NCBI GenBank assembly: GCA_001897855.1
Contig: MKUO01000005.1
Location: 62,001-126,000 of the forward strand
Direction: 5' to 3'
DNA from: Bacteroidetes bacterium 43-93
GTDB taxonomy: Bacteria > Bacteroidota > Bacteroidia > Chitinophagales > Chitinophagaceae
Length of the DNA stretch: 64,000 nucleotides
Below are positions 1 through 64,000 of this stretch, piece by piece. Position 1 is the stretch's first letter. The number at the start of each line of letters is the position of its first letter. Under the pieces are notes generated by a model. The model worked only from the letters and a program-made list of their open reading frames with translations. It was not told the origin of the DNA and made no database searches. A program made the position numbers and the translations under genes.

Positions 1-148
1 TTACTTTATATTCTTCTTCCGGCACCAAAGATCCTGATGCGTAAACTGCGGATGTGAGCTGCTTCATTTCCGGCTTCACCTCTTTTTGTTTGCTGCCGCA
101 GCTTGCTGCTGCAATAGCGGGCAATAACCAGTATAGTGATCGCTTCAT
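1..148 (-). CDS. Efflux RND-type periplasmic adaptor lipoprotein (N-terminal part only)
   Basis: The gene runs off the left edge; only about 49 N-terminal residues are visible. It begins MKRSLYWLLPAIAAASCGSK, a lipoprotein signal with lipobox AASC, followed by a short linker and the segment AVYASGSLVPEEEYKV. That segment resembles the start of the barrel-sandwich part of HlyD/AcrA-like membrane fusion proteins. The start codon lies 7 bp after the stop of the TolC-like gene, so the two are probably cotranscribed with an inner-membrane pump beyond the window. The adaptor role is inferred mainly from this neighbour and from the short N-terminal match. Confidence 0.6.
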   Translation of the reverse strand, partial: MKRSLYWLLPAIAAASCGSKQKEVKPEMKQLTSAVYASGSLVPEEEYKV

Positions 149-155
149 TGCTATA

Positions 156-1448
156 TTAGAATTTTTGAGTGCTTAAAAGATAATAGAGTATCCCGTCTGC
201 CAGGTTTTGTAAGTAGTCGATCCTGGCCCTGTTATACTCCATGTATATATTGTTGAATTCGTCAAATTCCATCACACCTTCTTTAAGGTTCAGCTTGGCG
301 ATGCGCAGGTTCTCTGATGCATTCTTCACTTTTTCTTTCATCAGGTTTTGTTTCATAAAGGCCGCATTGTATTGGTCGTACCATGCCTGCTGTTGCTGGG
401 TAAGTACATCGCGGGTTTTATCGGCATCTATCTTTGCCAGTTCATATTGTAGCTTGCTCTTATTGCGTGCCGATCTGTAATAATTCCCCTGGAACAATGG
501 AAAGTCTAATCTAGCTCCGATATTGGCTACATCAAATTGTACATTACCGGTATTGTTGAATTTACTCTGGAAATTATAGGCATATCTCCCTGCCAGGGCT
601 ATTTTAGGCAATACGCTATCCTTGCTTGCACGCAATGCATATTGTGCTGCCTGCAGTTTATAATCTGCTTCTTTCCAGCCTGCCCTTTCGGTGGGGTTCC
701 CTGCCTCGGTTAATAATGGCCAGCTGAATGCAGTAATATCTTCGTTTATTATTATCGAGTCTTTAGTGTAGAGCATAGAATCGAGGGCAATATGCGACAG
801 TTGCACTTGCTTGCTGGCATTGATGCCTGATACCTGTACATCAAGGTTCAGGTTGATGGTTCGGTTATAGTCCGATGGGTTTACCACGCCATTTTTATAC
901 CGTGCTTCCATGATACGGCTTAGTTCTGTGGCGGTTTCTGTATTCTCCTGGTTCAGTTTCAATACTTCTTTGCTGATTAGGGCCTGGTAATAGGTTTGTA
1001 TCAGTTGTATATGAAAAAGCTCCATGGCTGCTTTGTAGCTCCATTCAGACTGCCTGTAGCTCGCCCTTGCCTTAGCCACCTGGGCCCATTTATCAAAGCT
1101 TATCAGCGGCATACTGATCTCTGCCCCGGAGGTAAATATATACGGCAGGCCAAATTGAGCCTTAAGATAGGTGCCGGGCTTGCCGCCTAATACTTCTGCC
1201 GGTATTACTTGTGTGGCTATGATAGGGTAATAATCGGCGGTGCCAAAAACATTGATCTTCGGATACAATCCTGATGCCTGTACCCGCATATCCTGCTTAG
1301 CCATCTTAGGCAGGATCTTTGACTGTAAAGATGCCGGCGCATGGCTATCGGCATACTGCAATAGTTCATCCAGGTTGTTGATTTGTAATTGTGCCTTGCT
1401 TTCAAGTGTTGCTGTGAATAGTAGTACCAACACCAGGTATAACCGCAT
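156..1448 (-). CDS. TolC-family outer membrane efflux protein
   Basis: About 430 residues with a signal peptide (MRLYLVLVLLFTATLESKAQ), then the alternating helical and strand pattern of TolC/OEP proteins: two related halves rich in Ala, Gln, Asn and Lys, with segments such as KARASYRQSEWSYKAA and NLKEGVMEFDEFNNIY. It would form the outer-membrane channel of a tripartite efflux system with the adaptor encoded just downstream. An in-frame ATG at 1487 exists, but the signal peptide and a -7-like element at 1465-1472 (TCAATTTG on the minus strand) favour the ATG at 1448. The transported substrate cannot be told from sequence. Confidence 0.9.
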   Translation of the reverse strand: MRLYLVLVLLFTATLESKAQLQINNLDELLQYADSHAPASLQSKILPKMAKQDMRVQASGLYPKINVFGTADYYPIIATQVIPAEVLGGKPGTYLKAQFGLPYIFTSGAEISMPLISFDKWAQVAKARASYRQSEWSYKAAMELFHIQLIQTYYQALISKEVLKLNQENTETATELSRIMEARYKNGVVNPSDYNRTINLNLDVQVSGINASKQVQLSHIALDSMLYTKDSIIINEDITAFSWPLLTEAGNPTERAGWKEADYKLQAAQYALRASKDSVLPKIALAGRYAYNFQSKFNNTGNVQFDVANIGARLDFPLFQGNYYRSARNKSKLQYELAKIDADKTRDVLTQQQQAWYDQYNAAFMKQNLMKEKVKNASENLRIAKLNLKEGVMEFDEFNNIYMEYNRARIDYLQNLADGILYYLLSTQKF

Positions 1449-1464
1449 TCCTAATAATTTTGTA

Positions 1465-1472
1465 CAAATTGA
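1465..1472 (-). promoter_or_regulatory. Putative -7 element of the efflux operon
   Basis: On the minus strand this reads TCAATTTG, one mismatch from the Bacteroidota -7 consensus TAnnTTTG. It lies 17 bases before the ATG at 1448 and downstream of the alternative ATG at 1487, so it argues for the shorter protein. Confidence 0.4.
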
Positions 1473-1613
1473 ATATAATATCTCCATTTATTAAAGCAAT
1501 TGTCAGCCAGGCGGAATAAAATAACATCAAGGCAAAACTTATGTATATATAAACGCCTGTAGGTCCGCCAACTGACTTTGGTACCATTTTTGATTGTAAA
1601 CTGATTGTTATCG

Positions 1614-1679
1614 GCTTACAAATTCACTGTTAAGTAGGCTCTTTTATTTTGATTAGGCGGGTTTGCAGGCGCATATTTG
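1614..1679 (+). promoter_or_regulatory. Regulon promoter, copy 1 (upstream element plus -7 box)
   Basis: The upstream element at 1614-1634 reads GCTTACAAA-N6-GTTAAG and the -7 box at 1672-1679 reads CATATTTG. A TTTG at 1648-1651 lies 20 bp before the -7 box and could be the -33 element. The distance from the first base of the upstream element to the first base of the -7 box is 58 bp, the same as in three other promoters (2024, 6873, 7236). A second GTTA half-site lies 22 bp further upstream at 1607. It drives the gene at 1727. Confidence 0.65.
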
Positions 1680-1726
1680 CATTATCAAAACGAGCAATGC
1701 TAAACACAAATAAAAAATTAAACACC

Positions 1727-2014
1727 ATGGCTATTACACACAATGCAGTTGCAGTACTTTTTCCGGGAGCACAAACACAGGATGTTATCAGCGCCTCAGA
1801 AAAATACCACATCAATATAGTAGACCAGGAAGCTTATAGCCTGCAAAAAGATTATGAAAGGTATTTTAAACCTTCAAGGCATATTTTTCATAAAGATGAT
1901 GTGAATGTTCTTTTTGTTTTTGCCGATGGAACTGCCAGCCTTATTGAGGATGGTAATAGCATGAGGTCTATGCTCAGGGATCTTCGCGACCTGATTGGTA
2001 TGACCTTTAACTAA
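1727..2014 (+). CDS. Small protein of unknown function, paralogue A
   Basis: 95 residues, no signal peptide or membrane segment. I do not recognise the family. It is clearly a paralogue of the protein at 2177: both start with NAVAV-x-FPG, then T-x-DV and AS, then KDY-x(2)-(Y/F)FK-x-SR, then N-(V/L)-LF, DG and a C-terminal helix; by eye about a third of positions are identical. The reading frame is open back to 1649, but the predicted transcription start near 1685 and the match to the paralogue's N-terminus choose the ATG at 1727. The A-rich leader (1685-1726) has no purine-rich ribosome binding site. It is probably coregulated with the genes at 2177 and 7334 and the RNA at 6943. Confidence 0.8.
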   Translation: MAITHNAVAVLFPGAQTQDVISASEKYHINIVDQEAYSLQKDYERYFKPSRHIFHKDDVNVLFVFADGTASLIEDGNSMRSMLRDLRDLIGMTFN

Positions 2015-2023
2015 TTGCAAATG

Positions 2024-2089
2024 GCTTGTAAATAGCTTGTTAAACGGACCCCGAAATTCGTGAAACACTTAAACACCGCCTTACCTTAG
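2024..2089 (+). promoter_or_regulatory. Regulon promoter, copy 2 (upstream element plus -7 box)
   Basis: The upstream element at 2024-2043 reads GCTTGTAAA-N6-GTTAA and the -7-like box at 2082-2089 reads TACCTTAG. The spacing is again exactly 58 bp. In this copy the element is visibly a direct repeat with an 11-bp period (GCTTGTAAA, then GCTTGTTAAA). It drives the gene at 2177. Confidence 0.6.
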
Positions 2090-2103
2090 CACCACAAACA
2101 CAA

Positions 2104-2148
2104 CCTGTACTAAACAGGACAAACAAACAAACCTGCGGCTTTCGCAGG
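2104..2148 (+). promoter_or_regulatory. Two leader hairpins with AC-rich linkers
   Basis: Within the leader of the 2177 gene, hairpin 1 pairs CCTGT (2104-2108) with ACAGG (2114-2118) around loop ACTAA. Hairpin 2 pairs CCTGCG (2132-2137) with CGCAGG (2143-2148) around loop GCTTT. They are joined by GGACAAACAAAC..., a G-poor single-stranded linker that also occurs between hairpins of the array RNA at 6943-7200. The leader is about 80 nt long. Function unknown. Confidence 0.6.
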
Positions 2149-2176
2149 ACAAAACAAAACATAAAAAACACAGAAA

Positions 2177-2461
2177 ATGAATGCACTTACTAATGCCGTG
2201 GCAGTAGTATTCCCCGGCGTCGATACCACAGATGTAGTAAACGCCTCTGTTACGCACACTGCAAATGTTCTCATAAAAGAGCCCTTCAATCCTTCAAAAG
2301 ATTATACCAAATTCTTTAAACGCTCCCGCAAGCTCATCACTACAGACTTGATGAACCTGCTGTTTATTTACCCCGACGGCAGCTCTGTAATGGTGCAGGA
2401 CCTGGTAGCTTTAAAGAATGCGTTGAAGAAAGCGGCCATAGCCAATGGCGCCTTCGCATAA
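2177..2461 (+). CDS. Small protein of unknown function, paralogue B
   Basis: 94 residues, paralogue of the protein at 1727 (shared NAVAV-x-FPG, DV, AS, KDY, FFK-x-SR, N-L-LF, DG). No signal peptide, membrane helix or known catalytic motif. It starts at the only suitable ATG after a structured leader and ends in front of an intrinsic terminator, so it is a monocistronic unit. Having its own promoter with the same upstream element as paralogue A suggests coexpression, perhaps as partners of a hetero-oligomer; that last point is inference. Confidence 0.8.
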   Translation: MNALTNAVAVVFPGVDTTDVVNASVTHTANVLIKEPFNPSKDYTKFFKRSRKLITTDLMNLLFIYPDGSSVMVQDLVALKNALKKAAIANGAFA

Positions 2462-2483
2462 AAAGATGTTGTTTTGTTGTAGT

Positions 2484-2520
2484 AAGCAGCCTTCGTATTT
2501 ATACAGGGGCTGCTTTTTTT
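2484..2520 (+). terminator. Intrinsic terminator after paralogue B
   Basis: Stem AAGCAGCC (2484-2491) with GGCTGCTT (2508-2515); the 16-nt loop contains an inner GTAT/ATAC pairing. A T-run extends to 2520. Confidence 0.85.
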
Positions 2521-2591
2521 ATCTGTCCTATTTCTAAAGGAATGGCCATGTATTATAGCAAAAAATGTTATATTGTGTTAAAACCTCCTAT

Positions 2592-3266
2592 ATGCGTAAA
2601 TTCAGCATGCTCATTTGCTTTATCTTATCCGGTATTAATGTATTTGCCGATGACGGCGATGCATCCCGGAAAAAGGTAACTACAAGCATAGGCTTTATGA
2701 TAGGCCCTACTGCCGTTCACGTCGATAGGCCGATGGGTTCCGTGTACAATAATTATTATGGCCCTACAGACGCACCATGTTTCAATGTGGCTTTCGCATT
2801 CGAGCATTATTTTAATGCGCATAGAAGGCCATTGTATTTCTCAGTTGGCGGCAGGTTGGCTACAACGTATATCGAAACCTACTACGAGTGGAATGTTAAT
2901 AATGGCTATAATTATAATTATTCTGATTACAACCACATGATCATCGGCAGCCTCGGTGTTTCTGCCGCGCTTAATTGGGATATTGTGAGGGGAAGGAATG
3001 CAGCGCTCACAGCGCAGGCTGCCGTTGTACCGATGGTGGAAGCGGGCCAGTTCCGCGGCGATGTTCAGCCCAATGCTGCGGGAGAATTATACCTGGGAGG
3101 CACATTTATGAATAAAGTATCGATCGGGGTACGTGGTTCTACTCGTTTTATGTATTATCAGTACGATTTAAATAAACCGGTTGATGACGCCCGTTATACG
3201 CTCACCAACATTTCTATTGATGTCAGGTTCAGGCTTAACGAAGGTAAATCACGCATGGTTCGATAA
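2592..3266 (+). CDS. Putative outer-membrane beta-barrel protein
   Basis: 224 residues from the ATG at 2592, starting with signal peptide MRKFSMLICFILSGINVFAD. The rest is short alternating strands rich in Tyr, Asn and Gly (for example NNGYNYNYSDYNHMIIGSLG) and the C-terminal strand ISIDVRFRLNEG, typical of small Bacteroidota outer-membrane barrels of the porin/OmpW-like type. No specific function can be assigned. An in-frame ATG nine codons upstream is less likely because it would precede the signal peptide. The sequence just before the start, AACCTCCTAT, recurs at two other places in the window. Confidence 0.7.
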   Translation: MRKFSMLICFILSGINVFADDGDASRKKVTTSIGFMIGPTAVHVDRPMGSVYNNYYGPTDAPCFNVAFAFEHYFNAHRRPLYFSVGGRLATTYIETYYEWNVNNGYNYNYSDYNHMIIGSLGVSAALNWDIVRGRNAALTAQAAVVPMVEAGQFRGDVQPNAAGELYLGGTFMNKVSIGVRGSTRFMYYQYDLNKPVDDARYTLTNISIDVRFRLNEGKSRMVR

Positions 3267-3315
3267 TTTTAAACCTCCTATAAACCCCGGGATATGGTCA
3301 CTTTTACTTCTATAT

Positions 3316-3462
3316 ATGAAAAACACCCTCTATTTGATTGCAGTCGTTTTAACGGTATGCTGGCTATTGGGGTTCGCTCAGTTCAACTCAGGTAGTCTTA
3401 TCCACATTTTTTTGATCCTGGCAATCATCACTTTCTTGCTCGGATTTTTTAGTAAAAACTAA
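3316..3462 (+). CDS. Small two-helix membrane protein, lmo0937/DUF5670-like
   Basis: 48 residues: two hydrophobic helices (about 4-22 and 28-45) around a short FNSGSLIHI turn. This matches the pattern of the lmo0937 family (DUF5670), tiny membrane proteins with a conserved G-x-(I/L)-IHI-(L/F)-L-(V/I) core. The cellular role of the family is not established; members are often stress-related. The frame is open upstream, but the ATG at 3316 gives the family's usual length. A terminator follows directly. Confidence 0.7.
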   Translation: MKNTLYLIAVVLTVCWLLGFAQFNSGSLIHIFLILAIITFLLGFFSKN

Positions 3463-3480
3463 CCTAAACAGCGCTATACA

Positions 3481-3508
3481 AAAGCTCCTCCTTATGGGGA
3501 GCTTTTTT
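3481..3508 (+). terminator. Intrinsic terminator
   Basis: Stem AAAGCTCC (3481-3488) with GGAGCTTT (3498-3505), then a run of T to 3508. Confidence 0.85.
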
Positions 3509-3624
3509 GTTAGCCCCTTCTGTTAATAAAAAGCAAAACAGAAAAAACCTTGTAACCTTTTCTTTCAATCGGCGATTAACTAATAACAACCACAAATTAC
3601 TGTTGATCAAAAAATCCAAAGGTT

Positions 3625-3942
3625 ATGAAAAACATACTCATCCTGTTTGCAATCCTCATGTCCGGTATCTCTTGCTTAGCCGCAGAGCCCCAACCACCCC
3701 TGCCTACCACTACTGCAACACCTGCCTGTAGTGTTTATGTGTCTGATAACAACATCGTGATCCGCAACAACGGTAACACGCCTGCTGAAGTAACTATGTT
3801 TGGAAAATTCGGAACACCCATCGTTAAATCCAGTATCGCCGATAAACAAATGGTTCCTGTAAAAGACCTGCCCGAAGGCAAATACCTCATTAAGGTAAAA
3901 ACTCAGAATGGTGAGCAGAATATCAAATTAAGTGTTCTGTGA
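3625..3942 (+). CDS. Small secreted protein with a C-terminal beta domain
   Basis: 105 residues. Signal peptide MKNILILFAILMSGISCLAAE, then a Pro/Thr linker (PQPPLPTTTATPA), then one beta-rich domain ending in a YLIKVKTQNGEQNIKL strand. The domain resembles the Ig-like T9SS C-terminal fold in layout (VYVSDNNIVIRN..., LPEGKYLIKV) but lacks the usual PNP motif, so secretion by T9SS is only possible. A terminator overlaps the end of the convergent gene. Confidence 0.6.
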   Translation: MKNILILFAILMSGISCLAAEPQPPLPTTTATPACSVYVSDNNIVIRNNGNTPAEVTMFGKFGTPIVKSSIADKQMVPVKDLPEGKYLIKVKTQNGEQNIKLSVL

Positions 3943-3953
3943 TCAACCTGCTG

Positions 3954-3982
3954 CGGGCGGCTATTCCTGGCTGCCCGTTTTT
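3954..3982 (+). terminator. Intrinsic terminator between convergent genes
   Basis: Stem CGGGCGGC (3954-3961) with GCTGCCCG (3970-3977), one G-U pair, then TTTTT. It slightly overlaps the 3' end of the minus-strand gene. Confidence 0.75.
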
Positions 3983-4418
3983 ACACACGCATCGTATCTG
4001 CATTCCATACTCTTATTCGCTTTTTCATCTCATCAGGCGATAGGTTGTTATCAACCGCCTGCTGTAACAGTTCTACAAATTGGTCGTCGTTTGCAAATCT
4101 TGCAGCCGCCAGTTGTTTAAAGCTTAGTTTCGATTCCAGTTCTTCCAGTCTTTTGCCTGTAAGCTGGTAATAACGCAGTCTCAGTTCCAGTCGCACTATC
4201 CGGTCCTGGTTAGTTAACGCGTAATGTTGCCGCAGCATAAAGGAGAGCCACGCTACTACAAAAAAGCATCCTGCCAATAGTCCAAACTCCAATTTCTTTT
4301 CGGGATACTGCGTCATGTAATAAATACATAACGCTATACAGGCGCCTGTTACCGGGTAAAAGACAAAATGGTGCGGTATATAATACCGTATATGGTTTTG
4401 ATAATTCTGTTTTTTCAC
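3981..4418 (-). CDS. DUF6526-like membrane protein
   Basis: 145 residues. It begins KKQNYQNHIRYYIPHHFVFYP, then has two transmembrane helices (about 20-38 and 45-62), then a soluble helical tail with the segment QDRIVRLELRLRYYQLTGKRLEEL and a C-terminal PDEMKKRIRVWNAD. This order matches my memory of the DUF6526 family of Bacteroidota; the family has no established function. It is transcribed away from the small secreted protein and follows the lipoprotein gene at 5269-4451 on the same strand. Confidence 0.6.
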   Translation of the reverse strand: MKKQNYQNHIRYYIPHHFVFYPVTGACIALCIYYMTQYPEKKLEFGLLAGCFFVVAWLSFMLRQHYALTNQDRIVRLELRLRYYQLTGKRLEELESKLSFKQLAAARFANDDQFVELLQQAVDNNLSPDEMKKRIRVWNADTMRV

Positions 4419-4450
4419 GTTCTATAATTACCTAAAAACTATGCCTTGTA

Positions 4451-5269
4451 CTAATCCAGGCCCAGCGGATGTTTGATCATCTTATAAAACGATGGATTGC
4501 CTGGTGCTACTAAAAACAAAGTATCAGTCGATTTTGTTGAGAGTTTCGGCCAGGAAGGGGAAATCCGTATAAGATCATTAGTTAATACAAGTCTGTAATT
4601 ATCGTGTATAGAGGTATCAGCAGAATTGTAATAGGTGCTGAATGCGGTTATACTCTTAAATACAATATCATCTGTAAAATCATAGTAGAAATGATCTGTA
4701 ATATTAGCTCCTATATAGTTCGATCTTCTGTGTGTACCGGTTTTATCGTAGTTAATAATAACAACATGGTTTTTCTTGGAGTTGTTCAATGTATCCCATA
4801 CGCTTTTGCCTGTAGAATCGTAGGCATCAATAGCCTCCCATTGTGTAGAGCCATCTATACCAAAAAGGAAATAGCGCATCCTGTCGCTGGTAGGCACCGG
4901 TTCAATAGGTATATTATAGCTGATCCTGTTTTGCAGATAGCCGAAACTGGGCCTTACGTTAAAGTAGCCGGGTATATACCAGTTAGACATCGTGAAGTCT
5001 GTTGACGCCCAGTAATAAGTGAAACCCGCTGCCTGGTCGCCATCTTTCATTTGGTGGTAAGGGAAATAATATAATTGGCCGGGCTGCAGGTTTATCAAAG
5101 ATACTTTGTGCCCAACGGTATCGGTCAGGCGAATGATAATGGGCTTACCTGTTTTGTTCTGAAATGTATAATTTTCATACTGGCTCACAACATCCGGTGT
5201 AACATCTTTTTTCTTACAGGCTATCAAACTTGTTACCACCAGCAGCGGTAAGATCCACAAACGCTTCAT
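4451..5269 (-). CDS. Lipoprotein of unknown function
   Basis: 272 residues. The N-terminus MKRLWILPLLVVTSLIACKKK is a lipoprotein signal with lipobox LIAC and lysines after the cysteine. The mature part is beta-rich and Tyr/Asn-rich without a motif I recognise. The gene precedes the DUF6526-like gene with 32 bp between them and is probably cotranscribed. Surface or periplasmic location is expected. Confidence 0.75.
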   Translation of the reverse strand: MKRLWILPLLVVTSLIACKKKDVTPDVVSQYENYTFQNKTGKPIIIRLTDTVGHKVSLINLQPGQLYYFPYHQMKDGDQAAGFTYYWASTDFTMSNWYIPGYFNVRPSFGYLQNRISYNIPIEPVPTSDRMRYFLFGIDGSTQWEAIDAYDSTGKSVWDTLNNSKKNHVVIINYDKTGTHRRSNYIGANITDHFYYDFTDDIVFKSITAFSTYYNSADTSIHDNYRLVLTNDLIRISPSWPKLSTKSTDTLFLVAPGNPSFYKMIKHPLGLD

Positions 5270-5343
5270 TTGTATAAATTTAGGAGTATGAAGATAAAAA
5301 CTTGTTGGCTGTGAAGCAATTAACCATTGATTAAACGGTATGG

Positions 5344-5778
5344 CTAATGCCGGTAGGGTTGCTTTACAACCGCGTCCCGCTCCATTTCTTCCAGCAATTC
5401 AGCCATATATAGTGCATCATTTACAATGGCGGGTTCCGGCTGGGTCATGATCATCGCCAGTCCCTGTTCTGTACGCACATACATCGGGTATTTTCGCTCG
5501 CCCCTGATGATCTTGTATAAGAATTCTTGCTGCTCTTCTGTAGTTACGGGTTTCATTCCAGGTATTTCAATGTCTTCAAAGCAATCTTTATAGAAGTAAA
5601 GGATCCCCGCATCTATCCGATGGCGTATTTCCGGGTCGGCCATCATATAGGCTATAGCATCTTTCAGGTAATAGTCCTGCATTTTGGGGAAAGCCATCTT
5701 TACGGCAGCCACCGGCTTGCCATGCAGTATCATCTCACGAACAAAAATATCTTCGGTGGTAGAAGGTATTTTTTTCAT
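5344..5778 (-). CDS. Hypothetical protein with a terminase-small-subunit-like N-terminal motif
   Basis: 144 residues, soluble, acidic. The N-terminal stretch IFVREMILHGKPVAAVKMAFP resembles the helix-turn-helix opening of phage terminase small subunits (pattern F-V-x-E-x(5)-A-A-x(3)-A), and PEIRHRIDAG resembles the P-x-V-x-x-R-I segment of that group. There are no other phage genes nearby, so this is more likely a domesticated DNA-binding protein than part of a prophage. The remaining sequence is helical with no catalytic motif. The family assignment is tentative. Confidence 0.5.
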   Translation of the reverse strand: MKKIPSTTEDIFVREMILHGKPVAAVKMAFPKMQDYYLKDAIAYMMADPEIRHRIDAGILYFYKDCFEDIEIPGMKPVTTEEQQEFLYKIIRGERKYPMYVRTEQGLAMIMTQPEPAIVNDALYMAELLEEMERDAVVKQPYRH

Positions 5779-5867
5779 TTACCTGTGGTTAATACCGTAA
5801 ATATAACCAGCTTATTATGTATGTGGTATTATAATAATATCCACATATCCACATTTTGAAGATTTTA

Positions 5868-6530
5868 TTATCGTCTGCTATACAGGTACATGAGTATGCA
5901 AAGTGTAATAGATATTATTGCGATAAAATAGGGTAGGAAAGACGCCCACTGCTTCCGATGCCGGCTTGTTTTCACCTGGTTTAATATAGCATCCGTCATT
6001 TTTTCATCCTGTTGCGATAACTGTTGCAGTATGGGCGCTATCGCCTGCATATATTCATATCTCAGGTGGCGGGTACTTTGTAGTAATTCCCGCACTATCA
6101 GCAGATTTTGCTCTCGGTCGGTGCCTTGTTCTAATATAGCCATATGGCTGTCTTGCAGCAATAGCATCACATAATCATAAAGCGCGCGATGGTTCATACG
6201 ATAGGTATCCACCATGTCCATATGCTGATGCAGTTTTTTTGCTTCTCTATATATCCACTGCGGCGTCACAGCAGCCTGGTCTTTCGCTCGCTTGCTCATG
6301 CCGCTGAGCCAGCGTTCTTCATCATATTTTTTCCGCTTCTGATGGTCGCTGAGTACAGAATAGGCTTCTTGTATCTCCAGGAAGTGTGCTATAGCGTACT
6401 GGCTGTCGGGGTTGGTGTCGGGATGGTATTGAAATGCCAGTGCCCGGTAAGATTTTTTGATCTGCTCTTGTGTTGCCTCGGCAGGTAGCTCCAGTATTTT
6501 ATAATAATCCTTTAATGCTTGGGCGGGCAT
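5868..6530 (-). CDS. DnaJ-domain protein with a C-terminal membrane anchor
   Basis: 220 residues. The J-domain occupies about residues 8-70 (DYYKILELPAEATQEQIKKSYR, HPD at 36-38, YSVLSDHQKRKKYD). A helical middle region follows, and one transmembrane helix lies near the C-terminus (about 200-216) with a short RR tail. It lacks the Gly/Phe region and zinc centre of full DnaJ, so it should act as a membrane-tethered cochaperone that stimulates DnaK ATPase for a local client. The client is unknown. Confidence 0.85.
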   Translation of the reverse strand: MPAQALKDYYKILELPAEATQEQIKKSYRALAFQYHPDTNPDSQYAIAHFLEIQEAYSVLSDHQKRKKYDEERWLSGMSKRAKDQAAVTPQWIYREAKKLHQHMDMVDTYRMNHRALYDYVMLLLQDSHMAILEQGTDREQNLLIVRELLQSTRHLRYEYMQAIAPILQQLSQQDEKMTDAILNQVKTSRHRKQWASFLPYFIAIISITLCILMYLYSRR

Positions 6531-6579
6531 ATGTAAATGTAAAGGCTATCCTTTACATCAGCAAAAGCGCAGGCAATAA

Positions 6580-6765
6580 TCAGTTTTTAGAAGTTGCGTT
6601 GATGTCGCGTATTTTATTTTGCAGCAGCCATTTATAGAAGGCTTCCCTGTCTTCAGGGTTATGCCTTACGATCTCTCCATTCTTAAGCGAAATGATGAAG
6701 ATGCCAATGGTTTCTGTAAAAGCGGATAATTCATGAGGTTGATATGGAAATTTGGTATTGGGCAT
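6580..6765 (-). CDS. Small hypothetical protein
   Basis: 61 residues: YQPHELSAFTETIGIFIISLKNGEIVRHNPEDREAFYKWLL is a compact beta-hairpin plus helix pattern that reads like a real protein. No signal peptide. It lies 50 bp upstream of the DnaJ-domain gene on the same strand and may be cotranscribed. Family unknown to me. Confidence 0.55.
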   Translation of the reverse strand: MPNTKFPYQPHELSAFTETIGIFIISLKNGEIVRHNPEDREAFYKWLLQNKIRDINATSKN

Positions 6766-6872
6766 AAATGAGAGGTTAATTGGAATTGGGCCACAATATT
6801 ACTGCAATGGTTTTTACCTGTGATTGACCTCGGTTAAGAAATAGGCCAATTCCTGTTAACCGTTAGTTAAGC

Positions 6873-6938
6873 ACTTGCAAACCGAAGGTTAAGTATGCGG
6901 CTTAATTTTTTTTCTGCACTACTTGCGATGCATATTTG
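6873..6938 (+). promoter_or_regulatory. Regulon promoter, copy 3 (drives the stem-loop-array RNA)
   Basis: The upstream element at 6873-6893 reads ACTTGCAAA-N6-GTTAAG and the -7 box at 6931-6938 reads CATATTTG; the spacing is exactly 58 bp. More GTTAA half-sites lie upstream at 6855 and 6865. No clear TTTG -33 element is present, only a T-run, which fits an activator-dependent promoter. Predicted transcription start near 6943. Confidence 0.65.
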
Positions 6939-6942
6939 TATC

Positions 6943-7200
6943 ACCAACCAAACGAAATAAAATGCTCCGTAAAGCATTTTAATAGTAGAACAGGCGGCCC
7001 CGTAAGGCCGGACAAACAAACGAAATACCTGCTCCGTAAAGCAGGCAAACAAAAAAGAAGACCCGCACCGTAATGCAGGCATTTTAAAAAAGAAAGCCCT
7101 GGCCCGTAAGACAGGCAATCTATATAGATCTAAAAGACAATCCCGTAAGATTGTATTGTTAGAGAGCAGAAGCCGCAGTTTTATAACTGTGGCATTTTTT
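6943..7200 (+). ncRNA. Stem-loop-array RNA with six CCGTAA loops
   Basis: About 257 nt between a -7 box and an intrinsic terminator, with no ORF longer than six codons after the predicted start. It holds six hairpins with an identical hexaloop CCGTAA at 6967, 7000, 7034, 7068, 7104 and 7143 (spacing 33-39 nt). The stems differ but pair: AAAATGCT/AGCATTTT, CGGCC/GGCCG, CCTGCT/AGCAGG, CCCGCA/TGCAGG (one mismatch), CCTGGC/GACAGG (one mismatch), ACAATC/GATTGT. Linkers are A/C-rich, including GGACAAACAAAC. Different stems around one fixed loop suggest selection on structure and on the loop, for instance as a repeated protein-binding or antisense site. I know no described family like it. Confidence 0.65.
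7172..7200 (+). terminator. Intrinsic terminator of the array RNA
   Basis: Nine-pair stem GCCGCAGTT (7172-7180) with AACTGTGGC (7185-7193), loop TTAT, one G-U pair, followed by ATTTTTT. Confidence 0.85.
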
Positions 7201-7235
7201 ATGTCTTTTCAAATTTTGTTAATTGCTGGTTAACG

Positions 7236-7301
7236 ACTTGCAAACGGGTTGTTAACGATTAACACTTATTATTGTTAACGCTGGTTTGTGTTACATATTT
7301 G
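7236..7301 (+). promoter_or_regulatory. Regulon promoter, copy 4 (drives the secreted protein at 7334)
   Basis: The upstream element at 7236-7256 reads ACTTGCAAA-N6-GTTAAC and the -7 box at 7294-7301 reads CATATTTG; the spacing is 58 bp. A possible -33 ATTG lies at 7271-7274, 19 bp before the -7 box. Further GTTAA half-sites lie at 7229 (22 bp upstream of the one in the element) and 7274 (23 bp downstream). Confidence 0.65.
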
Positions 7302-7333
7302 CTTAACAATTGACTAACAAAAAAGGACAAAAA

Positions 7334-7894
7334 ATGAAAAACATCATCGCTACTCTAACAATGTTATGCTGCGCGATCTGCACTTTTGCAGGAGATGGTC
7401 CGGCAGTTAGTCAATCAACTACAAGTGCCGGCGCTTCACAAACAATACAGCTAGTACTTGCCGATGGCATCGAAATAGGATTTGCCAACGGGGGTAATAA
7501 TGGTGGTATCATTCAGCTTGCGTTTGCCAATAATAGCAACTATGCTACTGGTATGGAAAGTGCAGATCAGCAGCTGGTGGTGCGCAGCAATCGCAAGTTC
7601 GAGGTAAAAATGCAGCCTGCTTCAGAAGTGTTTTCTTATAGCGGCAGCACCAACAATGCACCGGCAATGCGTGTAGAAGATGTTTTGTCGCTGATGGTTT
7701 CTGATAATGCAACAGGCGGACAAAACAATTATCCGCAATATCATAATGTAAATGGTGGTAATACCCGCATACTTACCAATTGCAGCAATGGTTCTAACCA
7801 AACGTTTTCAGTTCGCTACCGTGCTAATCCCGGTATGCGCTATGCTGCAGGCACATACACTGTAAATATGGTGTACACAGCAACTCAAAGCTAA
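7334..7894 (+). CDS. Secreted beta-rich protein of unknown function
   Basis: 186 residues from the ATG at 7334 (after GGACAAAAA). Signal peptide MKNIIATLTMLCCAICTFAG, then a Gly/Asn/Ser-rich beta domain with LVLADGIEIGFANGG and LVVRSNRKFEVKMQPAS, ending FSVRYRANPGMRYAAGTYTVNMVYTATQS. The closing AGTY-T-x(4)-YTATQ strand is like the last strand of pilin/WxL/DUF4402-type surface beta-sandwiches, so a fimbrial or adhesin-like role is possible but unproven. An in-frame ATG at 7310 would place charged residues before the signal peptide. It shares a promoter element with the array RNA and the two small paralogues. Confidence 0.7.
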   Translation: MKNIIATLTMLCCAICTFAGDGPAVSQSTTSAGASQTIQLVLADGIEIGFANGGNNGGIIQLAFANNSNYATGMESADQQLVVRSNRKFEVKMQPASEVFSYSGSTNNAPAMRVEDVLSLMVSDNATGGQNNYPQYHNVNGGNTRILTNCSNGSNQTFSVRYRANPGMRYAAGTYTVNMVYTATQS

Positions 7895-7964
7895 TACATA
7901 TAGAGGAGGATAGACCATAACACCCGACATTAATAATTGGCGCTCGTAGCGCCCTTTATTATAC

Positions 7965-7994
7965 AAAACGAAGGTATTTATACCTTCGTTTTTC
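7965..7994 (+). terminator. Strong intrinsic terminator (plus a small upstream hairpin)
   Basis: Twelve-pair stem from 7965-7976 to 7981-7992 around loop TTTA, with T-run to 7993. A separate hairpin GGCGCT-CGT-AGCGCC lies just upstream at 7939-7953. Confidence 0.9.
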
Positions 7995-8009
7995 TTTACT
8001 GCCGGGCAT

Positions 8010-8033
8010 AAAAAAAGAAGGCCTGAAGGCCCT
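8010..8033 (-). terminator. Minus-strand intrinsic terminator
   Basis: On the minus strand, AGGGCC (8033-8028) pairs with GGCCTT (8023-8018) around TTCA, followed by CTTTTTTT. It lies about 130 bp past the end of the lipoprotein gene at 8166. A minus-strand TATATTTG at 8129-8122 sits between them, so a short separate RNA is also possible. Confidence 0.65.
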
Positions 8034-8165
8034 CCTCTCTAATTGTAGTCTTACCATTTGGCAATAAGGAAACAGGTTAAGTACAAAATATTACGGGATA
8101 TGGTGCATAACGGGTCGTACACAAATATAGACGTAATCTTTATGTAAAACGTTTGTTTCCGTAAA

Positions 8166-8987
8166 TTATTTTTTGATCAGAGTGTATTTCAATGCACCCT
8201 GTTCCAGTTTGGTACGTTCCGCATTTTCCTTAGCCTGGTACAGCAGTACTGTGTCTTTTTTTATCTGGAAGATATATGGCTTTTGACTCTTGGTTTGTTC
8301 ATCAAAACAAAGCTCATCTATCTTATAGCCATCGCCTTCCCCAAGGAAATCGGTGAATATGTAATAGGTTTTATGCCCTTCAACGCCTTTCACCAGGCCA
8401 TCTTCTGTAAATTCCACGGTGCTGATTTTGCCTGCGTCATCAGTTGCATTGTACAAGCCTGCCAGCAATATCTTGTTAGCCATATACTGCAGTCCGTAGG
8501 GTTCGCTGTCATCTGTTTGCGGGCCGGTAACTTTAGAAAAATAATGCTTGCCTACTTCTTTATGATCTTTGTTGTATTCTATCAATACCGCAGATGTGTC
8601 TTTGCCTGCATCATATCCTATTTCATAATAGTTCCCGGTGCTGTTATCTGCCAGGTCTGTTTTTAACTGATGCTCATTAGCGCCCTGTTGCAGGATGATA
8701 TTAAAACTGGTGCCTTCATGATTGTTGAGGCTACCCGGCACCGGCAGGCTATCATTTTCTGCTACATCTTTGTTAATGGTCATAGATACAATCCCGGTGA
8801 GTTTTCCCGACGATTGCAGCGGAGATCCCGTGGACTTCAGCTCGTTGATATAATCTGTCATTACCCAAGTACCCTGCAGGTAAGGCAATACAGCATCCTT
8901 TGCCTCTGCCTTTTTGTTTTCGTTTTCTCCTTGTTTGCAGGAGGCGATAAGTGATATCCCGGCTATTATTAAGAGTAGTTTCCTCAT
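8166..8987 (-). CDS. Lipoprotein of unknown function
   Basis: 273 residues. Lipoprotein signal MRKLLLIIAGISLIASCKQG with lipobox IASC, then a Lys/Glu/Asn-rich linker, then a beta-rich domain starting YLQGTWVMTDYINEL. The GTW opening and the up-and-down strand pattern recall lipocalin-like lipoproteins of Bacteroidota, but no diagnostic motif is visible. It stands alone on the minus strand, divergent from the AraC regulator. Confidence 0.7.
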   Translation of the reverse strand: MRKLLLIIAGISLIASCKQGENENKKAEAKDAVLPYLQGTWVMTDYINELKSTGSPLQSSGKLTGIVSMTINKDVAENDSLPVPGSLNNHEGTSFNIILQQGANEHQLKTDLADNSTGNYYEIGYDAGKDTSAVLIEYNKDHKEVGKHYFSKVTGPQTDDSEPYGLQYMANKILLAGLYNATDDAGKISTVEFTEDGLVKGVEGHKTYYIFTDFLGEGDGYKIDELCFDEQTKSQKPYIFQIKKDTVLLYQAKENAERTKLEQGALKYTLIKK

Positions 8988-9084
8988 GTTTTCAAAAATA
9001 AAAAAATATGCTGCACGCCGTATTATCTGTAAAAAATACTACTAATTGTAACAATTGTTCCATTCAAAAGCATAGTACTGTTTG

Positions 9085-9092
9085 TAACTTTG
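9085..9092 (+). promoter_or_regulatory. -7 element directly before a GTG start
   Basis: TAACTTTG is a full match to TAnnTTTG. Its last G lies five bases before the GTG start of the AraC gene, so the mRNA is probably leaderless. Confidence 0.6.
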
Positions 9093-9096
9093 TATC

Positions 9097-9999
9097 GTGC
9101 CCAATAAGGTAAAAAATACCATTCCGGTATACGATATAGTAACCATAAACGGTAATACTCAAATGCAATCAAAGATTATTGCAGATGAGCTGGCGCCTTA
9201 TTCGCGTATTCATCCCTATCTGAATACAGCCCATAAGCACGATTTTTACCATTTGCTGTTTTTTACTGGTGGCAGCGGCCATCATACTATCGATTTCGAA
9301 CGTTTTACGGTAAAAAAAGGCCAGGTATATTTTATGGTACCCGGCCAGGTGCATAGCTGGAGTTTCAGCGATGATACAGATGGCTACATCATCAATTTTT
9401 CAGAAGCCGTCTTCCAGGAGTTGCTCATAGACAGCCAATATCCGGAGCGTTTCTTTTTCTTCAAGGGCATTGCAAAAGATAGTGTATTACAACTGTCAGC
9501 CAATGCTGCTGACGAAATTGAAAAATTAATGCGCCGGCTAACAGAGGAAGTGAAGCATCCTGCTGATAACAATTGTGATATGGTGGTGGCATTACTGATG
9601 CAGCTTTTCATAACTGTACAAAGGAATGCAGGCGCGGCAGGGCAGCACAGTCAGCCTCAACAAAATCAGTTGCTTCTCCTCAGTTTCCGCAAGCTGGTAG
9701 AGCAATATTATACGCATAAGCATTTGCCTAAAGAATATGCGGCTATGCTGTATATCACTCCCAATTACCTGAATGGTATTTGTAAGGATATGCTGGGTAA
9801 GTCTGCCGGGCAGGTAATAAGAGATAGAATACTGCTGGAAGCAAAACGCCTGCTGGTAAATGCAGAGATGAATGTGGAGGAGATAGCAGCCAAACTCCAT
9901 TTTTCAGACAATTCCTATTTCACGAAGTTCTTTAAAAAATATACAGGCCTTACACCTGATGCGTTTCGAAGGCAGTCGTTAAAAGCCCTCATAAATTAA
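9097..9999 (+). CDS. AraC-family transcriptional regulator
   Basis: 300 residues. An N-terminal cupin-like sensing domain (about 35-130: HKHDFYHLLFFTGGSGHHTIDF, MVPGQVHSW) is followed by a C-terminal AraC DNA-binding domain with two helix-turn-helix units (about 205-295: YITPNYLNGICKDMLGKSAGQVI, AAKLHFSDNSYFTKFFKKYTGLTPDAFR). The start is GTG at 9097: an in-frame stop lies at 9085, and relatives of this type begin shortly before an IPVYDI-like segment. The ATG at 9163 is the alternative. The DUF983 gene follows after 7 bp. Confidence 0.9.
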   Translation: MPNKVKNTIPVYDIVTINGNTQMQSKIIADELAPYSRIHPYLNTAHKHDFYHLLFFTGGSGHHTIDFERFTVKKGQVYFMVPGQVHSWSFSDDTDGYIINFSEAVFQELLIDSQYPERFFFFKGIAKDSVLQLSANAADEIEKLMRRLTEEVKHPADNNCDMVVALLMQLFITVQRNAGAAGQHSQPQQNQLLLLSFRKLVEQYYTHKHLPKEYAAMLYITPNYLNGICKDMLGKSAGQVIRDRILLEAKRLLVNAEMNVEEIAAKLHFSDNSYFTKFFKKYTGLTPDAFRRQSLKALIN

Positions 10000-10006
10000 A
10001 CGAAAC

Positions 10007-10459
10007 ATGTGTGCAAAAAACAATCAAACGGACAAACCATCGCTCATAAAGAGCGTTCTCACCAGTCGCTGCCCTCACTGCCGCGAAGGCGCTTTATTCA
10101 TTTACCCTAATCCCTACAAGCTAAAGACTACCATGCGCATGTATGAGCATTGCCCGGTCTGCGGCCAGAAGTATGAGATTGAAACCGGCTTTTTCTTTGG
10201 TACAGGCTATATCAGTTATGCTTTATCAGTAGCATACCTGTTTACATTCTTCCTCGCCTGGCACCTGGTCTTTGGCCTGTCTGTAATGGATAGCTCTATC
10301 TTCCAGTGTCTCGCTGCAGGGGCTTTCACCATTGTATTGTTGCAGCCGCTATTGCAAAGGTTATCGCGTAGCATCTGGATAGCGATCTTTGTACATTACG
10401 ATCCTGAATGGAGAAATAAACCTGCACAGCCCAAAACAACAGAAGCCGCAGTCAATTGA
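10007..10459 (+). CDS. DUF983 family zinc-ribbon membrane protein
   Basis: 150 residues. N-terminal zinc ribbon with paired CPHC and CPVC motifs (SRCPHCREGALF, YEHCPVCGQKYE), then FFFGTGYISYALSVAY and two transmembrane helices. This is the DUF983 layout common in Bacteroidota and Alphaproteobacteria; the function is unknown. It lies 7 bp after the AraC gene and is probably cotranscribed with it. Confidence 0.9.
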   Translation: MCAKNNQTDKPSLIKSVLTSRCPHCREGALFIYPNPYKLKTTMRMYEHCPVCGQKYEIETGFFFGTGYISYALSVAYLFTFFLAWHLVFGLSVMDSSIFQCLAAGAFTIVLLQPLLQRLSRSIWIAIFVHYDPEWRNKPAQPKTTEAAVN

Positions 10460-10508
10460 GTTTTGCAGCGCGGTTAGCTTCCGGTATCTTTACTACATCG
10501 GTATTGAT

Positions 10509-11876
10509 ATGAAAAAGCGCACCATCCTTTCCCTGTTAACAGTATTACCCATATTGTTATCGCTTCAGGTTACACCTGCGGCAGATGATCTTGTACCAGT
10601 ACCGGCATCTGTACAGCAGCCGGGTGATGCAGCCCTTGGTTATGAATATCTCACTACCGGTGATTTTTTAAAGAGCGGCGTACCATACAGCTATTTTATA
10701 ATGGCTAATGGTAAGAACACAGCCAACTACCTCCATCGTTCAGACCGTAATGCCAACGTTGGGCCGGGGTATAATGTCATTACACATGATGGTGTAGATA
10801 TGGTGATACCTACTTGCCTGCAATGCCATGCAGAAACTTTTGAAGACAAGTTGATTATAGGCCTCGGTAATACCCGGCTCGATTTCTCCAATACTTCTAA
10901 GATTGATGTTTCTTCACAGATAAACGTATTGCGCACTTTATCGCCGAAGCAATACAATAAAGCCCGCCCATTCTTCGATGCGTTCACTGCTACGTATCCT
11001 TACATGGAAACGGAAGTACGGGGTGTAAATCCTGCCGACAGGCTTGCAATGGTGCTGGTAGCGCATCGCGATCCGCAGAGTCTCAGGTGGAGTGATGCGC
11101 CAATGATCATGATACCCGATCAGGTGATACCGACTGATGTGCCTGCATGGTGGCTGATGAAGAAAAAGAATGCTATGTTCTATAGCGGCTTCGGCCGTGG
11201 CGATCTTGCTAAATTCCTGATGCTTTCCAACCTGCTTACTGTCTCAGATACTTTGGAAGCCCGCGAGGTCAGCAGCCATTTTGGTAATGTTCTTGCATAC
11301 ATCCGTTCGCTCGAGCCGCCAAAGTATCCCGGCACAATTGATAAGGTAAAAGCGGAAAAGGGCAGAGTAGTGTTCAATGATAATTGCAGCCGCTGTCACG
11401 GTACTTATGGTGCCGATGGCCAATATCCTAATTTACTTGTGCCACTAAGTATTATTGGCACCGATTCACTGTTATGTTATGGCGTGCAGCAAAGCAAACC
11501 ATTTGTCGATTGGTTCAACAAGAGCTGGTTTGTACAGGGGGATAATCCTGCTCAGTTGGTTCCTTTTAATGGCTATATAGCACCACCCCTTGATGGTGTA
11601 TGGATCACTGCGCCTTATTTACACAATGGATCAGTCCCTACATTAGAGGCAGTGCTCAATAGCAAACTGCGCCCTCAATACTGGCAGCGAAATTTCAGTT
11701 ATGACGAATACAATATCGACAAGCCGGGACTGAAATACATCGCATTAACGATGCCTGAAGCTAAGAATTGCTACAATACTACACTTCCCGGTTATGGTAA
11801 TATGGGGCATTATTTTGGGGATGCCCTTACAGACGATGAAAGAAATGTGGTCATTGAGTATTTAAAGACTTTATAG
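10509..11876 (+). CDS. Secreted diheme c-type cytochrome
   Basis: 455 residues with signal peptide MKKRTILSLLTVLPILLSLQ. Two heme c motifs: CLQCH at 103-107 and CSRCH at 293-297. The C-terminal part has APYLHNGSVPTLEAVLN, which recurs in the diheme cytochrome c peroxidase/RoxA-like group and positions the second heme domain. An electron-transfer or oxidase role in the periplasm is expected; the substrate is unknown. The frame is open upstream into the DUF983 gene, but the ATG at 10509 gives the signal peptide. Confidence 0.85.
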   Translation: MKKRTILSLLTVLPILLSLQVTPAADDLVPVPASVQQPGDAALGYEYLTTGDFLKSGVPYSYFIMANGKNTANYLHRSDRNANVGPGYNVITHDGVDMVIPTCLQCHAETFEDKLIIGLGNTRLDFSNTSKIDVSSQINVLRTLSPKQYNKARPFFDAFTATYPYMETEVRGVNPADRLAMVLVAHRDPQSLRWSDAPMIMIPDQVIPTDVPAWWLMKKKNAMFYSGFGRGDLAKFLMLSNLLTVSDTLEAREVSSHFGNVLAYIRSLEPPKYPGTIDKVKAEKGRVVFNDNCSRCHGTYGADGQYPNLLVPLSIIGTDSLLCYGVQQSKPFVDWFNKSWFVQGDNPAQLVPFNGYIAPPLDGVWITAPYLHNGSVPTLEAVLNSKLRPQYWQRNFSYDEYNIDKPGLKYIALTMPEAKNCYNTTLPGYGNMGHYFGDALTDDERNVVIEYLKTL

Positions 11877-11993
11877 CTTTTGTGATAATAATAACCGCCG
11901 GTTAAACCCATTGTCATTTCTTGAAAATATCCTCCAGGTGCAAGAATATTTGCACAATTATTGCGTTCAATATTTTTCACATCAAATACTTTT

Positions 11994-13427
11994 ATGAAAA
12001 GACTGTTACTCTTACTCCCATTCCTGTCATTAGCCACAGGAAGCCATGCGCAATCTATTGCCAACCCGGATTTTGAAAATTGGCAGATTATCCCTTACCA
12101 GGATCCCTTGGGCAGCTATTGGATAACCTCCAATTACCTCGATCTTCCCGATTATCGAACTGTTACAGCAACTAAGGTTGCCGGTAATGCCAGCCCGAAT
12201 GCCATCCACCTCGAAACGCATAAGGTCAATTCCGATTATGCTTTTGGCTTTATTACCAATACCCTGGATGATGTGGAAAGCGGCGAGGGTGGACAGCCAT
12301 ATCACACACTTCCCACCACTATCAATGGTTACTACCGCTACGATCTTCCCAACAACGATACTGCTATCTTGATGGTGATCCTGAAGAACAATGGTAATAT
12401 CATCAGCAACAATTTGTTCAAAATAAAAGGCACTGGTTCTCAGTCAACGTTTACGTCTTTCAGTTTCACACTCGCTCCTATGACGATGGTGCCGGATAGC
12501 GTGATCATCGTTGCCGCATCCAGCAATGTTTTTAACAGCAATATGTCGCTTATGGAAGATGGCAGCTGGCTGGAGCTCGACGATCTGCAGTTCCAGGGCA
12601 CGGGTACGATGGATCCTATACCTAACGGCGATTTTGAAACATGGAATGCCTACAGTTTTGAAACGCCTGATAACTGGTCTCGTGGCGATGGATTTAGCTG
12701 GGGTATAGAACCTACCATCAAACGAAGCGCAGATAAATATACCGGCAACTATGCCTTACAACTGTTAACAGCTATTGACCATGCTAACGATGATATTGTA
12801 GAGACAGGTGTTGTCACTCAAAACATCAAACTAAACCAGAACGGTACAGACTCCATTATCGGTTATTTCAAATATAGCACTCCGGGTGCTGATACTGGCT
12901 TGCTCAATGCTGTTTTTGTTGATAACCAGGGCAATCAATTGCCTTATGTGTACGGCTATATCTTTCCACCGGTTACATCTTACCAGAAGTTTTCCATCGT
13001 GTTAGATCCTGCAGATTTTCCTCCGGGTGCCGATTCTATTCAGTTACAGTTCTATTCATCGAGCGGTATAGCACCACGTTCCGGTGCGCCGTTAGATCCT
13101 GTGGTGGGAAGCAGCCTGTTGATAGACGGCCTTTCTATAGTACACGGCTCTACAGGTATTAAAAAGATCGCGAAAGAAAACAGTGCATACACTGTATATC
13201 CAAATCCTGCCACTAACGTGTTGAATATTAAGTGCACATCACTGCAAGGGGCTGATGCCACAGTTACGATATGTGATGCAAAGGGTAGTATAGTGTACAG
13301 GAAACTTTCAAAGATGCAGCCCGGCGCAGCAGTGCAAATACAGGTAGGTAACCTTACACCCGGTATGTATTTCTACACCATTACAGATGCTAATGGCATT
13401 GTGAATGATAAGTTCTACAAGCAATAG
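11994..13427 (+). CDS. T9SS-secreted protein with carbohydrate-binding-like domains
   Basis: 477 residues. Signal peptide MKRLLLLLPFLSLATGSHAQ, then two related beta-sandwich repeats, each opening with (A/I)-x-N-(P/G)-DFE-x-W (SIANPDFENWQ and PIPNGDFETWN). These look like PCMD or carbohydrate-binding jelly rolls. The C-terminus is a type A T9SS sorting domain (VYPNPATNVLNIKC ... GMYFYTITDANG). It should be exported and attached at the cell surface or released. A -7-like AATATTTG lies at 11945-11952. Confidence 0.85.
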   Translation: MKRLLLLLPFLSLATGSHAQSIANPDFENWQIIPYQDPLGSYWITSNYLDLPDYRTVTATKVAGNASPNAIHLETHKVNSDYAFGFITNTLDDVESGEGGQPYHTLPTTINGYYRYDLPNNDTAILMVILKNNGNIISNNLFKIKGTGSQSTFTSFSFTLAPMTMVPDSVIIVAASSNVFNSNMSLMEDGSWLELDDLQFQGTGTMDPIPNGDFETWNAYSFETPDNWSRGDGFSWGIEPTIKRSADKYTGNYALQLLTAIDHANDDIVETGVVTQNIKLNQNGTDSIIGYFKYSTPGADTGLLNAVFVDNQGNQLPYVYGYIFPPVTSYQKFSIVLDPADFPPGADSIQLQFYSSSGIAPRSGAPLDPVVGSSLLIDGLSIVHGSTGIKKIAKENSAYTVYPNPATNVLNIKCTSLQGADATVTICDAKGSIVYRKLSKMQPGAAVQIQVGNLTPGMYFYTITDANGIVNDKFYKQ

Positions 13428-13451
13428 TTTTTCAAATATAGATAGTAATAT

Positions 13452-13471
13452 GGGGCAGGTTTTCCTGCCCC
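13452..13471 (+). terminator. Terminator between convergent genes
   Basis: Stem GGGGCAGG (13452-13459) with CCTGCCCC (13464-13471), loop TTTT, followed by TTGTTATTTT. It separates the T9SS gene from the O-methyltransferase gene. Confidence 0.85.
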
Positions 13472-13474
13472 TTG

Positions 13475-14143
13475 TTATTTTACCACGGCTATAGCCATGC
13501 CATCCCAATCTTTTACACCTATGGTCTGCAATATATTAGCATACACATCTTCGTTGTAAGATAGCATGTGGTTAAAGCGTTGTACGCCCTGCACTGCCGC
13601 ATCCTCACTGGTTTCGTCAAGTACTTTACCGCCACGTACTACATTATCTGCAATAATGATGCTTCCTTTTCTGCACATCTTCAATGCCATTTCAAAATAT
13701 TCTGCATAAGGCGGCTTATCTGCATCAATAAAAACCAGGTCAAATGGTTCTGTGTTGTTGGTATTTAATTCCTGCAATACTTCTATTGCCTTCCCTTGCT
13801 TTATTTCTATGTGGTCGTTTAGCCCCGCCATTTCAAAATGCTTTTTGGCTACCGCGATATGCTTTTCATCATACTCAATGGTCACAACTTTACCATTAGG
13901 AGGAAGCGCCCTCGCCATCCAGATGGTGCTGTACCCGCCTAAGGTGCCAACTTCCAGTATGCGTTTGGCTCCGCACATGTGGGCAAATAATTGCAGCAGT
14001 TTTCCCTGCGCAGGCGATACACTGGCAAATGCCAGCGACGAACCTGCGGCAACAAGTGCAGGCTCAATGGATAGTAATATTTCGTCTTCCGGTGCAAATA
14101 GCTCGCTGATGTATGCATCAACTTCGGCGAATGTGTGTTTCAT
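13475..14143 (-). CDS. Class I SAM-dependent O-methyltransferase
   Basis: 222 residues, the usual length of the family-3 (COMT/CCoAOMT-like) O-methyltransferases. SAM-binding motif LEVGTLGGYSTIWMARAL at about 63-80, the acidic ribose ligand in VVTIEYDE, and the metal-binding region DLVFIDADKPPYAEYFE with the later IIADNVVRGG. It probably methylates a catechol-like hydroxyl with Mg2+; the natural substrate is unknown. Confidence 0.9.
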   Translation of the reverse strand: MKHTFAEVDAYISELFAPEDEILLSIEPALVAAGSSLAFASVSPAQGKLLQLFAHMCGAKRILEVGTLGGYSTIWMARALPPNGKVVTIEYDEKHIAVAKKHFEMAGLNDHIEIKQGKAIEVLQELNTNNTEPFDLVFIDADKPPYAEYFEMALKMCRKGSIIIADNVVRGGKVLDETSEDAAVQGVQRFNHMLSYNEDVYANILQTIGVKDWDGMAIAVVK

Positions 14144-14182
14144 AAATGAAAAATAGGGAAGAAATATTTAAAGAATTGTTAT

Positions 14183-14264
14183 AGCTGTATTTCAATCGCA
14201 TGGTAACGAAATAATAATCCCTTTATTTTATCCACAACTACCCATTGTTTCACGAAATACAGCT
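14183..14264. promoter_or_regulatory. 11-bp inverted repeat containing a parS-like half site
   Basis: AGCTGTATTTC at 14183-14193 is the exact reverse complement of GAAATACAGCT at 14254-14264. The region lies between two divergent genes. The bases at 14246-14261 (TGTTTCACGAAATACA) match the classical parS TGTTTCACGTGAAACA at 13 of 16 positions, with a perfect left half, 770 bp upstream of parA. It may be an operator, a degenerate parS, or both. Confidence 0.35.
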
Positions 14265-14309
14265 GTGGAACATTATTTTTGTACAGTACCCGACTTACAT
14301 ATAGAATTT

Positions 14310-14987
14310 ATGCGTTTTACAAACTATGGCCATGCCTGCTTCATGATAGAAACAGCGGGTAAGAAACTACTTTTCGATCCCTTTATCTCTGGAAATGACA
14401 AGGCAAAGCATATAGATATCAATACCATACAGGCCGATTATATCCTTTTGTCGCATGGGCATGGAGATCATATTGCCGACCTGGTGCCTATTGCTAAAAA
14501 TACCGGCGCAACGGTCATTGCAATGGCAGAGATAGCACATTGGGCAGAAAAGCATGGTATCAAAAACGTGCATCCTATGAACTTCGGCCCCAAAGCATTC
14601 GATTTTGGCAAGGTGCGCATGGTGCCTGCTGCGCACAGCAGCAGCCTGCCCGATGGCAGCTATGGTGGCAACCCCGGTGGTTTCATCGTTACTACTTCAG
14701 ATGGTAGTTTCTACTATACTGGTGATACCTGCCTTACTTCTGATCTAAAACTGGTACCGCACTACGGCAAGCTCGATTTTGCGGTGATGCCTGTTGGTGG
14801 CAACTATACCATGGATCCCGAGGATGCAATGATCGCGTCAGACTTTATTCAGTGCAACAGGGTAGTAGGGGTGCATTACAATACCTGGCCTATCATCGAC
14901 ATAGATACCAATAAAGCACAGGCTGCCTTTAAAGCCGCAGGAAAAGAATTACATTTACCTGCAATAGGCGAAACCATAGAATTGTAA
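14310..14987 (+). CDS. Metal-dependent hydrolase, UPF0173/MBL-fold
   Basis: 225 residues from the ATG at 14310. Metallo-beta-lactamase fold with metal-binding SHGHGDHIAD near residue 48, followed by AAHSSSLPDG, YYTGDTCLTSD and VGVHYNTWP. The start MRFTNYGHACFMIETAGKKLLFDPF matches the UPF0173/YtkL family. Its physiological substrate is not established. A full -7 match TATTTTTG is at 14274-14281. It lies just upstream of parA. Confidence 0.9.
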   Translation: MRFTNYGHACFMIETAGKKLLFDPFISGNDKAKHIDINTIQADYILLSHGHGDHIADLVPIAKNTGATVIAMAEIAHWAEKHGIKNVHPMNFGPKAFDFGKVRMVPAAHSSSLPDGSYGGNPGGFIVTTSDGSFYYTGDTCLTSDLKLVPHYGKLDFAVMPVGGNYTMDPEDAMIASDFIQCNRVVGVHYNTWPIIDIDTNKAQAAFKAAGKELHLPAIGETIEL

Positions 14988-15033
14988 TAAAAAACGTAAC
15001 TTATACTTTCATAGGGAATAATATAAAGTGAAA

Positions 15034-15858
15034 ATGGCTAAAGTAATTGCGATAGCAAACCAAAAAGGGGGAGTAGGGAAAACAACCACTGCTATAAACC
15101 TGGCAGCCAGTCTTGCTGTGTTAGAATACAAGACGCTGCTGGTAGATGCAGATCCGCAGGCAAACAGCACTACAGGTAACGGCTTCGACCTCAAGAATAT
15201 ACAGGTGAGCTTGTACGATTGTATGGTGAATGACACGCCTGTAGCACAGGTGATACTGGAAACAGAAACACCCAACTTGCATCTCATACCTTCTCACCTC
15301 GACCTCGTAGGTGCGGAGATAGAATTGATACATCATCCCAACCGCGAGCATGTAATGCGCAATGCGCTGGAGGAGCAACGCAAGAATTATGATTTCATCA
15401 TCATAGACTGCTCTCCTTCTCTGGGTCTTATTACGGTAAATGCGCTTACAGCTGCAGATAGCGTGGTGATACCGGTTCAGTGCGAATACTTCGCGCTCGA
15501 AGGTTTGGGCAAATTGCTTAATACCATCAAGATCGTACAGACGCGCATCAATACCGATCTGCAGATAGAAGGTATACTGATGACCATGTACGATGGCCGC
15601 CTCCGCCTCAGCAACCAGGTAGTGGAAGAGATCAAAAACCACTTTGGCGAACTGGTCTTTAATACCATCGTACACCGTAATACCCGTTTGGGCGAAGCGC
15701 CAAGCTTTGGCACCCCGGCGCTGATGTACGATGCGGAAAGCACAGGTGCGGTAAACTACCTGAACCTGGCAAAGGAAATATTACAGAAAAACAACCTGAC
15801 CAAGATAAAGAACGAGGACAGAATATTTGAAACAGGAGACCATGTCGCAGATCAATAA
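15034..15858 (+). CDS. parA: Chromosome partitioning ATPase ParA/Soj
   Basis: 274 residues. The deviant Walker A box KGGVGKTT lies near the N-terminus (MAKVIAIANQKGGVGKTTTA), with Walker B-like DFIIIDCSPSLG and VIPVQCEYFALEG. It forms ATP-dependent dimers on the nucleoid that segregate ParB-parS complexes. A GTG two codons upstream is also in frame; the ATG at 15034 is the family start. The stop overlaps the parB start by 17 bp, so the two are one operon. Confidence 0.95.
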   Translation: MAKVIAIANQKGGVGKTTTAINLAASLAVLEYKTLLVDADPQANSTTGNGFDLKNIQVSLYDCMVNDTPVAQVILETETPNLHLIPSHLDLVGAEIELIHHPNREHVMRNALEEQRKNYDFIIIDCSPSLGLITVNALTAADSVVIPVQCEYFALEGLGKLLNTIKIVQTRINTDLQIEGILMTMYDGRLRLSNQVVEEIKNHFGELVFNTIVHRNTRLGEAPSFGTPALMYDAESTGAVNYLNLAKEILQKNNLTKIKNEDRIFETGDHVADQ

Positions 15859-16789
15859 GAAACAAGCACTCGGTAAGGGTATCCGTGCACTGCTCAATAC
15901 CATAGACGATGAGATGAAAGGAACCGAAAGCGGTAATGGCAATGCGCCCGTTCCCCCCGCTGTTTCCGGCCAGGCGCCGGCAGCCGGTGCTATTCTTCGG
16001 GTACCTGTAGAGCAGATAGAAGTAAACCCCAAACAACCCCGCCGCGATTTCGATGAGCAGGCATTAAAGGAACTTTCAGAGAGTATCAAGCTCCACGATA
16101 TCATACAGCCTATCACGGTAGTAAAAACGGGGCCCACATCTTACCAGCTTATATCGGGCGAGCGCCGTTTGCGCGCGTCAAAGATGGCAGGACTCAAAGA
16201 TATCCCTGCTTATATCCGCACGGCAGACGATCAGCAAATGCTCGAAATGGCGTTGCTGGAAAACTTGCAGCGCGAGGATCTGAATGCAATAGAAATATCG
16301 CTCAGCTACAAGCGCCTGATGGACGAATGTGATCTTACACAGGAGCAGGTAGCAGAGCGGATGAAAAAGGATCGCACTACAGTTACCAACTACCTCCGCT
16401 TGCTGAAGCTGCCCCCTGATATACAGAAGGCTGTTCGCGATGGCAGGATAGCAATGGGCCATGCACGTGCCATCATAGGCCTTGATAAGGTAGATGAACA
16501 ACTATATGTATTCCGCGAAGCGATAGAAAAAGACCTGTCAGTACGTGCGGTAGAGCAACTGGTAAAGAATATGCTCACGGCCGATAAGCCCGCTGCTATA
16601 AACAGCGCGCCATCTGCTGCGGCATCCAACAAGCTGCCACCTGCATACAAGCGTATAGAAGATAATATGGCCTCCCACTTCAGCACCCGGGTAAAGCTGG
16701 ATAGAAAGAAGAACGGTAAAGGACAGATCATACTCGAATTCTACAACGATAGCGACCTCGAGCGCATCATGGAGAAGATGAATCTCTGA
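15842..16789 (+). CDS. parB: Chromosome partitioning protein ParB/Spo0J
   Basis: 315 residues. N-terminal LGKGIRALL motif for ParA contact, then the CTP-binding ParB/Srx domain (VEQIEVNPKQPRRDFDE, LISGERRLRASKMAG), the helix-turn-helix region (DLTQEQVAERMKKDRTTVTNYLRLLKLP) and a C-terminal dimer domain. The ATG at 15842 gives the standard N-terminus; a TTG 15 bp upstream in frame is unlikely. It loads on parS and spreads as a CTP-dependent clamp. Confidence 0.95.
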   Translation: MSQINKKQALGKGIRALLNTIDDEMKGTESGNGNAPVPPAVSGQAPAAGAILRVPVEQIEVNPKQPRRDFDEQALKELSESIKLHDIIQPITVVKTGPTSYQLISGERRLRASKMAGLKDIPAYIRTADDQQMLEMALLENLQREDLNAIEISLSYKRLMDECDLTQEQVAERMKKDRTTVTNYLRLLKLPPDIQKAVRDGRIAMGHARAIIGLDKVDEQLYVFREAIEKDLSVRAVEQLVKNMLTADKPAAINSAPSAAASNKLPPAYKRIEDNMASHFSTRVKLDRKKNGKGQIILEFYNDSDLERIMEKMNL

Positions 16790-16819
16790 TAAGGCACGAT
16801 AAAATACTTAGAATATAAC

Positions 16820-16845
16820 AAAGAGGCTACAACAGTAGCCTCTTT
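16820..16845 (+). terminator. Terminator of the parAB operon
   Basis: Eleven-pair stem AAAGAGGCTAC (16820-16830) with GTAGCCTCTTT (16835-16845), loop AACA, then TGTTG. Confidence 0.85.
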
Positions 16846-16862
16846 TGTTGTTAATAGTACTC

Positions 16863-17226
16863 GTCATGCCTTGCTTTTTTCCCCTGTCATGCCTTGCCTC
16901 GACAAGGCATCTACTATTCCCGCGTAGAGCGGGAAACCCACAACCACACAATTCGCACTGGTAATCCTCCCCTTCAGGGGAGCTAGAGGGGCTACACTCG
17001 CGCTTTCTTTTTTTCCCTCGTCATGCCTGGCCCCGACAAGGCATCTGCTATTCCCGCGCGGAGCGGGAAACCCACGACCACACAACTCGCTGCATGTCTT
17101 TTTTTTCCGTCATGCCTTGCTTGACAAGGCATCTACTATTCCCGCGCGGAGCCGGAAACCCACGACCACACAATTCGCACTGATAATCCTCCCCTTCAAG
17201 GGAGCTAGAGGGGTCACACTCGCGCT
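16863..17226. repeat. Composite intergenic repeat, three copies
   Basis: Copies lie at 16886-17004, 17020-17090 (truncated) and 17109-17226, with a fragment at 16863-16874. Each full unit has three modules. Module A is GTCATGCC ... GACAAGGCATCT. Module B is a hairpin of TTCCCGC and GCGGGAA. Module C is CTCCCCTTCAGGGGAG followed by CTAGAGGGG. Modules A/B resemble dispersed intergenic palindromes of many bacteria, and the module C palindrome resembles one I have seen across Bacteroidota. Together with the terminator they fill the gene-free stretch 16790-17285; no gene is visible. Confidence 0.8.
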
Positions 17227-17285
17227 GAGAATCAGAGCGGCAAACACTACAGGCGCAAAAAACACCTAAATTTGCAATCCATAAT

Positions 17286-17765
17286 ATGATACCGGCGAAT
17301 TGGGAAAAAGAAAGTGAAGCGCACCAGAAGGCATACAAACGCCTACTGGAGAAAGGCAATAAGAACAAGATATTAAAAGCCTTGCCTGAACTGCATGAAG
17401 AAGCTTTTGAAAAGATCAATTGCCTGGAATGTGCCAATTGCTGCAAGAACTATTCCCCGCGCTTTAAGAATCCCGATATCAAGCGCATCGCCAAACTGCT
17501 GAGGATGAAGGAAGGCGATTTTGTGGCGAAGTATCTCTTCCTCGATAAAGACAATGACTATGTACTGCAGCAAAAGCCATGTCCCTTTCTTGCTGCCGAT
17601 AATACCTGCGACATCTACGAAGACCGCCCGAGCGACTGCCGCCGCTATCCGTACACCGATGAAGATGTGCTCATCAAGCGCATACCCCTTACCTTAAAAA
17701 ATGCCACGGTTTGCCCCATAACCTTCACCGTCCTCGAGCGCCTGCTGGAGATGGAAGGGAAATGA
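17286..17765 (+). CDS. YkgJ-family cysteine cluster protein
   Basis: 159 residues. Cysteine pattern CLECANCCKNY near residue 41, CPFL and CDIYEDRPSDCRRYP near residues 99-120, as in the YkgJ family (putative zinc or iron-sulfur cluster ligands). The function of the family is unknown. A full -7 match TAAATTTG at 17267-17274 places the transcript start just before the ATG at 17286. Confidence 0.85.
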   Translation: MIPANWEKESEAHQKAYKRLLEKGNKNKILKALPELHEEAFEKINCLECANCCKNYSPRFKNPDIKRIAKLLRMKEGDFVAKYLFLDKDNDYVLQQKPCPFLAADNTCDIYEDRPSDCRRYPYTDEDVLIKRIPLTLKNATVCPITFTVLERLLEMEGK

Positions 17766-17845
17766 TTGTACATTTCTTAGTGGTGTTTTTCACAGTTGAT
17801 AGCTTTCAGGAAGAATTGTAGGTTTGGATTTACAACCTCCTATAT

Positions 17846-19417
17846 ATGCTTCTATTCTTATTTGGCTTAATAGCAATTATCGCTATTATATATCTGTTTC
17901 GATATAAAAGTAAGTATGAAAACTCCGTGGCTGCATTTGACCAAATGGAGTTGGAAAAAAATGACGAACAAGCTTCTTTAAATGAAAGAATCAAACAATT
18001 TCAAAAGGAATACTCAGGATTAATTAACAAGCATAACGAATTATCACAGCGAGTAGCAGAGCTAAATAATATTAATAATGAATTAGTTGATAAGGATGAT
18101 GAGTTATTAGAGAAAGTAACTGATTTAAACAATATTAAGGCTGAACTGACTGCTAAAATAGAGGGGTATAAAAACGAGTACTCCAGCCTTATTGACAAAA
18201 ATGAAGAATTGTCTAAAAAGGCCGATGAATTAAGTCGAATACAAGCAGATATTGATTCGTTAAATGAGAAGTACGTCCAATCACTATCTATTTACAAAAA
18301 GCTAGAAGGGGAAATCTCTGCTTACGAAAATACGTTAGATCTATACGAATTTGGACTATACAAGCCGCAGTTCAATTTTGATCACTCTGAGCAATATAGA
18401 CTTGCATTGGAGGTGAACTACGATAAGCAGAAAATATGTATATCAAATAATTTGGCAATTGTTTGCAAAACAGAATGGACAGTAAGCGGAAGTGTTGTAG
18501 AAGGGCGCAAATTGACGAGACAATATACAAAGTTGATGACTTATGCTTTTAATGGAGAATGCGATAGCCTAATTGCTAAAGTCAAGTGGAACAATATTGA
18601 TAAGACAAAAGAAAGAATAATTAAAGCCTTTGAAAACATAAATAAGCTTGGACAAGTTCACAACATACAAGTAACGGAGGCATTTTTGGCTTTGAAAATT
18701 GAAGAACTGTCTCTAACCTATGAATATGAACTAAAAAAACACGAAGAAAAAGAGGAGCAAAGAAGAATTAGAGAACAAATGAAAGAAGAAGAAAAAGTGC
18801 GAAAAGAATATGAGCGTCTTCAAAAGGAAGCTGAAGATGAGGAAGCAAGATTTAAGAAGGCCATCAATAAAACACAAAAGGAGCTAGAATCAGCCAGTCA
18901 ATCGGAGGTAGATGAATTAAATAAGAAAATAAAGGATTTAGAGAAAAGTTTATTAGAGGCGCAAGAAAAGAAAGAAAGAGCAATTTCACTTGCGCAAATG
19001 ACAAAAGTAGGCCACATTTATGTTATTTCGAATCATGGATCTTTCGGCGAGGATATATATAAAATTGGGATGACAAGAAGAATAGACCCTTTAGATCGTG
19101 TTAAAGAACTTGGTGATGCCTCAGTGCCATTCCAATTTGATGTACATGCAATAATTTATTCGGAAAATGCTCCGCAACTGGAATACGATATTCACAGAAA
19201 ATTTGCAAGCTATAGGTTAAATAAGGTCAACAATAGAAAAGAATTTTTTAGAGTTAGCATTGATGAAATCGAACAATTTGTTTTAGCGCATACAAATGCT
19301 GCGATACAGTTTACTAAAATGGCGGAAGCAAGAGAGTTTCGACAAACTCAGAGTTTACTTTTAGAAACAAACCCACCTTTAGCTGAATCTAATAATTATC
19401 CCCAAAGCTTAAAATAA
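17846..19417 (+). CDS. Membrane-anchored coiled-coil protein with DUF4041 and GIY-YIG (T5orf172) domains
   Basis: 523 residues. One N-terminal transmembrane helix (1-19) is followed by coiled coil with repeated LNNIN/ELSKK-type heptads (about 25-150), a DUF4041-like globular region (about 170-290), a second highly charged coiled coil (about 290-380), and a C-terminal GIY-YIG-type domain of the T5orf172/MUG113 group (GHIYVIS near 389, then YKIGMTRR and KEFF). The gene is markedly richer in A+T than its neighbours and is flanked by repeat arrays on both sides, so transfer is likely. Proteins with this pairing occur in phages and near defence genes; nuclease activity here is inferred. Confidence 0.8.
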   Translation: MLLFLFGLIAIIAIIYLFRYKSKYENSVAAFDQMELEKNDEQASLNERIKQFQKEYSGLINKHNELSQRVAELNNINNELVDKDDELLEKVTDLNNIKAELTAKIEGYKNEYSSLIDKNEELSKKADELSRIQADIDSLNEKYVQSLSIYKKLEGEISAYENTLDLYEFGLYKPQFNFDHSEQYRLALEVNYDKQKICISNNLAIVCKTEWTVSGSVVEGRKLTRQYTKLMTYAFNGECDSLIAKVKWNNIDKTKERIIKAFENINKLGQVHNIQVTEAFLALKIEELSLTYEYELKKHEEKEEQRRIREQMKEEEKVRKEYERLQKEAEDEEARFKKAINKTQKELESASQSEVDELNKKIKDLEKSLLEAQEKKERAISLAQMTKVGHIYVISNHGSFGEDIYKIGMTRRIDPLDRVKELGDASVPFQFDVHAIIYSENAPQLEYDIHRKFASYRLNKVNNRKEFFRVSIDEIEQFVLAHTNAAIQFTKMAEAREFRQTQSLLLETNPPLAESNNYPQSLK

Positions 19418-19708
19418 CTCAGTTTGATTTTAGATAATAATTCATTTATTTTTTAGAAAAAAAACGTAATTTTGTATCAAGTTCTTTGACCTATTGCTAT
19501 GAAAAACACGGTGCCCAACCGTACAAGATACTCCCAGCCAAAATAAGGTTAGCAAAAGTTAGCAATTTGCTCCAAAACGCTTTATTATCAGTACTTTCAG
19601 CCTGCTAACATTGGTTAGCACCCGGTTAACAAAGGTTAGCAAAGGTTAGCAATTTTGCTAATTACGGTTAGCATTTTCAGCCTGCACAACCACCAAAACG
19701 TTCATAAC
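19418..19708. other. Intergenic region with promoter-like box and mini-ORF
   Basis: A -7 match TAATTTTG lies at 19467-19474. A 15-codon ORF follows at 19499-19546 (MKNTVPNRTRYSQPK). The rest is the GGTTAGCA repeat cluster described separately and the terminator of metK. No longer gene is visible on either strand. Confidence 0.5.
19547..19675 (+). repeat. GGTTAGCA short-repeat cluster
   Basis: Direct copies start at 19547 (GGTTAGCAAAA), 19558 (GTTAGCAATT), 19613 (GGTTAGCACCC), 19624 (GGTTAACAAA), 19634 (GGTTAGCAAA), 19644 (GGTTAGCAAT) and 19666 (GGTTAGCATT). Four of them (19613-19653) are in tandem with 10-11 bp period, one helical turn. Inverted GCTAA copies lie at 19604 and 19657. This looks like a multi-site protein-binding array. 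Confidence 0.75.
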
Positions 19709-19738
19709 AAAAAAATCCCCCATCCTTTCGGATGAGGG
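19709..19738 (-). terminator. Terminator of metK
   Basis: On the minus strand, CCCTCATCC pairs with GGATGGGGG (19738-19730 with 19725-19717) around a GAAA tetraloop, followed by a run of seven T. Confidence 0.9.
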
Positions 19739-19762
19739 ACGTTTATCTTCGTCAGCCTAGGC

Positions 19763-21076
19763 TTACATAGCCATTACTGCTTTCTTTTTGGTTGTTGCTT
19801 TCTTGCCGGCAGCTTTCGCAGCGCCACCCAACCCGAATGCTTTTTTCACCTGTGCTACATAGTCCAGTTTCTCCCATGTAAACAGTTCTACCTTTATGTT
19901 CTTGGTCTTGCCATCACCCGATTTAAAGGTTTTGGTAACTGTTTCCGGGTTGCGGCCCATGTGTCCGTACGCAGCACATTCGCTATACATAGGCTGGCGC
20001 AGTTTCAGGCGCTGCTCTATGAAGTAAGGGCGCATATCAAATACGCTGTCTACTATCTTAGCTATCTGGCCGTCGGTCATGTTCACCTTTGCAGTGCCGT
20101 AAGTGTTCACATAAATACCCATTGGCTTTGCAACACCTATCGCATAAGATACCTGTACCAGCACCTCGTCACATACACCTGCAGCTACCAGGTTCTTGGC
20201 TATGTGTCGGGTAGCGTATGCAGCAGAGCGGTCTACCTTACTAGGGTCTTTACCGCTGAAAGCGCCACCACCGTGAGCACCCTTACCACCATAAGTATCT
20301 ACGATGATCTTGCGGCCTGTAAGCCCGGTATCGCCGTGCGGTCCGCCTATCACGAATTTACCCGTTGGGTTTACGTGGTAGTTGATATTGTTGTTGAACA
20401 GGTGCTTGTATTGAGGATAAGCTTTGATAACCCTTGGTATCAGGATGGTCTTTACATCCTTGGTGATCCTTTCCTGCATCTTTTGCTCATCTGCAAAATC
20501 ATCGTGCTGTGTAGAGATAACGATGGTATCGATGCGTACAGGTTTGTTATCGTCGCTGTATTCCAGCGTTACCTGGCTCTTTGCATCCGGGCGCAGATAC
20601 TTCATCTGCTTACCTTCGCGGCGTATTGCAGACAGTTCGCGCAGCAGCAAGTGTGCCATATCCAGTGCCAGCGGCATGTAGTTATCGGTTTCGTTGGTTG
20701 CATAACCAAACATCATACCCTGGTCGCCGGCGCCTTGTTCTTCTTTCTTCTTTTTATCTACACCCTGGTTGATGTCAGGAGATTGCTCGTGTATGGCAGA
20801 AAGCACACCGCATGAATTAGCTTCAAACATGTATTCGCTCTTGGTATAACCGATCTTCGCGATCACATCACGTGCTATGCTTTGTGCGTCTATGTATGTA
20901 TTGCATTTTACCTCACCTGCAAGCACTACCTGCCCGGTGGTTACCAATGTTTCGCAAGCTATCTTAGCCTGTGAATCCCATGCAAGGAAGTTATCTACTA
21001 ATGCGTCAGATATCTGGTCTGCTACTTTATCAGGGTGTCCTTCTGATACGGACTCTGATGTGAATAAATAAGGCAT
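19763..21076 (-). CDS. metK: S-adenosylmethionine synthetase
   Basis: 437 residues. Diagnostic segments: [17 protein letters not shown] at the N-terminus, [10 protein letters not shown] near 120, and [19 protein letters not shown] in the C-terminal domain. It makes SAM from methionine and ATP in the cytoplasm. The last about 20 residues are an extra Ala/Lys tail ([17 protein letters not shown]) absent from the E. coli enzyme. A full -7 match TATATTTG lies on the minus strand at 21121-21114. Confidence 0.95.
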
Positions 21077-21113
21077 TGTTTAGTTGTACTTTTTTATGTT
21101 ATTAGGAAGACAG

Positions 21114-21121
21114 CAAATATA
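21114..21121 (-). promoter_or_regulatory. -7 element of metK
   Basis: Minus-strand TATATTTG, a full TAnnTTTG match, 37 bp before the metK start and between the glmS stop and metK. It gives metK its own promoter although glmS precedes it on the same strand. Confidence 0.5.
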
Positions 21122-21134
21122 ATACTTCAGTATG

Positions 21135-22973
21135 TTATTCTACTGTCACAGATTTTGCAAGGTTGCGGGGCTGGTCTACGTTACAGCCACGGAGTATCGC
21201 TATATGGTAAGCCAGCAATTGCAGTGGTACTATGGTTATCAGCGGAGATAATACTTCCTCTGTTTCCGGTACTTCTATGATATGATCTGCCAGGTGGCGG
21301 ATATGTGTATCACCCTTGTTCACTACTGCTATGATCTTACCTTTACGCGCTTTTACTTCCTGCACGTTCGATACGATCTTCTCATACGCACTCTGGTTGG
21401 TAGCCAGGAATACCACAGGCATTTCCTCGTCAATCAATGCTATCGGACCGTGTTTCATCTCGGCAGCAGGGTAGCCTTCAGCGTGTATGTAAGAGATCTC
21501 CTTCAGCTTCAGGGCGCCTTCCAGTGCTACCGGGAAGTTGTAACCACGGCCCAGGTACAGGAAGTTAGTGGCATCTTTATATATCTCTGCCAGTTCTCTT
21601 ATCTGTGCGTCCAGCTTCAGTGTTTCTTCTATCTTCTTAGGGATGTTCTCCAGTTCATAGAGTATCTCGCGAAGTTTAGAGGTAGCTATGGTGCCTTTTT
21701 GCTGCGCTATCTGTAATGCTATCAGCGTCAGCATGCTTATCTGTGTAGAGAAGGCCTTGGTAGATGCTACACCTATTTCAGGGCCTGCATGCGTATAAGA
21801 ACCTGCATGAGATGCACGGGCTATAGAAGAGCCTATCACGTTACAGATGCCATAGATAAGTGCCTGGCGTTCTTTAGCCAGTTCTATAGCTGCCAGTGTA
21901 TCAGCCGTTTCCCCCGATTGAGAGATGGCCAGTACTACATCCGATTCATTGATGATCGGGTTGCGGTAGCGAAACTCAGAAGCATATTCTACTTCCACAG
22001 GTACCCTTGCCAGGTCTTCTATCAGGTATTCGCCTATCAGGCCGCTGTGCCACGATGTACCGCAGGCGGTAACGATAAAACGTTTTGCCTTGTCTATCCG
22101 GTTGATGTATTCGCTCAGGCCACCCAGCTTTATCCAGCCTTGTGATGCGCTCATACGGCCGCGCAGGCTGTCTGCTATCGCTTTAGGCTGCTCATAGATC
22201 TCCTTCAGCATGAAATGCTCAAAACCACCTTTTTCAATGTTCTCCAGGCTCATCTCCAGCTTTTGGATGGCCGGTGATTTCTGCACATTGCCCAGGGTCT
22301 TGATGGTAAAGCTGCCGTCACGGTTCACTACCGCATATTCCTGGTCATCGAGGTACACTACATTTTTAGTGTATTCTATGATCGGGGATGCATCTGATGC
22401 TATGTAAAATTCGTCCTCACCTACGCCTATTACCAGCGGGCTGCCTTTACGGGCTGCTATCAGGTGGTCGGGGTTCTTTTTATCAATGATCACAATTGCG
22501 TATGCACCTACTACTTCGTTCAAAGCAGTACGTACCGCATCTTCCAGTGTAGAACGGTCTTGTTTCCAAACTTCTTCTATCAGGTTGATCAGTACTTCGG
22601 TATCAGTATCAGAATGGAAGGAATAACCACGTTTGGTAAGCTCTTCTTTAATAGCTGCGTAGTTTTCTATGATGCCATTATGAATGATAGCCAGGCTGCC
22701 TGATTGCGAAAGATGCGGGTGGGCATTGGTATCATTAGGTTCGCCGTGCGTAGCCCAGCGCGTATGGCCTATGCCTATATTCGCTGTCAGGTGTTTCCCG
22801 TCGGTGATCTTTTCCAGCTCACTTACCTTACCTGCTTTTTTATATACACTAAGATCGCCGTTAAGTAATGCAATACCGGCGCTGTCATAGCCGCGGTATT
22901 CCAGTCGTTTGAGGCCCTTAATTAATATTGGGAAAGCTTCTCTTTTACCAATGTAGCCAACAATACCGCACAT
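21135..22973 (-). CDS. glmS: Glutamine-fructose-6-phosphate aminotransferase
   Basis: 612 residues, the normal length. Cys2 of MCGIVGYIG is the glutaminase nucleophile, with GHTRWATHG and HNGIIENY in the glutaminase domain. Two SIS isomerase domains follow (TACGTSWHSG, ISQSGETADTL, GRGYNFPVALEGALKLKEISY), and the C-terminus NLAKSVTVE is canonical. It makes glucosamine-6-phosphate, the first step to UDP-GlcNAc. No glmS ribozyme is visible upstream. Confidence 0.97.
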   Translation of the reverse strand: MCGIVGYIGKREAFPILIKGLKRLEYRGYDSAGIALLNGDLSVYKKAGKVSELEKITDGKHLTANIGIGHTRWATHGEPNDTNAHPHLSQSGSLAIIHNGIIENYAAIKEELTKRGYSFHSDTDTEVLINLIEEVWKQDRSTLEDAVRTALNEVVGAYAIVIIDKKNPDHLIAARKGSPLVIGVGEDEFYIASDASPIIEYTKNVVYLDDQEYAVVNRDGSFTIKTLGNVQKSPAIQKLEMSLENIEKGGFEHFMLKEIYEQPKAIADSLRGRMSASQGWIKLGGLSEYINRIDKAKRFIVTACGTSWHSGLIGEYLIEDLARVPVEVEYASEFRYRNPIINESDVVLAISQSGETADTLAAIELAKERQALIYGICNVIGSSIARASHAGSYTHAGPEIGVASTKAFSTQISMLTLIALQIAQQKGTIATSKLREILYELENIPKKIEETLKLDAQIRELAEIYKDATNFLYLGRGYNFPVALEGALKLKEISYIHAEGYPAAEMKHGPIALIDEEMPVVFLATNQSAYEKIVSNVQEVKARKGKIIAVVNKGDTHIRHLADHIIEVPETEEVLSPLITIVPLQLLAYHIAILRGCNVDQPRNLAKSVTVE

Positions 22974-22987
22974 AGATGTGAGTGATT

Positions 22988-24406
22988 TTAGTTTATTTTA
23001 GTGTACGAAATATTCAGTCTTACCCGGTAGGTATTTCCTTTACCCGCCACCATCAGGCGATAAGCGCCGGGATATGTAACCGTACCGTTAATACGCAAAT
23101 GTAATTCATTAACCTGGTTCAGTATAGCCTTCTGCACCTCCCTTGGTATGTTAATGTAGTACTGGGTAATAACAGCTCCGTTTGGTAAGATGGTAGTGTT
23201 CTTATTGCCATCTATAAATGCCAGCGGGCCATCATTATCAGTAGGGTACCTGTCCTGTATGGTATAAGCTCCTCCGGAAGCATCAACGCCTACAGGGTAT
23301 ATCCTTGGTGGTGCGCTAAAGGTATCTGTAGCAGTTGCACTCCTCGGGTTCCCACTATAGTCTACCTGGGTAATTACTAACTGCGCCTTATTAATAACGC
23401 CTTTAGGCAGGTATTTGATATATGGTATGCGAATATCTATAGCTGCGCCGGGTTCGTTTTGCAGAAATACGCGGTCATCAGACTGGTTTGCTGATAACAG
23501 GTAATTATTTAGCTGCGATCCGTTGTAGTTATGTGTAATGTAGTTATTGTGCGCGCAGTCGTTTGCAGTGAAGTTAAAGAATATAGTCTGCACACTGTCG
23601 GGATCGAGCTTAGAGTTGGTAGTGGGGTTGTTATAATACAACGCTATAGAAGATCTTTGATAATCTGCAGTTCCACTGAGGTAAAAATAAGGGATTGTAC
23701 GGAGCGTGTTGTTATTAGTATCCTTGGCTACGATATAGAAGCCTTTTATTTTACTAAGGAATGAAGCGTTATCGGTAGTGCTATGTGCGGCGTCATATAA
23801 GGTTTGCATAAAAGCATTGGTAAGCTTTATACGCAGGTGTGGCGCCCTGTTGGCTCCGGCAACTCTTATGGAATCCGTTTTTACCCTGTATATATCTGCA
23901 TTTACGACCTCTCCTATAGGCGTTGGATCGTATTTGAAAGAAGTCTTGGTGTAATACGTACTATCCTTGTACATGTCTTCCGTTACGGCGTACACGCTAA
24001 AGCTCTCCAGGCGGCTTGGAGCTGTTTTATCGGTATCACCCCAGCTAAAACCTGCATAAGGCAGTATCAGTACAGCAGAGTCTATCGTGTTCGGACTTTC
24101 TATAGTAATGGTATTAGCCGTGGGGATGAATTGAGTAAATATGCTCCAGTTGGTTCTGCCAAAGAATGGATCGTTCAACGTGCCAAGCCCCTTTATAACG
24201 TCATAGCTACTGTTATTATACCTTACAGCAATAGAATCATCATACACGGTTTTGGTGTATATGGTCAGTGTATCGCCAATTGGGTTAGAGAGAATGAAGT
24301 CGGAAGACGGGGTTACATTTGCTTTAATAATAGTATCCTCTTTGCATCCTGTATTAAGTGCATACAAAAGGATTAGCGATGCAAATGCTAAAAAACGGTT
24401 TTTCAA
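22988..24406 (-). CDS. DUF4270 family lipoprotein
   Basis: 472 residues. Lipoprotein signal MKNRFLAFASLILLYALNTGCK, then the typical DUF4270 course: YDVIKGLGTLNDPFFGRT early, IDSAVLILPYAGFSWGDT, and late INIPREVQKAIL. The family occurs throughout Bacteroidota next to a glycogen synthase-like gene, as here; its role is unknown. It lies between glgA-like and glmS on the same strand. Confidence 0.9.
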   Translation of the reverse strand: MKNRFLAFASLILLYALNTGCKEDTIIKANVTPSSDFILSNPIGDTLTIYTKTVYDDSIAVRYNNSSYDVIKGLGTLNDPFFGRTNWSIFTQFIPTANTITIESPNTIDSAVLILPYAGFSWGDTDKTAPSRLESFSVYAVTEDMYKDSTYYTKTSFKYDPTPIGEVVNADIYRVKTDSIRVAGANRAPHLRIKLTNAFMQTLYDAAHSTTDNASFLSKIKGFYIVAKDTNNNTLRTIPYFYLSGTADYQRSSIALYYNNPTTNSKLDPDSVQTIFFNFTANDCAHNNYITHNYNGSQLNNYLLSANQSDDRVFLQNEPGAAIDIRIPYIKYLPKGVINKAQLVITQVDYSGNPRSATATDTFSAPPRIYPVGVDASGGAYTIQDRYPTDNDGPLAFIDGNKNTTILPNGAVITQYYINIPREVQKAILNQVNELHLRINGTVTYPGAYRLMVAGKGNTYRVRLNISYTKIN

Positions 24407-24442
24407 TCTGGCAAATTTTGCGCTAAAATGATAAAAGATATT

Positions 24443-25267
24443 CTAAGACTCTGTTAAGCTTTTATACATGTCCAGGAGTTCTGATACATCTTCCTTCCAG
24501 GCTTCGTCATACTTCACCACTTTTTTATAGCGGCTCGGCTTCACTTCGTCTAATATTGGTTTTTCCAGGTTATCAGACGCATGTACTACCACATCCGCAT
24601 ATTTGCTGGCACCTAAGGTAAGGGCAAGATTTGTGCCGTCTTTGAAAGCATCCAGATCTTTTTCTTTAATATCATTGCTGATAAGCGCTTTCTTCACGAA
24701 AGAATCGCCCAGTTTTTCGGTGAATTGCTCGTTTTGAGCGCTGTATACCACTTTGGAATAGCCAAAAACCGGTTCTTTTTTATAAGCAGTCTTAAGGTAA
24801 GCAGGTACGAGAGACGTCATCCAGCCGTGGCAGTGGATAACATGCGGAGGCCAACCAAACTTTTTCACTGTTTCCAGGGCGCTTTTGCAGAAGAAGATCA
24901 TGCGTTCTGCATTGTCTTCAAAAAACACATCATTATCGTCGCGGAAAACATGCTTACGTTTAAAATAGTCATCATTATCCATAAAATACACCTGTAAGCG
25001 TGCATTCGGCAAGGATGCCACTTTGATTATAAGAGGGTAATCGTCTTTATCGATAATGACGTTGATACCGGAAAGGCGTACTACTTCGTGCAGGCGATGC
25101 CTGCGTTCGTTGATGATGCCAAAGCGTGGCATAATTACGCGCACTTCCAGTCCGGAATCAAATGTTTTGACAGCCAGTTTATTAAGAATATGAGCGAAAT
25201 CCGTAAACTCAATATAAGGCGACAGTTCGTTAGCTACAATTAAAACACGTTTTTTGTCTGCTGACAT
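24443..25267 (-). CDS. Glycogen/starch synthase catalytic-domain protein (short form)
   Basis: 274 residues, corresponding to the N-terminal GT5 domain only (KRVLIVANELSPYIEFTDFAHILNKLA, VIMPRFGIINERRHRLHEV, VIHCHGWMTSLVPAYLKT). The C-terminal Rossmann half of full GlgA is missing and the ADP-glucose lysine motif differs (KSGL-like is absent), so synthase activity is doubtful. This short form is standard in Bacteroidota and is divergently paired with panC, as here. Confidence 0.85.
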   Translation of the reverse strand: MSADKKRVLIVANELSPYIEFTDFAHILNKLAVKTFDSGLEVRVIMPRFGIINERRHRLHEVVRLSGINVIIDKDDYPLIIKVASLPNARLQVYFMDNDDYFKRKHVFRDDNDVFFEDNAERMIFFCKSALETVKKFGWPPHVIHCHGWMTSLVPAYLKTAYKKEPVFGYSKVVYSAQNEQFTEKLGDSFVKKALISNDIKEKDLDAFKDGTNLALTLGASKYADVVVHASDNLEKPILDEVKPSRYKKVVKYDEAWKEDVSELLDMYKSLTES

Positions 25268-25381
25268 GCGTAAGTGTTAGATTAACAAGAAAAAAAATTA
25301 TACTTGCCGGGAAATTGACTGCAAAATTACGAAAATATTAAATTCAAACCTTGGTTTGATTGGTCTGATTAAAATATAGGC

Positions 25382-26221
25382 ATGGTTATTTTTAAAAAAG
25401 TCACTGATATTCAGTCTTTTATATCTGACTTGAAAGCCAATGGAGAGGCAATTAGCTTCATCCCTACAATGGGCGCCCTGCATAAGGGGCATATTTTTTT
25501 GGTAGAGAATGCGCGGAATGCAGGGGGTAAAACCGTTGCCAGCATATTTGTAAACCCTACGCAATTCAACGACAAAGAAGATTTTAAGCATTATCCTATA
25601 TCTGTAGAGGCTGATATTGCCATGTTAATAGAAGCGGGGTGTGATGTATTGTTTTTGCCGGATGTGTCTGAAGTGTACCCTGATGGTGCAGAAAATATGC
25701 CCACTTATAACTTCGGATACCTGGAAGCCATCCTGGAAGGCGCACACAGGCCCGGGCATTTTAAAGGTGTGGGGCAAGTGGTAGCCAGATTGCTGGATAT
25801 TGTAAAGCCCGACAGGCTATATATGGGACAAAAGGATTACCAGCAATGCATGGTGATCAAAGACCTGCTACGCCAGACACATAGCAATATTGAAATGGTA
25901 GTATCGCCTACTGTAAGAGAAGATGACGGGCTTGCCATGAGCAGCCGCAACCGCCGGCTGAATGAACTGCAAAGGGAAGCGGCAGGTGTTATTTACCAAT
26001 GCCTGGTATCTATTGTTGCCAAAAAAGGAAGTGATTTTGGGATTGTGAAAAAAGAATGTGAGGATATACTAAAAGCTAAAGGTTTTGAGCCGGAATACAT
26101 AGAGTTAGCTGAGGCTGATACGCTACAACTGAATGATAGCTATACCAATGGTAAGCAGGTAGCCTTGATTGCGGCAAAGCTGGGCAGCATTCGCCTTATT
26201 GACAATATGCTGATTGAGTAA
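25382..26221 (+). CDS. panC: Pantothenate synthetase
   Basis: 279 residues. HIGH-like motif PTMGALHKGHIFLV, then FVNPTQFNDKEDF, GHFKGVGQVVARL, KPDRLYMGQKDYQQ and the KMSKS-like MSSRNRRL. It condenses pantoate and beta-alanine with ATP. The SDR gene follows after 21 bp and may be cotranscribed. Confidence 0.97.
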   Translation: MVIFKKVTDIQSFISDLKANGEAISFIPTMGALHKGHIFLVENARNAGGKTVASIFVNPTQFNDKEDFKHYPISVEADIAMLIEAGCDVLFLPDVSEVYPDGAENMPTYNFGYLEAILEGAHRPGHFKGVGQVVARLLDIVKPDRLYMGQKDYQQCMVIKDLLRQTHSNIEMVVSPTVREDDGLAMSSRNRRLNELQREAAGVIYQCLVSIVAKKGSDFGIVKKECEDILKAKGFEPEYIELAEADTLQLNDSYTNGKQVALIAAKLGSIRLIDNMLIE

Positions 26222-26242
26222 CCGGCTGTAACCGTTTCTGAT

Positions 26243-26962
26243 ATGAATTATTACTTCATTACAGGTACGTCCCGGGGAATTGGCAACGCATTAGTCAGTT
26301 GCCTGCAGGAAAATAGTGAGAACCATGTGACCGGCATATCACGGACATCCCTGCCAGATATGGCAGGATATGACCATGTTTCATTAGATCTTACAGATAT
26401 CGAAGCTGTCGCTGATTTTAAGTTTGCGACTCTCAAAGATGCAAAGAAGATCGTCCTGATAAACAACGCAGGTGCTATTTCAGAAATAAAACCTCTTGGC
26501 AGACTGGATAATAACCAGTTGGTAAGGGATTTTCATGTAAACCTTGTTGCCCCTGCAGTGCTTATGAACAACTTCATCGAGGCTTATACATCTTATGACG
26601 CGGAAAAGATAGTTGTGAACATCAGCAGTGGCGCCGGAAAGAATCCTGTTGACGGATGGAGTACTTACTGCGCCTCCAAAGCGGGGCTGGACATGCTTAC
26701 AAGAGTGGCAGATAAAGAGGCCGGGATGGGAAGATATAACGGCTTCCGCATACTATCCATAGCACCAGGCATTGTGGATACGCAAATGCAGCAAGAGATA
26801 AGGACCAGTAACGAAGCCGATTTTAGCCGTATTGCAGAGTTTGAAAACTATAAAGAATCCGGCAAACTGGCGGATGCCGAAGCGGTAGCCCGCAAGTACC
26901 TATATTTGATCGATCATCAAAAAAAGGCACCTGGAGTAGTTTTTTCTATTAATGATCTTTAG
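26243..26962 (+). CDS. SDR-family oxidoreductase
   Basis: 239 residues. Cofactor-binding TGTSRGIG at about 7-14, NNAGAISEI at about 74, catalytic Ser in VVNISSGAG and the YxxxK motif as YCASK. Most similar in layout to sepiapterin-reductase/YueD-like short-chain dehydrogenases; the substrate is unknown. Its 3' end overlaps the convergent gene by 4 bp. Confidence 0.85.
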   Translation: MNYYFITGTSRGIGNALVSCLQENSENHVTGISRTSLPDMAGYDHVSLDLTDIEAVADFKFATLKDAKKIVLINNAGAISEIKPLGRLDNNQLVRDFHVNLVAPAVLMNNFIEAYTSYDAEKIVVNISSGAGKNPVDGWSTYCASKAGLDMLTRVADKEAGMGRYNGFRILSIAPGIVDTQMQQEIRTSNEADFSRIAEFENYKESGKLADAEAVARKYLYLIDHQKKAPGVVFSINDL

Positions 26963-27558
26963 TTTAAGGCATAGCGGAAGCCGATACCGTTGCCGGTAAC
27001 ACATATTCCCTGCAGTAGCTTATACCATTTATTATCCTGCTTTTTATGCAGTGTGTACATCGTGCCATCAAATAATATCAAGGCGATACCCTGCATAGCA
27101 ATCGATTTTCCAAAACCGTGGATCATAGCCGGATTATTAAAATCGTTAGCATAGGAATTCAAGACCAGGCCAGTACCTATATAGGCAACATCAAGCCCTG
27201 CATTTAACAGAAACAGGTTTTTGTAGAACTCATGTTTTTCCACTAAAACATCGCAGGAATATTGCATTTTCTTTTCGCGATTAGCGCCCCAATAGCCCAT
27301 TACCGCAAAGCCTGTATTTACCGCACCCCAGATAGCATTCATACCCCAAAATGCTTTCGCCTCTTTATCTGTAGCAACCGCAAGGCCGGTAACGCCACCT
27401 ACTACATTGGCTACTGCCCAGCTACCCAGGATGGTCATACCGGTTTTGTTCAGGTTCATGTCATGAACGTATAATTGCCGGTAGCTTTCTACATCTGCCC
27501 GTTGTGCAAAGGACAGATGAACTGTTAAAAGCATTATTGCCAATATTTTCAGTCTCAT
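26959..27558 (-). CDS. Membrane protein, DUF6992-like
   Basis: 199 residues. Signal peptide MRLKILAIMLLTVHLSFAQ, then several Gly/Ala-rich hydrophobic segments (WAVANVVGGVTGLAVA, FWGMNAIWGAVNTGFAVMGY, GIALILFDGTMYTLH). The pattern agrees with the DUF6992 family of Bacteroidota as I recall it. No function known. A -7 match TAATTTTG is on the minus strand at 27609-27602. Confidence 0.6.
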   Translation of the reverse strand: MRLKILAIMLLTVHLSFAQRADVESYRQLYVHDMNLNKTGMTILGSWAVANVVGGVTGLAVATDKEAKAFWGMNAIWGAVNTGFAVMGYWGANREKKMQYSCDVLVEKHEFYKNLFLLNAGLDVAYIGTGLVLNSYANDFNNPAMIHGFGKSIAMQGIALILFDGTMYTLHKKQDNKWYKLLQGICVTGNGIGFRYALN

Positions 27559-27609
27559 AGCTATTGTTTAAATAATAAACGAACCAAGTAAACAAAAGGT
27601 TCAAAATTA

Positions 27610-29031
27610 CTATACCACGCGGGTTATTTTCAACATATTGGTGGGCAAGTGTTCCTGTACAGGCGTGCTGCCGGTATTCACCACAATATCACCGCTTTTC
27701 AGCAGGTTTTTATCTTTAAGAACACTTATCTGGTCTGTGATGATCTCATCCATGCTCTCTTCTTTATCGTAATAAAATGCCTGTACACCCCAGCTAAGGC
27801 TCAGCTGGTTTACAAGGGTCTGTGTTTTTGTGAACACAAATAAAGGCGAACGGGGACGGTAGCTCGAAAGCATAAAACCGGTATAGCCGGATTGCGTCAT
27901 GCCAATGAGCGCATGGGCGTTGATATCCTTAGCTATTTCGCAGGCATTATAGCACAAAGCATCACTTAAGAACGACGGAGAATGTGGCTGTGGCACCAGG
28001 TTACGGTTATAAACGATCTCTTCTTTTTCTACCTCGCCTATAATGCTTACCATTGTTTTGATAACCAGCTCAGGGTATTGGCCCATGGCCGTTTCACCAC
28101 TGAGCATTACGGCATCTGCACCTTCCAGTACTGCGTTGGCTACGTCAGTGATCTCACTACGATTGGGGCGGGGCCTGTCTATCATGCTCTCCATCATCTG
28201 TGTGGCTATGATCACAGGCTTAGCGCGGTGGATGCATTTGCGGATAATATTCTTTTGAATCATTGGTATCTGCTCCAGCGGCAGTTCTACACCCAGATCG
28301 CCGCGCGCCACCATAACAGCATCTGACGCGAGTATTATTTCCCGTAAATGCTCCAGCGCTTCCGGTTTCTCTATTTTTGCAATGATCTTGGCAGGGCTGT
28401 TCTTCGATTTAATGATCTTACGCAGATTGTGTACATCCTCAGGTTTGCGCACAAAAGAGAGCGCCACCCAATCTATCTTCTGGCTGATGATAAAATCCAG
28501 GTCATCCAGATCTTTTTGTGATAAAGAGGGCAGGGATATATTAGTCTGCGGCAGGTTTACCCCTTTTTTAGGCAGGAGAATGCCGGGAGTAAGCGCTTTT
28601 ACTTTTACACGATGGTCAGGAGTAATCTCCATGACTTCTACTTCTATCTTACCATCATCCAGCAATATTTTTTCGCCTACTCGAACATCTTCATAAAATG
28701 CAGGATAGGATATATACACCCCATCCACATTGCCCATGCGTTTTTCGGTAGTGAAATAGAACTCGCTGCCCAGCGCCAATGCCAGGGATCCATTCTCCAG
28801 GTCGCCCACTCGCAATTTAGGGCCCTGGAGATCGGCCAGTATTGCTATATTAAAAGGGAAATCGTGATTGATACGGTTAATATGGTTGATGACCTCTAAG
28901 TGCTGGGCATGGGTACCATGCGAAAAATTGAGCCTGAATACATTAACACCGGCGTTTACAAGGGCTAATAATTTATCGTATGTATTGCTTGCTGGTCCTA
29001 CTGTAGCTATAATTTTGGTTTTATGTAACAT
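27610..29031 (-). CDS. pyk: Pyruvate kinase
   Basis: 473 residues. KIIATVGPASN and VFRLNFSHG at the N-terminus, ILADLQGPKLRVG, the B-domain, the catalytic signature IIAKIEKPEALEHL with MVARGDLGVELP, then ATQMMESMI and LSGETAMGQYP. It transfers phosphate from PEP to ADP at the end of glycolysis. The start MLHKTKIIATVGP is canonical. Confidence 0.97.
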   Translation of the reverse strand: MLHKTKIIATVGPASNTYDKLLALVNAGVNVFRLNFSHGTHAQHLEVINHINRINHDFPFNIAILADLQGPKLRVGDLENGSLALALGSEFYFTTEKRMGNVDGVYISYPAFYEDVRVGEKILLDDGKIEVEVMEITPDHRVKVKALTPGILLPKKGVNLPQTNISLPSLSQKDLDDLDFIISQKIDWVALSFVRKPEDVHNLRKIIKSKNSPAKIIAKIEKPEALEHLREIILASDAVMVARGDLGVELPLEQIPMIQKNIIRKCIHRAKPVIIATQMMESMIDRPRPNRSEITDVANAVLEGADAVMLSGETAMGQYPELVIKTMVSIIGEVEKEEIVYNRNLVPQPHSPSFLSDALCYNACEIAKDINAHALIGMTQSGYTGFMLSSYRPRSPLFVFTKTQTLVNQLSLSWGVQAFYYDKEESMDEIITDQISVLKDKNLLKSGDIVVNTGSTPVQEHLPTNMLKITRVV

Positions 29032-29234
29032 TTTGCCGGTGTTTTATTAACTATACAAAAATCAGCGTTTTAACTGACAATATTCAGGTAGATAAATTAA
29101 ATATGTATCATCAATGGTCATCGCCCCGAGGTGTATAAAAGACTGACTGCCACGCTATTTTTAATCCACACTGTATGGAAACACCGTTTTTAAACCTACT
29201 TTTATTTCCTAATTTTTCTTCAAAATCTTACTGT

Positions 29235-29747
29235 ATGAACACGCAAAAACTGATGGTAGCCGGCCTGTTATCTATGGCCACATTAGCATCCTGCCAAAAC
29301 AATGCTAACCAGGAAAACACTCAAAAAGAACAAGCCAAAATGGAACTGGCAGCTACGCCGGCGGACTCGCTGGACACCCTAACCACCTCGATACCTGTAG
29401 ATTCTGCCAACAAAATGATCAGCAGTTATCTTACCAGTATCAGTGGCCAGAGTAATCAATTGAACTCGCTGATAGTAGATGCGGGCAGCCTGAGGAACTA
29501 TCTTAAAAATCCGAGCATCAAACACGTGAAACTGATGTTTGCACATACACTGGATTACATTAACAGCGGGCATAGCGGCCAAAATGCTGCCTATACAAGC
29601 GGAGCATTAACACTCATCATAGCAGGATATGATGCTAACGGTAATTATGTACTGGATTCAAAGGGAGGGGTAGAGGATTATGCTGCTCCATGCCCAGATA
29701 AATGTCCGACGTCTGGCACAGCATCCAACAGTACTATTACACAATAG
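29235..29747 (+). CDS. Small lipoprotein of unknown function
   Basis: 170 residues from the ATG at 29235. Lipoprotein signal with lipobox LASC, then an Asn/Gln/Lys linker, then a mostly helical domain (SYLTSISGQSNQLNSLIVDAGSLRNYL ... MFAHTLDYINSGH). C-terminal PCPDKCPTSG carries two cysteines. The next gene starts 6 bp after its stop, so it is probably the first gene of the two-component operon and could be its periplasmic partner; this is inference. Confidence 0.65.
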   Translation: MNTQKLMVAGLLSMATLASCQNNANQENTQKEQAKMELAATPADSLDTLTTSIPVDSANKMISSYLTSISGQSNQLNSLIVDAGSLRNYLKNPSIKHVKLMFAHTLDYINSGHSGQNAAYTSGALTLIIAGYDANGNYVLDSKGGVEDYAAPCPDKCPTSGTASNSTITQ

Positions 29748-29753
29748 GATTCT

Positions 29754-30413
29754 ATGGTTACGTATAACGAAAGTGTATTTATAGGGCATACTGTTATAGC
29801 CTTAGCTACGATTTCGTTTATATTTAAATATAGGAAAGTTGATTTCCCTTCGAAAATTATAGGTTTTCTGTTATGTCTAACATTTTTAAATGAGCGAATT
29901 GCTGATTATTGTGCGCATGTTTTTAATAATAGCATAATTGTATATGGAGCATTTAGTCCAATACAGTTGTTATTAATATCATGGTATTTTAACAATAGCA
30001 TCCGTTTTTTTCATAAAAAGAACATTGGATTGAAGATTGGCATACCCTTTTGTATTCTGGGGTATGTCAATTATTTTTTTGTTCAAGGTCCCAAGGTGAT
30101 GAATAGTTATTTCCTTTTAACAGAGAGTATTCTTGTTGTAGGAATGTCTATGTATGCATTTTATAGAATGATGTTAGAAGACGAGGGGGTAGAATTAATG
30201 AAGTATCCGCATTTTTGGTTTACTTCTTTTTTTCTTTTGTTTTGGTTGGGAACATTTTTTATTTGGGGGTTATATGATTTTGTGATTAGACAACTTCATA
30301 TCGATTCTGACATATTGAGGGCCGTTTTACTGGCTATGAATGTAATTACATACGTCGGTATTGCCTTCATCTACTTGTTTTACCCTAAAATGAATGTATC
30401 TCATGAACAATAA
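29754..30413 (+). CDS. Multi-pass membrane protein, possible sensor
   Basis: 219 residues with about six to seven hydrophobic helices, Phe/Tyr/Ile-rich, and no soluble domain. It is more A+T-rich than its neighbours. It sits between a lipoprotein gene and a histidine kinase whose start overlaps its end by 11 bp. The kinase itself has only one membrane helix and no input domain, so this protein may supply the sensing part. Family unknown to me. Confidence 0.65.
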   Translation: MVTYNESVFIGHTVIALATISFIFKYRKVDFPSKIIGFLLCLTFLNERIADYCAHVFNNSIIVYGAFSPIQLLLISWYFNNSIRFFHKKNIGLKIGIPFCILGYVNYFFVQGPKVMNSYFLLTESILVVGMSMYAFYRMMLEDEGVELMKYPHFWFTSFFLLFWLGTFFIWGLYDFVIRQLHIDSDILRAVLLAMNVITYVGIAFIYLFYPKMNVSHEQ

Positions 30414-31167
30414 TGCCGTACTTATACTTTTCATCGCAGGTACTTTATTGCTCACCCTATTTGCATTCTTCCTGATTGCATACCTTATTGTGCAGAAAAA
30501 CAAGCAAAACAAGTTTCGCCAGGAAAAGGAGGAATTAAAGCTGGAGATACTGAGAACGGGTATGGAAGTACAGGAGCAGGCCATGAACAAAATATCGCAG
30601 GAATTGCACGATGGTATAGGATCGCGGCTGAATAGCATTAAACGCAACCTGTCTGCAGCTGAAATGCCTATAGATGCAGCTACTGTAAGAGACCTGAAAA
30701 AGCAGGCTGGGGTGCTGCTGGATGAGGTGATCAAGGACGCCCGCAACATTAGCCATATGCTTAACAGCGACTACATTACACGTAATGGATTGGTTGCATC
30801 TGTGCAAAAAGAATTGGAGGATATTAGCAGAACTGTAAAAATAGATTGTAGCTTTGAGGTACAGGGAGATTACTACAGCCTGGATGATGAACGCGAATTG
30901 CTGGTATTCCGTATGGTACAGGAAGCTATCAATAACGTGGTGAAACATGCACAGGCAACCCGGCTATCCGTCATAATGGATTATCATGAAAACGACTTTA
31001 CTATTACCATAACTGATAATGGTAAAGGCTTTGATACCAGGCACTTAGCTGACGGAAGCGGGATTGGCCTGATGAATATGCGTAACAGGGCCGGCATGAT
31101 AAAGGGTACTTTGGCTGTGGACTCCGGTGATAAGGGAACAAGTATCAAATTATCAATAAAAATCTGA
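30403..31167 (+). CDS. NarL-type sensor histidine kinase without input domain
   Basis: 254 residues from the ATG at 30403 (an in-frame ATG three codons earlier is possible). One transmembrane helix (about 5-27), a short coiled coil, then the HisKA_3 dimerisation domain with phosphoacceptor His69 in ELHDGIG, then the HATPase domain (EAINNVVKHA as N box, DNGKGFD as G1, GIGLMNMRNRA as G2). It should phosphorylate the response regulator encoded 2 bp downstream. Confidence 0.92.
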   Translation: MNNNAVLILFIAGTLLLTLFAFFLIAYLIVQKNKQNKFRQEKEELKLEILRTGMEVQEQAMNKISQELHDGIGSRLNSIKRNLSAAEMPIDAATVRDLKKQAGVLLDEVIKDARNISHMLNSDYITRNGLVASVQKELEDISRTVKIDCSFEVQGDYYSLDDERELLVFRMVQEAINNVVKHAQATRLSVIMDYHENDFTITITDNGKGFDTRHLADGSGIGLMNMRNRAGMIKGTLAVDSGDKGTSIKLSIKI

Positions 31168-31169
31168 TA

Positions 31170-31835
31170 ATGGCTGTTGAGAAGAAATACAGCGTAGCTG
31201 TAGCTGATGACCATGCTATCTTAAGATCGGGGTTGGCACATATCATTAATTCCATACCGGAATTCAGGGTGGATATGGAAGCAGCTGACGGGGCAGAATT
31301 AATAGAGAAAATAGAAAAAGCCGAGCGGAAGCCGGACGTCTGCATTATGGACATTAACATGCAGGGCATGAATGGCTATATAGCAACTGAAAAAATAAAA
31401 AAACTGTGGCCTGAAATAGGCGTACTTGCGTTATCTCAATATCATAATGAATTTAGCGTCATAAAAATGCTGCGGGCAGGAGCCATGGGTTATTTGCCTA
31501 AAGAGGCAGGCCCGGCAGAGCTGGAAGAAGCATTGCTTTCCATCATTAACGGATGCATTTTCTATTCGGACCTGGTATCAGAAAAGACGATAGCTGTAGC
31601 GGAAGATAACCATATAGCCAAGATGCAGGATCTGAACAAAATGGAACTGGATTTCCTGCGCTATTGCTGCACAGAATATACATATAAGGAAATTGCCGAT
31701 AAGATGGGCATCAGTTTGCGTACTGTGGATTGGTACCGGGATAAGTTGTTCGGCAAGCTGAATGCTAAAAGCCGAACCGGCCTTGCTTTGTTTGCCCTGA
31801 AAATAGGTGTGGAACCTATTGCTGAAGACCGTTAG
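31170..31835 (+). CDS. NarL/LuxR-family response regulator
   Basis: 221 residues. Receiver domain (1-125) with acidic pair D13-D14, phosphoacceptor Asp61 in CIMDINMQGMNG and the late Lys in YLPKEAG. C-terminal LuxR helix-turn-helix (about 150-215: CCTEYTYKEIADKMGISLRTVDWYRDKLFGKL). It is the partner of the kinase just upstream. The stop codon lies in the loop of a hairpin. Confidence 0.93.
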   Translation: MAVEKKYSVAVADDHAILRSGLAHIINSIPEFRVDMEAADGAELIEKIEKAERKPDVCIMDINMQGMNGYIATEKIKKLWPEIGVLALSQYHNEFSVIKMLRAGAMGYLPKEAGPAELEEALLSIINGCIFYSDLVSEKTIAVAEDNHIAKMQDLNKMELDFLRYCCTEYTYKEIADKMGISLRTVDWYRDKLFGKLNAKSRTGLALFALKIGVEPIAEDR

Positions 31836-31842
31836 CGGTCTT
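31825..31842 (+). terminator. Hairpin overlapping the stop codon of the response regulator
   Basis: Seven-pair stem AAGACCG (31825-31831) with CGGTCTT (31836-31842), loop TTAG containing the TAG stop. The following GTTTAGG is a poor T-tract, so termination may be weak. Confidence 0.5.
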
Positions 31843-32015
31843 GTTTAGGGTTCCCATGGTGATAGGGTCTATAGAACAAACAAACAAACAATACGGCAAA
31901 AATAATCTTTCAATCCGATGTTATTACCCGTGTTTTTCACGGTTCGGCATATATTTTTTTAAGAAGGGATGATCTGGGCCCTTTATTCCTACTGCTGCTA
32001 ATTAATTATTATTGT

Positions 32016-33044
32016 TTACTTGATAGCAAGTGAAGCAATAAATGCTGCCGCTTTTTGATGTCCGGATGCCTTCCAGTGCAAATCGAGCGGATAATAATCT
32101 TCTGCTGATAGGACGGGTGAAAGGTCGACGAACGGAAAGTTTAGTCTGTGACAGGCATCTTTTACTATAGAATAAGAGCGATCAAACTGTTTAGTTTGGT
32201 AATATCCGTAAGGAGGAATATATACGAGGTTGACGGAACAGCCATAAGCTTGCTGTAAGGAATAAAGATCGTTAGCTGTTATAAGGAAGGCTTCTATTCC
32301 ATTGACACGATCTTTTGTGGTTTCATGATCGCGGTAGAGATCTTTGCTACTCATGTTTTTAACGCCGGCGCAGATATCATACCAAAGCATAGAATGTTGG
32401 GCAAGACTGCTATGGATAGTCCAACTATTGGCAGCGTCAAGCCATTCGTTGAATCCGCTAACTGAAGGCTCACTCAGTTTTACCGTACCCCCGGATTTTA
32501 TGAAGTAGGGAAATGCATTGAAGGAAGTGTTTTGGTTATCGATAAAATCATTGGCGCAGAAGAAAAGAAAGATTTGCTTGCCTTGCAGAGGGATGAAACG
32601 CTGCAGCTTATGCAGCAAAAGAACCTCCTGCACATTGCCATAGCCGGGGACACCGGCATTCAACACTTTTTTGCCCGTAAGGCTTTCATATTGTTTTTCA
32701 ACATCCGATTGTTCGTCAACGCCCCATCCCCAAACATAAGAATCACCCAGGAATATAGTTTGGGCTTCTTTAATAGATGCATGATCATCGCGCAGGCCTA
32801 ACTCGTTGGTGCGGATGTTTGTGTTGAATTCGTTATTGTTGAAACTTACATTTAGGTTTGGCGAAGTCATGTATCCTAAAACAGGATCGAAGACGACATT
32901 GCCAGGCTGATACTGAAATACATTGCGTGTACGCATATAGCGTGCCTGTTGTTGCTTATCCGTCTTAAACAGTTCCAGCACAAAACCTGCTAACAGAATG
33001 GTAATGACAAAAGCTATGAATGCAACCAGTATCTTTTTAAGCAT
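32016..33044 (-). CDS. Membrane-anchored SGNH/GDSL-type hydrolase
   Basis: 342 residues. An N-terminal transmembrane helix (4-24) anchors a domain with the SGNH blocks: TIFLGDSYVWGWGVDE (Ser), VLNAGVPGYGN (Gly), FFCANDFIDN (Asn) and near the C-terminus LDLHWKASGHQ (Asp-x-x-His). It is likely a periplasmic esterase or acetyl-esterase acting on a glycan; the substrate is unknown. It lies 38 bp after the radical SAM gene on the same strand. Confidence 0.85.
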   Translation of the reverse strand: MLKKILVAFIAFVITILLAGFVLELFKTDKQQQARYMRTRNVFQYQPGNVVFDPVLGYMTSPNLNVSFNNNEFNTNIRTNELGLRDDHASIKEAQTIFLGDSYVWGWGVDEQSDVEKQYESLTGKKVLNAGVPGYGNVQEVLLLHKLQRFIPLQGKQIFLFFCANDFIDNQNTSFNAFPYFIKSGGTVKLSEPSVSGFNEWLDAANSWTIHSSLAQHSMLWYDICAGVKNMSSKDLYRDHETTKDRVNGIEAFLITANDLYSLQQAYGCSVNLVYIPPYGYYQTKQFDRSYSIVKDACHRLNFPFVDLSPVLSAEDYYPLDLHWKASGHQKAAAFIASLAIK

Positions 33045-33082
33045 GTAAGTATATCGCAGTTCGTAAATGTAGTAACTATAAC

Positions 33083-35278
33083 TTAGAGCTGAAGTAAACC
33101 AAATTTGTATAGCGTATTAATGGGCTTATTATCCCAGAACAATTCGAAATCTTCCAACCCGGCTTTCTCATAGTCTTCCTTCACCTCCTGTAATGTCCAG
33201 GTTTTGTTATTGCCGACAGAAAGTTTTGTAAATAAGCCCCCAAGCCATTCGCCTTGCGGACGGTTAATATTGATGACCGTAGATTCCTGCCTGCTTTGAA
33301 AAGTCATAGCTGTCATCTCCCACTGGTTGCCTTTCTTTGATTTGGTATAATGTTCTACATGAGGTTGCTTGCCCAGCCATACGATTTTGGTAGTTGGCTT
33401 TGTAGATGCGTATTCTTCTTCTTCCAGCGCTTTAGTAATGTAATCGGCAGGCACTGTTGTCTTAGGTACTTTAAAATCGAACCATTTATGTAAAGGATGG
33501 TCTAGGCAGGCACCATGCATATAGTTGAGCAGGGATTTTTTTAAGCCGTAGCTGAAAGTCTCATGATCGGTGCCGGTATCATCAATATGCTCCACATCAT
33601 TATTAGCAAATGTGCCAACAACATCTTTCACTTTGCGAACGCCGAATTTCTGCGGCTCGAGTCCAACAGGGCTATGTGCCGTCATAGCAAACTGGTGCCA
33701 GAATGCAGATTGCAAAATGCCTGTTGCAAACATTTGCCGCACCATTTCCAGCGAATCAATTGTTTCCTGTGCTGTTTGCGTAGGGAAACCATACATCAGG
33801 TAAGCATGTACCATAATACCTGCCTCAGTAAAATGCTTGTTAACCCTGGCAACCTGTACAACGGTAATGCCCTTTTGTATTAATTGTAAAAGCCTGTCAG
33901 ACGCTACTTCAAGTCCGCCTGACACTGCGATACAGCCGGATGCTTTGAGTAGCTGGCACAGATCGCGGGTGAAGCTTTTTTCAAAACGTATGTTAGTCCA
34001 CCAGCTAACTACCAGCTTTCTGCGGATAATCTCTAATGCAAGTGCCCGCATCAAAGCTGGCGGCGCAGCTTCATCCACAAAATGGAAGCCGTTTTGACCC
34101 GTTTGTGCAATGATCTCTTCCATTCGATCGCAAAGAAGTTGTGCAGTTATAGGTTCGTAGAGCTGTATATAAGGCAGTGATATATCGCAGAACGTACATT
34201 TACCCCAGTAGCAGCCATGAGCCATGGTTAGCTTATTCCAGCGGCCATCGCTCCATAGGCTATGCATAGGATTTACCACTTCTATTGCAGATATATATTT
34301 ATCCAGCCACAGATCGCGGTAATCTGGAGTGCCTACCTGGCCTTGCTTATAATCTGCGCAAGCAGGGCTATCTATATACCTTACGTTCCCTTCGATAAGT
34401 GCGAATGTTCGCTTCAGGTTTTCGATCTGCAATTTTCCCTGGGCATACTGTACAAGACTTTCTATAGGTGCTTCGCCATCATCCAGCGTTATAAAGTTGA
34501 AGAACTCAAACACTCTTTCGTCTGAAAGGGAACGTAGTTCTGTATTAGGAAAGCCGCCACCCATTACCACCGGTACATTTTTATAGTGGTCCCTGATCCA
34601 TTGCGCGCAACGGAATGCAGCAAAGAGATTGCCGGGGAAAGGAACGGATATGGCCACCATTAGTGGTTGCAGGGTAGCCATCCTTTCTTCCAATATCTGT
34701 ACCAGTATTTTATCTATAAAACTTAGCGGACGCTGTAATGCATCATATAATTCATCAAAACTATTAGCTGAGCGGCCCAACCTCTCGGCATACCTGCTGA
34801 AACCAAAATGCGGATCAATACATTCCGTTATCAGGTCGCTCAGATCCTCGAGGTACATAGTGGCAAGGTGCTTTGCTTTATCTTGCAGCCCCATATTGCC
34901 AAATGCCCAATTTAGATCATCCAACTGCGAGAAACGGCTAGCTTCCGGAAGAAAATTGCGGCGCGCTATCTGGTGCGCCAGTGTGGGGTTATGGCCTTGC
35001 AGAAAAAGTACTACATCATTAATAGTTTGTATGTAATCATCTTGCAGGCTAATGATGCGCCTGATATTTTCTGAAAATGCATGCGCCGGATCAATTGCTG
35101 CAAAAAGCTCCGTGAGGCCTTTTTTAGAGAACAATGCCAGTGTTACCTCAATACCAAGATCTGCCTGGAAAGAAGGAATATCTTTAGTGTTCAGAAATCC
35201 TTTCAGGTAGGCAGTTGCCGGGTATGGGGTGTTTAGTTGTGTAAATGGCGGCGTCAATAAAAAAACGGGAGCACTCAA
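33083..35278 (-). CDS. B12-binding-domain radical SAM protein
   Basis: 731 residues, long for the superfamily. The N-terminal region (about 1-290) contains a cobalamin-binding-type Rossmann fold without an obvious DxHxxG motif (VPVVMGGGFPNTELR). A radical SAM domain follows with cluster motif GCYWGKCTFCD, spacing C-x4-C-x2-C, then a long C-terminal extension. Segments such as MVHAYLMYGFPTQTAQETIDSLEMV are typical of this group. The substrate is unknown; the adjacent SGNH hydrolase might act in the same pathway. Confidence 0.85.
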   Translation of the reverse strand: MSAPVFLLTPPFTQLNTPYPATAYLKGFLNTKDIPSFQADLGIEVTLALFSKKGLTELFAAIDPAHAFSENIRRIISLQDDYIQTINDVVLFLQGHNPTLAHQIARRNFLPEASRFSQLDDLNWAFGNMGLQDKAKHLATMYLEDLSDLITECIDPHFGFSRYAERLGRSANSFDELYDALQRPLSFIDKILVQILEERMATLQPLMVAISVPFPGNLFAAFRCAQWIRDHYKNVPVVMGGGFPNTELRSLSDERVFEFFNFITLDDGEAPIESLVQYAQGKLQIENLKRTFALIEGNVRYIDSPACADYKQGQVGTPDYRDLWLDKYISAIEVVNPMHSLWSDGRWNKLTMAHGCYWGKCTFCDISLPYIQLYEPITAQLLCDRMEEIIAQTGQNGFHFVDEAAPPALMRALALEIIRRKLVVSWWTNIRFEKSFTRDLCQLLKASGCIAVSGGLEVASDRLLQLIQKGITVVQVARVNKHFTEAGIMVHAYLMYGFPTQTAQETIDSLEMVRQMFATGILQSAFWHQFAMTAHSPVGLEPQKFGVRKVKDVVGTFANNDVEHIDDTGTDHETFSYGLKKSLLNYMHGACLDHPLHKWFDFKVPKTTVPADYITKALEEEEYASTKPTTKIVWLGKQPHVEHYTKSKKGNQWEMTAMTFQSRQESTVININRPQGEWLGGLFTKLSVGNNKTWTLQEVKEDYEKAGLEDFELFWDNKPINTLYKFGLLQL

Positions 35279-35327
35279 AAGCTATTCAATTAAGAGTGTA
35301 AAAGTAGGACGAAATTAGCAAAGCCTA

Positions 35328-35335
35328 TATTTTTG
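35328..35335 (+). promoter_or_regulatory. -7 element directly before an ATG start
   Basis: TATTTTTG is a full TAnnTTTG match whose last G lies five bases before the ATG of the Crp-family gene, implying a leaderless mRNA. Confidence 0.6.
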
Positions 35336-35339
35336 CGAT

Positions 35340-35930
35340 ATGTACCAGGACGAGCTGATCATACGGAATATAAGACAATCTATTCCCCTTACAGATAGTG
35401 AGGCTGAACTGGTGTTGTCGTTACTGGAAACCAGGCAGTACGGCAATAAAGACTTTTTGCTGAGGCAAGGTGATGTATGCAGGTATGATTATTTTATTAC
35501 AGAGGGCTGTGCCAAAGTTTGTTACAGCGATGATAAGGGTAATGAGTGCATCGTGAAATTTGCTCCGGAAAATTGGTGGGCGGTAGACCTGGACAGTTTT
35601 ATTAACAGCAAACCGTGTTTTTATTATATACAGGCTATTGAAGAAACAGAAGCATTGCTGCTAAGCAAGCAGAGTTATGATCGTCTGCATGAGAAGATAC
35701 CACAGTTTCAAAAATTCTCGAATCAACGCTGGCAGCAGGGATTTATAGCCTTGCAGCAAAGAGTGATACAAAATCTGAGCCTGAGCGCAGACGAACGTTA
35801 CAGCCAGTTTGAGCATAAATACCCGGGACTGGAACAGCGGATATCGCAGAAACTAATTGCGTCCTATCTTGGTATCACCCCGGAATTTTTAAGTATGCTG
35901 CGTAGGAAACGCGCGGCGAAGTTTTCTTAA
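35340..35930 (+). CDS. Crp/Fnr-family transcriptional regulator
   Basis: 196 residues. N-terminal cyclic-nucleotide-binding-type beta barrel (about 25-120: RQYGNKDFLLRQGDVCRYDYFITEGCAKV) and a C-terminal helical DNA-binding part (about 150-192: RISQKLIASYLGITPEFLSMLRRKRA). The cAMP-binding Arg/Ser motif is not conserved, as in most Bacteroidota relatives. It is followed by a DoxX gene in the same direction. Confidence 0.9.
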   Translation: MYQDELIIRNIRQSIPLTDSEAELVLSLLETRQYGNKDFLLRQGDVCRYDYFITEGCAKVCYSDDKGNECIVKFAPENWWAVDLDSFINSKPCFYYIQAIEETEALLLSKQSYDRLHEKIPQFQKFSNQRWQQGFIALQQRVIQNLSLSADERYSQFEHKYPGLEQRISQKLIASYLGITPEFLSMLRRKRAAKFS

Positions 35931-35983
35931 ACTATATTAAGAATCATCCTGCGGATAAAGTTTCCTTTTGCTATCAAAAAAGT

Positions 35984-36412
35984 ATGAAACTATCATTTGC
36001 AAATGCAGACCTGTCATTATTGATCTTACGTATCTGCGCAGGTGGAGTCATGTTGCCCCACGGTGCTCAAAAGTTACTCGGCATGTTTAATGGAGGCGGG
36101 TATAAAGCTACTATGTCCTATTTCACCGGCACTATGAAATTGCCGTGGCTGGTAGCGTTTTTGGTTATTATTGCTGAATTCTTTGGCTCAGCGTTTCTTG
36201 TCTTAGGGTTTGGCGCAAGGATATGTGCGCTTGCATTAATAGCTGTGATGATTGGCGCTATTGTGACCACCTGTTATAAAAATGGCTTTTTTATGAATTG
36301 GTATGGTAACCAGCAGGGTGAAGGATACGAATATCATCTGCTGATAATAGGCATTCTTGCAGCGATAACGGTATCGGGTGCGGGGAAATATTCGCTTGAT
36401 AACCTATTCTGA
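35984..36412 (+). CDS. DoxX family membrane protein
   Basis: 142 residues with four transmembrane helices and the DoxX opening LLILRICAGGVMLPHGAQKLLGMFNGGG, then PWLVAFLVIIAEFFGSAFLVLGFGARI. DoxX proteins are linked to redox and oxidative stress functions. It follows the Crp-type regulator by 53 bp and could be under its control. Confidence 0.92.
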   Translation: MKLSFANADLSLLILRICAGGVMLPHGAQKLLGMFNGGGYKATMSYFTGTMKLPWLVAFLVIIAEFFGSAFLVLGFGARICALALIAVMIGAIVTTCYKNGFFMNWYGNQQGEGYEYHLLIIGILAAITVSGAGKYSLDNLF

Positions 36413-36416
36413 TAAA

Positions 36417-36497
36417 TTAGTCGCGATCCTTCTTTACAAAAACTACAACGGCAATTACAGCGGCTATCAATGCGATCAGAAGGAGAAAATATAACAT
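36417..36497 (-). CDS. 26-residue single-helix membrane peptide
   Basis: MLYFLLLIALIAAVIAVVVF followed by VKKDRD: one hydrophobic helix with a positive-then-charged tail, like many small membrane regulators. A full -7 match TACCTTTG ends five bases before the ATG on the minus strand, so it should be leaderless. It is convergent with DoxX, 4 bp after that gene's stop. The well-placed promoter and the clean helix make it a credible gene. Confidence 0.55.
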   Translation of the reverse strand: MLYFLLLIALIAAVIAVVVFVKKDRD

Positions 36498-36501
36498 GTT
36501 G

Positions 36502-36509
36502 CAAAGGTA
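36502..36509 (-). promoter_or_regulatory. -7 element of the 26-residue peptide
   Basis: Minus-strand TACCTTTG (plus CAAAGGTA), full TAnnTTTG match, last G five bases before the ATG. Confidence 0.5.
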
Positions 36510-36567
36510 ATACAAGTGGCTAACACTAATTCTTTACATTTGTTGCCCTAACGATTTTTATAAACAA

Positions 36568-36795
36568 ATGGCAACAACAAGAATTACAGTTAACAGCAAT
36601 GGCTCATTGAAAGTAGAAGGAGATTTTGAAATAGTAGACAAGGACGGCAATGTGTATGGCCTGCAGGGAAGGGAAGTGGTGTCTATCTGCCGTTGTGGAC
36701 TGTCTAAAAACAAGCCCTTCTGCGATGCATCGCACAAAGGACATTTTGAACATGAAGCAAAGGCATTTGACCTGCCTCCTAAAAAACAAGCGTAA
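36568..36795 (+). CDS. CDGSH iron-sulfur domain protein
   Basis: 75 residues with one CDGSH motif: Cys41, Cys43, Cys52 and His56 in CRCGLSKNKPFCDASH, which bind a redox-active, pH-labile 2Fe-2S cluster. A full -7 match TACATTTG lies at 36535-36542. The last base of its stop is the first base of the acetyltransferase start, so the two are translationally coupled. Confidence 0.93.
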   Translation: MATTRITVNSNGSLKVEGDFEIVDKDGNVYGLQGREVVSICRCGLSKNKPFCDASHKGHFEHEAKAFDLPPKKQA

Positions 36796-37349
36796 TGCTC
36801 ACATTTACTTTTGACCCATTCCCGATAATCACCACGGAGAGATTAGTATTGAGGGATGTGCGCCATAGCGACCGGGATGATCTGTTCCTCATTCGCTCTG
36901 ATGAAGAGACGATGAAATATATACCCAGGCCTATAGCAAAGACACCGGAGGATATTACACCTGTGATACAAATGGTGCAGGATTTTGTAACTGCCAACGA
37001 ACGCATCAACTGGGCTATTACAGAAAAAGGCAGCGATAAGCTAATTGGTATGATAGGTTATGTACGAGTGCTGCCCGATAGCCACAGGGCAGAGATAGGT
37101 TATGTATTAAACAAAGCTTATCATCGTACCGGCATTATGATGGAAGCACTGAAGGCAGTAATGGACTATGGTTTTGAAGGGATGAAATTACATTCTGTAG
37201 AGGCCGTTATTAATCCTGAAAATACCGCTTCCTGCAGGTTGGTGGAAAAATATGGGTTTACGAAAGATGCTTATTTCAGGGATTACATCAATCATAATGA
37301 CAGGTTTGTAGACGCGGTTGTATATTCTTTCTTAAAAAATAAAGGGTAG
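36795..37349 (+). CDS. GNAT acetyltransferase, RimJ/RimL-like
   Basis: 184 residues. The start TERLVLRDVRHSDRDDLF, the acetyl-CoA-binding region GYVLNKAYHRTGIMMEALKAVMDYGF and NPENTASCRLVEKYGF are typical of the RimJ/RimL type acting on protein N-termini or small amines. Its target is unknown. Confidence 0.88.
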   Translation: MLTFTFDPFPIITTERLVLRDVRHSDRDDLFLIRSDEETMKYIPRPIAKTPEDITPVIQMVQDFVTANERINWAITEKGSDKLIGMIGYVRVLPDSHRAEIGYVLNKAYHRTGIMMEALKAVMDYGFEGMKLHSVEAVINPENTASCRLVEKYGFTKDAYFRDYINHNDRFVDAVVYSFLKNKG

Positions 37350-37362
37350 CTTTTAGCTACCC
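37344..37362. terminator. Bidirectional terminator
   Basis: Eight-pair stem GGGTAGCT (37344-37351) with AGCTACCC (37355-37362), loop TTT. On the minus strand it is followed by TTTATTTTTT, a good T-tract for the small gene at 37511-37353, whose stop codon lies in the hairpin. Confidence 0.75.
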
Positions 37363-37511
37363 CTTGTTCCGCCTGTTTTAGGTGGTTTTCTTGAAATATT
37401 TGCCGTTTTACCCGGTTTGATCACTGGCTTGGCCGCGGTTGCTCCGCCGGCTCCCTTTGTGGCTTTACCGCCTTTTTTGCTGTTGTTTTTTCCTCCGTTC
37501 AGTAATGACAT
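37353..37511 (-). CDS. 52-residue basic Gly/Lys-rich protein
   Basis: Begins MSLLNGGKNNSKKGGKATKG and ends RKPPKTGGTRGS. Low complexity and highly basic, disordered, possibly RNA- or DNA-binding. It has a good minus-strand terminator at its stop. The conserved-looking ends (MSLLNGG, KTGGTRGS) make it look like a real small gene rather than chance. Confidence 0.55.
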   Translation of the reverse strand: MSLLNGGKNNSKKGGKATKGAGGATAAKPVIKPGKTANISRKPPKTGGTRGS

Positions 37512-38002
37512 AGTACTTGCTTTAATGTTAACAAAAAGCGTTACAGTTCTAAGATATTAAAAAAGCAGGTACGCACCTAAAAGAACGTTCATCAAATACC
37601 TTGTTAGGCACAACTTTTTGTAAATGCATAAAACAAGGTGATATATCGGTATGTTAAATATCCGCTATTTGAAAAAAATATTGCAGATTATATTAAAAAA
37701 ACATTTTCCTTTGCAGCGTCAAAAAAATTTAGACATTTCAGAATAATAAAGAAATGAAAAAAACCTTTGTTACATCGCCTTTCAATAGGTCTGCACAAAA
37801 TGCAGACTGGCGTGGGTTTTTTGCTGTATCGCTGAAAGGTACAGATTTTTGCAGTCAGGCTATTTCCTTCCAGGTCCGACGTTGATATTCTGCTATTCCA
37901 ACAGTATTACCTGTTGAAGAAGCTTTCCCAAGCTTTCGACCGTGTTGTTTGTCTATGTAGCCCATAGGCATAGCATTATTTATTTCATTTAACGATTTTA
38001 AG
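37512..38002 (+). promoter_or_regulatory. Long leader of the arginine operon
   Basis: A promoter-like pair, TTG at 37681-37683 and TTCCTTTG at 37706-37713 (one mismatch to TAnnTTTG), would start transcription near 37720, leaving a leader of about 280 nt. It contains the 43-codon ORF described separately, hairpin GTCTGCA/TGCAGAC (37789-37795 with 37801-37807), hairpin CAACAG/CTGTTG (37899-37904 with 37911-37916), hairpin CTATG/CATAG (37953-37957 with 37963-37967) and the direct repeat AAGCTTTC. Upstream of 37680 only AT-rich sequence is seen. Length and structure suggest attenuation or another leader-based control. Confidence 0.45.
37754..37885 (+). CDS. Possible leader peptide, 43 residues
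   Basis: MKKTFVTSPFNRSAQNADWR followed by a segment ending in SFQVRR. It starts about 35 bases after the predicted transcription start and ends 117 bp before the first arginine gene. It has four arginines, two of them as the last two codons, which would suit arginine-sensitive translation. The evidence is position only; the ORF could be chance. Confidence 0.35.
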   Translation: MKKTFVTSPFNRSAQNADWRGFFAVSLKGTDFCSQAISFQVRR

Positions 38003-38707
38003 ATGAATCAAGCCTTTAAGGTATTGGTTGCCAATGGCAGCCATGCCGGCTACGCAGCTTCCATTTGCGAAGAAATGGCAACGTCTGCAAAAGCCCGCGG
38101 AACGGGTATAGCCAAGCGTACGCCTGAATATTTAGAAACGAAAATGCAGGAAGGCAAAGCAGTGATAGCATTTGCCCAAGACGGCACATGGGCAGGCTTT
38201 TGTTATATAGAAACATGGGGCCATGGTGAATATGTTGCCAACTCAGGGCTTATTGTATCTCCGCAATTCCGTAAAAGCGGCCTTGCCAAGCTTATCAAGC
38301 AAAAGATATTTGAACTGAGCCGCGAGAAATATCCGGAAGCTAAAATATTTGGCCTAACTACGGGACTCGCCGTAATGAAGATCAACAGCGACCTTGGTTA
38401 CGAGCCGGTTACCTATTCTGAATTGACGCAGGACGATAATTTCTGGCAGGGATGCAAGAGCTGTGTGAACTATGATATCCTGATGAGTAAAGAGCGTAAG
38501 AATTGCCTTTGTACAGCAATGCTCTACGATCCTAAAGATCATTACACACCTGCAGAAACGCAGACCAATTTCAATAAAAAAGCCAAGGCATACGAACGCT
38601 TACTGAACATTAAGCGCCTGCGTTTGCTAGGATTCAATAAAAGGAAAAAAAAGCATCAACTAACAGAAATAAAGAAGTTCAATGAAAAAGGTAGTATTAG
38701 CATATAG
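38003..38707 (+). CDS. GNAT acyltransferase, probable first enzyme of arginine synthesis
   Basis: 234 residues. GNAT fold with acetyl-CoA-binding VSPQFRKSGLAKLIKQKIFELS at about 90. It overlaps argG by 26 bp and heads an operon holding every later arginine gene, but the window has no classical argA or argJ. It is therefore the best candidate for N-acylating glutamate (acetyl or succinyl donor). The lysine-rich C-terminal tail is unusual for GNATs. Role inferred from context. Confidence 0.8.
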   Translation: MNQAFKVLVANGSHAGYAASICEEMATSAKARGTGIAKRTPEYLETKMQEGKAVIAFAQDGTWAGFCYIETWGHGEYVANSGLIVSPQFRKSGLAKLIKQKIFELSREKYPEAKIFGLTTGLAVMKINSDLGYEPVTYSELTQDDNFWQGCKSCVNYDILMSKERKNCLCTAMLYDPKDHYTPAETQTNFNKKAKAYERLLNIKRLRLLGFNKRKKKHQLTEIKKFNEKGSISI

Positions 38708-39893
38708 CGGAGGGCTGGACACAACCTATTGTGCAGTATACCTGCAGGAACAAATGGAACTTGAAGTGCATGCCGTTACCGTACAAACAGGTGGCTTCAG
38801 TGATGAAGAACTCAGCGGCATTAAAGAGCGCGCTCTGAGCCTTGGGGTGAAATCATTTGAGGTAATAGACGTAACCAAACAATATTATGAGCAATGCATC
38901 AAATACCTGGTGTATGGAAATGTGTTGAAAAATAACGTGTATCCGCTGAGCGTGAGCGCTGAACGTATGGTACAGGCACTCACCATCGCAGAATACACTA
39001 AGAAAGTTGGCGCAGATTATGTAGCGCATGGAAGTACCGGCGCGGGGAACGACCAGGTGCGCTTTGATATGGTGTTTCAAAGCATTATACCGGATGTACA
39101 AATACTTACACCTATACGCGACCAGCGGCTGAGCAGGCAGGAAGAGATCGCTTACCTGGAAGCCCACGGTGTAGCTATGGACTTTAAAAAGGCTGCTTAC
39201 AGCATCAATAAAGGCCTGTGGGGCACGTCTGTTGGTGGTAAGGAAACACTTACCAGCAGTGACTATTTGCCGGAAGATGCCTGGCCAACCCCCATTACAA
39301 AAACAGGGGAAGAAAATATCGTGCTGCATTTTGAGAACGGCGAACTGACAGCCATCAATGGAAAAGAAATGCAACCCGTTGCTGCCATACAGGAGTTGCA
39401 ACAGATGGCGCAGCCGTACGGTATTGGCAGAGATATACATGTGGGCGATACGATCATAGGCATCAAAGGGCGTGTAGGTTTTGAAGCAGCCGCGCCACTT
39501 ATTATCATTAAAGCGCATCACCTGCTGGAAAAGCACACGCTCACCAAATGGCAGCTTTACTGGAAAGACCAGTTGAGCACATGGTATGGCAACTGGCTGC
39601 ATGAAGGTATGATGCTGGACCCGACGATGAGGAACATTGAAACCTTTATGACAGATACGCAACAACATGTGACAGGTGATGTATTCGTTACACTGGTGCC
39701 ACATCGTTTTATTGTAACAGGTGTAAGCACGGAGCACGATCTTATGAATAACAGGTTCGGCGCGTATGGGGAAATGAACAATAGCTGGGATGGCAATGAT
39801 GTAAAAGGCTTTGCTAAAATATTTGGTAACCAGGTGGCTATTTACCATATGGTGAATAAGGACGAAAAAATACTGACAGTAGATGAGCAATAA
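38682..39893 (+). CDS. argG: Argininosuccinate synthase
   Basis: 403 residues. ATP pyrophosphatase motif AYSGGLDTT at the N-terminus, then GSTGAGNDQVRF and ALTIAEYTKKVGADYVAHGS. It joins citrulline and aspartate. Its start lies inside the preceding GNAT gene and its stop overlaps argC by 11 bp. Confidence 0.96.
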   Translation: MKKVVLAYSGGLDTTYCAVYLQEQMELEVHAVTVQTGGFSDEELSGIKERALSLGVKSFEVIDVTKQYYEQCIKYLVYGNVLKNNVYPLSVSAERMVQALTIAEYTKKVGADYVAHGSTGAGNDQVRFDMVFQSIIPDVQILTPIRDQRLSRQEEIAYLEAHGVAMDFKKAAYSINKGLWGTSVGGKETLTSSDYLPEDAWPTPITKTGEENIVLHFENGELTAINGKEMQPVAAIQELQQMAQPYGIGRDIHVGDTIIGIKGRVGFEAAAPLIIIKAHHLLEKHTLTKWQLYWKDQLSTWYGNWLHEGMMLDPTMRNIETFMTDTQQHVTGDVFVTLVPHRFIVTGVSTEHDLMNNRFGAYGEMNNSWDGNDVKGFAKIFGNQVAIYHMVNKDEKILTVDEQ

Positions 39894-40860
39894 GATCAAA
39901 GCGGGTATTGTTGGTGGCGCAGGATATACAGGCGGCGAAATGCTACGTATATTATTGAATCATCCCAATGTAGAAATAGTTTTTGTGCATAGCAGAAGCA
40001 ATGCGGGGGAATCTGTCAGCAAGATACACCGAGACTTAGCAGATGAAACAGAACTGCGTTTTGCATCTGAAATGAGCAAGGTAGATGTGCTGTTCCTGTG
40101 CGTAGGGCATGGCGAAGCTAAAGAATTCATGGCCCAGAATGTTGTTGATGAGCATACACGTATTATTGACCTGTCGCAGGATTTTAGGTTGCACGCTAAC
40201 GCTGTTGTGAATGGCAGGACATTTAGCTACGGATTACCTGAGGCAAATAAAGAACAAATACAGGCTGCAAGCAATATAGCCAACCCGGGCTGTTTTGCCA
40301 CTGCACTGCAATTAGCATTGTTGCCGCTAGCAAAGCATGGTGCTTTACAACAAGTACATGCAACGGGGATTACCGGTTCTACCGGTGCAGGGCAAAAACT
40401 GCAGTTGAGTTCGCATTTTTCGTGGAGGCAGAACAATATACAAGCGTATAAATCATTATCTCACCAGCATATGAACGAGGTAATGGAGACTTTGCACACA
40501 GCACAACCCGGATGCGAGAAAGTGAACTTTATACCGTGGAGAGGTGATTTTGCAAGAGGTATTTACATAACAGCCTATACAGAAAGTAACTTGTCTCTGG
40601 AAGAAGCTAACGCCATGTATAAAGAATATTATACCGGCCATGCATTTACACATTTGAGTGATCAAATGATAGACCTGAAGCATGTGGTGAATACCAATAA
40701 ATGCCTGCTCTACCTGGAGAAAGAGGATGGTAAGCTGATAGTACATGCTGCTATAGATAACCTGCTGAAAGGTGCATCGGGACAGGCGGTACAGAATATG
40801 AACCTGATGTTTGGACTGCCGGAAACCACCGGCTTGAAACTTAAATCAATCGCATTTTAA
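39883..40860 (+). CDS. argC: N-acyl-gamma-glutamyl-phosphate reductase
   Basis: 325 residues. NADP-binding GGAGYTGGEMLRILLNHP, then catalytic Cys in NIANPGCFATALQLALLPL, and HQHMNEV later. It reduces N-acyl-glutamyl phosphate to the semialdehyde. Confidence 0.95.
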   Translation: MSNKIKAGIVGGAGYTGGEMLRILLNHPNVEIVFVHSRSNAGESVSKIHRDLADETELRFASEMSKVDVLFLCVGHGEAKEFMAQNVVDEHTRIIDLSQDFRLHANAVVNGRTFSYGLPEANKEQIQAASNIANPGCFATALQLALLPLAKHGALQQVHATGITGSTGAGQKLQLSSHFSWRQNNIQAYKSLSHQHMNEVMETLHTAQPGCEKVNFIPWRGDFARGIYITAYTESNLSLEEANAMYKEYYTGHAFTHLSDQMIDLKHVVNTNKCLLYLEKEDGKLIVHAAIDNLLKGASGQAVQNMNLMFGLPETTGLKLKSIAF

Positions 40861-40871
40861 AATATTATACA

Positions 40872-42014
40872 ATGCAACTTTTCGACGTTTATCCATTGAA
40901 TGATGTAACCATTGTAAAAGGCAGTGGTTCTTATGTGTGGGACGATAAAGGACAGAGATACCTGGACATGTATGGTGGTCATGCCGTTATATCAATTGGT
41001 CATACACATCCTCACTATGTGCAGCGGATAAAAGATCAGCTGGATAAAATAGGCTTCTATTCTAACTCAATTAAAATACCTCTGCAACAAGAGCTTGGTG
41101 ATAAACTGGGTAAAGTATCATGTAAAGAAGATTATCAATTGTTCCTATGCAATTCTGGTGCTGAAGCTAACGAGAATGCGCTGAAACTGGCATCTTTCCA
41201 TACCGGTAGAAAGAAAGTTGTGGCATTTCAGAAATCCTTTCATGGCCGCACATCGCTGGCTGTAGCCGCTACCGATAATCCAGGTATCGTTGCTCCTGTT
41301 AACGAAACAGATAACATCAGCTTCCTGCCTTTTAACAATGTGGAAACATTGAAAGAGTATTTTGCAGAGCATGGTAAAGAAACTGCTGCAGTAATAGTAG
41401 AAGGCATACAAGGTGTGGGTGGCATCAATGTGGCTACTGACGAATTCCTGCAAGCTATCCGTTCGCTGTGCGATGAATATGGAGCGGTATATATTGCCGA
41501 TAGCGTACAATGTGGTTATGGTCGTTCGGGTAAGTTCTTTTCTCATGACTATGCAGGTGTGCCGGCCGATATATATTCTATGGCTAAGGGAATGGGAAAT
41601 GGATTTCCTGTAGGTGGCATACTGATAGCGCCGTATATTAAACCAAAGCATGGAATGCTTGGTACCACCTTTGGCGGCAACCATCTTGCCTGTGCGGCGG
41701 CATTGGCAGTGTTGGAAGTAATGGAGCAAGATAATTTGTTGCAACATGTGGTGGAAACAGGCGAATACTTAGTGAAGCAATTACAAGGCTTGAGTTGCCT
41801 GCAAAATATACGCGGCCGTGGTTTGATGATAGGTTTTGACGTGCCGGAAGAAATGAAGACTTTGAAGAAGGACCTGCTGAGCAAACATTTTGTGTTTACC
41901 GGTGAGGCTAAGCCCAATGTGATCCGCCTATTGCCCGCACTTAACATACAGAAAGAGGATATAGACGTCTTTATAAATGCAGTAAAATCAGAAATGGCTG
42001 TAGCCGCATCTTAG
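40872..42014 (+). CDS. argD: Acylornithine aminotransferase
   Basis: 380 residues, class III PLP aminotransferase. CNSGAEANENALKLA, FHGRTSLAVAAT, then DSVQCGYGRSGKFF and the PLP lysine in SMAKGMGNGFPVGGI. It would act on the N-acyl (acetyl or succinyl) semialdehyde. Confidence 0.95.
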   Translation: MQLFDVYPLNDVTIVKGSGSYVWDDKGQRYLDMYGGHAVISIGHTHPHYVQRIKDQLDKIGFYSNSIKIPLQQELGDKLGKVSCKEDYQLFLCNSGAEANENALKLASFHTGRKKVVAFQKSFHGRTSLAVAATDNPGIVAPVNETDNISFLPFNNVETLKEYFAEHGKETAAVIVEGIQGVGGINVATDEFLQAIRSLCDEYGAVYIADSVQCGYGRSGKFFSHDYAGVPADIYSMAKGMGNGFPVGGILIAPYIKPKHGMLGTTFGGNHLACAAALAVLEVMEQDNLLQHVVETGEYLVKQLQGLSCLQNIRGRGLMIGFDVPEEMKTLKKDLLSKHFVFTGEAKPNVIRLLPALNIQKEDIDVFINAVKSEMAVAAS

Positions 42015-42018
42015 CCGA

Positions 42019-42969
42019 ATGAAAAATTTTATATCAGTAAAGGATGTGCCCGATATAAAAGGGCTGGTTAATAAAGCTTTGCAGTACAAAGCTGATCCGT
42101 TTAGCGATAAAATGCTGGGCAATAATAAACGCATAGGTATGCTATTTATGAACCCCAGTATGCGTACGCGTATCAGCACGCAAATAGCGGCGCAGAATCT
42201 TGGTATGCAGGCTATAGTCTTCAATATAGACAAAGAAGGCTGGAAGCTGGAAATAGAAGAAGGAGCCATTATGAATGGTACCACTGTTGAGCATATCATG
42301 GATGCGGCTCCTGTCTTCGGTGCTTATTTTGATGTTCTGTGTGTACGTACGTTTCCCCAGTTGGAGAATAGGGATACAGACTATTCAGAGCAGCTAATAC
42401 AAAGCCTTATTACATACAGCGGCATACCAGTGGTGAGCCTGGAAAGCGCAACACTGCATCCGCTGCAGAGTCTTACTGATATCATTACTATAACTGAATT
42501 GTTTCAGCAACAACGTAAACCGAAGGTGGTGTTGACGTGGGCTCCGCATATAAAGCCGATACCACAATGTGTTGGCAATTCATTTGCTCAATGGGTGAAT
42601 GCATGGGGAGAGGCAGATTTTGTTATTGCTAATCCGGAAGGGTTTGATCTGAAAGAAGAATTCACCAATGGAGCAACCATTGTACATAATCAGCAGGAGG
42701 CTCTTAAAGATGCTGACTTTGTGTATGTAAAGAACTGGAGCAGCTATGAAAATTATGGTACAGTAAAGCAAGGTGCCGAGGACTGGATGCTGACTAGTGA
42801 AAAGCTTGCGGTGACCAATGGAGCAAAAGTGATGCACTGCCTGCCGGTAAGGCGGAATGTGGAATTGAGTGATGAAGTGTTAAATGGTAATAGCAGTATT
42901 GTTACCCAGCAGGCATCAAACCGTGTATGGGCGGCGCAGGCCGTATTAGCTGAAATATTAAAAGGGTAG
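42019..42969 (+). CDS. argF': N-succinyl/acetylornithine carbamoyltransferase (ArgF')
   Basis: 316 residues. Carbamoyl-phosphate site PSMRTRISTQIAAQNLG in place of the S-x-R-T-R of true ornithine transcarbamylase, and HPLQSLTD in place of HP-x-Q. This is the signature of the acyl-ornithine transcarbamylases; in Bacteroidota the characterised example (Bacteroides fragilis) uses N-succinylornithine. Hence arginine is made through acylated citrulline. Which acyl group applies here cannot be read directly. Confidence 0.88.
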   Translation: MKNFISVKDVPDIKGLVNKALQYKADPFSDKMLGNNKRIGMLFMNPSMRTRISTQIAAQNLGMQAIVFNIDKEGWKLEIEEGAIMNGTTVEHIMDAAPVFGAYFDVLCVRTFPQLENRDTDYSEQLIQSLITYSGIPVVSLESATLHPLQSLTDIITITELFQQQRKPKVVLTWAPHIKPIPQCVGNSFAQWVNAWGEADFVIANPEGFDLKEEFTNGATIVHNQQEALKDADFVYVKNWSSYENYGTVKQGAEDWMLTSEKLAVTNGAKVMHCLPVRRNVELSDEVLNGNSSIVTQQASNRVWAAQAVLAEILKG

Positions 42970-42972
42970 AAG

Positions 42973-43752
42973 ATGCGGGAGATAGCAGTAATAAAAGTAG
43001 GTGGTAATATCATAGACAATGAGGCTAAGCTTGCAGCTTTCCTTAAAGATTTTGCAGCGCTACCAGGTAATAAGATATTGGTGCATGGAGGTGGTAAAGT
43101 TGCTACAGAGATAGGTGATAGGTTAGGCATACAATCGAACTATATAAATGGCCGCCGTATAACGGATAAGGAAACATTAGACGTGGTTACTATGGTATAC
43201 GGTGGATTGGTAAATAAAAAGATAGTAGCTCAACTGCAAAAGTTGGGTTGTAATGCGATTGGGCTTACCGGTGCAGATGGTAATGTGATCTCTGCAGTAA
43301 AACGTCCCGTAGGTGAGGTTGATTATGGATACGTTGGTGACGTGACCGGTGTGAATACTTCTTTGGTCAATACGCTTAGCGATGCCGGTTTTACATTGGT
43401 TATAGCACCATTGACGCATAGTGAAGGTGTAATGCTGAATACAAATGCTGATACGATAGCACAGGAAACTGCAAAAGGGCTTGCAACAACGGCCAAAGTA
43501 CAGCTTGTATATTGTTTTGAAAAGAAAGGCGTATTAATGGATGCCGAAGATGAAGAAGCAGTCATTAATACTATTGATAGAAAATCCTACGAAGAGCTAA
43601 AGGCAAGCAATATTGTGTCTGGTGGTATGATTCCGAAGCTGGATAATGCATTTGAAGCAATAGATGCAGGTGTTAGCAAAGTGATCATAGGGCAGGCGGA
43701 AGAGCTGGCTGAACTACTGAAGGGTAATGCAGGCACACAAATCATTAAATAG
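42973..43752 (+). CDS. argB: N-acylglutamate kinase
   Basis: 259 residues, amino-acid kinase fold: IKVGGNIID and LVHGGGK at the N-terminus, then NTNADTIAQETAKGL and a late SGGMIPKLDNA. It phosphorylates N-acylglutamate. It lacks the N-terminal extension of arginine-inhibited hexameric types, so feedback inhibition at this step is not expected. Confidence 0.95.
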   Translation: MREIAVIKVGGNIIDNEAKLAAFLKDFAALPGNKILVHGGGKVATEIGDRLGIQSNYINGRRITDKETLDVVTMVYGGLVNKKIVAQLQKLGCNAIGLTGADGNVISAVKRPVGEVDYGYVGDVTGVNTSLVNTLSDAGFTLVIAPLTHSEGVMLNTNADTIAQETAKGLATTAKVQLVYCFEKKGVLMDAEDEEAVINTIDRKSYEELKASNIVSGGMIPKLDNAFEAIDAGVSKVIIGQAEELAELLKGNAGTQIIK

Positions 43753-43753
43753 G

Positions 43754-44812
43754 ATGCAGCAGTTATTAGAAACAGAAGCGATAGATCTGTTAAAGAAATT
43801 AGTATCGATACCATCCTTCAGTAAAGAGGAACAGGGTACGGCGTATGCGCTGCAGCAATACCTGCAATCGAAAGGTATTAAAGCTGACAGGCATGTAAAT
43901 AATGTCTGGGCGGTTAATAAATATTTTGATGCTGCGAAACCAACCATTTTGCTGAATTCGCATCACGATACGGTAAAGCCTAACCCCGGATATACATTAG
44001 ATCCATTTTGTCCAACTGAGAAGGAAGGTAAGTTATATGGCTTGGGTAGCAATGATGCGGGAGGATGCCTGGTGTCATTGTTAGCTACGTTCTTATACTT
44101 CTATGATAAGCAAGATCTGAAATATAACCTGTTGTTTGCTGCAACTGCTGAAGAAGAAATATCGGGTGTAAATGGGATAGAATCTTTGCTGCCTGTTATT
44201 GGCAATATCTCTTTTGCTATAGTAGGCGAACCAACCTTAATGGATATGGCTATAGCAGAAAAAGGGTTATTAGTGATAGATTGCGTAGCAGAAGGTGTTG
44301 GTGGACATGCTGCAAGAGAAGAAGGCGAGAATGCCATCTATAAGGCATTAAAAGATATTGAATGGTTCCGTACCTATAGGTTCCCGGAGGTTTCTCCCTT
44401 ATTGGGACCAGTGAAAATGAGCGTGACCATGATACAGGCAGGTACACAGCATAATGTGGTGCCCGCAAAGTGTGCTTTTACTGTAGATATACGCATAAAC
44501 GAGTGTTACACTCATGAACAGATGCTGGATAGCATCAGGCAACACGTGAGCTGCACCTGCACACCAAGAAGTATGCGATTGCGTTCTACGTCTATTGACG
44601 AACAACACCCTGTAATACTTGCAGGTAAAGCTTTGGGCAAGCAAGTGTACGGTTCTGCAACCTTGTCGGATAAATCATTGATGCCGTTCCCTGCATTGAA
44701 GATGGGCCCCGGCGATTCGGCAAGAAGCCATACGGCGGACGAATTTATTTATATCAACGAGATCAAAGAAGGCATTGCCACATATATTCAATTACTAAAC
44801 CAGGTATTATGA
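43754..44812 (+). CDS. argE: M20-family deacylase (N-acylcitrulline/ornithine deacylase)
   Basis: 352 residues from the ATG at 43754, 1 bp after argB. Metal-binding motifs NSHHDTVKP, GLGSNDAGG and ATAEEEISG, plus dimerisation domain GVGGHAAREEG. In this operon with argF', it should remove the acyl group from N-acylcitrulline before argG acts. Its stop overlaps the argH start. Confidence 0.92.
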   Translation: MQQLLETEAIDLLKKLVSIPSFSKEEQGTAYALQQYLQSKGIKADRHVNNVWAVNKYFDAAKPTILLNSHHDTVKPNPGYTLDPFCPTEKEGKLYGLGSNDAGGCLVSLLATFLYFYDKQDLKYNLLFAATAEEEISGVNGIESLLPVIGNISFAIVGEPTLMDMAIAEKGLLVIDCVAEGVGGHAAREEGENAIYKALKDIEWFRTYRFPEVSPLLGPVKMSVTMIQAGTQHNVVPAKCAFTVDIRINECYTHEQMLDSIRQHVSCTCTPRSMRLRSTSIDEQHPVILAGKALGKQVYGSATLSDKSLMPFPALKMGPGDSARSHTADEFIYINEIKEGIATYIQLLNQVL

Positions 44813-46104
44813 AACTTTGGAGTAAAGACGATACCCATGTATCAGATAATATAGTGCAGTTTACTGTAGGCAGGGACCGCGAGTTCGACATGTTACTTGC
44901 GAAATATGATGTACAAGGTTCGTTGGCGCATGTGGCGATGTTGCACCAGGTAGGGTTATTATCCGCTGATGAATACCCCGTTATCAAACAGGGGCTGGAA
45001 GATATATTGAAGGATATAGAGTCAGGCAAATTCGAGATCGATAACGATTCTGAAGATATCCATTCGCAGGTAGAGTTAATGCTCACGGAACGTATTGGCG
45101 AACACGGTAAGAAAATACATAGTGGCCGCAGTCGCAATGACCAGGTGGCTGTGGATATTAAACTATACCTGCGCGATGCATTACTGGAAATAAAGAGAGG
45201 AGTATTGCAACTGTTTACACTTTTGCAGCAACAAAGCGAAACGTATAAAGATGTGCTTTTGCCGGGGTATACCCATTTGCAGGTAGCAATGCCATCTTCA
45301 TTCGGGTTGTGGTTTGGTGCGTACGCAGAAAGCCTGGTTGACGATATGGAGTTGTTGCATACGGCCTATAAGATCACCAATAAAAACCCTTTAGGCAGCG
45401 GGGCCGGCTATGGTTCGTCTTTCCCTTTGGACAGGGCTGCAACAACGGTATCCCTGGGCTTAGGCGATATGCATTATAATAGCGTATATGCTCAAATGAG
45501 CAGGGGTAAGACCGAGCGCTTTGTAGCAATGGCTATGAGCAGCATTGCTGCAACACTTGCGCGCCTGAGCATGGATGGATGCCTTTATATGAGCCAGAAC
45601 TTTGGTTTTATATCCTTCCCCGATGCACTAACTACCGGTAGCAGTATTATGCCGCATAAAAAGAACCCCGATGTGCTGGAACTGGTAAGGGCAAAATGTA
45701 ACCGCATCCAGGCATTGCCTAACGAGCTGGCGATGATAATGGTAAATCTACCATCCGGCTACCACAGGGATATGCAATTGACGAAAGAGATACTCTTCCC
45801 GGCTATTGAAGATATGAAGCAATGCCTGGAAATGGCCTGCATCATGTTCAGCCAGGTGAAAGTGAATGACCGGATATTAGAAGATGAGAAATATAAGTAC
45901 CTGTTTACCGTAGAAAGTGTGAATGGGCTGGTAAATGCCGGTGTGCCATTCAGGGATGCGTATAGGCAGGTGGGTAATGAGGTAGCAGCAGGGACTTACC
46001 AATACAACCTGCAATCGCTCAGACATACCCACCAGGGCAGCACCGGGAATCTGTGTACCGAACAAGTTCGCGCGGTAATGGAAAAGGCTTCCCAAGGCTG
46101 GTAG
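44809..46104 (+). CDS. argH: Argininosuccinate lyase
   Basis: 431 residues. Fumarase-superfamily signature GSSIMPHKKNPD, with HSGRSRNDQVAVD and DMQLTKE. It releases arginine and fumarate and is the last gene of the operon. Confidence 0.96.
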   Translation: MKLWSKDDTHVSDNIVQFTVGRDREFDMLLAKYDVQGSLAHVAMLHQVGLLSADEYPVIKQGLEDILKDIESGKFEIDNDSEDIHSQVELMLTERIGEHGKKIHSGRSRNDQVAVDIKLYLRDALLEIKRGVLQLFTLLQQQSETYKDVLLPGYTHLQVAMPSSFGLWFGAYAESLVDDMELLHTAYKITNKNPLGSGAGYGSSFPLDRAATTVSLGLGDMHYNSVYAQMSRGKTERFVAMAMSSIAATLARLSMDGCLYMSQNFGFISFPDALTTGSSIMPHKKNPDVLELVRAKCNRIQALPNELAMIMVNLPSGYHRDMQLTKEILFPAIEDMKQCLEMACIMFSQVKVNDRILEDEKYKYLFTVESVNGLVNAGVPFRDAYRQVGNEVAAGTYQYNLQSLRHTHQGSTGNLCTEQVRAVMEKASQGW

Positions 46105-46133
46105 ATAATCGGCCAATAGCTGCAAAGATTGAC

Positions 46134-46141
46134 TATTTTTG
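46134..46141 (+). promoter_or_regulatory. -7 element of the helicase gene
   Basis: TATTTTTG, full TAnnTTTG match, ten bases before the ATG at 46151; it separates this gene from the arginine operon. Confidence 0.5.
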
Positions 46142-46150
46142 TAGCTTCTT

Positions 46151-47479
46151 ATGAAATTCAGCGATCTGAATCTTACCAAACCGATCTTAAATGCACTGGA
46201 CGATCTTGGGTACACAACGCCCACTACCATCCAGCAAAAGGCATTTTCCGTGATCATGTCCGGTAAAGATGTTTGTGGTATAGCGCAGACCGGCACCGGT
46301 AAAACATTTGCCTACCTGCTGCCAGCTATCAGGCAATGGTCCTTTGCCAGGGATAAAAGCCCGCAAGTATTGGTGATAGTGCCCACCCGTGAGCTGGTGA
46401 TGCAAGTAGTAGAAGCTGCGAAGAAGCTTACGACCCACATGAGTATAGAAGTGGTAGGTGTGTTTGGTGGGGTAAATATGAAGCCACAGGTAGACGCGCT
46501 GGAAAATGGAGTAGATATAGTAGTGGCAACACCGGGTCGCCTTTTAGACCTGCTTTATCATGGTTCGTTCAGAACAAAAGGGTTGAAGAAATTAGTGATA
46601 GACGAGGTAGATGAAATGCTGAACCTGGGTTTCCGCAGCCAGTTGAATAGTATTTTAGATCTACTACCCGAAAGAAGACAAAACCTGCTTTTTTCTGCAA
46701 CCATTACTGAAGAGGTAGAAGGGCTGATCGACACTTACTTCAATACGCCTATAAGAATAGAAGCTGCACCAACGGGTACTCCATTGGAGAATATCCAGCA
46801 AAGAGCATACTATGTGCCCAACTTCAATACCAAGATCAATTTACTGGAGTTGCTGTTGAGGCAGAACGAGGATATGAGCAAAGTATTGGTGTTTGTAGCC
46901 ACGAGGAAGCTCGCTGATGATGTGTTTGAAAGAATGGCAGAGCAATTTCCCGACTTGGTTGGTGTGATACATTCTAATAAGGATCAGAACAATCGTTTTA
47001 ATACCGTAAGAAAATTTCAGAGTGGTGAATACCGTTTCCTGATAGCGACAGATATTATAGCCCGCGGATTGGACGTAGCAGAAGTGACGCATGTAGTGAA
47101 CTTTGACCTTCCTGAAGTACCGGAAGACTACATACATCGTATAGGCCGTACCGGCAGGGCAGATAAAAAAGGGATAGCGATCAGCTTTATTACGGAAAAA
47201 GAAAAAGAGCAGCAGGAAGCCATTGAAAGCCTGATGAATCATGCTATCCGTATAGATGAATTACCTGCCGACCTGGAAATATCTGATGTGCTTACTGAAG
47301 ATGAGAAGCCCAAAGTCTTTATGAGGGATATCCTGGTAAAGCTACCTAAACGTGAAGACGTAGGGCCTGCATTTCATGAAAAGAAAGCAAAGAACAAGAA
47401 AGTAAATATCAAGATCAGCCATAAAGAAAAGATGATGGCTAAATACGGCAAACCTAAAAAGCGCGCCCCTAAAAAATAA
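46151..47479 (+). CDS. DEAD-box ATP-dependent RNA helicase
   Basis: 442 residues. Q motif (GYTTPTTIQQKAF), Walker A AQTGTGKT, PTRELV, DExD box as DEVD, SAT in LLFSATI, and HRIGRTGR in the second RecA domain, then a basic tail (KKRAPKK). It unwinds RNA in ribosome assembly or decay. The box reads DEVD rather than DEAD, a known variation. Confidence 0.95.
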   Translation: MKFSDLNLTKPILNALDDLGYTTPTTIQQKAFSVIMSGKDVCGIAQTGTGKTFAYLLPAIRQWSFARDKSPQVLVIVPTRELVMQVVEAAKKLTTHMSIEVVGVFGGVNMKPQVDALENGVDIVVATPGRLLDLLYHGSFRTKGLKKLVIDEVDEMLNLGFRSQLNSILDLLPERRQNLLFSATITEEVEGLIDTYFNTPIRIEAAPTGTPLENIQQRAYYVPNFNTKINLLELLLRQNEDMSKVLVFVATRKLADDVFERMAEQFPDLVGVIHSNKDQNNRFNTVRKFQSGEYRFLIATDIIARGLDVAEVTHVVNFDLPEVPEDYIHRIGRTGRADKKGIAISFITEKEKEQQEAIESLMNHAIRIDELPADLEISDVLTEDEKPKVFMRDILVKLPKREDVGPAFHEKKAKNKKVNIKISHKEKMMAKYGKPKKRAPKK

Positions 47480-47481
47480 GC

Positions 47482-48309
47482 ATGTCGCTCTATATTGCAT
47501 CCATCAATTCAGGCAGTAACGGTAATTGTTATTACGTAGGTAATGACAAGGACGCTGTATTGATAGATGCAGGCATATCGTGCCGGGAAACGGAGAAGCG
47601 TATGCGTAAGATTGGGTTATCTATGAACAAAGTGCGCGCTGTATTCATCTCGCACGAACATGGAGATCATATCAAAGGATTGGAGAGTATCAGTACCAAA
47701 TACTCGCTACCTGTTTATATCACTTCTCAAACTTTAAAACATAGCAGGCTTTTATTACCCAAAGACTTGTTACAGGTTTTTGAAACCAATGTGCCGGTTT
47801 CTATAAATGATCTAAACATTACTGCATTCAGCAAGCAGCACGATGCAGCAGAGCCGCATAGTTTTATAGTACAGGGTAATGAAGTAACCATAGGCGTGTT
47901 TACCGACCTGGGGCGGGTATGCGAAAACCTTATCTATCATTTTAAGCTGTGCCATGCTGCATTCCTGGAGGCGAACTATGACACTGCTATGCTGGAACGG
48001 GGACGATATCCCATCCATCTTAAAAACAGGATACGCGGTGGTTATGGCCACTTGTCGAACCTGCAGGCATTAGAGCTGTTTGCTAAGCACCGGCCAGCAC
48101 ATCTTTCTCATTTATTGCTGGCGCATTTATCCCGCGACAATAATGACCCGCGCCTGGTATCTGACCTCTTCAATAAATATGCAGAAGATGTGCGTATTTC
48201 TATAGCATCCCGTGATGAGCAATCAGAGGTATTTCATATCGTATCGGGAAAACATCCCGTGGTACAACCCATACGTAAGGAAGTAGTGCGACAGGCTACG
48301 CTGTTTTAG
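47482..48309 (+). CDS. MBL-fold metallo-hydrolase, YycJ-like
   Basis: 275 residues. Begins SLYIASINSGSNGNCYYVGN, then metal motif SHEHGDHIKG and later HLSRDNNDP, as in the YycJ/WalJ group of single-domain MBL hydrolases. Likely a nuclease-type member. It lies 2 bp after the helicase stop. Confidence 0.88.
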   Translation: MSLYIASINSGSNGNCYYVGNDKDAVLIDAGISCRETEKRMRKIGLSMNKVRAVFISHEHGDHIKGLESISTKYSLPVYITSQTLKHSRLLLPKDLLQVFETNVPVSINDLNITAFSKQHDAAEPHSFIVQGNEVTIGVFTDLGRVCENLIYHFKLCHAAFLEANYDTAMLERGRYPIHLKNRIRGGYGHLSNLQALELFAKHRPAHLSHLLLAHLSRDNNDPRLVSDLFNKYAEDVRISIASRDEQSEVFHIVSGKHPVVQPIRKEVVRQATLF

Positions 48310-48442
48310 GCTGACAGAAATTCATAATTGCTCAGCTTGTTTTAATGTTTTCTCTTGTTCTTAAGTCAATTTGTCAAATCGCCATGCGGTGGAATATGAA
48401 TTGATGTAAGTATTCATAGTAAAATAAAAATTGATAATATAT

Positions 48443-50329
48443 ATGCAGGAAAAAGGTACTATATCCATCCACACGGAGAATATCTTCCCGATCATTAAGA
48501 AATTTTTGTACTCAGATAATGAGATATTTCTACGCGAACTGGTATCTAACGCAACGGATGCCATCCAGAAACTGAAAAGGCTTTCATCCCTGGGGCAATA
48601 TAACGGTGAATTAGGTAACCTGCAGGTAGAAGTAAAGCTGGACAAAGAGAATAAAACCATTACCATCTCGGATAATGGTATTGGTATGACGGCCGAGGAG
48701 ATCAAAAAGTATATCAACCAAATAGCTTTTTCGGGCGCAACAGAATTCGTTGAGAAATTCAAGGATGCAAAAGATGCCAATGAGATCATTGGTAAGTTTG
48801 GCCTTGGATTTTATTCGGCCTTCATGGTTGCCAACGTTGTAGAGATCCAAAGCCTGTCTTACACAGAAGGAGCTGAACCTGCTAAATGGGTATGTGATGG
48901 TAGTACGGAATTTGAAATAGGAGCGGGCAGCAAGACATCAAGGGGTACGGCTATTATCCTGCATATCAACGAAGAATCAGAAGAGTTCCTCGATGAGCAT
49001 AAGCTGCAACAAATACTGGATAAATACTGCAAGTTCTTGCCCATACCCATAAAATTTGGAACCAGAACAGAAAGCCAGCCTGATGGTGAAGATGCAGATG
49101 GCAAAACCCAATACAAATCAGTAGAGGTTGATAATATCATTAATGATACTACCCCTATATGGACAAAAGCGCCATCGGACCTGGCAGACGAAGACTATAA
49201 AAAATTCTACCGCGAGCTGTATCCATTTTCTGAAGAGCCATTGTTCTGGATACATCTGAATGTAGATTATCCATTCAACCTTACAGGTGTATTGTACTTC
49301 CCTAAGGTGAAGAATGAGCTGGACCTGCAGCGTAATAAGATCAAATTATATTCGCGCCAGGTATTTATTACAGATGAGGTTAAGGATATTGTACCGGAGT
49401 TCCTGATGCTGTTGCACGGCATTATTGACTCACCGGATATTCCATTGAACGTATCGCGTAGCTTCCTGCAGGCGGATAGCAATGTAAAGAAGATCAATAG
49501 CTATATTACCAAGAAAGTAGCAGATAAATTATCGGAACTGTTTAAAAAAGACAGGAAAGAATTTGAAGATAAATGGCAGGATATAGGTTTGTTTGTGAAG
49601 TATGGCATGCTCAGCGAAGAGAAGTTCTACGAGAAAGCCAAAGAATATGCTTTGCTGCAAAACACCGGTAAAGAATACTTTACCATAGACGAATACAAGA
49701 CTAAGATACAAGACCTGCAAACCGATAAGGAAGGAACACTTGTGATACTCTATACCAGCGATGCAGAAAGACACGATTCTTACATAAAAGCAGCTAATAA
49801 CAAGGGCTATGATGTATTGGTGATGGATTCGCCGATAGACTTGCACTTTATAAGCAGCCTGGAGCAGAAGCTGGAGAAAGTAGCCTTTAAACGCATTGAC
49901 GCAGATATAGCGGATAAACTGATAGAAAAAGATGTGAAGGTAGATCATGTATTGACTGAAGATGAAACTAAGAAGGTGACTTCTATATTCGAGAAAGCTA
50001 TCAGCCGTGGCGATATGAATGTATCTGTAGAAAGTTTAAGTGCTGATGATATGCCTGTGACTGTAACTACGGATGAATTTATGCGCCGCATGAAGGATAT
50101 GTCGAAAACAGGCGGTGGTATGATGGGCATGTACGGTATGCTGCCGGACAACTATAAAGTATCTGTAAATGGCAACCATAAACTAATAGAGAAAATACTG
50201 AAAACAACAGATGAAGCGGAACAGGCTAAACTTGCGAAACATGCGTTTGACCTTGCTTTGCTTTCTCACGGAATGTTGAAAGGGAAAGACCTGACAGAGT
50301 TCCTTGCCAGGAGTGTAAGCCTTATTTAA
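48443..50329 (+). CDS. htpG: Molecular chaperone HtpG (Hsp90)
   Basis: 628 residues from the ATG at 48443 (a TTG at 48431 is also in frame). GHKL ATPase domain with IFLRELVSNATDAI, ISDNGIGMT, GKFGLGFYSAFMV and SRGTAIILH; middle domain with NVSRSFLQADSN. No MEEVD tail, as in bacterial forms. Confidence 0.96.
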   Translation: MQEKGTISIHTENIFPIIKKFLYSDNEIFLRELVSNATDAIQKLKRLSSLGQYNGELGNLQVEVKLDKENKTITISDNGIGMTAEEIKKYINQIAFSGATEFVEKFKDAKDANEIIGKFGLGFYSAFMVANVVEIQSLSYTEGAEPAKWVCDGSTEFEIGAGSKTSRGTAIILHINEESEEFLDEHKLQQILDKYCKFLPIPIKFGTRTESQPDGEDADGKTQYKSVEVDNIINDTTPIWTKAPSDLADEDYKKFYRELYPFSEEPLFWIHLNVDYPFNLTGVLYFPKVKNELDLQRNKIKLYSRQVFITDEVKDIVPEFLMLLHGIIDSPDIPLNVSRSFLQADSNVKKINSYITKKVADKLSELFKKDRKEFEDKWQDIGLFVKYGMLSEEKFYEKAKEYALLQNTGKEYFTIDEYKTKIQDLQTDKEGTLVILYTSDAERHDSYIKAANNKGYDVLVMDSPIDLHFISSLEQKLEKVAFKRIDADIADKLIEKDVKVDHVLTEDETKKVTSIFEKAISRGDMNVSVESLSADDMPVTVTTDEFMRRMKDMSKTGGGMMGMYGMLPDNYKVSVNGNHKLIEKILKTTDEAEQAKLAKHAFDLALLSHGMLKGKDLTEFLARSVSLI

Positions 50330-50352
50330 TTACAACGTTATAGATATAAAAG

Positions 50353-50377
50353 AGACGCCACCTTTAAGGTGGCGTCT
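50353..50377. terminator. Bidirectional terminator between convergent genes
   Basis: Ten-pair stem GACGCCACCT (50354-50363) with AGGTGGCGTC (50367-50376), loop TTA, plus an outer A-T pair. T-rich on both strands. Confidence 0.85.
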
Positions 50378-50381
50378 TTGG

Positions 50382-52238
50382 TTATTGTAATACTAGCTTT
50401 TGTACGGATCTATCGGGGCCGGTGCTGACTTCTATATAGTATATGCCACGTGAAAAGCCTGCTGTATTGATTGTTTCTTCCGTTGCAGGGTGTTCCATAT
50501 TCTTTTGATATAATACGCTGCCTGTAACATTTAGTATTTTGATTGTTGCAGGTGTGTGCATTTTCTCGAGGCCGGAAATGGATACCCGGTTTGTTGCCGG
50601 GTTAGGAAATATGCTGATAGCAGTGTTATTGCTTTGTACAGTGCTAACCGAAACAGGTGCCGTAACAGTATCGCAAGACCAATCTGAGTAGCTGCCATCC
50701 TTGCACCTGGTACGTACGCAGATATAGTAATGTTCGCCCGGGTTACCATTTATCAGCATTGTATTAGCTGAGGTCAGGGTGCCAAAATTAGGTGTACCGG
50801 GGGAAGTAGTAACTGCAAACTCATAGCTGGCAGCACCAGCTACAGTATCCCAATAAACATTGATAGAACTTAATACGGTGCCCATGTGTAAAACAGGCGC
50901 TGCGCATAAGGAGCCGGTTTTTAATTTGGCAATATAATAGTTGTAGCTGAGGGGTGCTAAGGGCACTTTCAATGTGTCAAGTATCAATGCAGAATCGTCG
51001 CGTACCATGCCTGTAATAAAGATGTTAGTACCATCTGTATTTGCATGTTGCACGCTGGCAAGTGCAGCATTCGTAGCTCTGAGCCAAAGCGGGGTGCCGT
51101 CATATTTATATGCAATAACTGCACTTGCGTTTTGAGTGCCTACATTAGCGACAATGCCATTACCACAATCGATATAATTGTGAACGGACGGGACTAAAAC
51201 CAACTGGCTATCAGTGGCTACCGCCGTAAAAGGATTTTCCATATCCACCCTTGTTACAACAGTATCTTTTACCGACCGTATCCAGCGTACATGGCCGTCG
51301 CTATCCAGTGAGGCGGCAAGATAATTACCATTGAAGAATGCAGTTGGTTTAGGTATGAGATTGCCATCCATACTCATAGTATCATGGATGGGGCCGGTAT
51401 AATAAATAGTATTGTTGTTGGCGATATTGAGGCGGCGACTGGTGCAGGTAAAGTCGTTCATGAACATAGACCAGTCATAAGTGCCATTTGCCCTGTAGCG
51501 CACGATATAAGTAAAGTATAGATTGTTTATTGTTATTGGCTGGTTGCCAAAAGTATCTATTGAAAATCCGGGGCATGATCCCGCTACATAAATATTGCCG
51601 CCATCATCGGCCACCACAGAATTTACATAGCCTGCCTGAGCCTGCCTGACAACAGTAGTTTGTGTTCCTGTGCCTGTTTCTATTTTATAAATAATGTTTG
51701 AGAGTGCAGAATCTGTAGGTACATACAGGTAATGATCCCTGAAAAATAAGGAGGCCGCCTGCGTATTATAATCGACACCAATAGGTGTGAACCATTTCAA
51801 GGCGAGTGTGCCAACATCCAGCCTTGCAACAAAGTAGAAAGGCCCGTTAGCTGTGGTATTTATTTTGCTAAAGCTACCATACTGCAAGCTGTCGTAATAA
51901 GCACCCAGCAAATACCAGTTGCCGAAGTTATCTGATTTGATATCAACAATGCTCACCTTGCCGGTGATAAAAGTATCGGCCTGTTTGACTCCCTGCTGAG
52001 AAAAAACGGTAAGTTTTACATCACCATAAGGATAGGGATTGACGCTATAATTTACTTTATTCATCGTTGCCCATAAAACCTGGGTGCCACTTGCCGCGCT
52101 TACCTCTTTTCGCAAACCAATGCCGGATGAAATATTAAGAGCTGTATCTGTTTGCACCCATTGCCATGCAGGACTTTGGGCATTTACAGAAAGTATTGTT
52201 GTTAACACGAAGAGAAGGAGGAGGGTATAGTTTTTCAT
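50382..52238 (-). CDS. T9SS-secreted protein with fibronectin-like and repeat regions
   Basis: 618 residues. Signal peptide (MKNYTLLLLFVLTTILSVNA), then a long beta-rich region with repeated strand pairs resembling a beta-propeller (VVADDGGNIYVAGSCPGFSID, NNTIYYTGPIHD), a fibronectin III-like region near 445-530 (INVYWDTVAGAASYEFAVTT) and a C-terminal type A sorting domain (ISIFPNPATNRVSISG ... GIYYIEVSTG). Surface or released; ligand unknown. Confidence 0.85.
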   Translation of the reverse strand: MKNYTLLLLFVLTTILSVNAQSPAWQWVQTDTALNISSGIGLRKEVSAASGTQVLWATMNKVNYSVNPYPYGDVKLTVFSQQGVKQADTFITGKVSIVDIKSDNFGNWYLLGAYYDSLQYGSFSKINTTANGPFYFVARLDVGTLALKWFTPIGVDYNTQAASLFFRDHYLYVPTDSALSNIIYKIETGTGTQTTVVRQAQAGYVNSVVADDGGNIYVAGSCPGFSIDTFGNQPITINNLYFTYIVRYRANGTYDWSMFMNDFTCTSRRLNIANNNTIYYTGPIHDTMSMDGNLIPKPTAFFNGNYLAASLDSDGHVRWIRSVKDTVVTRVDMENPFTAVATDSQLVLVPSVHNYIDCGNGIVANVGTQNASAVIAYKYDGTPLWLRATNAALASVQHANTDGTNIFITGMVRDDSALILDTLKVPLAPLSYNYYIAKLKTGSLCAAPVLHMGTVLSSINVYWDTVAGAASYEFAVTTSPGTPNFGTLTSANTMLINGNPGEHYYICVRTRCKDGSYSDWSCDTVTAPVSVSTVQSNNTAISIFPNPATNRVSISGLEKMHTPATIKILNVTGSVLYQKNMEHPATEETINTAGFSRGIYYIEVSTGPDRSVQKLVLQ

Positions 52239-52359
52239 AAACCGGGTGTTTGTATAAAAATACGAACATCTCCATCGCTATGATTAACCTCTGCGCCTAA
52301 GCAGGATTAAAACCTGATTAATGCTGATTTTTGGCAGATGAGTTGAGATTAGCCATTAT

Positions 52360-53172
52360 TTAATCGTGTATGGCTAATACAGGCAAGTGGTTCAGATTTG
52401 CCAATTGTTTGGTATAGCTTTTATTGAACAGACTGTACCAAAGGCCATGCTTATGCGGTATCACTATCAGCAAGTCGATGCCTTTAGTTTTTACAAAATC
52501 TGATACCCCTTTGATCACGTATTTATCCTCTATGACGTGGTATTCTGGCTTTATGTCATTAAAAGCTTCCCTGACGGTAGCCACATTTTTGTTGGTATCT
52601 ACTAAAGATGCTTTGGGAGTAACATGTACAATATATAGTTGCCCTTCCGCGGTTTTTACAATGTTCTTGATCGTCTTAACCTGCTCCGGCAGGCAAGGGC
52701 TTTTATAATCGCAGGCGAGGGCTATATGTTTTACAGGTTTGTAGCTGATATGCGGAGGTACCACTAAGATGGGGCAGGTAACGGTTATTAAAGCATTCAG
52801 CCAGTCGCTATCCCATAAAGTAAGGTCTGAGTATTCCATATTAGCGCCCATCACTATGGCCCGCAGGCCCAGCTCTTTGTTCAATTCCTGCAGCGATTCC
52901 AGGAAGCCGCCTATCATCATCTGGCCATCTACCTGCACACCAGGAAATGCAGAATGTACGCGGTCCAGCTCTAGCTGCAACATGTCCTTTTCTGAACTAA
53001 GCGCATCATTTACCGTTGCCAGGCTAAGCCCTTCTCCTGTGTAAGTAGAAGGTATCGTGTAAATATGTACCAGTACTATTTTGCAATTATTGTCTTTTGC
53101 AAAAGCACAGGCGTAGTTCATCGCATTGATGGATGATTCTGAAAAATCGGTTGCAACTAATATGGTATCCAT
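52360..53172 (-). CDS. Universal stress protein, tandem USP domains
   Basis: 270 residues: two USP domains in tandem. The first starts TILVATDFSESSINAMNYACAFAKDN. The second starts KHIALACDYKSPCLPEQVKTIKNI and lacks the usual ATP-binding GxxG(x9)GS motif. It is cotranscribed with the MarR gene (15 bp apart). Cytoplasmic stress role. Confidence 0.9.
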   Translation of the reverse strand: MDTILVATDFSESSINAMNYACAFAKDNNCKIVLVHIYTIPSTYTGEGLSLATVNDALSSEKDMLQLELDRVHSAFPGVQVDGQMMIGGFLESLQELNKELGLRAIVMGANMEYSDLTLWDSDWLNALITVTCPILVVPPHISYKPVKHIALACDYKSPCLPEQVKTIKNIVKTAEGQLYIVHVTPKASLVDTNKNVATVREAFNDIKPEYHVIEDKYVIKGVSDFVKTKGIDLLIVIPHKHGLWYSLFNKSYTKQLANLNHLPVLAIHD

Positions 53173-53187
53173 AACTGTGTGTGTTTA

Positions 53188-53637
53188 TCAGATATGTTCT
53201 TTGAGATTTTGTTCCAGCTTTTGAAGCAATGACATACAGCGTTCCAGTTCATTTATATCCAGGCCTTTACCCGCAGCAGCATACATCTCATCAATGAACG
53301 GTTGCACCTCGGCTTTGGTGGTCTTGCCTTTTGGAGTAAGATGTACCAGTTTGTTGCGGCGATCGTTCTCATCCTCCTGCCTGTACACCAGGTCGCGCTT
53401 GGTAAGATTATCGATCAGGTAAGTCATGCTGGCTTTATCTTTCACAGTGAGGTTAGCGATCTCCTGCTGATTGATGCCATCCTGGTTCCAAAGGCAGGCA
53501 AGTACCTGCAGCATTTCGAATGTGAGGTCGACATCATGTTCTTTAAACTTACTTTGGATAAACTGGCGATAAGCAATATTTACGGACGCGATCTTACGGG
53601 TAAACTCAATAATAGTTGTATGTTTTGCTTTTGCCAC
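53188..53637 (-). CDS. MarR-family transcriptional regulator
   Basis: 149 residues with the winged helix of MarR (INQQEIANLTVKDKASMTYLIDNLTKRDLVYRQEDENDRRNKLVHLTPKG). The start is GTG: an in-frame stop four codons upstream leaves no other start before residue 43. A full -7 match lies 5 bases upstream, so the mRNA is probably leaderless. It likely controls the USP gene behind it. Confidence 0.92.
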   Translation of the reverse strand: MAKAKHTTIIEFTRKIASVNIAYRQFIQSKFKEHDVDLTFEMLQVLACLWNQDGINQQEIANLTVKDKASMTYLIDNLTKRDLVYRQEDENDRRNKLVHLTPKGKTTKAEVQPFIDEMYAAAGKGLDINELERCMSLLQKLEQNLKEHI

Positions 53638-53641
53638 GGTA

Positions 53642-53649
53642 CAAAATTA
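53642..53649 (-). promoter_or_regulatory. -7 element directly before a GTG start
   Basis: Minus-strand TAATTTTG, full TAnnTTTG match, its last G five bases before the GTG of the MarR gene. Confidence 0.6.
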
Positions 53650-53716
53650 TATTAATTAGTTAAGTCCTTTACTATTTTTGTAACTATAGTTGGATAGCTA
53701 AATTATATATAAACTC

Positions 53717-54085
53717 TTACTTCCGTATGCTTAGTACGTAGCGGGTAATAGCACCGACCTCAGAATCGGGCATTGTGAGGAAGCCGGGCATGTCTTTCCG
53801 GCCATTTTTGATGGTATAAGCAATAGTGGCACTGTCTAAAACAGTGAGCTGCAGGTTGGCAGCCCTGGAATCTACGGCATTGCCATACATGCTATGGCAT
53901 ACCTTGCATTTTTGCTCGAACAAAGTGCGGCCAGCATCGGTGCTCATATTGTAAACGGTATCAGCATTGCCGGGTACGGCGCGGGCATCAATGTTTTTAT
54001 CGGCAGAAGTATTGTTGTTACCGCAGGAGGCTGCCATAAGAATAGCGACTGCCAAAGAGATGTGATATGCGGGATTGATCTTCAC
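53717..54085 (-). CDS. Small c-type cytochrome lipoprotein
   Basis: 122 residues. It starts with GTG at 54085 (an in-frame stop lies three codons upstream). Lipobox AASC, an Asn/Ser linker, then one heme motif CKVCH near residue 60 and the methionine ligand region DMPGFLTMPDSEV. It is a periplasmic monoheme electron carrier. Confidence 0.9.
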   Translation of the reverse strand: MKINPAYHISLAVAILMAASCGNNNTSADKNIDARAVPGNADTVYNMSTDAGRTLFEQKCKVCHSMYGNAVDSRAANLQLTVLDSATIAYTIKNGRKDMPGFLTMPDSEVGAITRYVLSIRK

Positions 54086-54186
54086 ATGTAATTAGCGGAA
54101 AAAAACATGCCAGTAGGGGGATAAGTGTAATGTCTTTCTGCATAGGTTAATCAGAAAGATGTCCTACCAAATATTTGTATCTTTAA

Positions 54187-54291
54187 ATGGCAATATTTCA
54201 AATAGTTGAATGCCATCCAAATGTTTCAGGAGCTTCATCGGCATATGGATACAAAAAACGAATAATTGTAGATCAGGCTATTTATTCATAA
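54187..54291 (+). CDS. 34-codon ORF upstream of the RES gene
   Basis: MAIFQIVECHPNVSGASSAY then GYKKRIIVDQAIYS. It begins ten bases after a -7-like AATATTTG (54170-54177). Directly after it, in another frame, comes the open stretch HKDVDEALEAVLNLSQST that runs into the RES gene. The two parts may be one small gene broken by a frameshift, or a short leader ORF coupled to the toxin gene. Low certainty. Confidence 0.35.
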   Translation: MAIFQIVECHPNVSGASSAYGYKKRIIVDQAIYS

Positions 54292-54340
54292 AGATGTTGA
54301 TGAGGCATTGGAAGCAGTTCTAAATTTAAGTCAATCTACC

Positions 54341-55510
54341 ATGGGAGGAGCTAAACAACGTTGGTTAGAATTAGAGTCTCGGGGCATGAATGAACCCAAA
54401 GAAGCAAATGTCTGTTCAACCCATATAGACGACTATGCAATAAGGCGATTCATTTCCAGAAAAGGTATGGCGGGTGAGTGTTCCTATTGTGGAAAGAAGC
54501 GAAATGTTATTGAACTTGAAGAACTAATGGTTTTTGTTATGGACGGCATAAGCCGGTTCTATGAAGATGCGGCAAACTTTATGAGTTACGATAGTGGTGA
54601 AGGTGGTTATTTAGGGGACACATATGATGGCAAAGAATTATTATATGACGTTATTGGACTAGAAGTTAACGATGATGAACTATTCCATGATATGGCTGCT
54701 TGTATCGATGACAGTGCTTGGGCATCACCAGATGACTATTATGGTAGTCCAAGCGATATACTATCGTCTCAATGGAGCTATTTTAAAAGACTTATCAAGT
54801 ACAGACTAAGATATTTCTTTACTCAAGTAAGCCAGTACAAGACATTAGACTATTATAATCGAAATGCTTTTGAAATATTAGAAGATATTGGGAATTGTGT
54901 GAAAAGACTCAAACTTCAGACCCAACTGGTGAAAGGGACACCCTTGTATAGGTGTAGACAGCATAAGAAAATTGAAAAAATAAAAGACGCTGATAAGATT
55001 GCTTCCCCGCCGGAAAGCGCTGCGATATATTCAAATAGAATGAGCCCTGCTGGAATTTCAATGTTTTACTGTGCATTTGACTTGACAACGGCGAAGTTTG
55101 AAACAATAGACTCTAAGAGCAAAAATAAGTATCTGACTTCAGCATGTTTTACCAATAGATCTGCCCTCAACCTAATTGATTTTACAAAATTGCCAACTGT
55201 ACCAAGTATATTCGATGGCAGGAACATCAAGCATTATTATACAATACAGTTCTTAAAGGATTTTGTTAAAGATCTTTCAAGTGATATAACGAGGGATGGC
55301 AGGGAACATATTGAATACGTTCCAACACAGATCGTGACGGAATTTTTTAGATACTTATACCCAATTGGAAATAAAAATCAAATTGATGGAATAATTTACC
55401 CTTCTTCGAAAAATAAGGGAGGAAAAGCCTGTGTACTTTTTATGGACAATTCTGAGTCGCTTGTACAATTAGAATTTGACAGATTGTCGTTAAATCGCCA
55501 AAGAATATAA
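54341..55510 (+). CDS. HEPN/RES-NTD plus RES-domain protein (probable NAD-targeting toxin)
   Basis: 389 residues from the ATG at 54341; the MG-x-AKQ start followed by CSTHIDDYAIRRFI and CSYCGK is the usual beginning of this family. The N-terminal HEPN/RES domain (about 1-190) is followed by a C-terminal RES domain with conserved-looking LYRCR, NRMSPAGISMFYCAFD and EYVPTQIVTEFFR. RES proteins degrade NAD+ or transfer ADP-ribose. The gene is A+T-rich and lies beside a HEPN gene and tRNA-Leu. No cognate antitoxin of the Xre type is seen nearby. Confidence 0.82.
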   Translation: MGGAKQRWLELESRGMNEPKEANVCSTHIDDYAIRRFISRKGMAGECSYCGKKRNVIELEELMVFVMDGISRFYEDAANFMSYDSGEGGYLGDTYDGKELLYDVIGLEVNDDELFHDMAACIDDSAWASPDDYYGSPSDILSSQWSYFKRLIKYRLRYFFTQVSQYKTLDYYNRNAFEILEDIGNCVKRLKLQTQLVKGTPLYRCRQHKKIEKIKDADKIASPPESAAIYSNRMSPAGISMFYCAFDLTTAKFETIDSKSKNKYLTSACFTNRSALNLIDFTKLPTVPSIFDGRNIKHYYTIQFLKDFVKDLSSDITRDGREHIEYVPTQIVTEFFRYLYPIGNKNQIDGIIYPSSKNKGGKACVLFMDNSESLVQLEFDRLSLNRQRI

Positions 55511-55526
55511 TGAATCCATGAAATAG

Positions 55527-56273
55527 TTAAGCCCATTCTTTTAGTTCTCCGGTTTCCGGGTTAATAACAAATTCCATAGAATTTTGATCTGTCAGATGGA
55601 AACCTTTCAGATTCAGTTTCTCTATTTTGTAACTGTTTACTGTGGCATATTCTACGCTCCACATTGAACACCCCTCTTCCATGATTTTAAATTCTTTGAC
55701 AAAATCGTTTTGGTTTAGAAAAACTTCCTTGGATATCCGATTTGTAATGTGATTTTTCCTCATTAGTCGCTGATCATTTTTTTCGATTAATAGCTCAAGC
55801 GGGGTTTTTCTATCTGCTTTATTTCTCTCGCTATTAGGGATTATTTTTATCTTTCTTTCAAGATGGCAAAACGTGTAGTCAAGTTCTGCAAGAAATCTAA
55901 GTTGTATTACAACAAAGTTGTAACCTGGAGGGCAGTCCCCGAGATACCTTGAACGATAAATATTATCCAATGCTTGAAGAAACGGTCTATCTATTTGATG
56001 AACCCAGGAGTCACTTTCAGTTAAAAAATTTTTCTTCAAAGTGTTGTAAATAGCGTATAAGGAGTGATTTTTTGCATAGCTGACACGGTGAATAAGACAC
56101 AAACATTTTAGTACTTTTTCAATTGCTTGACTTGCCATTATACATCCCTGCTCAAATAGCTTGTTTAAAAGTAATACCCTCGCCGCAAGATAGTCATCAA
56201 CTGAATTATTGTGTAATCCAATAATTGTTTGTGCTTCACATCCATTTAAGGAAAAGGAATTACTTTCTTCCAT
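55527..56273 (-). CDS. HEPN-domain protein of unknown role
   Basis: 248 residues. The N-terminal half is a HEPN-type helical bundle (SVDDYLAARVLLLNKLFEQGCIMASQAIEKVLKCLCLIHR, then KNHSLYAIYNTL). The R-x4-H RNase motif is not clearly present, so it may be a binding rather than cleaving member. The C-terminal half is beta-rich and unknown. It is convergent with the RES gene, 16 bp apart, and similarly A+T-rich; the two may belong to one defence or toxin locus. Confidence 0.6.
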   Translation of the reverse strand: MEESNSFSLNGCEAQTIIGLHNNSVDDYLAARVLLLNKLFEQGCIMASQAIEKVLKCLCLIHRVSYAKNHSLYAIYNTLKKNFLTESDSWVHQIDRPFLQALDNIYRSRYLGDCPPGYNFVVIQLRFLAELDYTFCHLERKIKIIPNSERNKADRKTPLELLIEKNDQRLMRKNHITNRISKEVFLNQNDFVKEFKIMEEGCSMWSVEYATVNSYKIEKLNLKGFHLTDQNSMEFVINPETGELKEWA

Positions 56274-56391
56274 GACTGTTAATTTGGGCTTAAGATATTC
56301 ATTTATTTGAACTGTGAAATTTGTTATTAGTAATTGATGGAAATTGTAAAGAATTTTTATGAGGACTCAACTTTCAAGTGGCAAAACAAAA

Positions 56392-56421
56392 AGCCCCTGC
56401 AAACCAGTGTTTACAGGGACT
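56392..56421 (-). terminator. Terminator of tRNA-Leu
   Basis: On the minus strand a 13-pair stem (56421-56409 with 56404-56392, two G-U pairs) around a 4-nt loop (56408-56405), followed by a T-rich tract (56391-56383). Confidence 0.85.
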
Positions 56422-56437
56422 TTAAGAATTGGTTGGG

Positions 56438-56521
56438 TGCCCAGAACAGGAATCGAACCTGCACTCCCTTGCGAAAACCAGATTTTGAGTCTAGCGCGTC
56501 TACCAATTCCGCCATCTGGGC
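56438..56521 (-). tRNA. tRNA-Leu (anticodon CAA)
   Basis: 84 nt on the minus strand. The acceptor GCCCAGA pairs with TCTGGGC plus discriminator A; D-arm GGCGGAATTGGTAGACGC; anticodon loop CTCAAAA with CAA at 56485-56487; a long variable arm as in class II tRNAs; T-arm GTGCAGGTTCGATTCCTGTTC-type. CCA is not encoded. It reads UUG leucine codons. Confidence 0.95.
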
Positions 56522-56643
56522 AATTGGGCTACCGGGCGTGGTAGCTTGGGGCAGCAAATGTATTTATTCTTTGCCGAATACACAAAAGGTATTTTTGGCT
56601 TTTGGCAATGATGTTATAACAGGTGCATCCGCAAATACCTTGT

Positions 56644-56651
56644 TATATTTG
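56644..56651 (+). promoter_or_regulatory. -7 element of the dehydrogenase gene
   Basis: TATATTTG, full TAnnTTTG match, 18 bp before the ATG at 56670. It supports that start over the open frame that runs back through the tRNA. Confidence 0.5.
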
Positions 56652-56669
56652 GCGCGTAAACTGATATCG

Positions 56670-57875
56670 ATGATAAGAATAGGACTGATACGCGAAAGGA
56701 AGTCGCCACCGGATACAAGGGTAGCATTAACACCGGAACAATGTGCCGCAGTAATGCAAAACAACCCCGGCCTGGAAATAATAGTGGAACCGTCACCCAA
56801 CAGGTGCTTCCCCGATAGTGCGTATGCGGAAGCAGGGATAACAGTACAAGAAGACCTAAGTGAATGCGATATATTACTCGGCATCAAAGAAGTGCCTGTA
56901 GATAAGCTGATGGAGGGGAAGACCTATATGTTTTTCTCGCATACCAAGAAGAAGCAGCCTTACAACCAAAAGCTAATGTACGCGCTGATAGAAAAGCGCA
57001 TCCGTATGATAGACTATGAATGCCTTACTCATGTAGATGAACAGCGTATATTAGGCTTTGGCCTGCATGCAGGTATTGTAGGCGCACATAATGGGCTGCT
57101 TACCTATGGCAGGAAATGGGGCCTGTATGATTTGCCGGCAGCACATAGCGTAGATAATTTTGCCGACCTGGTGCGTGTATATGAGCAGGTAAAATTGCCG
57201 AACATCAAGATAGTATTAACCGGTAGCGGTAAGGTGGCCGCAGGCATTATAGAAGTGATGACCCATATAGATGTGGAACCCGTGGAGCCGGAGGATTTTT
57301 TAACACACCAGTACGATTATCCTGTGTACACGCATTTGAAAGGGGGAGACCTGTATGCAAGAAAGGATAATGATCTTTTTTCAAGGGATGATTTTCATGC
57401 AAACCCTACGATATACAAATGTTTGTTCAGCAAGTACATACCGCAAACTGATATACTGATGAATGGCATTTATTGGGATGCGGACATTGCAAGACTATTT
57501 GAAAAGCCTGATATACAAAGAAACGATTGGCGGATCAGTGTGATATCTGACATTACCTGCGATATAGATGGTTCCGTACCTATTAACGTTGGCGCTTCTA
57601 CGATCGCAGATCCTGTGTATGGCATAGAGCGGAAAACGGGTAATAAAACAGAACCATTCCGGAAGACCATGGATGTAATTGATGTGATGGCGGTGGATAA
57701 TTTACCCAATGAATTGCCGAAGGATGCATCCCAGTATTTCGGTGTGCATTTTGAAAAGTTTGTACTGAACGAATTACTGAGTGATAACAGTGATGTGATC
57801 AGAAGAGCTACTATTTGTGAAGATGGTAAGCTAACGCCGGCATATGAATACCTAAGTGATTATGCATACAAGTAG
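56670..57875 (+). CDS. Alanine/saccharopine dehydrogenase-like NAD(P) oxidoreductase
   Basis: 401 residues from the ATG at 56670. The N-terminal domain is of the alanine dehydrogenase/PNT type (MIRIGLIRERKSPPDTRVALTPEQC, DILLGIKEVP) and the NAD-binding domain has IVLTGSGKVAAGIIEVM. The family includes saccharopine dehydrogenases; HTKKKQPYNQKLM is typical of this subgroup. The frame stays open upstream across the tRNA, which is coincidence. Confidence 0.85.
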   Translation: MIRIGLIRERKSPPDTRVALTPEQCAAVMQNNPGLEIIVEPSPNRCFPDSAYAEAGITVQEDLSECDILLGIKEVPVDKLMEGKTYMFFSHTKKKQPYNQKLMYALIEKRIRMIDYECLTHVDEQRILGFGLHAGIVGAHNGLLTYGRKWGLYDLPAAHSVDNFADLVRVYEQVKLPNIKIVLTGSGKVAAGIIEVMTHIDVEPVEPEDFLTHQYDYPVYTHLKGGDLYARKDNDLFSRDDFHANPTIYKCLFSKYIPQTDILMNGIYWDADIARLFEKPDIQRNDWRISVISDITCDIDGSVPINVGASTIADPVYGIERKTGNKTEPFRKTMDVIDVMAVDNLPNELPKDASQYFGVHFEKFVLNELLSDNSDVIRRATICEDGKLTPAYEYLSDYAYK

Positions 57876-57879
57876 AAGG

Positions 57880-58791
57880 TCATTTTAATATATCTGCCAC
57901 TGCCTGTTCGATCGAAGAATATTGGAAATTGAACCCTGCAGCTACAATTTTCTGACAGCTGACGGTGGCGCTTTTTAATACTTCGATGCTCATCTCACCC
58001 ATAGCAAGCTTTAAAGCGGCAGCGGGTACCGGGACCGGTATCCTGATGCCCCCGAGGGAGTGACCAATGGTTTGCATCATAGCTTTTTGACTAACGGGTT
58101 GTGGTGCCACAGCGTTGTAAACGCCAGTCAGTTCATTCTGTTGCAGCGCGAATAAGATCATACCTGTTAGGTCGGCAATGTGTATCCAACTGATGACTTG
58201 TTGCCCACCGCCAAGTACAGGCATTACGCCCCACTTTACAGGGTTGGCAAATTGGGGAAATGCACCACTTTCTTTACCCAGTACAATACCGAAGCGAAAT
58301 ATTACGCGCCTCATTTCAGGTTCAATATCATTACTTGCCTGTTCCCATTGTACACAAACATTGGAGAGAAAATCGTTGTAATGCGGTGCAGTTTCTGTAA
58401 ATGGGCTATTGCCATTATCGGGGCCATAGTAGCCGATAGCAGAAGCAGAAATAAAGGTTTTACAGCCAGGGGCGTGCTCTTTAAGAAGCCTTACCAGGTA
58501 TTGCGTTCCATCAACACGGCTATCCCTGATCTCTTTTTTTCTGTCTTTGGTCCATCGTTTATCGGCAATGCCTGCGCCTGCTAAATGTATTATACCATCC
58601 AACTGTTTGAAAGCATTAATATCCGCAGCTTTTGAGCCGGTATCCCACAAAGCATAGTCTATAAATTGGCCGGGAGTATGCCCCGCAACATCCCTTGTGA
58701 AGATAATAACCTTATAGCCATTGGAAACCAAATGGTTAGCAAGATGATGGCCTATAAAGCCTGTGCCGCCTGTAATGCCTATTGTTTGCAT
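57880..58791 (-). CDS. TIGR01777-family NAD-dependent epimerase
   Basis: 303 residues. GGTGFIGHHLANHLVSNGYKV at the N-terminus, then GIIHLAGAGIADKRWTKDRKKEI, SASAIGYYG and a DUF1731-type C-terminus (VLKSATVSCQKIVAAGF). This is the YfcH/SDR39U1 group, of unknown substrate. It is convergent with the dehydrogenase, 4 bp apart. Confidence 0.92.
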   Translation of the reverse strand: MQTIGITGGTGFIGHHLANHLVSNGYKVIIFTRDVAGHTPGQFIDYALWDTGSKAADINAFKQLDGIIHLAGAGIADKRWTKDRKKEIRDSRVDGTQYLVRLLKEHAPGCKTFISASAIGYYGPDNGNSPFTETAPHYNDFLSNVCVQWEQASNDIEPEMRRVIFRFGIVLGKESGAFPQFANPVKWGVMPVLGGGQQVISWIHIADLTGMILFALQQNELTGVYNAVAPQPVSQKAMMQTIGHSLGGIRIPVPVPAAALKLAMGEMSIEVLKSATVSCQKIVAAGFNFQYSSIEQAVADILK

Positions 58792-58932
58792 GATAAAAGA
58801 ACAACACCATTTGCAAAAATGTTGCCGACAAGTATTAATTATAAAACGTTAGCCCAAAAATGTTAAATTTTTTTCACACACATACAATAAAGAGCACACT
58901 GCCTCGTTTTAGAATCAAAACAATTTTTCTAA

Positions 58933-59130
58933 ATGAGAAAACCTTTACTTAAGCAGTTTACCTACTTTACTTCCAAAGCTGATGATGTGATGCCCGAAAT
59001 TGAGATCCGCAATGAGCAATTTACCGACCTGGTACAGCAAATGAAGCCGTTTTTGCAGGAAGCGCAGTCAGATCTTTTACAACCAAGACAGGAAGCCTTA
59101 GCGGCATTATTCAAGAAGGCATTAGGCTAA
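58933..59130 (+). CDS. Small helical hypothetical protein
   Basis: 65 residues: KPLLKQFTYFTSKADDVMPEIEIRN then an amphipathic helix with LVQQMKPFLQEAQSDLLQPR. Reads like a real small protein and has its own ATG with an A-rich leader. No recognised family. Its 3' end overlaps the convergent phosphoesterase by 9 bp. Confidence 0.55.
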   Translation: MRKPLLKQFTYFTSKADDVMPEIEIRNEQFTDLVQQMKPFLQEAQSDLLQPRQEALAALFKKALG

Positions 59131-60378
59131 TTCTATCACGGTTATTTCGGGAAGTATACCCAGGCGGCCGGGATAACCGAGGAAGCCAAATCCACGGTTG
59201 ACGTACAACATCTGGCTGCCTTGCTGGTATAAGCCTGCCCATTCTTTGTATATGTATTGCACGGGGCTCCATTTGAATCCCGGTATCTCTACCCCTAGCT
59301 GCATACCATGCGTATGGCCGCTTAGCGTCAGGTCGATATCAGAATATTCGGGCCTTACCTGTGCATCCCAATGAGAAGGATCGTGCGACATGAGTATCTT
59401 GAATGGAATATTCTTTTCGGGTAAACCGCTATAGGCAAGATCCATCCTGCCGTATTTAGGGAAGCCGGCTTTCGCGCCCCAGTTCTCAATACCTATCAAC
59501 GCTATTTTATCTTCGCCCCGATCCAGTATTATATGCTCGTTCATTAACAGGCGCCATCCCATTTCGCCATGCGTCTGTTTCAACCATTCCAGGTTTCGGG
59601 CCTTAGCTTCGGCAGAAGGCCAGTGTTCGTAATCGCCGTAATCGTGATTGCCCAGTGTAGAGTACACACCTAACGGTGCTTTCAGGCGTGAGAAAATGTC
59701 TGTGTAAGGCTGTACCTCTTCCGCTTTATTATTGACCAGGTCTCCGGTAAATAAAATCAGGTCAGGCTTTTCTTCCATAACAATACGGGCGCCACGCTCT
59801 ACCGCATGATGGCTATCAAAGCTGCCGCTATGGATGTCAGATATCTGCACAATGCGTAAGCCTTTGAACGCAGGAGGCAGATTTTTAAAAGATAATTTGA
59901 TACGGTGTACCCTATAATTGTACCTGTTGGTAATGCCATATACAAAGGCCCCTAATACCGTTCCACCTATTAAAAGGGCTACCCTCTGCATGAATACTGA
60001 ACGGCTGATACCCTTGCCGGTTTCTATGGTGGTAGAAGAAACTATTTCATTCTTTTTTGCAAAGAGACTGAATATCCATACAAAAAGCCTTCTCACCTCA
60101 TCGCCCAGCATTACCAGTGTTACCAGGAGCTTACCTACGATAAAACCAAGGGTGAAGGCAATATAGAAATTGCGTACCAGGTGTGGTATAGAAGGCCAGT
60201 TGATAAAGCGGAACAAGAAGATTCCTGACCAGGCTGCAATAGTGACACAAGCATAGATAGTTAAAGCAATAGTGCGGGCTGTGGATGGGAATGTGCGAAC
60301 CGCAGAGCGAACTACTATAAAACTATAATATTCTATCAGTGCAAAAATTCCCAGGAAGATAAGTAACCTCAAGGCCAT
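59122..60378 (-). CDS. Membrane-anchored metallophosphoesterase
   Basis: 418 residues. Four N-terminal transmembrane helices (about 1-150) precede a calcineurin-type phosphoesterase domain: VQISDIHSGSFDSH, FTGDLVNN, TLGNHDYGDY, MSHDPSHWD and LSGHTHGMQ. Substrate unknown; UDP-diacylglucosamine-type or lipid-linked substrates are usual for membrane forms. It starts 2 bp after the FMN reductase stop. Confidence 0.92.
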   Translation of the reverse strand: MALRLLIFLGIFALIEYYSFIVVRSAVRTFPSTARTIALTIYACVTIAAWSGIFLFRFINWPSIPHLVRNFYIAFTLGFIVGKLLVTLVMLGDEVRRLFVWIFSLFAKKNEIVSSTTIETGKGISRSVFMQRVALLIGGTVLGAFVYGITNRYNYRVHRIKLSFKNLPPAFKGLRIVQISDIHSGSFDSHHAVERGARIVMEEKPDLILFTGDLVNNKAEEVQPYTDIFSRLKAPLGVYSTLGNHDYGDYEHWPSAEAKARNLEWLKQTHGEMGWRLLMNEHIILDRGEDKIALIGIENWGAKAGFPKYGRMDLAYSGLPEKNIPFKILMSHDPSHWDAQVRPEYSDIDLTLSGHTHGMQLGVEIPGFKWSPVQYIYKEWAGLYQQGSQMLYVNRGFGFLGYPGRLGILPEITVIELA

Positions 60379-60380
60379 AG

Positions 60381-60881
60381 TTAAAAATTCAAAAATTCTT
60401 CAATTTGCTGTTCCACAGCTTTTGATGTTGCCGGCCTGATAAACCCACCCTGCATATCCACTTCTTCGTTGATGCGGCTGATAGGTATTTTATTATATAA
60501 GATGTGCATACGCATATAGTGCAGTATATTAGTCATATGATCGAGCCCACGAAGGTTACCTGCGCGGCCGTCCGCCACACCCACCAGCATAGCTTTTTTG
60601 TACCACCATGCCTTGCGTATGTCTGAGTTGTCAAGCATTAATTTAAGTATGCCGGGGAAAGAACCATTATATTCAGGCATTACCAGTACAAATTTCTCTG
60701 CAGGTACCAGGTATTCATTTTCTATTGCTTTCATTTCATCGCCACGTTCCCACACCTGCTTTCCTCTCAGGTCAAGCAGTTTTACATTATCTGTTTTTGC
60801 CGATAAAAGTTGATAATAAAGGTTGGCTACCTTCAGCGTCATACTATCTTCCCGGTTGGTGCCGGATATTACTGTAATCAT
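60381..60881 (-). CDS. NADPH-dependent FMN reductase family protein
   Basis: 166 residues from the ATG at 60881. Flavodoxin-like fold: ITVISGTNREDSMTLKVANLYYQLL, then MPEYNGSFPGILKLMLDN. A minus-strand -7 match TAACTTTG at 60900-60893 fits this start; the in-frame ATG at 60935 lies upstream of it. Quinone or flavin reductase activity is expected. Confidence 0.9.
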   Translation of the reverse strand: MITVISGTNREDSMTLKVANLYYQLLSAKTDNVKLLDLRGKQVWERGDEMKAIENEYLVPAEKFVLVMPEYNGSFPGILKLMLDNSDIRKAWWYKKAMLVGVADGRAGNLRGLDHMTNILHYMRMHILYNKIPISRINEEVDMQGGFIRPATSKAVEQQIEEFLNF

Positions 60882-60977
60882 AAATTGTGTGGCAAAGTTA
60901 GCAGGCTTTCCATTATTAGCACGGCCTGCAGGCAATTGATTTGCTTATACAGGCATTGCGTTCGCTGATAAACAATT

Positions 60978-62498
60978 CTAAAGCGCCGTTTGTTTGCCGG
61001 CGATGGCTTTGTAAGCTTCGCCAATATTATCGCAGATATCGCCGGCTATCATGGCTTCCATAGAAAGCTTTTCTGCGGCAAGATCCCCTGCAAATCCATG
61101 AATGTAAACGCCCAGCAGTGCGGCTTGCTCTGAGTTGTAGCCTTGTGCTAATAAGCCTGTCAGTATCCCAGTTAGCACATCGCCGCTGCCGCCCGTTGCC
61201 ATCCCAGCATTGCCGGTAAGGTTGTACGAACACTCGCCTTCTGGTGTGACAACAGCAGTATAATGCCCTTTCAGAATGATGTAAACATTTAGGCGCATGG
61301 CCTGGGTACGTGCCAGTTCCAACTGCTGCATACTATTGGCTGATTTGCCAAATATCCGTTCAAACTCTTTGGGGTGGGGTGTTAAAATGCTGTCGGCGGG
61401 TATTTTGTGCAGCAGTTCAGGCTGTTTTCCAAGTATATTCAGTGCATCGGCATCAATTACTATAGGTTGCTTTACCTCCTCTATAAAATTTGCAAATGCT
61501 TCTATTGTGTAGTCTAACGTTCCCAGCCCAGGGCCTATGCCAATGCTATCTTTTTCTGTCCAGCCACATATATCCGAGATGGCCCTTTCGCCCTTTACAG
61601 TACACATTACTTCAGGAATAGCTGTTTGTGCAATAGTATAGCCACATTCAGGTATCAGCAGATGCACCTTGCCGGCACCGGCACGCAGGCAAGATCTTGA
61701 AGCAAGTATTGCCGCCCCCATCATACCATAACTACCACCTATAATAATGGCATTACCGTAATTGCCCTTGTGCGTAAATGGATTGCGCGGTTTATAAATG
61801 CTGCGTATGTATTCTTTTTCTAAGGTCCGGTAATTAGTATGTGTACCTGCAATAAATGTAGGATGCAAGCCTATATCGAGGATGTGAACATTGCCCGCGT
61901 AGCGCCCTGTTTCGGTATGCAGGAAAGCGCGCTTATAAAACTGGAAGCTAAGTGTATGATCTACACTAAGGATTGCTGCTTCTGCAGGCGGAATATTATC
62001 TGCGGGCATACCACTAGGTATATCAATCGCTATTTTCCTGTTGTCAGTATCATTGATATGTTCGATAAACTCCTTTACCCAACCCTCTGCAGGCCTGTTG
62101 AGCCCTGTGCCTAAAATAGCATCTATCAACACAATATTAGCAGGTATATCAGAAATAAAAGCACCCGGCTGCAAGATCTGTACCAAGGCATTATCGATCT
62201 TCTGCAGCCTTCCCAGGTTGAGCTGGCAGTCATGCGACAGGGTATCTGTTATTTTCAACAAAAAGCATTTAATGCTGTATCCGTTCTGATGCAGCATTCG
62301 TGCTATGGCGAGTCCATCCCCGCCGTTATTGCCGGTTCCGCACAAGATGATGTATAGGGTGTCTTTGGCAGTATTTGCCATGATCCATTCGGCACACCTT
62401 GCTGCCGCACGTTCCATAAGATCAATGGAAGTAATTGATGATGCGTGTATGGTATATGCATCACAGGCCTTTATTTGCGCGGCTGTAAATATTTTCAT
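60978..62498 (-). CDS. nnr: Bifunctional NAD(P)H-hydrate epimerase/dehydratase
   Basis: 506 residues. The N-terminal YjeF-N epimerase domain (about 1-215: LCGTGNNGGDGLAIARML) is fused to the C-terminal ADP-dependent dehydratase domain (about 225-500: NAIIIGGSYGMMGAAILASRSCLRAGAGKV, LTPHPKEFERIF, GSGDVLTGILTGLLAQG). It repairs hydrated NAD(P)H. Confidence 0.96.
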   Translation of the reverse strand: MKIFTAAQIKACDAYTIHASSITSIDLMERAAARCAEWIMANTAKDTLYIILCGTGNNGGDGLAIARMLHQNGYSIKCFLLKITDTLSHDCQLNLGRLQKIDNALVQILQPGAFISDIPANIVLIDAILGTGLNRPAEGWVKEFIEHINDTDNRKIAIDIPSGMPADNIPPAEAAILSVDHTLSFQFYKRAFLHTETGRYAGNVHILDIGLHPTFIAGTHTNYRTLEKEYIRSIYKPRNPFTHKGNYGNAIIIGGSYGMMGAAILASRSCLRAGAGKVHLLIPECGYTIAQTAIPEVMCTVKGERAISDICGWTEKDSIGIGPGLGTLDYTIEAFANFIEEVKQPIVIDADALNILGKQPELLHKIPADSILTPHPKEFERIFGKSANSMQQLELARTQAMRLNVYIILKGHYTAVVTPEGECSYNLTGNAGMATGGSGDVLTGILTGLLAQGYNSEQAALLGVYIHGFAGDLAAEKLSMEAMIAGDICDNIGEAYKAIAGKQTAL

Positions 62499-62605
62499 TT
62501 ATGCTTTTTTACCAACCTTTATGGCAAGTTATGTAAAACATAACGGAGTTAGGATGCTTATAAGATATTACGGTAAATTATATTTTGATTGCCTGTAACA
62601 GCGCT

Positions 62606-62636
62606 TTTGGTCACTATAGTGTAATTCCTATCTTTG
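62606..62636 (+). promoter_or_regulatory. Full Bacteroidota promoter
   Basis: TTTG at 62606-62609, 19 bp spacer, TATCTTTG at 62629-62636: an exact match to the TTTG-N19-TAnnTTTG consensus. It drives the TonB-dependent receptor gene. Confidence 0.75.
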
Positions 62637-62697
62637 TCACTTGTCCAAGACCGCTATTATAGATTATTTTTCCGGACAATTTATTAAAATGCTATTA

Positions 62698-64000
62698 ATG
62701 AAACCATATCCGGCGCTAAAGCGCATTTGTTTTGTTTTGACCCTAATGCTGGTGGCAGTTTTTGCAAAAGCGCAACCTGCAACAACAGGTGTGATCAAAG
62801 GTTTCGTGTATGATAAGGAAAGTGGGGAACCGGAAGTATTTACCAATGTATTTCTACTAGGTACTAAAATAGGTGCCCAGACAGATGTGAATGGTTATTT
62901 TACGATCACACAGGTGCCGCCGGGGCATTATACATTATTTACCAGCCTGATAGGATATGATACCGCGAAGATAGAAGTGGAGGTAAAAGCGGGCGCTGTG
63001 ATACAAAGGAAATTATTCCTGGGACAAAAAAGCAAAGAGCTTAAAAGTGTAGAGATATCTGCCAGAAAAGTAGAAAAGACAACACAAGTAAATGCAGGTA
63101 GCATTACCGTTACCCCAAGGGAAATGAAGCTTATGCCGAGCTCCGGTGGTGAGCCTGACATTGCGCAGTATCTGCAAGTGGTTCCCGGCGTAACGTTCAC
63201 CGGCGACCAGGGTGGACAATTATATATAAGAGGTGGCGCCCCTTCACAAACGGGTATCCTCTTAGATGGCGTTACCATTTACAATCCTTTTCACTCAATA
63301 GGGTTATATTCTGTTTTCGAAACAGATGCGATACGTAGTGCAGATATACAAACTGCAGGGTTTAATGCTCAATATGGTAACCGTACATCGGCAATAATGG
63401 ATATACATACCAAAGACGGTAATAAAAACAGGCTGGCAGGTAAGGTATCAGCATCGCCGATAATGGCGAGGGCTATGCTGGAAGGTCCGCTCATAAAAGC
63501 AAAAAAAGAGGGTGGTGCTGTTACTACCTTCCTCTTCTCTGCCAAATATAGCTACCTGGACAAAACATCCAAAGCATTGTATAGTGGGTTTGGTGAGCCT
63601 TATACCAGTGGCCTTCCTTACAACTTTGCCGATCTGTATGGTAAGATCACTATTAACCTGGACAATGGTAGTAAATTCAATTTCTTCGGTTTCAACTTTG
63701 ATGATAAAGTAACCGTACTTAGTCCTATAACGCATGATGCAACAGCAGATGCGCACTGGAATGGAAAAGGTGCAGGTATGACCTTTGTAGTAACACCGGG
63801 AACCAGCGCCGCACTGATCAACGGACGTTTTGCGTATTCTAAATATAATATAGATTATAACGAAGCGAGCTTTAAACCAAGAAGCAGTGGTATTGATGGT
63901 TTTGAAGGAGCTATCGACTTCACTTACTATTTGCCAAAATACAGTGAGTTCAAATATGGCATAGAAGTGAGCGGTACACATACTTCACTTGATTATTTCA
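62698..64000 (+). CDS. TonB-dependent receptor with carboxypeptidase-regulatory-like domain (5' part)
   Basis: At least 434 residues, cut by the right edge. Signal peptide MKPYPALKRICFVLTLMLVA... ending AKAQ; the ATG at 62689 is an alternative start. A CarboxypepD_reg-like beta-sandwich (about 30-110: IKGFVYDKESGEPE) is followed by the plug domain (about 135-240: PDIAQYLQVVPGVTFTGDQG, LYIRGGAPSQTGILLDGVTI) and the first barrel strands. It imports a large ligand through the outer membrane; no SusD partner is visible in the window. Confidence 0.93.
   Translation, partial: MKPYPALKRICFVLTLMLVAVFAKAQPATTGVIKGFVYDKESGEPEVFTNVFLLGTKIGAQTDVNGYFTITQVPPGHYTLFTSLIGYDTAKIEVEVKAGAVIQRKLFLGQKSKELKSVEISARKVEKTTQVNAGSITVTPREMKLMPSSGGEPDIAQYLQVVPGVTFTGDQGGQLYIRGGAPSQTGILLDGVTIYNPFHSIGLYSVFETDAIRSADIQTAGFNAQYGNRTSAIMDIHTKDGNKNRLAGKVSASPIMARAMLEGPLIKAKKEGGAVTTFLFSAKYSYLDKTSKALYSGFGEPYTSGLPYNFADLYGKITINLDNGSKFNFFGFNFDDKVTVLSPITHDATADAHWNGKGAGMTFVVTPGTSAALINGRFAYSKYNIDYNEASFKPRSSGIDGFEGAIDFTYYLPKYSEFKYGIEVSGTHTSLDYF

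Follow-up and report, generated by a model that had tools for sequence, protein, structure and literature searches.

In CsrB-type sponge RNAs, a single transcript holds numerous short hairpins that share the invariant loop GGA. LytTR operators are pairs of 9-bp repeats about 21–22 bp apart. The pho boxes of PhoB are tandem 11-bp direct repeats recognized by winged-helix response regulators. At sites of Escherichia coli ArcA, direct repeats follow each other at 11 bp and number two to five, often three to five; about 44 bp are protected for four repeats (PMC3798270). The published ArcA core, GTTAATTAAATGTTA, contains GTTAA-N6-GTTA (PMC3358236).

Tandem arrays in the 64-kb window

The window is the whole 64-kb stretch of DNA analysed here. 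A pattern search of the window for RCTTRYAAA-N6-GTTAA located four elements on the + strand, at 1614, 2024, 6873 and 7236, and each is followed, exactly 58 bp after its start, by a -7 box (CATATTTG at 1672, 6931 and 7294, TACCTTAG at 2082), as the sequence-only reading had stated. When the window was resampled 100 times under a first-order Markov model, the exact element occurred 0.01 times on average and at most once, against four observed, and the element with the box at the fixed distance never occurred. The statement that no other copy exists is correct for the exact pattern within the window only; genome-wide, the array recurs. With two mismatches allowed, the window contains nine matches versus 5.9 expected, a number equalled or exceeded in 14 of 100 shuffles and not significant.

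The element is only half of the operator. Together with the "extra GTTA(A) half-sites 22–23 bp away", which the sequence-only reading had listed separately, it forms one 38-bp array, in which four identically oriented GTTAA-like half-sites recur with an 11-bp period, GTTAA-N6-GTTAA-N6-GYWAA-N6-GTTAA. A further 38 bp separate its end from the Bacteroidota -7 box. Description of the element as a single 20-bp site was rejected; the unit that is conserved is the four-unit array. The arrays at 6855–6892 and 7218–7255 fit this pattern exactly, and those at 1596–1633 and 2006–2043 fit with three mismatches each. The features are as follows.

1596–1633, + strand: gene A operator, units GTAAA, GTTAT, ACAAA, GTTAA (array scan and orthologous promoters)
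1646–1651, + strand: probable gene A -33 element, ATTTTG (position agrees with the genus-wide profile)
1672–1679, + strand: gene A -7 box, CATATTTG (pattern search)
1727–2014, + strand: gene A, 95-aa small protein, family unassigned
2006–2043, + strand: gene B operator, units TTTAA, GCAAA, GTAAA, GTTAA (array scan and orthologous promoters)
2082–2089, + strand: gene B -7-like box, TACCTTAG (pattern search)
2177–2461, + strand: gene B, 94-aa protein, paralogue of gene A as had been proposed
6855–6892, + strand: hairpin-array RNA operator, all four units fitting the pattern exactly (array scan)
6931–6938, + strand: -7 box of the hairpin-array RNA, CATATTTG (pattern search)
6943–7200, + strand: hairpin-array RNA, its predicted start placed from the -7 box
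7218–7255, + strand: secreted-protein gene operator, all four units fitting the pattern exactly (array scan)
7294–7301, + strand: -7 box of the secreted-protein gene, CATATTTG (pattern search)
7334–7894, + strand: secreted-protein gene, 186-aa member of a multigene secreted-protein family

Unit 1 of the gene B operator overlaps the end of gene A.

Distribution, spacing and targets across the genus

Genome G000, to which the window belongs, contains 14 exact arrays and 15 at up to one mismatch; the reversed control matched once even at three mismatches. All 15 genus genomes contain the array, with 1–24 matches each at up to one mismatch and none for the reversed control; in these counts a longer array can score in several shifted registers, and at least one palindromic site scored on each strand. 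The four units at 11 bp, present in the 14 exact G000 arrays and, at up to one mismatch, in all 14 other genus genomes, correspond to the direct-repeat half-sites with a 10–11 bp period that are expected of OmpR/PhoB operators. Secreted-family promoters of G001 and G013 carry six-unit arrays, in which the two extra units keep the same period. The genome-wide scan suggested earlier, run with a slightly loosened element and a YANNTTTG box 36–40 bp further on, returned five hits, three of them in the window, and none for the reversed pattern. Two further composite hits, located at contig ends, were at first suspected to be rRNA promoters; this was rejected, as the secreted family lies downstream and the nine loci scanned gave no Rfam match.

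Spacing was profiled in 102 non-redundant arrays, merged from 111 distinct sites (<85% identity over 133 bp) with sites near a locus end left out. A HANNTTWG box starts 37, 38 or 39 bp past the array in 17, 52 and 4 of them. The 73 boxes at 37–39 bp agree with the Bacteroidota sigma-A -7 box, TAnnTTTG at -12 to -5, a position taken from Flavobacterium psychrophilum (PMC9723704). The strict-form box is absent at 35–40 bp in the other 29 arrays, which counts against the best explanation. Both the fixed spacing and the weak -33 element described for the window hold in this genus-wide profile.

Every one of the 15 G000 arrays (up to one mismatch) lies upstream of an ORF or the hairpin RNA; 11 precede secreted-family genes and the rest the hairpin-array RNA or small ORFs. 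The array also lies upstream of unrelated genes, namely those for PID-CTERM proteins, an 89-aa protein, 68-aa and 28-aa proteins, and a hairpin leader. The PID-CTERM targets L257 and L262 score 42 and 33.5 bits with NF046080, above the cut-off of 26. Among 37 secreted-family promoters, counted without the truncated L080 and the fragments L083–L089, 31 reach an array score of 18 of 20 or more, versus 0 of 740 resamplings; the six that score below 18 count against the best explanation. Promoters of gene A orthologues retain the array in 11 of 11 cases and the box at 38 bp in 10, and those of gene B orthologues have an array score of 18 of 20 or more in 9 of 13 cases and the box at 38 bp in 6 of the 13. 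Lack of conservation in orthologous promoters, and many genome hits unrelated to promoters, had been named beforehand as grounds for abandoning the regulon reading. Neither was observed: the element is conserved, and its copies sit before related genes across the genus.

The secreted-protein family comprises 3–26 dispersed, unclassified copies in 14 of the 15 genus genomes, and five near-identical copies lie at contig ends. No PDB match was found up to an E value of 5 with 29 aligned members, and searches of Pfam and NCBIfam gave weak, scattered matches only. A few of these are pilin-like, and a pilin role was a guess that we dropped. An AlphaFold2 model of the secreted protein was set aside (mean pLDDT 33.7; two near-identical alignment rows). 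Identification of the 925-aa outer-membrane-type protein beside the G000:C24 target as an usher was likewise dropped, its Pfam matches being SdrD_B and other small domains.

The hairpin-array RNA contains six hairpins with CCGTAA loops (at 6967, 7000, 7034, 7068, 7104 and 7143) and ends in a terminator-like hairpin (7172–7193) followed by T's. No Rfam match was found in the window. The hairpins covary and the CCGUAA loop is invariant, in a comparison of 64 loops merged to 37 distinct 20-mers. The earlier description of a stem-loop-array RNA needs correction in that, in six other genomes, the array is the long leader of a conserved 31-aa ORF. Leader RNAs driven from this operator carry six to eleven CCGUAA-loop hairpins per array, and single or few such hairpins occur in leaders and terminators of other members. 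A second, RNA layer of control is possible but doubtful: the hairpins would be putative sites for an RNA-binding protein or RNA partner, and the array RNA a co-regulated sponge or a long sensory leader tuning other transcripts.

The candidate regulator and competing explanations

Since the array precedes secreted-family genes, the hairpin RNA and small ORFs, occurs in all 15 genus genomes and is found in 31 of the 37 family promoters, the operator appears to mark a regulon. The array, its spacing, conservation, targets and co-occurrence with a regulator are documented here by sequence comparison. The elements probably mark an undescribed gene set switched together by one sensor–regulator pair; the earlier suggestion of such a regulon is to that extent supported. 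We consider it fairly likely that they serve as operators for a single regulon, made up of envelope and secreted proteins, under an OmpR/PhoB-family regulator, for which a CusR/CopR-like protein would be the likeliest choice. With the -7 box at -12 to -5, the four half-sites would lie on one helix face at about -88 to -51, where two dimers of the phosphorylated response regulator may bind head to tail, the dimer mode being presumed. The bound regulator would assist the housekeeping RNA polymerase at promoters whose -7 element is good but whose -33 element is weak, presumably as an activator rather than a repressor. Array geometry alone is no proof of activation, because ArcA of E. coli is mostly a repressor.

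The best candidate appears to be a CusR/CopR-like response regulator with a membrane histidine kinase, G000:C18:301133-303255; its role as the binder and the signal that it senses are putative. A receiver domain, a winged-helix (Trans_reg_C) domain and the adjacent kinase were confirmed. The best NCBIfam matches of the pair are TIGR01387 (heavy-metal response regulators), at 252.8 bits below the curated cut-off of 279.2, and for the kinase TIGR01386, at 180 bits below 292.55. The response regulator occurs in 14 of 15 genus genomes at 73–100% identity, with a nearly invariant recognition-helix region. Its orthogroup (L266/L286/L299) is the only one common to G000, G004 and G011 for which G003, where the secreted family is missing, has no true orthologue. 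This comparison covered the OmpR and LytTR families in 4 of the 15 genomes; for the L277 orthogroup it took in G004, G011 and G003 only (L292, L303, L285). The co-occurrence is weak because the regulator is absent from one genome only (G003, 97% complete, 90 contigs), and relatives at 59–68% identity in genera without the strict array count against the candidate. In 9 of 13 cases its own promoter contains TTTAA-N6-TTTAA, two words at an 11-bp step (L167, a near-copy of L166, and L177, another paralogue, were left out); the only other spacing within 6–24 is 23, in two. The regulator would probably also control itself through this pair. Against this, the pair is absent from 4 of the 13, G000 included, and its word differs from the operator's GTTAA.

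A different OmpR-family binder acting on the same regulon with the same geometry, for example the L268 paralogue or a regulator found in every genome, is in our judgement unlikely. The genus genomes encode 5–12 OmpR-family domains each, and TTTAA words at an 11-bp step also stand in the promoter of L177/L278, the G003 paralogue, so that the whole subfamily may share the word. However, no L268 orthologue was found in G004, a genome with 17 arrays, and regulators present in every compared genome explain G003 neither better nor worse.

A LytTR regulator might instead recognize units 22 bp apart, either 1 and 3 or 2 and 4, the 11-bp period being a by-product of two interleaved sites, but this is very unlikely. 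There are 6–16 LytTR domains per genus genome, some encoded within a few kb of secreted-family genes, and the GTTAA core presumably resembles LytTR repeats. Units 22 bp apart do exist, but the intervening units are equally conserved, all four being kept at the 11-bp step; arrays extend to six units at that step, and all three LytTR orthogroups common to G000, G004 and G011 also occur in G003. The sequence-only reading had left the choice between LytTR- and PhoB-type sites; the PhoB/OmpR type is favoured because the direct repeat is four-fold with an 11-bp step and because one OmpR-family regulator co-occurs with it. Hitch-hiking of promoter DNA on a duplicating mobile or recombining gene family, with no regulator, would fit the many secreted-family copies, the near-identical ones at contig ends and the paralogy of genes A and B, but is highly improbable given the arrays before unrelated genes and the persistence of units and box spacing in promoters otherwise diverged (<85% identity over 133 bp, by construction of the 102-array set).

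Comparison with described systems

The operator type itself is already known, its geometry being the 11-bp direct repeat of OmpR/PhoB-type sites. Titles-level literature searches on 11-bp repeats with OmpR or GTTAAC repeats in Bacteroidetes, PID-CTERM, CusR with GTTAA, and Chitinophagaceae promoter motifs found neither the regulon nor the motif. Four look-alike promoters become a computable genus-wide regulon with a named candidate sensor–regulator pair. Common control of the secreted family, small proteins, PID-CTERM proteins and a structured leader RNA would give a first clue to their joint role.

The hairpin-array RNA resembles CsrB-type sponges in that numerous short hairpins with an invariant loop are gathered in a single RNA, but the loop is CCGUAA and the array leads the 31-aa ORF in six genomes. 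The pho box usually replaces the -35 element, whereas here a -33-like element persists between array and -7 box and the half-site is different. ArcA sites share the direct repeats, the 11 bp from centre to centre and a similar half-site. Unlike in ArcA sites, the number of units is nearly constant at four, at one fixed distance to the -7 box, and the targets are secreted proteins rather than respiratory genes. The best-scoring family for the candidate regulator is that of the heavy-metal regulators. The strict four-unit, fixed-distance design makes the regulator directly testable by one deletion, and the array represents an unusually strict ArcA/PhoB-like tandem operator in Bacteroidota.

The four-unit promoter array

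The four promoter elements described by the sequence-only reading (positions 1614, 2024, 6873 and 7236) were found exactly as noted, each 58 bp upstream of a -7-like box, and this initial observation is confirmed and extended. The exact element occurs four times in the window versus 0.01 times per resampled window, and element plus box occurred 0 times in 100 resamplings; two-mismatch matches in the window were not significantly above chance. The element as first drawn is incomplete: the full array is a direct repeat of four units with an 11-bp period, and the element covers only its units 3 and 4. The array consensus, recognized from upstream regions of orthologues, is GTTAA-N6-GTTAA-N6-GYWAA-N6-GTTAA.

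Arrays in the window
1596-1633, + strand: array upstream of gene A (95 aa), three mismatches to the consensus
2006-2043, + strand: array upstream of gene B (94 aa, paralogue of gene A), three mismatches to the consensus
6855-6892, + strand: array upstream of the hairpin-array RNA, exact consensus match
7218-7255, + strand: array upstream of the secreted-protein family gene at 7334, exact consensus match

The 3.99-Mb source genome (G000) contains 14 exact matches, 15 at up to one mismatch and 42 at up to three, the last figure including shifted registers or the opposite strand of the same arrays; the reversed-pattern control gave one match at three mismatches. Among 102 non-redundant arrays, the box HANNTTWG begins 37, 38 and 39 bp past the last GTTAA in 17, 52 and 4 arrays, respectively, while 29 have no such box at 35–40 bp, several of them with variants nearby (e.g. 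ACATTCG, ACTTAG, TATTTA). In the 52 arrays with the box at 38 bp the spacers between units are also informative, an AnTTTG-like -33 element lies ~24 bp upstream of the box, and a conserved TTTGCATCATCAAAC is next in order. If the -7 box sits at -12 to -5, as has been mapped in Flavobacterium psychrophilum (PMC9723704), the array would span ~-88 to -51. Some family promoters of two genus genomes, G001 and G013, carry six-unit arrays of the same period.

Genes and RNAs behind the array

The proposed shared regulon is well supported by comparison across genomes. Six of the 15 G000 arrays at up to one mismatch lie upstream of full-length family members, five lie near contig ends ahead of a start that reads as a family signal peptide, and one stands before the hairpin RNA. 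Behind the remaining three are small ORFs: one of 53 aa, one of 27 aa that resembles 28-aa ORFs behind arrays of G009 and G012, and one for a protein of an 89-aa type known from other genomes. Operators at L121 (G000:C5:40638), L256 (G009) and L260 (G012) precede a conserved 27–28-aa microprotein of the MQ-L-F---I-ISE type. Several G000 contigs (C1, C5, C11, C12, C13, C17, C18, C24 and C26) start or stop within secreted-family genes; recent near-identical family copies are the probable cause of these breaks in the assembly.

G000 contains 15 matches to the family, and 14 of the 15 genus genomes contain 3–26 each; searches gave no match in the PDB and no convincing family in Pfam or NCBIfam. 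An array score of at least 18 of 20 was reached in 31 of 37 family promoters versus 0 of 740 resamplings, and the strict box test at 34–41 bp was also passed by 21 of the 37. The element is conserved at orthologous promoters: the gene A array is present in 11 of 11 orthologues, with the box at 38 bp in 10, and for gene B a score of 18 is reached in 9 of 13, with the box at 38 bp in 6 of 13. In a set of 59 genomes both proteins were matched in 13, all of them in the genus. In G007, G009, G012 and G013 the targets also include PID-CTERM proteins, lipoprotein-like proteins, small proteins and a long secreted repeat protein. Family promoters L061, L064, L067 and L074 (in G007, G009 and G002), read by eye, have no array and carry a near-palindrome like ACTACTAACATTAGTGAT upstream of the -7 box, which on this reading is a second control element within the family.

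At 8 of 10 loci examined the operator is followed by the hairpin array, with the 7334 orthologue downstream; the same search did not find it in G010 or G011. Each array has six to eleven short hairpins, as a rule spaced 28–40 nt (window 6943-7200; loci L240, L255, L046-L049, L054), the CCGTAA loop being invariant by choice of the hairpins analysed. The stems covary: across 37 distinct hairpins 87.4% of cells are paired, and 43 cells changed on both sides, compared with 12.0 for shuffles and no more than 11 for slid controls. By two cruder covariation measures the signal is less striking, 47 and 15 of 500 shuffles reaching the observed value. Both the window RNA (z -3.39) and the G007 RNA (z -2.56) fold better than shuffles. 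CCGTAA words with a stem of at least 4 bp make up 36 of 82 in leaders behind arrays versus 16 of 452 elsewhere, and some of these 16 belong to the leader or terminator of a family gene. The same loop occurs in terminator-like hairpins 3' of family genes (L238, L258, L069; L372 and L377 in G034). A conserved 31-aa ORF follows the hairpin array in G002, G004, G006, G007, G009 and G012; none follows it in G000 or G014.

Distribution across genomes

At up to one mismatch, arrays number 15, 7, 22, 1, 17, 16, 24 and 17 in genus genomes G000–G007 and 15, 22, 12, 10, 17, 10 and 16 in G008–G014; the reversed control gave 0 in each. Only the genus stands out, since outside it the array matches in 4 of 44 genomes (G034, 2; G036, 1; G045, 2; G051, 1) and the control likewise in 4 of 44. 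The sole G003 array (L234:11093) has an intact operator and promoter downstream of a flavin-reductase-like gene, a position that the array at G000:C18:567203 shares on a reading of the two loci. No family gene follows the G003 array and no family match occurs anywhere in G003; the array looks like a promoter remaining once its family gene was lost. A sample of 248 genomes of the order yielded family matches in 5 (G000, G013, G032, G034 and G211). Among the 13 family matches listed in G034, the three promoters read by eye have a diverged array with a CATCTTTG box ~37 bp downstream; the operator is thus of somewhat greater age than the strict pattern would imply.

A candidate regulator

OmpR/PhoB-family regulators bind direct repeats at 11 bp. 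The sites had been likened to those of LytTR or PhoB type; the former is disfavoured, and the 11-bp direct repeats favour the PhoB/OmpR type. Genus genomes encode 5–12 OmpR-family and 6–16 LytTR domains each. Reciprocal best hits among G000, G004, G011 and G003 gave six orthogroups common to the first three (three OmpR and three LytTR); a seventh was detected in G004 and G011. G003, which has no family genes, has every one of these except the L266/L286/L299 group. Its nearest protein to that group, L278 (51% identity), pairs reciprocally with L268, a different regulator of G000 (71% identity); its reciprocal-best status with L286 arises only through the absence of L268 from G004.

L266, a candidate CusR/CopR-like regulator at G000:C18:301133 with a histidine kinase gene directly after it, has orthologues in 13 further genus genomes (73–99% identity), G003 excepted (best 50%). 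Of the 14 orthologues, 13 share the segment TQTNVIDVYVNFLRKK unchanged, and the one in G005 differs by a single V to I change. A TTTAA pair exactly 11 bp apart occurs in 9 of 13 promoters of the L266-type regulator; at 30 loci of relatives, [TG]TTAA words are 11 bp apart in 11, at spacings of 9 and 10 in one each, and at 23 in two. We propose, from these comparisons of sequence, that the L266-type regulator may control the regulon, and that it binds the array is a good hypothesis, short of proof given a single loss and relatives at 59–68% identity in genera without the strict array. ArcA sites have two to five 11-bp direct repeats with a 44-bp footprint for four (PMC3798270), and the ArcA core contains GTTAA-N6-GTTA (PMC3358236), comparable to the GTTAA-N6-GTTAA units of the array.
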